50,227 nt of DNA, taken from assembly GCA_900088475.1 (NCBI GenBank), contig FLMG01003228.1, forward strand, positions 1,296 to 51,522. The letters run 5' to 3'. Source of the stretch: Hyphochytrium catenoides. Lineage: Eukaryota; Sar; Hyphochytriomycetes; Hyphochytriales; Hyphochytriaceae. Positions 1-50,227 of the stretch are shown piece by piece. The notes beneath the pieces were generated by a model. It saw only the letters and a program-made list of their open reading frames with translations. It did not search any database and was not told where the DNA came from. A program made the translations under genes and the position numbers. Each line of letters starts with the position of its first letter. Position 1 is the stretch's first letter.

Positions 1-2288
1 ATTGTTGCCAAGCCCTCCGTTTCCCCTTTGCCTCGTTTTCGTGTCGACTCCTTGCAAGTCTTGATACGCTCCTCAGCAGGGGTGGTTTCCCTTTTTGTTA
101 TACGACTACACCCCCCTCTGGGCTTTCATTCTTTTCTTCTAATGCCCAACAAGCCAGTGTAATGGGCCAGCAAGGCTCTCTTCGCGAGGTCCTCGGATTT
201 GGCGTTCTACAAGTAAGGCTCCTATTTTCCCGATACTATGAGCTCAGGCTAAAATAACCCAACAAATCTCCCTCCAAAGTAGACGCTCCCATCACCTGGT
301 TGGCCAGGCCCAGCTGGTTATTAGCGGCGATTTTTTACTCAGCATAAACGATACAAAGAGCTAATGGTGGCTGACTACTTGGGCTTTTGCTGACAACCTG
401 ATGGCTTAGGATGCCCATATTCTTGCCCCGTAGGTATGGACGACAGCGTTAACCAGCAAAGAAAAACATAACTCCTTCTAGTCTATAGGGTACCTGGTGA
501 CAATATAATTTTATATGAGGGCATGCAGCATGCAGCGGGGCAATCTGGGGGCCTCAGCAGTAAAGACAATTTAAATGGTTGTGGGATCACATCAGGATGT
601 CATTATGCAAGCAGCAGGAGGCTAACCCTCTAACCTCAATAACCCCTGCGATCTCTGCCATTATTATATCGCCGTTCGTCGTCAGTGGACACATTATACT
701 ACTCTAGGAGGAGTAGAGCCAATACCTACATACAACAACTACTTGAGCAAAACATTTCTTCTTCTTCAAACCAGTGCCCAGGAAAGCATAAAAGAGTTCT
801 TGACATACAAATCGTTGAGAATGCAACTTCCGCCCGCCAGTCTCAACCAATGGCGTACTCCTATAGATGTACAGCAGGAACGCTTCTTTCCCCCCTCCTC
901 GCTCTGGACAAGTACTAGAGAGCGAGGAGCTCCATTTCCACTTTTTTGCTTCTTGCAGCTTGCCCTCCGAGGAAGATCATCCGGACCTAGAGCCAAGCCT
1001 CCTCTTCCTGCGACTACATACTCCTGGTAGGAAGTACCGTTTTTGCTGCAGTGCGCTAAATAAATAAGGCAGGATGATGGTGGGGAGCAGTGAACAACAG
1101 ATGACGACAACAATAGGTCATGCCCAGCACCTTTGTACAACTACAGAGCCGTCTGTTATCTGACACCGGTGTTCTGCTGGTATTGACAATAACCTGCAAG
1201 TAGTAGCTGCTCCACGCCTCCCTCCTCTTATCGTTTGATGAAGAGAGAAGATGTATTGTTATTACGGAAGGGTCCGTTGTCCTTTTTACCTTCTTCTCCC
1301 CAAGAAGGCTCCAAGCTTAAAAAAATAATAGGCGCTCTTCCTGGTAAACGGTAGTAGGTGGAGCAGTACTGTTTGCGGATCTACATACAGAGTCTGCGAT
1401 CCCATGAGCCCATGAGGTAGCTTCTTGTTGACAGTTTTCTGTGCCTATTGTGTGATGAGTGCAGAGCTATAGCCTTTAGTTCCTGCCACTCCTCCTAATA
1501 ACCTCTAGAAGACACGCTGCCTTTGTTATACAAGCGCTTGGCTGGAGACAAGAAGAAAGAGGGGAGGAAACAATGTTTGTGACTTTCTTACCTTCCTACC
1601 CGCCTTCCTGACTTATACCCCAGACACCCAGACCTTCCGCGCTAATCCTATTCCGGGGCGCCGACCTATGGGTGGTCAGGTATAGACCTATTGACAGCTA
1701 TTGGTTCTGATGCCTCACTACCAATCCCTCCATTCTCACCTGAAGATAAGCCGCGTAAATTTCTTATGATTGCTTGGTTGCTCTATTGGAATAAAGCTGT
1801 GCACTTTCCCCCCCTACCACCTCGGGCAGACAGAGTATGAAAGAAAGGTTGATAAGCGGGACGCTACGAGAGCCATTTCATAGAACGCAATGTAGGCCAA
1901 GTGGGGAGACAGAGGGCCAACGAGATTTCGAGGAGGAAGAGAGAGACAGAGATGGAAAGAAAAGGACGAAAAGGGAAGAAACAGAAGAACTGAGTCAGAG
2001 ATATAGAAACGCCAGAATTGAGGGCTGAGCGGGCAGACAGAGAGTAAAAGAGAATTGTAGGACAAAGACAGAGTAACCACGAGGCAAACTAAAGTCGGTG
2101 AAAGATATGGTTGGAGACATAAAGCGAGATCTCAGGAGAGAAAGGAAATCGAGACAGAGAAGGAGAGAGCTAGGCAAGCGAGGAATAGAGGCGGAAGTGA
2201 TGGCCGGGCAGTAGCAGCAGGAAGGGAAGTGGATTCAAGAGGTAAGACGGTTAGTCGATGCTAGCGAGATGACGGCGAGGGCGGGAAG

Positions 2289-2341
<53 letters not shown>

Positions 2342-2989
2342 GGAAGGGTTCGCACCATTAATAAGAGGAAGAAGGACGTCATACCAAGGAAACCGAGAGA
2401 AAGAGAGAGAGAGAGCACGCTGCTCACAGATCCAGCTGCCCCATCAGACAGCAGGAAGAAAAAGGAGAAAAGGAGACGGAAAAGGAGGAAAGAGCGCATC
2501 GGCCTTTAATCCTCCCCAAGCAGGGTAACAAGCCGACTAACGAGGAACAAGCAAGCTCTTCGAGTGGTCAAAGCAGAGAGAGAACAGTTCTCAGCGGTAA
2601 GGGACGAGCCAACGCAGCAAACACCAGGAGGTCGGTCATCCTTGTATCTAATCTGCTGTTTGTGCGTGCTCTTCTCGTGCTCAACTCTTTCTCTTCATCA
2701 CTCTCCTTAGCAACACGCCGATGATACATCTCCTAGGACTTCCAATCTTACGCGGTAGTTAGTCCTCTGGGAAGAACCCCACGTGGCGTCGTGCCATCCA
2801 TTTCGTTCGGACTTCAGCCCGCTCAGAGCTGGAGCAAGATGTGGGATCTATCTGGCGATAGGTCTTGCCAAGAGCTTTAGAACGAGGAGCCCGTATAAAG
2901 TCTCGAGAGCACACGCATTGGAAGGGAGCTTTTTGCCTCCTTCGAGCAATTGCAGAGCATGTGATCGTGCTTCACAGGAGCTGAGACTC
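1..2989. other. No recognisable gene; purine-rich low-complexity DNA
   Basis: I find no recognisable coding exon in this 3-kb stretch. Open frames of 60-124 codons near 685-1140 and 1814-2500 lack family motifs. Those in 1814-2500 are frames through strongly purine-biased DNA (GA-rich on the plus strand), which opens long frames without coding meaning. The last part should hold the promoter of the receptor gene that starts at 2990. A pyrimidine-rich stretch lies near 2640-2710, but I could not identify a TATA box or other defined element. Confidence 0.5.
2292..2338. repeat. (GA)n microsatellite
   Basis: This is an almost perfect run of GA dinucleotides about 47 bp long, inside a wider GA-rich tract. 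It is one of several GA/CT microsatellites in the window; others lie near 16060-16135, 20715-20812 and 46794-46817. Confidence 0.95.
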
Positions 2990-9007
<6,018 letters not shown>

Positions 9008-9483
9008 CATGGGAGCTAGGTCAAGACCGGAGAGGGGAAGACGAGAGAGGGACGGAAAGAGAGGTTGCCAGAGCTGCCTAGGATGGGAGAGAAGGGATGA
9101 TGGAAAAGGATGCAAGTGATAGATTGAGGTCTGGAGGGAGACAAGGATCGGGAGAGTGTGCCGCAAGCGGATAGATCAAATACTGAAGAGAGAGAGAGAG
9201 AGAGAAGGGAGATAATGCAGAGGATAGTGGACAAGGCCAGCGCTTCCTCTCCCAGCAATACACTTCTATTTATTGATGAGGCAGGAGAACAGCAATCTCC
9301 TACTTCACTTCTAACGTTTTTCAATAGATTGTTTATACTTTTCTTTTCTAGCGGGGACCCAAAGACATATGTGCCGTCTTTCCTGCTCTTCTGGTGCGAA
9401 TTAAGGCCCTCTGCCTGGATGTTCAGACACTGCCCGGTGTCTCCTTGCTCGTCCTCCTCCATATCAGGCTCTCCTCCCCTCAG

Positions 9484-12400
9484 TCAGTATTCTCTCGCAG
9501 GCTCAGCTGGATGATTGAAAAGACTTCTTAGGATGAACTCTCTGGTGGCGATTCCAGTGCTCCCCAATATGAAGCGGTAACTTCCTCCTCCCTCTCGGCC
9601 TGCCTTGCTCTGAATAACATCGTTCAAGTCTTGGATCTACCATCAGCCCAAGCTAAGATTAGTCTGGAGACCAGCTAATAGGAAAAAGGAAGTAGAGCAA
9701 AGGCACAAGGATAGAGAGGACGGCAAAACGAGCAGATCATGGCCTCACCTCCTGAAAGGTTATCCCGCCGACCACAAAGAGAACAATGACTTTCTGATCC
9801 CGAGGCGACGCTGTTGCTTGGCCACCAAACCTCAACCGACTTTACCGGCACAGTGATCAAGAGGGCAATCATCTTAGGAGAATTTTCTTCCCAGTTAAAG
9901 TGCAGCCAGCTCGCTCTTATGCTCTGCTTGCCCACCTTCACGTTCACATTTCCGCTCTCTCTCTTTCCTGGCTTCTCACCTGAGGCCAGAAAGAAAGCCC
10001 ATTCCTACTCGGCTGAGTTGCTGGACGACAGAGCCGACAGGAGCGACGTCCTCCATATCAATCTCAGGATTAATAATACCCTCTACGATCTTAGTGCAGA
10101 GTCCTCTCGGCCGGAGCCCTGGACCCCCGCCTTCAACCAGGATGTCAATGGATTGAAGATATGAAAGGCCTGACCGAGCTGAAGAGCACTCCTAAAATAC
10201 ATGGGCGGGATACAGGGGATATAGATATGTTAGAGAGAGTAAGCAGATTGGGCGGTATGAGGTGTAACGCAGCGGGACTGTCCGAGGCCATAGAATCAGG
10301 AGAGACGGTGTCTCCAGTCTGATGGGCAGTGGACATCATCCCTTGTCTATGGCTTACCCTGAGCGCTTTCTGCAACTCTTCAAGGCAGTCCTCTAACTCT
10401 AACTTGAGCTGCAGGTCGTCGTAGCTGCTACCATCCTGGGTCTTTCGAGTGTCTAGTTCCTCCGCTCCTTCCTCTTCATCGCCCCAGTCATCCCAGTCGT
10501 CTGGTCAGTTCAGTGCATAAGACGAGAAGAGATAAAGAGTTGAGTTCTTTGCCGCTATCGCCTTCTCTCATTGTCTGTCTGTCTTCGATAGACTGTCCAT
10601 TATAGTGGTAGATCTTTACCTTGCGGAGATTCGCTCTCTCTTCCTTCTTCCTGGGAAATGGCTGCACTAGGAGCTTGTCCTGAGGCTCGCGCAGCTAGCT
10701 GATGACGCAATGACGAGTCCAACCAGGCAAACCGCTTGACCTCCGCAGCCGATGACTAAAACAACGAGATAAGGCTCTTGGCTGAAGCTAAGGCGAAGAT
10801 AAGACACAAAATATAGAACAAAGAACAGCGATTGGGGACGACCGATGGTGGCGCCGGACATTAGGACGCATAATATGAGCTAGGAAGAGGACGAAAAAGA
10901 AGGATCAAGATCAAATAAAGTCAGGCGGAAGAGACAGAACAGAAAGCCACGTACTCTGAGCACCGCGTCAGTCAGGACATTCCGCAAAAACCGCTCGGTT
11001 GTACTGTCAAAGCTGCGGCCATCTACCAAAGAATAGGCATGAACTGCTAGCCCGAGAACATCTTCAGCCGTGATCCGGCCAGGACCGCTTGAATAAGGCC
11101 CTTGCGCAAGGATTAGCGGGTGAACCTGGTCCAGCACCTTGGTAAGAACGAGCTCCTGCAGGAGAGAGCTCCCCGACCTGTGAGGCACCCATTAGGATGG
11201 CTGACGATCTACTCAAGCAAGCTCGAACCCTAAGAAGAGGACGGGCTGATGACTGAGGAGACACCACCAAAGCAGCCAGTAAATCTAGTTATTGTCCCTA
11301 CTAGCAAACAAGATGGATTCTCATACTCGTTGGCTCTGGCCATGAGCTGGTATTGCGCCTGCTCAAGCTCTTCTAGCTGAGCCCAGGAGGGGAAAGCAGG
11401 AGCGTCATTGTCCGTCCTTGCAAGAGCCTCCAGCATAGCGGACCCAATCTGCAGCAGCTCTCCGCATCGAGCAGCAGCCGCTGGACTATCAGACGCCACA
11501 GCCTAGTCAGAGATACTCTCGTCGTTAGATTGTCTGTTGATAACAGAAAGAGTATAACGTAGGCATGAAAGGCCGAGCGTCGATAGGGCAGCGAAAGCTC
11601 GTAGATCATTGCCCTCGCGAAAGGCATGCAAAAATGCGGTCGACTTTAGCTATAATCGTGAGTGGAGTGGCCAAGACCTGCATAAAGCCATAAATAATAT
11701 CTCTGCCTCGCTGGCCAGGCTTCCTCTTCGGTGCCGCTACTTGTTCCTTTCGCATGATCCCCATCAGCTCGCGCTGCAGGTGCAGAAGTGCAGCTTTTGC
11801 GGGTTTCCCAGCCAGCGAGTGAAAGACCGCCTAATAGTAGGTCATTAGAGTATTGCGGGCCAAAGAGATACGAGATTGCCAACGACGCCCAGGCCAAAGA
11901 TATAACGGGACACGATGTCAGCGACGTGAGGTCTCCCTTAAGGGCGTTACCTCGGCGACCGGATCATTTCTGTGAGCAATGGCCGTGCCTCCTCTCCAGG
12001 CAAACTCAGCGAGGAACGGTGTAGGACGGGATCCTACGGCTTCTTCAGAATTAGTGGTTTTACAGGAGAAGGGAGATAGACCTTGACGGTGCACTTTCGG
12101 TCCGTGCACGGGGTAAATCTCAACGACCGGGGGAAGCTGGGCAGTAAAGAGGAAGCAGGGCAATAACGATTAAAGAACGGCTCCACTTGCAGGTGAAGTT
12201 CTAACCAGTACAGAACTGAAGATGTTGCCTAGCCACGAACAGAGAATTGACGTGACACCAGGGGGAGGATATTCATTCTTCTACCTCCTTCGCTTCACTA
12301 TCGACACAGACGTGGTGCTCTCTGTTTCGAGGAAAGACGCTCATTATCCGGTCCAGGAGGGAGTCACCGTGCCTGCAAGCTGATACCAGGTCCATCGTCC

Positions 12401-14805
12401 TGGGGAAGCGCAAGAATGTGGAGATTAGCCAATTAGCCAAAGAACACTTGCGACCAAGAAGGCAAGGAAAGTCCTAGCTGCCCCGCCAGGGTACAGTGCA
12501 GGACCCCCGCGCTTAGAGATATACAGAAGAGGTTGTGGGGAAGGATAGAGAGTTACCGGTCGACAAGAATAAGCGAGGCTTTCGGCAGCATCTCCAGTTC
12601 TTCAGGGGCCAGCGAGGAATGCATAGACCCCAGGATATCAGCCACAGTGTTCCCAATCAGCCGGGCAGTGGTGCCGACAGCGAAGGAAGAGTCCACCACC
12701 TGTAATGGGGAGTGGAGACAGGAGCCAACTTCTACATTTAGTGCAAGCATAAGAGCTATGGCTCCCAGAGTGCAGCAGGGGACCCAGACCAAGAGCAAAT
12801 TGTAAAAGAGGTGACAGAGAAATGCCGTGAAGCCAGGTGACACTAAAGAAAGATCAATACAGGCATGAGACCGATAACAAATGATAAAATGATAAGGACA
12901 AGAGTGAATCAGAAAGGGGAAAGGGCGAGGAGAGAAAAAGAAGAGAAGTCTCAGTACGTTAAGTTTTAGCTGCCTAAGAATCCCTGCAAGGCTATGGGCT
13001 AGCAATCTGTAGCTTAGCCGCCGCGTCTCTGGAATGTCAGTGGCCGAAATGTCTCGAACATGCTGGATCTCATCCGGCGCGGCGCCTTGAGAGCTCACGC
13101 TACTGCTCCGAACCCTACCTGCCAGTCCATAACTCAGCATAAAGGGAAAGACAGAACTGCAGGTCGTCTGGCTGAGGAGAAACGTAGAAGGTAGAGCCGG
13201 AGATCCACTCAGGAGAGGAATGGCAAGAAGGGGCAGGTGCTGCACCTCTACCCGCAGATCGAGGTTATGGCGTCGTGCTAGAGCTGAGAGAGTGTCCGCT
13301 CCGTCTACGTAAGGACAGGCAAAGAAGCAAAATAGTCAACTTAGGAGGCGCCTCAGACTTCTCGTTCTTCCCTCACATTCGCCCCTCCATACGTCTGAAG
13401 CTTGCCTGGGCCATACTTCTACAGCTTGCTTGGTCAAAGGAAAGATGCTCTCACTGCTAATGGGGGACCTACCGGAGGAGGCCTCTTCCGGACCATCCCA
13501 TAGAGTGTAAACCAACTTGGACGGTGACATAACCCCAAAGCCCATGTCTGCACTGTCTCGCTTTGCTTCCTCCCGCTCTCTCGGAGCATTGCCACAAAGA
13601 GACTGTTGAAAGGCACCTGTATCCGGCTCTTCGCCTATTTATCGAGGAGAGAAGAGTGAGCTTATCTCTGCTTGGTGAGAACTTTCTCTCTTTGACCTCC
13701 TCTTAACCTACGTGGAGCCGTCTTTCTCAGGGTTACGTCCTCTCGGCCCACCTCTCTCTCTCTCTCTCTCTGTATTTCTGTGCCTCTCTTCTCCGCATTT
13801 TCTCTCTATCTTTATCTCTGTGCATCTATCCTGTCTAACTCCTCGAGAAACAGAGAGACAGCTTCATTCACGATGTCTCTGTTTCTCTTTCTGCATCGAG
13901 TTATCTGGAGACTTCTTACCTGCTGCTGTCCCCGGTCGGTCGCTCACTTTGCGTTTGGGACTATCCTCTCTATCAGAAAACGTTCGTGCCCTTCGTCTTG
14001 GTGACAGGAACTCTTGACTGCCCTGGCGGCGGCGCCCAGCCTAGTAACGGTGATAGAACCGAATGACAACGATTAGAGCAAGGAGACAAGGGGGATGGGA
14101 GAGAGAGGACGGAAAGCAGACGAAGAGAGCAAAGTATTCAAGAGCATAGCTTATTCTGGCTCGAAAGTCTTACCCTGGGAGAGCTACTCAAGGCGCGGAG
14201 GAGCCGCTTTGAGAAGTCTTCGAACTTCATCTCTCCCAGTTTCTGATGCTGAGGATGGCAACCGTGTGCCTCCTCTGAGAGGGAGGAGCAGAGTACAGCG
14301 TGACGGAAGCATCCAGACGAAAGGACGCGGAGGACGTCCTGCTCTACGTCCCACAAGAAAGATGTTAGCAAGAACAGAATGCGTCGAGCGGGCGCCTTGC
14401 CTGCCGCCCCTTCTTCGTCCTTCGATTGAACTGCTTGGCCAAAGAGACACGATGAGAGCTTCTCAGGCGTAAGCCAGAGCACCTCCAGATCTTCTTTGGA
14501 TAATGCTGCGGCCTCCGACAGAGAAAGAACATGGTGCACATGCAGAGTGTCCACGAGGAAACGTGCGCCCCCGCACCAGCGAATGACCTTCACATTCCAC
14601 GTGCCGATGCTGTTACTCTCATGTGGAAGAGGATACCTTAATCTTCAGCTGGTCTTACCTCGGCGGCGCCTTCATCTAAGACCAGGATGGAGGCTTTCAG
14701 GTATCCCAGGGATGCCAGATGGACGATGGGGTCCCGAAACTCTTCCGTCAGGTCGAGTGCCTCCAACCCGCGCAAGCGCCCCAGAGGAAGCGAAGGCCCA
14801 TCCAT
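9484..14805 (-). CDS. SCFD2: Sec1/Munc18 family protein, SCFD2-like
   Basis: The model has 17 exons in transcript order: 14805-14659, 14587-14174, 14040-13920, 13634-13473, 13304-12958, 12699-12557, 12399-12285, 12136-11951, 11830-11678, 11502-11327, 11177-10955, 10755-10620, 10500-10358, 10191-9980, 9839-9749, 9674-9641 and 9587-9484. It encodes about 968 aa, against about 684 in human SCFD2. Family marks include ILVLDEGAAE with VIRWCGGARFL near the N-terminus, SLILVDRTMDLVSACRHGDSL mid-protein, and VIVLFVVGGITFQE near the C-terminus. SM proteins clasp SNAREs, and SCFD2 is linked to Golgi-ER retrograde traffic. Exon 13 adds an acidic, tryptophan-containing loop. Weak points: exon 4 could instead run to about 13368 (same phase), exon 9 uses an atypical donor (GTCTTG), and the last acceptor has a poor pyrimidine tract. 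The gene is tail-to-tail with the receptor gene and head-to-head with lysyl-tRNA synthetase. Confidence 0.85.
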
Positions 14806-15427
14806 TTTACTGCCAAGTGCCTCGTCCCTCGCTGCTGTCAACTCCTTTGCCTTTTGTCCGCTTTACTTATCACAGGAGATGCGGCAGTGCGAGTCGCCAT
14901 CTGGCATGCTTGTTGTCCTCTAGCCTCCCACCGGAGCCTCAGGCACATCCGATGCTGATACTGCTTCTTTGCCTTGCCTCCTTCTTCATCCCTTCTGCCG
15001 TCTCATTTGGTGCATGAAGCCACTATTCTGCAGATTCTCTAGCCAAAGCTACTCAGCTATAGAGAGCTCCATATCTATCTCATCAGCGTGCGGAGCTCGC
15101 AGGCCAAAGACAATGAAGAAATCTGCTTGAAGCTTCATTGGGTGGACATTTTAGCGTTAGCGGTACCAAATCTACACCTGGAGGACGACAGAGATAGTCA
15201 GCGCCCTCCCAAAGGTGTGGCAATATGTTACTGAAATAACATTGTTTGGCAAAGGAGTTCCGGACAAATTCTGTGTCGGTGGGTCCCATTGCCATCATCC
15301 AAGCAATACCCAAAAGCTTCAGAATGCAGCACTGACGGCCCAAGAGATGAAGATTCTGATGCCTCCCGGGTCACTAGCAGGGAGCTGGTCCTCGTTACGC
15401 AGTCCCTATCAAGCAAAGCTCGGCAAG
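14806..15427. promoter_or_regulatory. Divergent intergenic region, SCFD2-like / lysyl-tRNA synthetase
   Basis: About 620 bp separate two head-to-head starts, so both promoters are expected here. I see no defined core element. Frames remain open upstream of the chosen synthetase start: in-frame ATGs occur near 15347 and 15359, as well as the chosen ATG at 15428. A longer leader is therefore possible. The assignment as regulatory DNA is inference from position only. Confidence 0.4.
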
Positions 15428-18552
<3,125 letters not shown>

Positions 18553-18752
18553 CAGCGGTTAACTCCACATAAACTGGTTTTTATACAGTCCCATCTCATA
18601 GAGTACATTTAGACCTCTTACACAGCGGCTAATACTAGCTGCACCCTTGCTTCCCCATTGCCCTTCTGCCTGCCTGTAAGCATATCTACCTAATCAGAGC
18701 GGTATATAAGGAATCAGAGCAGCAAGCAATGTTCAATACGCTGCTGACGCTC

Positions 18753-20428
18753 CTAATGAGCGGCTGGTACTGGGGCATCGCTGTGCGTAGTGATGGGCCC
18801 GTTGCCGCCGCTAGAAACTTTATCTGCATAGCCGCCGTTTCTATCAAATTTCTGCCCATTGTAACCACCCCTGGGGCCCCGAGGACCACGATTGTCAGGA
18901 CCAGAACCACGTCTGCGCCAGCTATCAGACCTGTTACCGGCCGGGTTCGCCCCTTCCTGCTGGACATGGGGTGGCCTCGGTCCGCGTCCACGTCGATCTC
19001 TGTAGTCGCGACTGTCACCGTCTCTTTGACCCCCACGAGCACTGTGACCTCTGGCACGGCCGCGGTGGCTACGTGGGTATCGGAAGTCTCTTGAGTCATC
19101 CTGTGCCTCTGCCTCTTGGCCACCTTCGACCGCCGCCTCTAGGGTCTGCTCCGCCACTACAGGCTCAGGAGTAGTCGCACTTGGAAGCATCTCAGCGGCT
19201 GGTAAATCCTCTAGCGTTTGCTCTTCCATCTGAAGGTCCACTGATGGTCCTTCCGCGTCAGGAGAAACCTCGACTGGTGCTTCTGGTGTCAAAGTCTCTT
19301 CAGCTAGGGTGCGGTCTGCATCTACAAAGAAGTTAAAAGCAGGAACTGCGCTGGTGGAGGCTGCCTTCTCCTCTGCGGCTCGCACGATCTCATTGACGGC
19401 GTCCTCCAGCTGAGCATAGGTTAGCCCATGCGCTACCTCCTTCTGTTCTCTGTTGAGATATTTCCTTGACTCTGCCAGGGACTCCTTCAGATTCTCTAAG
19501 AAAGAAGACTCTTCTGGAGGTCTACAAAGAGAGGGACAAGTTTAGAGAAGGGTAGAATGAGGTCTATCGGCTCCATTCCGAGTAGGGTTAGGGTTGACTC
19601 TTTCTTTACCTGGTGCTCCCCAGCAGCACTCGCCGGAAGAAGTCCAAGGGGCTCGGAAGTTCCTTGCCCAACTCCTTTTGCACGCCAACGGTATGGAGAA
19701 GGCAAAGAATCCGCTCTACTGCGCGATCCTCGGCTGCCTTAACATCCACTGCAGACTCCTCCACTGGCTGCGCGTCAGAAGGCGCTTGGAGCTCCGGCAA
19801 AGGCTCCGTTTGGGTTGATTCTGAAGCTGCTGTCTCCTTAATAGGCTCTTCTTGGGTTGGAGCAGCCTCAGTCTTCACATCGGTCTTCTTTTGCGCCTCG
19901 TATTCCTATGAGCCACACCCGCATTAGCAATGGAGCTCCCGGTTTTCCTTGAGCCATATGGCAGTAGCAAGCATTCCTTACCTCGAGTTGCAGGTCGAGC
20001 ATCTGGGTCCTAAGCCCCTCCAGCTCTGTTTGGAGCTTTAAAAGATCATCCTTCTTAGACAGCGCTTCTCGCTGCTGCTCATTGATTGCTTTGCCCTGCG
20101 CCTGCTTAGCCTCAATATCCTTCACCTTCTCTAACTTCTTTTTATAGTTGCGCAACCGCTTGTTCAGCAGGTTGATGTACGAGTTATCGGGGAGCACCAC
20201 CGTGGGCTCTGGTGCAGCAGCCTGCTGTTGCTTCTTCTTCTTCTTCTTAACAGGTTTCTGGTCTGCCGAAGGAGTCTGAAGTTGCTCTTCCTTTGCTGGA
20301 GCACCTTCTCCATCTACGGGATGCACTGGCGCTGCAGCATCACCCTCAGCTGGACTGGCATCCTCCTGAGTAAACTCCTTGGTGTCTACCACGTCGATAA
20401 TGGTTACGGGCTCGGTTTCCTGCGGCAT
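18753..20428 (-). CDS. Caprin-like RNA-granule protein (coiled coil plus RGG tail)
   Basis: Three exons (20428-19982, 19905-19610 and 19521-18753) encode 503 aa. An acidic N-terminus and a KKKKKK stretch are followed by a coiled coil (about residues 85-150). The motif LLNKRLRNYKKKLEKVKD, then INEQQREALSKKDDLL, aligns with the HR1 region of animal Caprin-1 (IDKKLRNLEKK..LNQDQLDAVSKY). The middle part has a Leu-rich helical segment, KELGKELPSPLDFFRRVLLG. The last 90 or so residues are rich in RGG, RGRG and GGYNG-type repeats, a typical RNA-binding tail also found in Caprins. Animal Caprins act in stress granules and translation control with G3BP. I call this Caprin-like; orthology is inferred from domain order and short matches. 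Confidence 0.7.
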
Positions 20429-20718
20429 GGTGTAGGAGGGACCCAAACAATGGCGAAGCAAGTTAAACAGGTCGAGTTGAAGAGAAAAGTAGGAGTCTGC
20501 GCTGCAACGAAGGGATTCCCAACTGCGATGGTGTTCTCAGTTCGTCTGAAAAGAAAGCTGCTGGCGGCCGGCGCTGACAGAAGCGGCGCGAGAGAAGGGG
20601 CAGTGGAGAGGAAGATGAAGACGGATGCTTGCCGGGGATTGATGATTGAGGTCAGTCGCTGCTTGACACTCTACATCACCCCTTCATGTCTCTCTTTCCT
20701 CCTCTCTCCCTCTTTCTC

Positions 20719-20763
<45 letters not shown>

Positions 20764-21964
20764 TTCTCTCTCTCTCTCTTCTCTCTCTCTCTTCTCTCTC
20801 TCTCTCTTCCATATCCATAGTCGAGTGCTCTGTCTCGTTAGTATCCAATGCCTCAGTCTCTTCTGCTCTTGGAACCTTCGATTTCTGAAGCAGAAAAAAG
20901 AAAGATCAGACTCCCAAAACAGTCTGAGGCATGCCCACCCAACGCCTTAGTAAATAATGTTAGGGATGGGTGGGTTACCAGTGGCAGCCGCACAAACAAA
21001 ACCTTCGATCAGATCCATCAACCTCTTGTTTTGTTAGTCAAAACCATGCTCCTCTCCCACCCAGCCTCTACCTAATGTACCTACCTAATATCTGTTTCCA
21101 TCTTGGTCTGGCCACCCATCCTCTGAGAAGCCTTGAATTCTGAATATATTGTACTTGATATGATGTATACCAGATTATGATATATATCTATCCAAAATAG
21201 GCCCACCATTCCACTCTTCAACTGGACTCCATATTTGACTTCAAACTCACTTCATAAGTCAAGAATGAGGGATACGGATGTAAAATCTACAGCCTCTCTG
21301 TCAGGAATAACTGTCAGAATCGCAATTCTGAAGTCTGAGGGTCTGAAGGTGGTTAGAGAAAGCTTCGAAACGGAAGAGAAGCTCCAGATGGAGATGCTGA
21401 GCTTCGCATCTGAGTGTTCGATTTTTTTGGTGGGAAAGAAGGAGGAAGCTGTATCTACACAGGCGGAGAGAATCTGCTGACGGCTGAAAGGGCGGATCAG
21501 AGGTCCCAGCAACCACGTTAGTCCAGCATAGTTGAAACAATTACAGCAAGAGATTGCAAAGGACCAAAGCTGTCCCGCATACTGGCACGCCGATCTCAAG
21601 AAGGACAGTAAGATTCTGGACGCAGGTCTTTGGCAGGACTACTCCTACTTTGCCACAAGCGCCTCAAGAATTAGTAGTCGCATTTACCCTATCTACTAGC
21701 GAACCTGAACGTCCCACCGTCTTGTACAGCCCTTCTCCTGACTTCATGAATGGGAAGCTCCCTCAAATTCGTTAATGGGCTATGAGTCTCACGGCGACGG
21801 GTGACGCGATGGCCACGAAGATATCCACCGAATACGTGTATGCATGTGATAGATGGTGGCCAAGCTCTGAATGTCCCAAGCTTTTCTGAAAATGTTAGCG
21901 GTGATCGAACGTAAGACATGTTCATTGTGAAACGTCTTCCTGCCAAAGACACCGGAGAAGAGGC
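20429..21964. promoter_or_regulatory. Long divergent intergenic region, Caprin-like / MDM2-like
   Basis: About 1.5 kb separate two head-to-head genes. It holds the CT microsatellite at 20715-20812 and an AT-rich patch with TATATAT-like steps near 21140-21195. A small open frame at 21235-21480 (81 codons) has no recognisable domain. Both promoters should lie here. A 5' untranslated exon of either gene cannot be excluded. Confidence 0.4.
20715..20812. repeat. (CT)n microsatellite
   Basis: This is a nearly uninterrupted CT-dinucleotide tract of about 100 bp with occasional TTT breaks. It lies between the divergent Caprin-like and MDM2-like genes. Confidence 0.95.
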
Positions 21965-23556
21965 ATGGCTCCGACCTCGAATGGCCGGTCCAAAGGGAGA
22001 GGCAAAACGACATCAAGCAAGTCTGTCAAGACCAAGAAAGCTTCGAAAAGCAAGACATCAGCGACAACGAACAAGCGGAAGAAGAGGATCTCTCGGAAGC
22101 CAAGCAAAAGTAAGAAACAAAGAAGTCGAGGACTGGGGAGCGGTTTGTCAACAATCAAGCTCAGATGCAGTTCCCTGCTACGCCCTGTTTTTGGCTTGGA
22201 AGTGGGCGCGACTGTGACGAGAGGAGAGGCCGTGAAGAAGCTTTGGCAGTATATTAAGGCTAACCGGCTGCAGGATCCATTTGACGGTCGCTCTGTCATT
22301 TGTGATGAAACGCTGCGACGGTTGTTTGGTGTCAGCAAGATCTCAATGTGAGTCATTTGTTACTTGGCTCCGAGTACTTTGTCCGTCGAGCTTTAACTTC
22401 TTCCTCCGCACCTCCGGTACCTAGGCTTGACATCCCTGGAGCTCTTGCGAAGCATCTATCTATTCATCAGGAACCCCACGCAGATGGGGAGAGCACTCTA
22501 ACACGGGTTTCCAGTCCTGTCAGAGAAGTTGGTGACGAGGAGGTGATGGGCGTTTCTCCGGCCTTTCAAAGAATGATCCAGCAAACTCTCAAGTTGAGAA
22601 AGAGAAGCTCTGATGTTGCATCGACTGACTATGCGAAACTGACCCGAAGGCACGCTTTGCGCTGGCTAGGAAAGTATCTGATCGCGGCCGGTTTAAGGGT
22701 GCGTCACTTACATTGCTTAAGAATCTCATACCCATACGGGACTTCTCTGATAAGCTTCATGCTCTCTATCCCACTGGCCCATAGCGCAAGGGCATCAGTC
22801 TAATCGAATGTGATGATCTGCTGAGGGAGCTTTTCAAGGTACTGCATTGCCAATATTATCCATCGGCTCACCTTTTTAGGCTCCTGACGGTCTGCTCGTC
22901 GATCATAGGTCAGGACGTTCTCCATTCACGAAGCAAAAGGGCTCGTCAACCGCCATCTCCAGCCCCTTCATCATAGCGGGGAATTCCCTGATTGCGGTCG
23001 GACTTCTCAAGTTCCAGTTGCCAAACTCTCCAACGCTCAGGACTTGACGGTAGAACATCACGAACCTAAATCTCTCAAGGACTTCGCGCATTCCTTGCTT
23101 GATCCTCCAGTTGCAGAAGAGTTTTTGGGCTGGGCTCACAGAAGTCAAGCGACCCAGAAGTGCAAGGCGAGCACCAAGAGCTATGAAAGAGTTCTCTCTG
23201 CCTGGCTAGAAAACAAGACTTCGCAAACTTCACCCTCGGACTTCTCACCCAAGGCTTCGGAAGCAGGCAGGAGTCAGGCAGCATCATCTGAAGATGACAC
23301 TTTGTGCATCATCTGCATGGAAAAGCCACGAAATGCGAGCTTGGTAAGTGGTTACGTAGCCTTCCTCAGTGCAGGTTTAAGGGACGGTACAGTTCCTAAC
23401 GTTTATGCTGCTGTCTCAACCTTGTCTTTCCAGGTGCATGGAAAGAGTGGGCACCAGGTGTGTTGTCTCAAATGCGCCAAAGACCTAAAGAAGCGTCGTC
23501 ATCCGTGCCCCGTGTGCCGCAAGGGTATTGACCTCATCATTGAGAACTATCTATAG
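21965..23556 (+). CDS. MDM2-like protein: SWIB + MDM2-type SWIB + C-terminal RING
   Basis: Five exons (21965-22347, 22425-22698, 22785-22838, 22909-23343 and 23434-23556) encode 422 aa. Residues 1-60 are very basic, as in a nuclear or DNA-binding tail. Residues about 66-139 form a canonical SWIB domain (VKKLWQYIKANRLQDP, VICDETLRRLFGV, ending in AKHL). Residues about 172-256 form a second domain that fits the p53-binding SWIB domain of MDM2 (LRWLGKYLIAAGL, then DDLLRELFKVRTFSIHEAKGL). Residues 370-422 are a C-terminal RING with the MDM2/MDMX signature: CIICMEKPRN, VHGKSGH, CAKDLKKR, PCPVCR, ending LIIENYL in the same register as the MDM2 C-terminus. This is a probable E3 ubiquitin ligase. No RanBP2 zinc finger or strong acidic domain is visible. 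An intron splits the RING. It is tail-to-tail with SF-assemblin. Confidence 0.88.
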
Positions 23557-23730
23557 ATGGCTAAATATATTTATCATAAGACTCTGAGACACGTCTTGCC
23601 ATCACTGAGGTGTTGATAACTGATTTGTTCAGCCACAACTAAGGCTACGAACATCGCAGTCGAATGAACTGGGTGAGTCACTCCGCACGGCTTCACGTCT
23701 GAGGAACGTCGATACGCTTAGCCAAACGCC

Positions 23731-25082
23731 TCACATATCCGTGGAGTTTATTATTTTGAGCGACTCCTGCAGTTTAGCCGTATATCTGTTTAGCGCCTCA
23801 ACGATCTCATCATCTTCACGCTCGCGGGTCTGAGACAACCAACCAATCAGAGAAGTTAGATCCACCTTTGCAATAAAGATACCGAGACGATATACCTGGC
23901 TTTCAGCTGTGAGTTGGTTCTTGAGGTTTGCTACTTCTTCCGACACGAAAGCGTGGAATTTCTCGTCCCCTTTAGCCTTGGTCTTCACTGCCTCCTCTAG
24001 AATCGTTTTCACAGTGCCATACTGCTTGGCTCGGTCCGTCTGAGAAATGCGATAACGTGTTATATGCGGCCTAGAAGTTGAAAGTAGATCCCTCACTGTG
24101 GTAAACGAGGTACCTTCTCCGTTGTAAACCTCTCGGCCACTTCCTGCTCGTGGTCTGCTAACCGCTTCAAGATCTCTCCCTCTCGTGCTAGTCGGGATTC
24201 CTTTTCAGCTTTGAAAGCCTTCTGAAAGTCGTGAAGCTGCTTGGTGAGCTCCACATTCTTCCTTTCAATGTCCTCTGGAATCCGCTTCCTTTCATACTCA
24301 AACCTTTCCTCTAGGTTCTGCAACTTTTTGTTCTGTAAGGCGCCAAGATTGTGGCATCAGGAGCCATGCGCATGCAGAGACCACACTCAACAGACTGATT
24401 ATATCTTACCAAGTCCACTACCTTCGCCTCTACTCCGTCTAGGCGGAGGCGGAGAACATTCTCAAAGCGCGTTGTCATAGAGAGTAGTTCAGTCTCAGCC
24501 CAAACCTAGTAGCCAAGATAGCGTTACGTCAGAGAGACAAGGGTTGTGAGTGGAAGAGTAAAGAGCTGCTGTCATGGACCTGAATTGACTTATTGATCTC
24601 CATCCGACGCTTGATTTCTGCGTTGAGGTGCCGCTCCATCTGTGCTAGCTCATCGTGAAGCTCGTTGATGCGGTGCTCGTCATGTTCCCTTCTTTGCTGC
24701 AGAGAAGGGGCAACCAATCACTCTCAGGGTTCAGTTTTGATGGACAGGAATTCAAGCCTACCCGAGTGCCAATCTTCATACTCTTGTCAAACTCTACAAA
24801 ATCTTCCATGATCTGGTTGAGCTTGACCTTGGTAAGGGTAGACGAGAGGACGGCGCTTCGCTCCAACGAATCCGGTGTGACCTCGAGGTCCTTTTCGGAG
24901 GGCCCGGCGTCCGGTGGTGGCAGTAGTGATGGCGCGGAATCATTCTTCATTGACATCAACGGGGCTTCTGCAGCCTCCTGGGATGGAAAAGGTGCCACTG
25001 GGGATGACCCTTCTAGGGTATCTCCTAGTCCTAGAGGACTCTCCCCATTTGAGGGCTGGCCATCAACAGTTGGACTTTCCAT
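23731..25082 (-). CDS. SF-assemblin / beta-giardin family protein
   Basis: Six exons (25082-24762, 24696-24580, 24505-24410, 24332-24114, 24039-23896 and 23829-23731) encode 331 aa. An N-terminal head of about 80 residues rich in Ser, Pro and acidic residues is followed by an uninterrupted coiled coil to the end. Features such as FVEFDKSMKIGTR, INELHDELAQMERHLNAEIKRRMEINKSI and ERKNVELTKQLHDFQKAF match SF-assemblins. These proteins build the striated microtubule-associated fibres (basal-body roots) of flagellated algae and protists. Assignment rests on the coiled-coil pattern and recognisable segments; other coiled-coil proteins are unlikely but not excluded. Confidence 0.85.
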
Positions 25083-25843
25083 TTATCCTTAGCGAGCAAT
25101 GCTCGGTGGGCCAGAGCTTACGTAATCTGTGCTCTTGTGATTGTCTCTAAGCCATCATGGTTGACGGAAAGGTGGCTTGTCTGCCCAAGTGGAAGTAATT
25201 GACCCTGACGGAGGTGACGAATAAGGACGCAAGAGTAGGTGGCTGAGGATAATGCTCGGATCGAATCTGGGAGCTCGATAAGAAAAGCAACAAGGAGAAC
25301 AGATCAGCCTAATGAGGAGGTGGGCGGTCTGGCAGGGGGAAACCAGGCATGGGACTGAGGACAGGAGCGTCAAGCGAGGAGGAAGCCGCTGCATTGTTGA
25401 CAGCCGAAGCCAAGGCCAAGGGACATCATCATCAATCAGACAGCCACTGTCCCCTTCTGTCTGTCTGTATGTAACAACCTCAATTGCTGCTGCCGCGACC
25501 CAAGAATGCCCTTTCCTTCTCATCTTGGCATAACGAAAGGGACAAAAAACTGGAGATAGAGATCAGTTATTAGATCACTTTACTGATTCATTCGATACAA
25601 TCATGGAGGAAATAATGATGAATGTGAAAGGCCCTTTTTATTATACAGGGTAAAGGTTAGAATATTGTACAGTAGAACTATCGAGAGGCTGGTGATGGGA
25701 CTGTCTGCTCATCAGGGGCGTAAGTTAGTCCCATAAAGAGTCAGCCTTGCAGGTGAGAGTAGCCTCTCTCTTGAAAAGCTTCATGCTTCTCATTGTTGTC
25801 TCGGTCAGTACAAACAATTTCTTATCCATTAAGTTCTTATAAG
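25083..25843. other. Intergenic, no gene seen
   Basis: About 760 bp lie between the 5' end of the SF-assemblin gene and the 3' end of the eIF3k gene, both on the minus strand. I see no exon-like sequence; frames here lack homology and consistent splice signals. The SF-assemblin promoter should lie at the left and the eIF3k terminator at the right. Confidence 0.4.
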
Positions 25844-26899
25844 TTACACCAGTTTGTTCATGACGTTCAGGATCTCATTGAACTCAATATTTTCTTTGAA
25901 CTTCTTGGGAAGAATCTGGTTCTGTTCGTTAGGCTTGACCTTAATACCGCCTTCTGCTGTGATGGTCCATCCTTCCGCTGCGATAAGGATAGGAGTAAGC
26001 TTGCCGCGAATCCAAACAGCTTTAAAAGAATAGCGTTAATGTCTCCTACCTTCTACCAGCTGCTTGAACCTATTATCGTCTAGACTGAGTGCCTCCTTAA
26101 GAACGGCCTTAGGTACCACCTGGGATAGACGACAAGAAATAAGGTACATGCCTTCGCCTTTGAGCATCGATCGAGGCATTTCACACCTGATACGTGATAG
26201 AGATTGCTGCTATGATGAAAGTTCTGATGGAATCGAAGAAGCCTGGAACAGTCTCAGCCATTTCATTGTTCTCTGCCCAAAATTCCTGCAATTACTGAAG
26301 GGTTGGCACTGGGAGGCAGTAAAAGGGACATTAACATAGTCAACTAACCCTGAACTTCGCCGATTCAAGGTTAGCGTGGTGATCAATAAGATGCTTGATT
26401 GTTGCCGTCTGTGTAAGGTACAAGGTTAGGATCAAGGATGATTGAGTGTGCATATCCTCCACCCTTACCTCTTGATACTGAGCTGGAATAAGCGCCCGAA
26501 CCAGGAAGAAGTCATTGCTTGGCAANNNNNNNNNNNNNNNNNNNNNNNNNNNNNNNNNNNNNNNNNNNNNNNTCGTTAGAACATCCTCATTATAATAGGA
26601 TGGGAAGAGCTGATATAGGGTCAGAAGGGCAAGGTTGGACTCGAAGTCGTAGGTTCTAGTCTTGATTTGTTCTGACACGAAGTCCTCCAGCAGTGGGATG
26701 ATATTAGGGTTATAAGGGTCCTCTTCCAGCGCATCCCGCACTTCCAAAGATAATGTGGTTGGTTCTGCAAAAGATGTCAGCTTATGAAGCGTCCAGCAGA
26801 AGACTTCGATAACCTACCGTAGCTTGGATCCTCCACACTCTGCTGTGACAGGAAGAAGCTTGAAGCCTTTCTGTGGTCAAAGCCGCTGATGACTCTCAT
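25844..26899 (-). CDS. EIF3K: Translation initiation factor eIF3 subunit K (interrupted by assembly gap)
   Basis: Six exons: 26899-26818, 26764-26469, 26408-26349, 26285-26187, 26119-26050 and 26019-25844. eIF3k is a small peripheral subunit of eIF3 that pairs with eIF3l. Family marks include NPNIIPLLEDFVSEQIKTRT, then YDFESNLALLTLYQLFP (compare human AYDLEANLAVLKLYQFNP), NDFFLVRALIPAQYQE, and FDSIRTFIIAAISITYQ, followed by the winged-helix end. Exon 2 contains 47 unknown bases (26526-26572), hiding about 16 residues. Exon phases on both sides agree with a gap length of that size modulo 3. The first exon (27 codons) is weakly conserved, so the start is less certain than the rest. Confidence 0.9.
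26526..26572. other. Assembly gap (47 N)
   Basis: Unknown bases lie inside exon 2 of the eIF3k gene. The surrounding exon keeps frame across it. Confidence 1.
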
Positions 26900-27755
26900 T
26901 TTTCTTTCCCTTAGTGTTCGTCGTGGCTGCCTTCTCTAATGCAATGTCAGGAAGAGATGAAACCTTTAGCCTCACTGTTTACAATCTTCCCGCGCGTTGC
27001 TGTCTTGCTAGCGGAGAGGGTGAGACGGATGCAGATGAAGATTCTTCATCTCATAGCTTGTGATCTCGCTCCTGTGGTGGCGCCGCCCGATCCAATGAAG
27101 CTTCACAAACCCTGCCTTGAAAGGTTTTGGATTATCACGAAATACATGAATGTATTCCAAAGGGTAGGTAACCTTATACCTGATACTAGATTTTTAAATG
27201 ATTACCGAGCTCAACTTCTCTGATCTGTTTGACTGTGGTTATCGCTGACAGGGATCAACCAGGATGTCAATAAAGTTTGAGCTCTTGAATCTCATCAGCT
27301 CATCAGCAATGGTCCGCGATGAGGACGGACGAGACCTGTGCGCATCTTGATGGGGAACTGTCAAGGGATTGTTGATCTATGAGAAGCCCAAGACAGAGCA
27401 TAAAGCTGGCCGCCAGCTTCGGGGAAGCTATTCGACGTGGGAGCCCACAGAGATTTATGCCTTTGTGCGGTCCTCTTGTGAGGCGATCAGCTAGCAGCAG
27501 GTGAGCCTTTACATTGTTGATGGGCCTCGGGTAGACTTCACTATCTGCGCGGTCTTCAATGGACCGTATGATCGTCTGAGCTGTGCTTACATCCTTCTTC
27601 TGCAGTGCATATGACGCATAACAGTATTTAGTGGGCAGTATAGCACTGTTCCTCGCCATGGGCATAGAGCCTCGCTGCAGTTAATGCATGTTGCTCAGTG
27701 AGGGCACGCCAAGGGCAGTTTACGCCCATTAAAGCTCGTTGGAGCCAGAATCACA
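26900..27755. other. Region between eIF3k and NAA30
   Basis: Apart from the candidate minus-strand gene described for 27239-27665 and an open minus-strand segment at 27008-27179, nothing here is recognisable. The 95-codon plus-strand frame at 26939-27223 overlaps these and has no homology I can see. The NAA30 promoter should lie just left of 27756. Confidence 0.35.
27239..27665 (-). CDS. Candidate small gene, unknown product
   Basis: Two exons (27665-27513 and 27376-27239) join in frame with GT-AG ends (donor GTAAAG, acceptor TTCTCATAG) to give 96 aa. The composition looks protein-like (YALQKKDVSTAQTIIRSIED; IADELMRFKSSNFIDILVD), but I recognise no domain. A further open minus-strand segment at 27179-27008 (LEYIHVFRDNPKPFKAGF) could be a later exon, though I could not find a phase-compatible junction. 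It would be divergent from NAA30. Low confidence: it may instead be part of a longer gene or chance. Confidence 0.3.
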
Positions 27756-28618
27756 ATGCCGCGGAAAAAAGGAAAGGGTAAAGCAGCTCCAAAGCAGGCT
27801 CCTTCAACGTCAACTGGAGCTAGTGGAATAGGACCAGCTACGACTGCTGAACAGTCAGACCTAGCAGGTATCAAGTCGGTTTTGCAAAGCAAGCGGCAAA
27901 CCAGCCTTCCTTAAGCTTTTTTTTCGCACAGGGCAAAGCGGAACTAAGGTGACGTATGAGTCATACAAAAACGAGACCCAGATGCCGGCTATAATGGGTC
28001 TGATCGATAAAGACTTATCAGAACCATATTCCATTTTCACCTATAGATATTTCATCCATAACTGGCCTCATCTGTGTTTGCTGGTGAGGGTGATCAGGAC
28101 GGTCTTATATACCTCTATGATCCGCTGCTAACATTCTTCATATAGTCAAGAGTGGAAGAGAAGTACGTGGGTGTCATCGTCTGTAAGGCAGATGAACATA
28201 AGCAGAGGCTGCGAGGTTATGTCGCGATGCTGGCGGTGGATCAGAATTATAGAAACTTAGGCATAGGTGGGTACATCCAAACTCTGGTCCTCGTTGGTCC
28301 CCTTTGACCCCTTCCTTGCCAGCAATCGTTCTCACTCCTCATTTTATCCCTTGTAGGATCATCCTTAGCGAAGAGGGCGATAGATGAAATGATCAAATGT
28401 GGCTGTGACGAGGTAGGGAGCAAGGTTTCTGTACGGAGAAGAACTTGTGACTAACGTCGATTCTCCATCACGACCTTTAGATTGTGCTCGAGACTGAAGT
28501 GACCAACAAAGGAGCTTTACGGCTCTATGAGAACCTTGGTTTTGCGCGCGACGCGAGACTCTGCAAGTACTATCTGAATGGCGTAGACGCCTTCCGATTG
28601 AAGTTGTGGCTCAAGTAG
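27756..28618 (+). CDS. NAA30: N-alpha-acetyltransferase 30 (NatC catalytic subunit)
   Basis: Five exons (27756-27867, 27932-28083, 28146-28266, 28357-28412 and 28481-28618) encode 192 aa. NatC acetylates the N-terminal Met of nascent proteins starting Met-hydrophobic. After a basic, Ala/Ser-rich N-terminal tail of about 40 residues, the GNAT domain is strongly conserved: [39 protein letters not shown] (acetyl-CoA-binding loop in the position of the R/Q-x-x-G-x-G/A motif), [20 protein letters not shown] and [15 protein letters not shown] at the C-terminus. This is close to human NAA30/yeast Mak3 throughout. It ends 113 bp from the convergent ankyrin-TPR gene. Confidence 0.96.
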
Positions 28619-28731
28619 GTGGACTCTCTTCTAGTCGCGATGGCGCCACTCTTTCCTCATAATTTATCAGGCTTCACTGGACGCCTGTGGACATGAAAAC
28701 GTGAATAAAGCATTAGTCTTGGCAACCTTTT

Positions 28732-29964
28732 TTATGAGAATCTTTCAGCGACGCGACAAACCTCTGGCTGGGGACGCGAAAGCTCTTGTTGCACTTCGTG
28801 CCGTAGTTGCCGCAAGCCATCGTCACCAGCACAATGCTGCATAGCAAAGTCTGCTGCCTTCAGTGCCTCTTTATAGTTTTTCATCTGCATGTAGGACTCA
28901 ATACAAAGGCGGTGCGCTTGCTTGAGTGTAGGATCTAAACCCAAAGCTCTGATGGCGTCGCAAGCAGCGTCATTAGGTAGTCCCAGCTTCGACATGCAGA
29001 TACTCCTGGAAGGGGAAAAGGAGGTTATGACAGGATCAATAATTTGTCGGCAATAGTTGTTGCTGGGCTAGATTTACCTTTGCAGATGAGTGTCAGCATC
29101 TGTGCCGTCTAACTTGAGCGCGTTAGTGTACTCTTGAGCGGCTCCTAGGTAGTCATGCTGCTCAAACTTTCTAGCACCTTCTTCCCTAATGGTAGGGTCA
29201 GTTAGAAAACTTGGGGTGGTAGCAGGCTGAAGGCCAACGATCCTACTTTTCGAGGATTCTCTCTGGTTTCTGCAACGCTGAATACTCTGAGAGAAGTGCA
29301 AGAGCTCTTTCTCTATCGCCTTGACTACTGGCTCCTCCGTCCCTTACCACCTGCAGTGGCGAGCTCCCTACGAGAATGCAGGTCTCTCACTTGCTGTTGC
29401 TTGAGGAGCTGTCGGCCAAGGAGGTCGAACCTACCTTTCCAATCCACAACGTTTGCTTTAGCGTCATACTTCTTCAAGAGGAGCTCGATGATCTTGTCGT
29501 GACAGTACATGGCAGCTAGGAGCAACGGCGTCTCGTTGGCCATATTAAGTCCATCCACAGGGCAGCCGGCATCGAGAACAAGCTAGGCGGGTCCTTGTAA
29601 GGTTTAATAGCAGACCTGTGGTACGCCAAGATAGGCTGACCTGCATTATCTCAATGTTGTTCTTCAGGGCTGCAAAGTGCGCAGCGCTCCAGCCTAAGTG
29701 CTCCCTAACCTCTGCGTTGGCTCCCTTCGATAGGAGAAAGCGCACCGCGTCCACATTTACCTTGTTCGCAGCCATAAGGAGAAGCGTATGCCCCTGAGCA
29801 TCCTTCCTGTCAATATCTCCACCAGTCTCAATGAACTGCTGCACGACCTGAAAGAATTGCTCTGAAACGTCAATTATGCCTTCGATTAGTATCTCCCGGT
29901 CGCGACAGAGACAGGCACCAAGCGCCGACTCACCATCAGACTTCAGATCTTCACTGTGCCCCAT
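28732..29964 (-). CDS. Ankyrin-repeat and TPR protein
   Basis: Four exons (29964-29641, 29582-29435, 29342-29078 and 29005-28732) encode 336 aa. The N-terminal half has about four ankyrin repeats (DAQGHTLLLMAANKVNVDAVRFLLSKGA; GWSAAHFAALKNNIEIMQ; NETPLLLAAMYCHDKIIELLLKK). The C-terminal half has a TPR unit (EEGARKFEQHDYLGAAQEYTNALKLD), a second TPR-like pair, and a helical end (NYKEALKAADFAMQ). Both folds are protein-binding scaffolds. The TPR resembles those of Hsp90/Hsp70 co-chaperones, but the full set of clamp residues was not checked. I cannot name an ortholog. Confidence 0.8.
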
Positions 29965-30620
29965 TCTGCCTTAGACACAAGAACTGGAGCCGTGCTGCTA
30001 TCTACTTAGCCAAAAATCACTTAGTCGCAAGATTTCGAGTGTGTTGTGTGGTGGTCCTAGAGGTAAGGAAAGCTAAGGAATGGAGAAGTGAGCGAGGAAC
30101 GCGCTCGAGGACAACAGCTGTTCCGTTCAAAAAGGGCGATTAGGAGGTGAGTCGCATCACTCTTTCCGCAATGGCAGATCTCTGCATCATCATCCGCCAG
30201 CAGGAGGAGGCAGGCAAGGGGATGATGCCATGACGACGGCCGGCGAAAGAACGAACCAGATGCGAACAGGCCCGCGAGGACCGCAAACGCCCAATCTCAG
30301 CGGTGGTGCAGGAGTTTAGAATCACCAAAAGAAGAAGGAGGAAAGAAGACCAATTTACGAACCTTCTGATGACATCGGCAGACAATGATGAGGGCACAGG
30401 TAAGAATGTTGGGGACCGAAAGCTCAAAGCCCAAGAAGAGTCACTTTAGGGCAGGAGCACGCAGCGAAGGGCTGGGCTTTAGAATGGGAAGGCAGTTATC
30501 CATGCCGAAGAGACGTACTACCTGAGGAAGACTTCTTACCGATCGTCCCTCGTCTTTAGCTCATGACTTGAGCCTTTCCGCATAATGCCATAGGTTCCCG
30601 GTCCGTCTACATTATCAAAG
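29965..30620. promoter_or_regulatory. Divergent intergenic region, ankyrin-TPR / RPP30
   Basis: About 655 bp separate two head-to-head genes, so both promoters are expected here. A minus-strand open frame at 30140-30427 has a hydrophobic patch but no homology or matching splice context, and I treat it as chance. No defined promoter element was recognised. Confidence 0.4.
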
Positions 30621-31916
30621 ATGTTTATTGACCTGAACATCAATGGCGGTCAGAACTACCGCGGGAGTCAGGCGGAGATGGCAGCTTGTCTGAAGATGGC
30701 TAACGAGCGTAAGCTGTACCTCATTATTCTTTCAGTGTTCCAGAGGTCTAAACCTTCTATTGTGCCAGTGGGATACCGCCTCATTGCCTGGAACCGCAGT
30801 GTCGAGCTACCCCTGAAGCCGTCTGATGTCGGTTACACCTTTCTGATTGTCCTTTCTAACTGGCGCAACTCATGTAGCTGCACGCGTAGGCTGCCAGCTC
30901 TCGCTTACCCCTGACAGATGAGCTCGAGCTTGCCACGCAAACGCACTATCTCAAAACGGGTTCATCTTCCTCTGGTATGGAAAGCTCTTCATTCAAGGCT
31001 CCTCTTCAACAGCTGCAGCGTATTACTATCGTCCAAAGTGATGCCAGCAGCTTCCTCCACTTGGTAAGAATAATTGACTCAGCTGGCTTTGCCCTAGACA
31101 TTCGGCTAATGTCTAATCGAGCATTTTAGAGGCCAGGCCATCCAGTCACCAGCACGTATGACATCGTAGCTGTGCAGCCCGAATCGGAAAAGGTTTTTCA
31201 AGCTCTCTGTGAGACGGAGGATGTCGACCTCATCACCTTGGATCTATCGCGTCGCCTGCCCTTCACCATGCGGAAGGCGCTGGTGGATAAAGCATTGAAA
31301 CGAGGGCTGATGTTTGAGGTCACGTACAGCCAGGCTATAGCAGGTGAGGAAGGTGCCTACTCGTACACAAGGCCATGTGCCTAACTAAATGGGGGACTCG
31401 TTAGACTCGACGGCTCGAAGATACCTCCTTTCTAATGCAGCACAACTGATGAAGCTGACGAAGGGTAAAAACATCGTAATCTCTAGGTGAGTCTTAGTAG
31501 AGGAGCTCAATGATACCGTGAGTCCGCAAAGCACTAAGACGTGAGCTACAGTGGTGCGGATAGGGCACTCTTTATTCGAGGGCCTTATGACGTTATGAAC
31601 TTGGGCATCATGCTGTCTCTCTCGCAACAGACCGCCAGATTTGCCACCAGTGCGAATTGCGAGTGCGTTCTTCGTCGTGCCGGTGAGTGATTCTGACGCG
31701 GCTTCTCAACTTGTCCGGGACGCGCGCTGACGCAATGGGATGATGATAGAGATTAGGAAGAGCTTTGGGACTGGTGTGAGCATGCGACCACTGGCTTCAG
31801 CACAAGAGCAAGACGTAGCTGGGCTAGTGAAAAGAAAAACTCCAGAGCAGAGTTCGGAAAAAGTGCAAGGCCCAAAGTTCAAAAAGAGCAAGAAGTCGAA
31901 GAAAGGCAAAGCCTAG
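30621..31916 (+). CDS. RPP30: Ribonuclease P/MRP protein subunit p30
   Basis: Seven exons (30621-30708, 30769-30831, 30918-31063, 31130-31343, 31405-31486, 31552-31682 and 31750-31916) encode 296 aa. RPP30 is a TIM-barrel-like protein of nuclear RNase P and RNase MRP that helps position the catalytic RNA for tRNA 5' processing. Conserved parts are the start MFIDLNI, LGYRLIAWNRSVELP, ITIVQSDASSFLHL, YDIVAVQPESEKVFQALC, LITLDLSRRLPFTMRK, FEVTYSQAIA, GKNIVISSGADRALFIRGPYD and NLGIMLSLSQQTA. The Lys-rich tail (KKSKKSKKGKA) is typical of nucleolar RNA-binding proteins. Exon 1 to exon 2 requires a 60-nt intron; an earlier AG inside it breaks homology. Confidence 0.94.
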
Positions 31917-32769
31917 ATCCTGATGCCATGGCCGATGGCTTGTCATTATGTCCGGTGCATCTCTGAGGGTCAAATCCGGCTATGCTTGAGCCTACGAACG
32001 GCCCATCTGATTCCCTACCGTTCCTTGAGCTTGCTTGGAAGACCACCCTCTCCTTGCCTACACCTTCTCATGGCTTATACCCTGGGAGATGGTTGGCAGT
32101 CTCGCTAGATTGCTAGCAACGCTTCTACTGCTGGGGCAGAACTCATGGTGAAAGGAGAGACGCGGAGCATGCTCTTGATGTCAGACAGAGACACAGCCAC
32201 CATGAGTGCAATCAATACTGGGAATCTTTGCAAAGCTATAGTGAAATATTCCGCATAGAGCTTAGATTAACATAAGAATACTTCCTTCAAACAAACCTGA
32301 ATGAAAGCTTCATCCTGTAACCGACCATTCTGGTCTTTGACTTGATTGCACTAACAAAAGGTCTGCGATGTCTGTCTCTTCATCCTTCCTTCCTTCCTCT
32401 CCTCCTGAGGCGAGGGCAGGCCAGCCTTCCCATGACCGCATTAGGGTCTGCATCCTGTGCCATGTTCAGGGACCGATAGTGAGCTCTAATCTTTATCTAA
32501 AGGAGAGCCAGGCAATGAGGCGAGTACCCAGGGCAGCTAAGTGGCGGGCATCCGACAGATTAAGTCCTGGGCACCGTGCTTTGGCGAGGGATCGAGTTTG
32601 CACGCCTCTGTAAGCCCACCAAGGTTATTAGCTTCCTTACCGCGGCCGCCTTCGCTTTTCGATAGAAGCACTTACAATGAGTTAAGGGAAGTGGTGTGCC
32701 TGCCTGCCATCAAAGATGTCGCCGGCGCCTTAACTCGTTGAGCCCTAGTGAGACACTGCTAAAGTGGTG
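31917..32769. other. Intergenic, no gene seen
   Basis: About 850 bp lie between two plus-strand genes. Frames at 31923-32108, 32368-32613 and 32541-32741 lack homology. The stretch should contain the RPP30 polyadenylation site and the promoter of the CFAP52-like gene; neither is recognisable by eye. Confidence 0.4.
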
Positions 32770-35700
32770 ATGTCAGGCCCAATGTCAGCTGCACGACCTG
32801 TGCCAGGGTCGGCTCGAGGAGAGGATACACCTTCTACCATGGCCACCTCAAGCAGGAAAGCAAGCTATCCCCCAGGTTGGCCCGAGCCCCTAGATGCATC
32901 ACACGCGCTCTCTCGTATCAGGTTTACACCTCGAGAGGGTACTAACCACCATTATGAATGTAGGGTCAAAGGGTGGGCTTGCCACGTCCCGACCGACTTC
33001 CACCCTGGCGATGGCTGGTAGCTCGACGCTCTATACCTCCCAACCTCCAAATAATAATGCGCCCCCGCATATCCCGCCTCTGTTTCCGCCGCTAGGAACT
33101 TCACGGCAGTTTACACCGCTGCCCGGCCCGCAAGCAACAAATAGAGGTGAGAGAACAGATAACTCTCATTGTCATTCCTGGTTTGATGTCATCTCTAAAG
33201 ACCTGCTCAGTGGTGCCCATCACAGGCTCTTCGCAGGGAAACTATCTCAGCAGCGGGGTCCCACCTAACTCTAGCGCACGCCCTCCTTTCCAGTCCCCAG
33301 CCTTTCCCACCACGCAGCGCCAAGCTGCGGTGCCTGGTCACGCCATGCAGTCTCTGTCGGATGGCCAAGCTTCCCTACCGTCTCAAAGAGTAGCACCAGC
33401 ACCAGTCCACCTTCATCCAGCAGCTCAGCAGGTTCTAAGTAACGGGCAGATGCGACCCCTTTCGGGCCAGCTGCCTCAGAACTCGTCCCGGCCTTCTACG
33501 CATCGACAGGCAGAGCACGGGTCAGCCCGTCCCCACGGTCAGCTCTGCAACAGTATCTCTCATCCGTCACTTGTGCGCTCATCCTCTTCTTTCAGCTGCT
33601 TTACCCGTGGTTACCGAGCAATATGAAAAAGAGGATCCTCTGGTTCTAAAGTCCGTGCTTGGCTATAGTGGACAGTTCCTTAACACCTTGCACTATCATC
33701 CCACGGACCCAGATCTATACATCGTCAGGTAGAAAGGATCGCAGGCACGAAAATTCCTTGGTGGGAGATCAAAACTGACAATGAAATCTCTGTTCAACAG
33801 CTTAGGCGGATCTGTGTGCATTGCATCCTTCTCCAACTCCCGAAACCAGGAGTATCTTCGTGGCCATGATGAGAAGGTATCCGCGCTCGCGGTATCCCCC
33901 TCAGGCTCTTTTATCGTCTCGGGCCAGTTAGGCACCACGAAGGATCCGGTCGGTCATCCTTGTCGCGGTTTTCGTCCACCATGCACAGCTACTTATCGTT
34001 GCCTGTTAGAATGCCCAAGCTCCGGTGATAGTTTGGGATCTTGCATCCAAGAAGGAAGTTTTACGGCTTCATGGACTAAGGAATGCGGTGCAGCGGCTTG
34101 ATGTTTCTCCTGATAATAGACTTCTTGCAGGCACCGGCACGGACGGAAGGTTTTATCTCTGGGATCTGCAGGTATGAGCGCAGGTGGAGAGCCATAGCAT
34201 TGACAAGCCTTGTGAGCTCCGCTTCCCGCAAAACCCTCACTCTTACCTAGCCTCCTTATCAACTGAGAACAGAATGGAGAAGTAGTTGTTCAGAAGCAGT
34301 TCCAGACTTCAGTGCAAGTGTGCTGCTGGGTAAGTATGACAGGCTCCGGCCGCCGTCCGGAGTACAGATTAGCTCTCTCTACTTCCAGTCAGGTGAGAAC
34401 CATGCATAGCACCCGACGCTTACTGTTTCTTTCTCCTTGTTGGCGGCACTCCATGAACTTTAGTGGGGAAGAGCGGTAGATGCGTTGTATGGTTCTTGGT
34501 CCGCCCTCTTTGTTGTCCGTGCTCATATCTCTCTGGCTATTGCAGCCATCGCTTTCCCCTAGCTGTTTCTTTTGGATTGGCTTTGGCATCTATCACTAGA
34601 CGAATAAGAAAGTTCTCAGACTAACCTCCTGGTGCTGATGCAGGCGATGATGGCTCGTCTTCAGTATGATGTGGGAGCCATGCAGTACGTCATGGATCTA
34701 AAGCCTTTTAGTCTTCCAGCTACTGGGCTTATGAGGGACTATCACTCAGCTCGTGTCACGCCTAAGAAGGACTTTTTGCTCTGTTCTACGAGGTCAGTCC
34801 CATAACCCACGCTATTTTCTCTCTTCAGTCTTGAACTTCAACTGAAGCCTTTGGCTGCCTCGCATGTGATCGTGCTCGCTTCGTCCGCTGCAACGATCGT
34901 GTGCCCCGAACGTAACTCTGGGCTCCTACCCACCGTCTAGCGGTAACGAGCTGCTGGTCTTTCGAAATGATCCACCGCTTTTCCGCGCGAGTGTGCCAGT
35001 CTCAGCCAATGGAGGTAAGCCGTGGTGGTATGGTTGTGCAGAAGCGATCTGGTCATCAGAGGCCTGACTACTTGCCATGCGTAGCTCTATCTCTTGCCAT
35101 CTGCGCCACTACGGGCTTCGTCTACTGCGGATCGGGAGATGGCGTGGTCAGAAAGCTGTTTGGGGAGGATGTCAAGTGGAACCTTTATGCAGAAGTTCTA
35201 CTTTATGGAGGCGTAGTGAGCTTGTCACTAAACGCAGCGGGTAAACGGCATTGGAACGTCTCTCTGTCAGTGTTTCCTTCTCTGTGCTCTCTTTGCAGGA
35301 TTCTTTGTGCTTGTCCTTTTCTCCTTTACGTTTCCCATGGCTATTTTATGAGGACTCACGGTACGCACCGTATCTTAAAGGAACGGAACTACTTGCTGGG
35401 ACTTCTGCTGGCAAGATTTATAGAATAGCGACGGAGAGTATGGCCATTACGGAGGTTTCTTCCTCTCACACGGGACGCATCACTGCAGTGGTCTACAGCG
35501 CCCATCCTCCCGCGCTTTGTACAGCGTGTGAGGACGGAATGCTCCGAGTATACAGCCCCACCACTCTAGCGCTTATGGCCCACGTCCGTGAGAAGTCATC
35601 TCCTACCTCGCTATGCCTCATGGAAGGGATAGCTCAGCAAGCGAGTACTGGCAGTGTTATCTGGATAGTCAGTGGCTGGGTGGATGGGACTATCCGATGC

Positions 35701-36662
35701 CATGAAGCGCTGAGTGGACAGAGGCTCTGGGAGATCGCAAATGCTCATCGGTAAGCTGATCCTAACGGCGTCCCCCGTCCTCCTGCATCACTGTCAACAC
35801 GCGTTAACCTGTCTTCTCACACTAACGGGGTCTCTTGGAACTTTCTGCAGTGGGCCCATCACCACCGTCGCCTCGTCTTCTACATATGTCGTCTCGGGCG
35901 GCTTAGACGGCAACGTAAGAATCTGGTCCAGCAAGTCGAGGGAACTTACCATTGGATTTCGGGAGCACTCCAAGGCTGTATCCAAGGTACAAAGTCTCCG
36001 CCATAAAAAGAAACGCCAATTTTTCACTGACTCTGTGACTCTAGGTCATTACCGATATCAAGGATCCCAAGCTTCTTCACTCGTGTGGTCAGGACCGCAG
36101 TGTGTTCACCTATGACTTGCAGAAAGAGAAGAGAATCGTGGGTCATTCTTCGAAAGAAGGTTGGGTGCTTCCGGAAGTGATTTAAGTGGGTCAAGAGCAA
36201 TAGTAGCTGACACATCGCACTTCACATTTTCTGCTTGGTCAGGCTGCTTTCATGCCCTCTCTCAGCGGCGCGATAGTGAGAATGAGCTGGTGACGGGAAG
36301 TTCTGATGGCAGAATTCACTTCTGGGACTGTGACGTGGCAGAGGCCGTAGCCTCTCTTGCTGATCCGACGCGTGCGAAAGTTAATGCCATTAAGGTAATG
36401 ACAGAAGGATGTCGTCCCTTAGTTAACATCACCGCTTGAAGCTGATGTCACTGTCTTTTAGGTCTCACCCTCTGGACGCCTGGTGGCCATTGTGGGAGAC
36501 GATTCTCTGGTCAAGGTCTTTAATTTGCAGCTAGACGCTGTCGTGTCGGTGCGGCCTGGGCACGCGGATGCGGTACTCGATGTCTGCTGGGGGTCAGATG
36601 ATCGTAATCTATACACCGTCGGAGCAGACGGCTGTCTTTGTTCGTGGGGCTTTGTGGGCTGA
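32770..36662 (+). CDS. CFAP52: CFAP52/WDR16-like WD40 flagellar protein with N-terminal extension
   Basis: Fifteen exons: 32770-32875, 32964-33146, 33226-33552, 33596-33728, 33801-33948, 34010-34171, 34273-34329, 34644-34792, 34941-35014, 35085-35240, 35381-35750, 35851-35986, 36045-36159, 36243-36394 and 36462-36662. They encode 822 aa, against about 620 in human. CFAP52 is a doublet-microtubule inner protein of motile cilia. WD repeats start near residue 210 (VLGYSGQFLNTLHYHPTDPDLY, then GHDEKVSALAVSPSG) and run to the end (GHADAVLDVCWGSDDRNLYTVGADGCLCSWGF). The order of blades follows CFAP52, including WDGTIRCHEALSGQRLWEIANAHRG-like and GGLDGNVRIW segments. The first 200 or so residues are Pro/Ser/Gln-rich and not part of the family. 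The start is set by phase agreement over the first introns; it is less certain than the WD part. Confidence 0.85.
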
Positions 36663-36815
36663 GAGACGTCGTAGGATTATTTTATTTAGCGGTGCAAAAT
36701 GCATTAAAGAATCTTTGCACCCACCGCCTTGCTGTTGATAAATAGCACCTGGACAGCTTTGCTTGCCTCTTTCAATCTCGGCAAGTTCATAACTCCTAAC
36801 CTATCCTTACACTGT

Positions 36816-39707
36816 CTAGATGTCATGATGACGGATCAGCTGTGAGAACGGTCCGTCTGGATTAGATGTTAGCTCCGCAAAAGTACCCTGATTGTTAGGG
36901 ATCAGAAAGATCTATATTGAACTAGGTATGTAGTGAAGGGAAAGTACCTGGTCCACCACTTTTCCCTGATCTATCATGGCGATGTAGTCCGCACTCTTAA
37001 TGGTCGATAACCGATGCGAAACCATGAGGACGGTCCTACCGACCTTTGCCCTGGCAGAAAACCGGGGTCAACGGCCTTCTCAAATGAGGGATTCGGCTGG
37101 TTCTCACCTTTCGATCGCCTCTTGGACTAGGTGTTCGCTTTCTGCGTCTAAAGCACTGGTGGCTTCGTCTAGTATAAGAATCTTGGGCTTTCGAATAAGA
37201 GCTCTTGCAATGGCCAGTCGCTGAGTTCAGAAAACAAACGTCATATGTTATGCGTCACTCTGGACCTACATCTGTGCCAACTCTTTATCTGTCAACTTTA
37301 CCTGTTTTTGTCCTCCAGAGAGTGACTGGCCCCGTTCTCCAACCTGCGTGTCGTAGCCCTCGGGTAATCTCTGTATGAATTGATGAGCATTGGCAGCCAT
37401 TGCGGCCTCAATGATCTCGTCACGGGAAGGTTCGCCTTGACAGCCATAGGCAATGTTGGCGGCAATAGAAGACGCAAACAATACGGGTTCTTGAGGCACC
37501 TACGAGGTCACGTCCCCCAGTGTAACGTGAGATATTTCAGACTATAGCGTTCGACAAGCATTAAGCAGTAATCTCTACTTGGGAGGAAAGGAATCTTCCG
37601 CTTCTCGAGGTTAGAATTTTTCGGAGCGGGATGTCCTCTCCAGGTTAGAGATCTCTTACCACTCCAATAACCCTTCTTAGAGCTACTTTCTCAATCTCGT
37701 TGATATCCACTCCATCCAGTAGAACGCGGCCCTTGCAGTGCGGTCCTTGAAGGCAATACAGTCCTCCCACAAGTAGAGCTACCGTGCTCTTCCCGCAACC
37801 ACTGGGCCCAACCAGAGCGACCGTCGTGGACGGCTCAATCGTCAAGTTCAGCTCGTCAAAGAGTGGAGCATCCTCACGCGTAGGGTATCGGAAGGATACA
37901 TTCTCGAGTTTGATCCGTCCGGGACCTAAGCATTTTGGCACACCATAATGAGGTGCAATCGCGTACACTTGAGTAAGGTTGCTCCTTACCATCTGGAACA
38001 GGGAGACTTCCTCCTTTGCCAAGTTGGAGTTTTCCTCGCTCTATCAAATCGAATACCCGCGTGCTGGCGCCCACGCCCTTCATGAGATCTATTCAAGAAC
38101 AGAAGCGAAGTTAGAGAGGCTACCCAACTGCTACTATGGGCACACTCGGACCGCACAAGGCAATGGACATACCCGCATAGAAGGAAGATAATCCTGCAAA
38201 GGAGACTCCGACATATATTGTGTACATCAAGAAGGAGGTGAGATCTCCCACAGTCATCTGTCCTTGCGTCACCATGTGCCCTCCATATCCAAGCACCCCA
38301 AGCATGCTGCAGAATGAGGAAGGAAGTGGTGAGTTATACCTACGACGGCACGACCATCCAAGGTGGCCAAAGATCCCTTGACAGCTCATTATAGGATGAC
38401 TGGTGGAGGTACCTGAGCTTGAAAGAGAGGTCCACTGCACCAAAGAATGAACCATGGAGCAAAGCTTGACGCTGTGCCAACTTCAACACCTGCTGGACAC
38501 GGTCCCTGTTACAGGCGAAGATGGAGATCAAGTTTTAATGAATAATAACGCTCGGCACAAGGTTTACCCACTCGCCGTTCTTAAATTACCTATACAGCTC
38601 GCCCTCCTGCTCTTCACTAGCAAACCACTTGACGGTCCGATTATTGCTTATTCTCTCCTCTGCTAGCTCTGTTGCCTTACTGAGTGCGTCCTGAACTTTG
38701 CGGGACAGACTTTTGACATATCTTCCGTATGTCACTGCTCCAACGGCAGCTGGAGGGGTAAACAGAATCATAGCCAGAGCAAGCTTTGGACAGGTGTAGA
38801 ACATCATGCCAATGGAACCCACTGCTTGACCCCCAGAGCGCAGCCCTACATTAGGTGAGAGGATGTGAGCCTCATCCTCTTTGATTCATCATCTAGCGTC
38901 ACATACCGCCGCTCATGTTGTCCCCAAGAACCTTCCCTATCAACTGAGTATCGGCGCCAAGGCGGTTAATCAGTTCTCCTGTTCTGTTCCGGTCAAAGAA
39001 CTCAAGGTCCTCTGACTGCAAGAGGTTCAGCTACGTAAGTGACTGACCGCTTGTTAACGACGTCATCCTTTACTTACCAGTATTGACTTGTACGTTGTTT
39101 CGCGAAGCTTCGCGACGATCCTTTCCGCGATTATGTCCGTCATTGCCACCCGAGTTACGTTTGCTATGGCTCCAAAGCCAAAGAGGACTGCTAGGGCACC
39201 TATAACCAAAAGGTTGACGTTACAGCTGAAGCCTAGGGCTCTGAACGAGAGAAGGGCATAATGGCGGCCCTTCCGTACCTGCTAGTCCTGGCAGCTGTTC
39301 TGCACCGCCTGGTAGACTGACAACGTCAATAACTTTGCCCATGGCCGCAGGGACGCACATAGTAATAGCGGTGGATACTGTTAGAGCTGATAGAGAAATA
39401 GCGAGGCGCTTCTTCTCAGGAGCATAAAGCGCATAGAGCCTCCGAACCCCGTGGACATCCACCTTCTTCTTCGTAGCCGCTGCAGTAGTGTCACCTTCCT
39501 TCTTCAGGCACAGGATAGTAAGGATCAGACGCAACGTGCTGTGAGGCGTAACGATCTCACCTGCTCCGACCCCTCCTCCTTCGACCTCAACGAGGTAACC
39601 TCAGGTTCCTTTGACGCGCTGCTGCTGGTGCTCAGTGAACGCCATCGATGACTTTGCCGACGCGTTAATGCAGCATTGCTTGGTCTAATTGGACCTAATG
39701 CTCGCAA
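36816..39707 (-). CDS. ABCB10: Mitochondrial ABC half transporter, ABCB10/Mdl1 type
   Basis: Thirteen exons in transcript order: 39707-39561, 39501-39279, 39199-39078, 39015-38907, 38845-38590, 38505-38413, 38306-38173, 38088-37990, 37925-37660, 37499-37302, 37220-37108, 37050-36948 and 36887-36816. They encode 644 aa. The N-terminus ([19 protein letters not shown]) looks like a mitochondrial targeting peptide. The membrane domain has [36 protein letters not shown] and [16 protein letters not shown], all shared with ABCB10. The nucleotide-binding domain has Walker [11 protein letters not shown]-loop VPQEPVLF, signature LSGGQ, Walker [13 protein letters not shown] and H-loop SHRLST. It is expected in the inner membrane as a homodimer, with the ATPase in the matrix. 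It is convergent with the CFAP52-like gene. Confidence 0.93.
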
Positions 39708-41122
39708 AGTGCGCCTCAGGTGGCTGATCGGAGATACTTTACACTGGTGAAGATGTGCTTGAGGAAACCTGGAATGTTTGAAAGAGTTGGCTAAGCTACA
39801 GCCTCTGTTGGCGAAACGTTACTATCTATGGTTCCTTGCTTTCCCTTCCCCTACCTGCTGCTCAGCGCGGCGCGAAGCATTTTAAGAAAGTTTCAGGCTT
39901 TATCCCCTGTTCATTCCGCTCAGTGAAGGGACTAGGCTTTGTGATGCCTTGAGCCGTCGATGGTATGCATGAAGAAACCGGTGTCACTGCCACTTCTTGC
40001 CGAGCTTTTGCACCTAGTAGGATGACACCTACAATGGTGTGTTGGCGGCGGAGCAATCCAGTATCCACTCAGTGAAGATTGTATACGAGCAGAATCCTCT
40101 AGATCCTCCGTAAGGTGTGGGCCAACTGCCAGCAGCCGAGCACCATCAGCAACTGCCACCGATTGCCTGTTCCCTTCCAGCTCTGCGATAACGCCAAGCG
40201 CGGCCTCACTTGGTCAATCCATCAGAACGGACACCCCGTCAGAACTCCTCGGCAGCTCAGATCAGACGGCAGGCGAGCTGTGTTATTATTGCTGTACACG
40301 GCATACTTTGCACAGGCATCGCAAGAGTTCAGATTCTGCTTCTGGGGCTTCAAATCCGAGACAGGTTCATTTAGATTCTCAATGAAGCAATTCAAGCATT
40401 CAAGCACGACCTTCTGTACAGCATTCGCACGTACACGTACACACAGTCTAATACAGAAGATAGACAGACCCGTTCCCGCTCTTCTCCTATGCGTCTCTCT
40501 CGCCGCTGTCTTCCGATCGAAGGAAGTTTCTAGGCGCTGCTCGGACACTACGAGTGGGACCAGCCTCAATCCTCCCTCCAGCCTCCGCTCTCCTCCTCAG
40601 CAGCGCTCAGACCATCATCAAGGTGCCCAAACGGTGCACCGACTTCCTAGCGCGTTCTTGTCCCTGCTTCTCAAACCCCATCCTGTCCTTCAAAACCTTC
40701 TCCTTTCACATGTCACTCGCACTTGTAAGCGGCTAGCGGTAAGAAGCCAAGCAGGACCCACTATGAACGCTACTATTCACTTAGCACAGGCGATTGCCAC
40801 ACAATGGCTTGCAGTCCTGGAGGTTAAGCTCTAGATGCAGCTTGGACAATCAAAAGGGCTGACGAAGGCCTGCAGTTGGCACTCTCCATCTTTCCTCAAT
40901 CACCGCAGAGGCACTGAACGTGTGTAGGGCCTGTGATGGTCGAGAGTAACTGTTCACTGTCAAGGAGGCTAATAGCATGGCCCTTGAACTCGGGGCTGAA
41001 CCGTGTCCTAGGGTTAAGTGCCCTTCCATCTAGATAATTCCACCACCCAGGTGTCTGTTTAGCTCCATCTGGCTAGTGCAGTATCAAGTTTCATCCACAC
41101 CATAGGTGACAACATATACAAG
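39708..41122. other. Intergenic or unassigned; several open minus-strand segments
   Basis: About 1.4 kb lie between two divergent starts. A 239-codon plus-strand frame (40115-40834) and minus-strand segments at 40569-40222 and about 40190-39862 stay open. The minus segments have protein-like runs (AALGVIAELEGNRQSVAVADG; HTIVGVILLGAKARQEVAV), but I could not join them by phase-consistent introns or recognise a family. The stretch may hold a short fast-evolving gene or only promoters. Confidence 0.3.
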
Positions 41123-43373
<2,251 letters not shown>

Positions 43374-46300
43374 AAGCACAGCTGGGGCCTTTGACGAAGG
43401 CATTAGGATCACCTTTGAGATGGACTTATTAGTATTTGTGACCCCAAACCAATATTCTATCGTGCTTCATACTGTGATGAGTGATGGCGGCAGCCGTCTT
43501 CCACCCTCCACGATAATGTTTAACGGGATTTCCACTTTACCGTCCTACGGTTTCACCTTGGAGACGACCAGTCGAGGGGCTCATTAAGTGATGGTCTCCG
43601 GTTACTCTGGTGCCAACCGCCTGCCGCTTATCATATATAAGAAGCCATTGCTGAAGAAGCCCGATCTATTATTGCTTCCTAGAACTAGTCCTCAAGAGAA
43701 AAAGAAGGAAAGATGCATCCTGGTCTTCGTGAGGGAAGAGAGCTTGAGACAAACCTAGCCCTACCCTAAAATGTGTCCGGAACGTCACCGCGCAGTGCCA
43801 ATGCCCGTCTCCTCTCCTGTACCATGAATCATAGGTTACAGCTTCTGTTTCTTACGTATTATCGATAAGAAGAACAAAGACCAGCTGGCGGCGAGAACGA
43901 GGTCTTTGGACACTACTCCCTACCCTCACCTCATAGCCACACTATTGCCCGTTCGTCTCCCCTCTTGTCATCTTCATCATATGCAAGCTATCAGCTCTAA
44001 CGTTTCTTGCCGCGAACGACTTTAATTCATTCCATAAAATGATGTTTACCGCTGGAGGCTCCTCATCAATGTTCCCTGACAGCTTCTACTAGGGCTGACA
44101 AGTGTCATGATAGTTTATCCTGTAACATAAAGAAGGGAAGTGAGTGGAACTGGTTACTTTTTCCTTGGCTGGCCACCAGGCCTCAGTGAAGACAAGCCAC
44201 AAGAGGAAGACTTTCGCAAGGGCTCATACTACATCGCTCCTTCAACAAGAGCAAGTTATTTGAGAAAATATAAGAGACAAACAAAGAGGAGAAGAGAGAG
44301 AATAATAGAATGCCGAGCCGTTTCTCCAGATGCAGCGTGAGAGAAGGGAAAGAGAAAGAGAAGCCTCCTTCTTGAGAAGCACACTTTGACTAGAGGGCCA
44401 GGACAAACCGTCCTGCGCTTAGTTAGGATTGAAAGTTGCCTCGTAGTCTCGAGCGCTGTGACCCATACAACCTCCTTTCGGCTCTCATCATTGCATCACT
44501 GGATAGTCATCAATAGAGATAGGAAGAATGACTAGCAAGTAGCCCACGTAGTTTCTTCTACTTCTGCTGCGCCAATATTGACAGACTCCAAATAGAATGC
44601 AGAGAAGGGAGAGACAGACGGCTTGATCAGCAGTGAGAGAGAGAGAACTAGAGAGGACACTGCTAACGTCTAAGGTACAATAACGTCTCCCGACTCATCC
44701 CATTTCGCCAAGGTCTTGACTCCTGTGAAGACCAGGAGCCAGCTCCAGTCGTGCTTGAAGACTCCTCCGGAGAAGTCCTTAAGGATGCACAATTCTGGGA
44801 AAGGAAGATCTTCTCATCTCTCCTTCTTACGCGCTCTCCCTGTACCCCTTTCTAGTGCTCTCACACAGTCTGCCTGTGTCGCTCTGCCTCTTCCCTTTCT
44901 TTCTTTTGGACTCTCTCTCTCCCTCTTTCTGAAGGCATTTTTAATGGCTGCAGCTGCAATTCCTGGAGGTGCTCCTCGTAGTAGATTTGTTGCATGCCTC
45001 TTAGCCTTCTTGAAAATAAAAATAGAGGAGGGATAAGTTGGCGCTTGCACTGACGGCCAAGAGAAGTGTGGTGCACTCTCTGCAGGACCCTCTGGTCGTC
45101 CTGGCAGTTTTTGTATCAGTCGGCGCTATGACGTTATGCCCCCAGAAAAGTTACCCTGTGGTCTAGTCCAGTCGTCCCATCACCATTGATGATTTATTCA
45201 GCTGATAGCCTGAGAATTCATCCTAGAAGCCTTCGTGTTCTCTTACAGTAGGCCCTCAATTACTCTTACAGACCAAGCATTCACTGGCGATGGGCCACTG
45301 TCAAATATCCTTGACAGTCTCGCAGAGTTCGTATCTTGATGGCGCCTAAAGAACGCTGTCGTACAATCTTCCAACGGACCTATTGATTGCTGGGTTAAAT
45401 CCGGTTTCCCATTGAAGACCACTTGCAAAATCATGGCCTTGACCTGCCATCTCGCCATTGGATATTCCTGTCTCGCCTTGTCAACAATCAGCGCCGCAAC
45501 AATGGCTTTCTCTTCTTCCTCAGATAGATCCTGCGCCGGCCCTGCTGGCTTGGCGCCGACAGAAGAGTCCCATCGACATAGGGCTTAAGAATAGAGCGTG
45601 GAAGGCCACAGATGCCTCAGCTTGTCTTAAAAAGTGTCCATCGTGTCCAACCTCCTTGACTTGAGCTATTGGAGCTCGTAGCTGCACCTCTGTCCATACC
45701 TTGCGCTTGTTGGTTTTCATTGGGCGACATTATCACTGCGGCCAGCAGTAGTTCTGAACGATGAAGATAAAGTACTGATGGACTGGTACCTTTCAAGGCG
45801 AGCTCTGATGATTCTAATCTGATGAGTCTCTGCCTTTCGGTCTTCATAGTCACACTTCGTCGTCACGATTATGCGAAACTTCTCCATTCCAGTCCCGGAA
45901 TCAAATCGGAGGGCGAGGATAAGATCGGGAGACTGGAAAGAAGTCTAATGACGAAGGAAGACGACCGTTCATCAAAGGCTACTCTCCAAGAGAAAGGGCA
46001 GAAAGAGCGCAAAGAAGAACAACTGCTGTAAACCCTCGGTTCTCTATTTTTCCCTGCCATCCAGACCTCAACTTCTCTTCTTCTTTCCATCGACAAACTC
46101 TCCAGTGGCCTCGAAACTGCGTGCCGACTCTGGAAGAAGCCACAAATGTGGCGCCACAAGAGACCTGGCAAGAGACCTACATGCCCCTTGTTACACATGC
46201 AGGAGGAAGCGCCTGTCGATAAGACATGATGAAGCAGATCTTAATGAGGAGGGCGAACCTTTGGTACTGCCGGAATCCAGAAGTACCGCTCCGTTCAATG

Positions 46301-47929
46301 TTGAACCGACGTTAGAAAAGGAGGGAGAGGAGCAACGAAAGGGCGATCGCTAAGAACAGAGGCTCCGAAAAGGAAAGAGGGGAGGATCAAGGGATAGATG
46401 GAAGCGGGAGAGGGGGACGGCGAAGGAGCAGCCACAGAGCGAGAAAGGGGAGGAAGGCATCCACGTGCAAAGCAAGGGAGAGAGGAAGAGAGGAAGAAAG
46501 GAGGGATAGTAGGAGAAGGAGAGGAGACGATCAATGTAACACGAGAGTCCGGGCGCGAGAACTTACCATTCATTCTTTAGTTGTCTCGAATCTCGTTTGT
46601 TGCGAGAGCGAGCGTAGCAATGGCAGGAGTTATGGTGCTGAACTTATTGCAGCATATCTCTTGAAAACCTGTAGCTGCAAGCCGGTGGACACGACAGAAC
46701 AAATGGCTCTATGTCTGACGCCTCAGGTAGAGGAGGGGAGGTCCTCTTGTGGTGCTTCTATCTTTTCCTACCTCCGGGTTCTCCTCTTGTCTTTCTCTCT
46801 CTCTCTCTCTCTCTCTCCCTCTTACTTACTATGGGACTACTCTAAGGACACGTAGCTGAGTTCTCGTAGAGAGGTGGTGTTGGAATTGTGCTCTTCGTAG
46901 GAGATTGATGAATGATTTAGTTGATCAAAGTGACCAAGTACTTATCAAGCTCTTGTGTAGTGAACCCTCTAGAGAGCCAGCCAGCTAGCAGCTAAACTAC
47001 TAGAGTCGCTAAGTTGCGAGCTACCGCTACTGAACTACTTCCTATGTCCCAGTTCTATGATGAAAATGGAACACATGCAAAAAAGATAGAAGGGAGAGAG
47101 AGGAAAAGACTTCAGAAGAGACAGAAAGAAGAAGACTTTAAGAGCTTCGGTCCTTGTGTGCAATAAAAAAGTGCAGATTTGCCATTAGAACTTAATATGC
47201 AAAGCTATGAAGTTGATATGCAAGAGAGAAAACAGAGAGAGAAACACTCTAAGAAAGAGAGAGAACAGAGACTGTTAGAGATCATTGAATGGTCACCAAG
47301 AGATCTTTGGTCTTAGAAGAGTAAATCGGCAATAAATTGGTGGTCAGAAGGAAGGGAAGAAGTAAAGTCGGAAAGAGAAATTGAAAATGCTCATGAAGCA
47401 AGAACAAATGTTCTAGAGAAATTAACGAAGAAAGTAGGACAAGGCAGAAGAAGGTTCCTTACTACTACCGAGACCCCAACAGGAAAGGTTCTCAACAACT
47501 AGCACCTTCTAGTGCAGAGTCGGTGCGACAGAGACTTCCCGTACAGAGTCCGAACTTCAGAAGTAACTTTTCGTACTCCTTACAGGACCTAAGTAACCCT
47601 ACTCCTTACAGGACAAAGAGGAGGTCGATACATGAGCTTAGTTAGGTTTGCTGATGACGATGAGGGTATGGAAATACTCCGTGTAGTCAGAGCTCTAGTG
47701 AAGAGCATTTTGCTCACAACTAATTCATTCATCAAGTTCCAAAGAAAAGCGCTCAGCTATACGTTTAACCCTCCATCATGGCCGGCCAACAGGGGCGGAG
47801 TCTGCAAAGAAACACATGGACCCTGTAGTACTCGGAATGTAGCACTGTGATTGGACACTGGGAATGAGCAGCTACTGTAGCACACATGCCACAGCGGCGG
47901 CCACACATTTGCTGTGCTTTATGGAGAGA
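43374..47929. other. Gene-poor subtelomeric DNA, low complexity
   Basis: I find no gene I can support in 4.5 kb. Frames of 60-110 codons occur near 44140-44340, 44716-45076, 45243-45853, 46105-46580 and 47632-47850, without domains. Much of the sequence is purine-rich, including GA-rich 46300-46550, with a CT run near 46794-46817. A short direct repeat, TACTCCTTACAGGAC, occurs twice near 47574-47615. A minus-strand run beginning MEKFRIIVTTKCDYEDRKAE near 45888 looks mildly protein-like but leads nowhere. Confidence 0.45.
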
Positions 47930-49290
47930 AATGGAGAAGGAAGAACCGCGGTGTTAGCTAAGTGGACAAAGAGAGAGGGAGAGAAAGAGCACCAAGAAGA
48001 ACTTGTCCAAAAGACAGAGTTCGTACGAAGGAGCAGAGAGAAGCAGGCAGGAGTGGAGAGGTAGGAGTGACGGACCAAGCATTAGTTATTGGAGTACGGG
48101 GGTGTGAAAAGCATGTAGGAAAACGTAACAGAGTAAGGGGACGGTAAAGGAAGCAAAGGGAATTGTTATAATAAGATAGGAGGGATAGGGGGGGAGCAGT
48201 TGCCAGTTGCTAGGGTAAGAAAAAGAGGTAAAGACGAAGAGGAAGGGAGAGAAAAAGCAGCTGATGCTATTACATAGGGGAAAGAGTTGGAGAATAGGGA
48301 CAGAGAGAAGCAAGAGTGGGGGGGGTAGGAGTGAGGGACCAACGTGAATTGTTAGAGGTTAGGGTTGAGATGCATGTACGACAGTAGCAAAAGAGTCAAG
48401 CCGACGGAGATAACAAGGGATTCATTTTCAAATTAGGAAAAATCTTGGATGAGCAGTTGCTTAATAGAGATAAAGATAGATAAAGACGAAAATCAAAGGA
48501 GAGAAAGAGCATCAGGATTGGCACAGAGAACAATGTTCGCAAGAATATCTAGAGTGAAGCAGACCGGCAAGTAGAGTGGAGACTAACTATCGGAGTAGAA
48601 TTGACAACACGTAGTCCAGAGGCAAAAGGGTTCAATAACAGAGGGCGCAATATAAGATAAGAAAGGATAGTGGGGGGAGTTGTTAGTAGGGTGAAAGAGA
48701 GACACAGCTGAAGAGCAAGGTGGAAAGAGGGCCAGGAGAAAGGGATTGTGCAGAGGACGGAATTCGCTGAGAATAAGCAGAGCAAAACAGGAGCGGGGAA
48801 GTAGGAGTATGGGACAGATTGGAGTGCGGTTGGTCAACGCATTTAAAACAGTGTAAGCAAGTCAACGGGACGGTGGGGAGAGTATATCAAAGTTTAGGAG
48901 AGCCAATGGGATAGCGATGGTAACAAAACGGGGAAAGAGAGGTAAAAATTGAAGAGCAGCGGAAGGAAAGGGCACCAAAAATTTGTACATATGATGGAGT
49001 TGTGGGGCAGACAAATAAAGAAAAGAGGGTGAATGATTGGAGTTGGGGTAGTAGAGTTAGGAGGGTGAAAGTCAATAAGCCTTTTCAAGGTTAGAAGAGT
49101 ATGGGAGTGTAGTTGCAAACAAAGGGAGCATTTTCAAGTTATGAAATGATACTGAGGAGGGCACTTGGTGCCAGCGAGAACGAGAGATGTATTCAAAGAG
49201 CAAGAGAGGAAAGTGCACCACGAACATTTGTCCGGAGCATTGAGTTCGCGAGAAGGGGTAGAGAACTGAAAAGGGTGAAATAAGGGTGTA
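47930..49290. repeat. Degenerate satellite, unit about 240 bp, about six copies
   Basis: Aligned landmarks recur at roughly equal spacing. A segment resembling GAAAGAGCACCAAGAACATT followed about 20 nt later by GAGTTCG occurs near 47987, 48252 (weaker), 48508, 48730, 48971 and 49215. Each copy also carries a GTAGGAGTGAGGGAC-like box (clear at 48060, 48327 and 48800) and a purine-rich middle with GATAAAGA. The copies are strongly diverged, so the array is old. It sits directly inside the telomere-like block, as subtelomeric satellites do. Confidence 0.7.
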
Positions 49291-49299
49291 GGGGTAGTA

Positions 49300-50185
49300 G
49301 TCAGGCAGGCATGAGGTAAATAGGGGTCTGACGCATTAGGTCATAAGCAAAATCAGGCGGCCCGCAATGTAATAGGCAGAATCAGGACTGGGCAGCTGGT
49401 AAGGGCAGGTGGTTAGGGCTGAGGAGTTAGGCACAGGGCAGCTAGTTAAAAAACAGGCGGCGAGAAAGCGAAAGGGTATCGGGAAAGGGAAAGAGAGTTC
49501 GTCAGAAAAAACAGCGCGATAGGGAGTTCGTTAGCGAGCAAGTTAGAAAGAGGGTAGTTAGCGGGTTTGAGCGGGTTTGGCGGGTTATTGAATGAGCGGC
49601 TTAGTGAGCAAACAAATGAGCAGGTGAGGAAATAGTAGAAAAGGGCAGGGGGCTAGGAAAAGGGCAGCGGATTAGAAAAAGGCGGATTAGGGTTAGTGAT
49701 GGCGAGCAGAATAGGGAAGATAGAAAGGCAGCGGGTCGGGAAAAAGCAGGAGATAAAAGGAAAGAGCAGCGGGTCAGCTAGCGGGTATAAAAGGTAGCGG
49801 ATTAGGGGTAACGCAGAGGCTTACGGATGGGATTAGGGTTAGAGTAAAATAGGACGGGGTTAGGGATAGGCAATGGGATAGGTAGGATATGGTAGCGGCT
49901 TAAGGCAGCGGGTTAGGGCAGCGGTTAGCAGCGGTTAGGGATAGGGCAGCAGTTTACTGTCAGGGCAGCGAGGCTAGGCAGCGGGTTAGGGTTAGAACAG
50001 CGGATTAGCGCAACGGTTAGGATAGCGGAAGAGAGCAGCGGGTTAGGGCTGCGGGTTAGGGCTGCGGGTAAGGCGGCGGGTAAAGGAGCGGGTATACAAG
50101 GGTAGCGGGTTAGGGATAAGGCAGCGGATTTGGGATGGGGACAGCGGGTTAGTATGAGATAGGGAGCGGGTTAGGGTTGTTGAGG
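49300..50185 (+). repeat. Degenerate telomere-like repeat block
   Basis: Imperfect units containing GGTTAGG or GGGTTAGGG recur dozens of times, often as GCAGCGGGTTAGGG or close variants (for example near 49915, 49981, 50037 and 50101). GGGTTAGGGTTAG occurs near 49983 and again near 50167. The G-rich strand runs 5' to 3' toward the right edge, the orientation expected if the chromosome end lies to the right. Repeats grow denser toward the right. The final 40 or so bases of the window are not telomeric. Confidence 0.8.
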
Positions 50186-50227
50186 ATCAAACTTTTCTCT
50201 CACGTTCCTTCATCTGACTCTTTGTGG

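Follow-up and report, generated by a model that had tools for sequence, protein, structure and literature searches.

The window, a stretch of 50,227 nucleotides of DNA, carries a gene, on contig C301 of a 42.5-Mb assembly of 1105 contigs, whose protein combines two SWIB domains with a C-terminal MDM2-type RING. An SF-assemblin gene is its 3' neighbour, and a CFAP52 gene, which we used to trace the lineage of the host, lies further downstream. The features are the following:

21965..23556, forward strand: SWIB-SWIB-RING gene, five exons, 422 aa, stop TAG at 23554-23556 (splicing and translation, Pfam)
21965-22347, 22425-22698, 22785-22838, 22909-23343 and 23434-23556, forward strand: exons 1 to 5 (splicing and translation)
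21965..22132, forward strand: basic N-terminal extension, residues 1-56, with 22 K/R, 0 D/E and 19 S/T
22163..22458, forward strand: SWIB1, residues 67-139, split by intron 1 (Pfam, 2.9e-21)
22348-22424, forward strand: intron 1, 77 nt, GTGAGT..CTAG, interrupts SWIB1
22636..22965, forward strand: SWIB2, residues 199-256, spread over exons 2, 3 and 4 (Pfam, PDB, alignment, tree)
22699-22784, forward strand: intron 2, 86 nt, GTGCGT..ATAG
22839-22908, forward strand: intron 3, 70 nt, GTACTG..ATAG
22909..23343, forward strand: exon 4, residues 238-382, stop-free; covers the latter half of SWIB2, the linker (residues 260-366) and the RING up to residue 382
23305..23553, forward strand: MDM2-type C2H2C4 RING, residues 370-422, split by intron 4 (alignment to MDM2)
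23344-23433, forward strand: intron 4, 90 nt, in frame and stop-free, interrupts the RING
23734..24356, reverse strand: SF-assemblin gene, two exonic frames matching PF06705 (2.6e-14 and 2.3e-8)
33625..36662, forward strand: CFAP52 gene, 12 exons, 628 aa, 5' end not defined

The ATG at 21965 is the first in frame after an upstream stop, and splicing at four introns, all with GT..AG borders, gives a protein in which a basic N-terminus is followed by SWIB1, SWIB2 and the RING; the full-length protein matches the Pfam families SWIB (4e-26) and zf-C3HC4_3 (6.9e-11). The coordinates, the length of 422 residues and the four introns proposed in the sequence-only reading were reproduced exactly. That reading had also named an assignment of the SWIB and RING parts to different genes as a reason to give it up; exon 4 speaks against such a split, because this single stop-free exon runs from inside SWIB2 to inside the RING, so that both belong to the same gene irrespective of the remaining exons. 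A gap-free alignment of the RING to MDM2 is obtained only if intron 4 is spliced out. Retention of this intron is possible; it would add 30 residues between zinc ligands two and three and could switch the RING off. Upstream of the gene, at 20650-20820, there is a CT-rich stretch of low complexity that reads as Ser-Leu repeats.

The neighbouring genes tell us in which kind of organism the gene resides. The best protein match of CFAP52 is from Phytophthora fragariae (552 bits, 42% identity), two further proteins score 521 and 511 bits, and the next matches that are named by organism are from Naegleria (374 bits) and Diacronema (358 bits); the 10 PDB sequences listed reach 151-189 bits. In a tree of 15 rows with no animals among them, CFAP52 groups with Phytophthora and one other protein at 84/85, which is not firm. 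SF-assemblin is a flagellar-root protein of protists. A search for an exact 29-base stretch of the 18S gene, as a further marker of lineage, came up empty. An algal host was ruled out: no match to chlorophyll-binding proteins was found in the assembly, and the same search was positive in the Synechococcus control. The host is very probably a heterotrophic, flagellated, stramenopile-like protist and not an animal, as judged from these sequences, in keeping with the flagellated protist that had been supposed initially. Since CFAP52 matches Phytophthora best and the next gene encodes SF-assemblin, contamination with animal DNA is unlikely. More broadly, we regard an artefact, be it animal contamination, a chimera in the contig or an error in the gene model, as a most improbable explanation. 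The gene model is known from sequence alone, the RING is animal-like, and a run of 47 Ns at 26526-26572, a scaffold gap, separates the gene from CFAP52, so that the lineage of CFAP52 reaches the gene only across this gap. SF-assemblin, however, begins about 175 bases downstream of the gene on the near side of the gap and on the same gap-free stretch; SWIB1, which is unknown in animal MDM2, is spliced with the other domains into one open model; and the four GT..AG introns of 70-90 nt fall within the sizes of the 11 introns of CFAP52 (58-251 nt).

The RING is clearly of the MDM2 type by its sequence. All eight zinc ligands (C370, C373, H384, H389, C393, C396, C407 and C410), assigned from the residues that we take to be the ligands in MDM2, align with their MDM2 counterparts at an offset of 68 in the 491-residue chain, and 28 of 52 aligned residues (54%) are identical to human MDM2. 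In the PDB, MDM2 ranks first with 65.8 bits (E 1.3e-17), followed by MDM4 (53.1), RNF4 (34), MEX3C (26.3), cIAP (23.6) and MUL1 (19.4). The motifs VHGKSGH, CAKDLKKR and PCPVCR and the identity of roughly one half to human MDM2, both part of the initial description, are thus present, and the low scores of cIAP and MUL1 argue against a RING of the IAP or MUL1 type, which that description had set out as the outcome that would count against it. R411 directly follows the last cysteine, as in MDM2, at what we take to be the linchpin position. The C-terminal tail of MDM2 matters for the activity of the RING dimer. The protist protein had been said to stop in the register of MDM2, and its tail does run in register, Y421 aligning with residue 489 of the 491-residue MDM2 chain 8bgu_F, but with L422 as its last residue it ends one residue short.

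A search with the RING alone among 5.77 billion proteins, with candidates limited to 0.55-1.75 times the length, gave 10 matches, every one with an MDM-type RING; the only named protein among them is an Mdm4-like protein of the sea anemone Actinia tenebrosa, and the remaining nine are, to judge from their sequences, presumably animal proteins as well. With the full-length protein, three matches were obtained among 8000 candidates scored, and the RING PF13920 is their sole listed domain. Neither search returned a vertebrate MDM2, so that relatives with few exact five-residue words in common with the query would be missed. In the assembly itself, seven matches to the RING were found, two of which are the exons of the SWIB-RING gene itself. 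The next one (C997:48929-49072, E 3.9e-8) belongs to an ORF whose RING has MDM2 as its best PDB match (38 bits vs 22 for MYLIP), and the other four, two on C892 and one each on C549 and C608, are weak (21-26 bits).

The basic extension of the protein likely serves nuclear localization or contact with nucleic acids, as its composition suggests; the "basic tail" of the sequence-only reading exists as a basic stretch, but it is an N-terminal extension and no tail. SWIB1 has its best PDB matches in UAF30 (1.3e-9), plant SWIB (3e-9) and SMARCD (7.7e-9), and it carries the tryptophan of the non-MDM2 SWIB domains (in KLWQYIK), which together with the Pfam match bears out its description as a first, canonical SWIB domain. 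It is of the kind found in UAF30 and SMARCD/SNF12, proteins of transcription and chromatin complexes, and the UAF30 match extends over residues 23-140 and so takes in part of the basic stretch too. The protist protein differs from UAF30 and SMARCD/SNF12 by the addition of SWIB2 and the RING; to our knowledge, these proteins have no RING. The tryptophan that is conserved in SWIB/MDM2 domains has been described as missing from the MDM2 proteins (PMC4721021).

SWIB2 resembles MDM2 precisely in this respect: Gly210 occupies the site of MDM2 Gly58, where other SWIB domains have the tryptophan. The Pfam SWIB match of the domain (E 1.4e-4, 22 bits) lies below the cut-off of 25 bits; with SWIB2 alone as the query against the PDB, the best 60 of 66 matches at E <= 10 are all MDM2 or MDM4, the best with an E value of 0.039. 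Identity to human MDM2 amounts to 19 of 57 residues (33%). Among the positions that we take to line the p53 pocket of MDM2 (54, 57, 58, 61, 67, 72 and others), the HMMER alignment shows five that are kept (L54=L206, L57=L209, G58=G210, F86=F236 and F91=F241) and hydrophobic exchanges at three (I61=L213, V93=I243 and I99=L249), and an isoleucine stands at MDM2 position 75; changed are Y67=R219, Q72=I223 and H96=A246, and Y100 falls into an alignment gap. The pocket residues that had been aligned by hand (Leu54, Gly58, Phe91 and hydrophobic residues at 61, 93 and 99) were all found at these positions. In Smith-Waterman comparisons, SWIB2 scores 61 against the human MDM2 SWIB fragment, above all of 2000 shuffles (z 9.9), as compared to 40 for UAF30, 32 for the plant SWIB and 29 and 18 for two further SWIB ORFs of the assembly (on C64 and C418, respectively). 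The assignment of the second SWIB domain to the p53-binding type of MDM2 is supported insofar as SWIB2 is nearer to MDM2 than to the other solved SWIB domains, but it has to be set against the Pfam score below the cut-off and against a higher pairwise score with SWIB1 (71, again above 2000 of 2000 shuffles), the SWIB1 piece being the longer one. This last comparison leads to another explanation: SWIB2 might be a diverged tandem copy of SWIB1 to which an MDM2-type RING was fused independently, and the domain order of MDM2 would then be a coincidence. The MDM2-like RING without a SWIB domain on C997 fits such a history. In contrast, MDM2 comes first in the PDB ranking of SWIB2, the glycine in place of the tryptophan is shared with MDM2, and in a tree of seven SWIB sequences SWIB2 and MDM2 form a pair (94/93), which long branches make weak and indecisive; a tree constrained to join SWIB1 and SWIB2 is worse by 7.46 log-likelihood units (p-AU 0.074) and is thus disfavoured without being rejected. 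We consider a coincidental likeness unlikely.

The protist protein shares with MDM2 and MDM4 a C2H2C4 RING at the C-terminus that agrees in ligand spacing, motif and end register, and N-terminal to it lies a SWIB domain of MDM2-like appearance; it differs by the additional canonical SWIB domain and the basic N-terminus. The C2H2C4 RING has been used as a criterion for MDM proteins, for which four domains are described (p53-binding, acidic, zinc and RING), some of them lost in several animal groups (PMC5543598). In the protist protein, an acidic central domain was not found, the most acidic window of 54 residues holding 10 D/E, and neither was a RanBP2-type zinc finger: Pfam gives no such match even at E values as high as 10, and residues 260-366 contain two cysteines. 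Because these two of the four MDM domains are missing, we do not file the protein as a member of the MDM2/MDM4 family; we see in it an MDM2-like variant whose way of working is probably that of MDM2. The Mdm4-like protein of Actinia (P0008) is 56% identical in the RING and ends at the same residue, but the RING is the sole precomputed domain listed for it, and it has a long acidic region. The alga Aureococcus is, as we take it, a stramenopile. "mdm2" homologues without p53 have been reported from this alga (PMC11371579); they are known by their KEGG name, and the word SWIB is absent from the text of that paper. Since this algal "mdm2" is already in print, we make no claim to the first MDM2-like gene outside of the animals, nor do we claim, with the open-access papers as the literature covered, that such a gene is unreported. 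Otherwise, MDM2 has been called specific to metazoans, with conservation extending from Trichoplax to human (PMC3789837), and has been treated as restricted to animals (PMC3789837, PMC10303687), in agreement with the starting assumption of an animal-lineage regulator, and a large survey of MDM proteins covered metazoan databases (PMC5543598).

What might such a protein do in a protist? As the best explanation of the whole, we consider it fairly likely that it acts in the nucleus as an E3 ubiquitin ligase, in the manner of MDM2. The RING would probably dimerise through its tail in MDM2 register and pass ubiquitin on from an E2, as its sequence suggests, and SWIB2 would provide a substrate groove for a short amphipathic helix, or helical degron, of a partner protein, in all likelihood not p53 but another transcription factor. 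By analogy to the SWIB domains of UAF30 and SMARCD/SNF12, SWIB1 and the basic N-terminus may tether the enzyme to chromatin or to a transcription complex. A chromatin-tethered ligase is plausible because MDM2 itself has a p53-independent, RING-dependent function at chromatin (PMC5439376); the chromatin role that had been proposed early on is inferred from the presence of SWIB1 and of the basic extension. The search of the same genome for p53-family genes, which the sequence-only reading had suggested, was performed: p53 (PF00870) was not detected in the assembly at E <= 10, a result that does not prove absence by itself since the control genomes of the tool gave no match either, and the control domain E2F/DP (PF02319) was found in the assembly, where six matches fall on three loci (C942, C596 and C404), the domain being split over two exons at C942 and C596. 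The lack of a PF00870 match, the detection of the E2F/DP control, and the report that p53 homologues occur only within Holozoa (PMC6981761) make p53 an unlikely substrate of the protist protein.

Two histories could have brought an MDM2-type ligase into this organism. It is tempting to speculate that SWIB-RING ligases of the MDM2 type are older than animals and p53, that a two-SWIB form survives in the protist, SWIB1 reading chromatin and SWIB2 taking the substrate, and that animals later turned the enzyme on p53; we hold this only tentatively. In the same tentative way, an MDM2-like gene may have been transferred horizontally from an animal and may then have gained SWIB1 and the basic N-terminus in the protist; with this history, too, the protein would act as an MDM2-like ligase. 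The RING of the protist is 56-62% identical to the ten animal-like MDM RINGs, which is as close as the anemone-like and other matches are to each other (54-60%); human MDM2 shares 44-54% with the ten and is nearer to the protist (54%) than to the anemone (48%). Moreover, no match of the RING search was marked as a protist, although the database includes EukProt and MMETSP, and transfer also agrees with the restriction of MDM2 to animals in the papers cited above. A tree of the RINGs (53 columns, 10 rows), as had been proposed at the outset, was calculated with seven of the ten matches, P0003, P0005 and P0009 being omitted as near copies; it has no firm branch and fails to separate the protist from the animal-like rows, and a group of the eight MDM rows that excludes the protist RING receives no support but is not rejected either (p-AU 0.51). 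An origin by transfer from an animal is therefore no less conceivable than ancient inheritance, and the initial proposal that the SWIB-RING ligase predates the control of p53 stays tentative. Several observations weigh against transfer: the divergence from human MDM2 is much greater in SWIB2 (33% identity) than in the RING (54%), the acidic domain and the RanBP2 finger are missing, and intron 4 lies inside the RING. The RING of human MDM2 is contained in one exon. GC3 points the same way, being equal in the gene and in CFAP52 (0.55 each), even though codon usage does not discriminate: the RSCU correlation between the two genes is 0.24, and a control with uniform codons has a mean of 0.00, a standard deviation of 0.14 and a maximum of 0.38.

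Our work suggests that the MDM2-like enzyme is older than its role with p53 in animals or has spread beyond it. With an MDM2-type SWIB-RING protein from a non-animal in which no p53 was detected, it becomes testable what the job of the ligase was before, or is without, p53, and the protein provides a natural SWIB groove and RING for comparison with the drug target MDM2. If transfer is true, nothing is learned about the history before the animals, but the uptake of an animal cell-cycle regulator by a protist would be striking in its own right.

Finally, the other SWIB and RING ORFs of the assembly bring large DNA viruses into consideration. Pfam SWIB has three matches in the assembly: the SWIB-RING gene and two small ORFs, L001:1414-1722 on C418 (255 kb) and L003:1501-1725 on C64 (275 kb), both on contigs with dense, apparently intron-free ORFs. 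A SWIB domain of the SMARCD/SNF12 type was not seen outside the SWIB-RING gene among these three matches, a search that may miss an intron-split or diverged one, and the SWIB-RING protein may be the only SWIB protein of the host. An ATP-dependent DNA ligase ORF and an RPB1-like ORF adjoin the SWIB ORF on C64, and it is our impression, and only that, that C64 and C418 resemble a large DNA virus. Such a virus might be the source of the whole gene or of its RING or SWIB part, as might be suggested by these two SWIB ORFs with their surroundings, by the ORF with the MDM2-like RING on the similar contig C997, and by the report of a SWIB protein in a Chrysochromulina virus (PMC12085832). We think that a viral origin is very unlikely: the gene has four introns, and CFAP52 has 11; SWIB1 scores higher against UAF30 and the plant SWIB (125 and 123) than against the SWIB ORFs on the two contigs (107 and 74); a search of viral contigs with six peptide patterns each for the SWIB-RING protein (19 pattern matches) and the C997 ORF (10) confirmed no relative; and no match to the NCLDV capsid was found in the assembly, in a search without positive control. 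The C997 ORF (L005:1255-1659) is a single exon on a contig whose ORFs are closely packed and apparently lack introns, and it encodes two RanBP2-like C4 fingers followed by the C-terminal RING; the fingers match weakly those of RBM10, FUS and ZNF265, which we take to be RanBP2-type and after which we name them. The assembly thus contains parts of animal MDM2 in two separate genes, the SWIB-RING gene and the C997 ORF.
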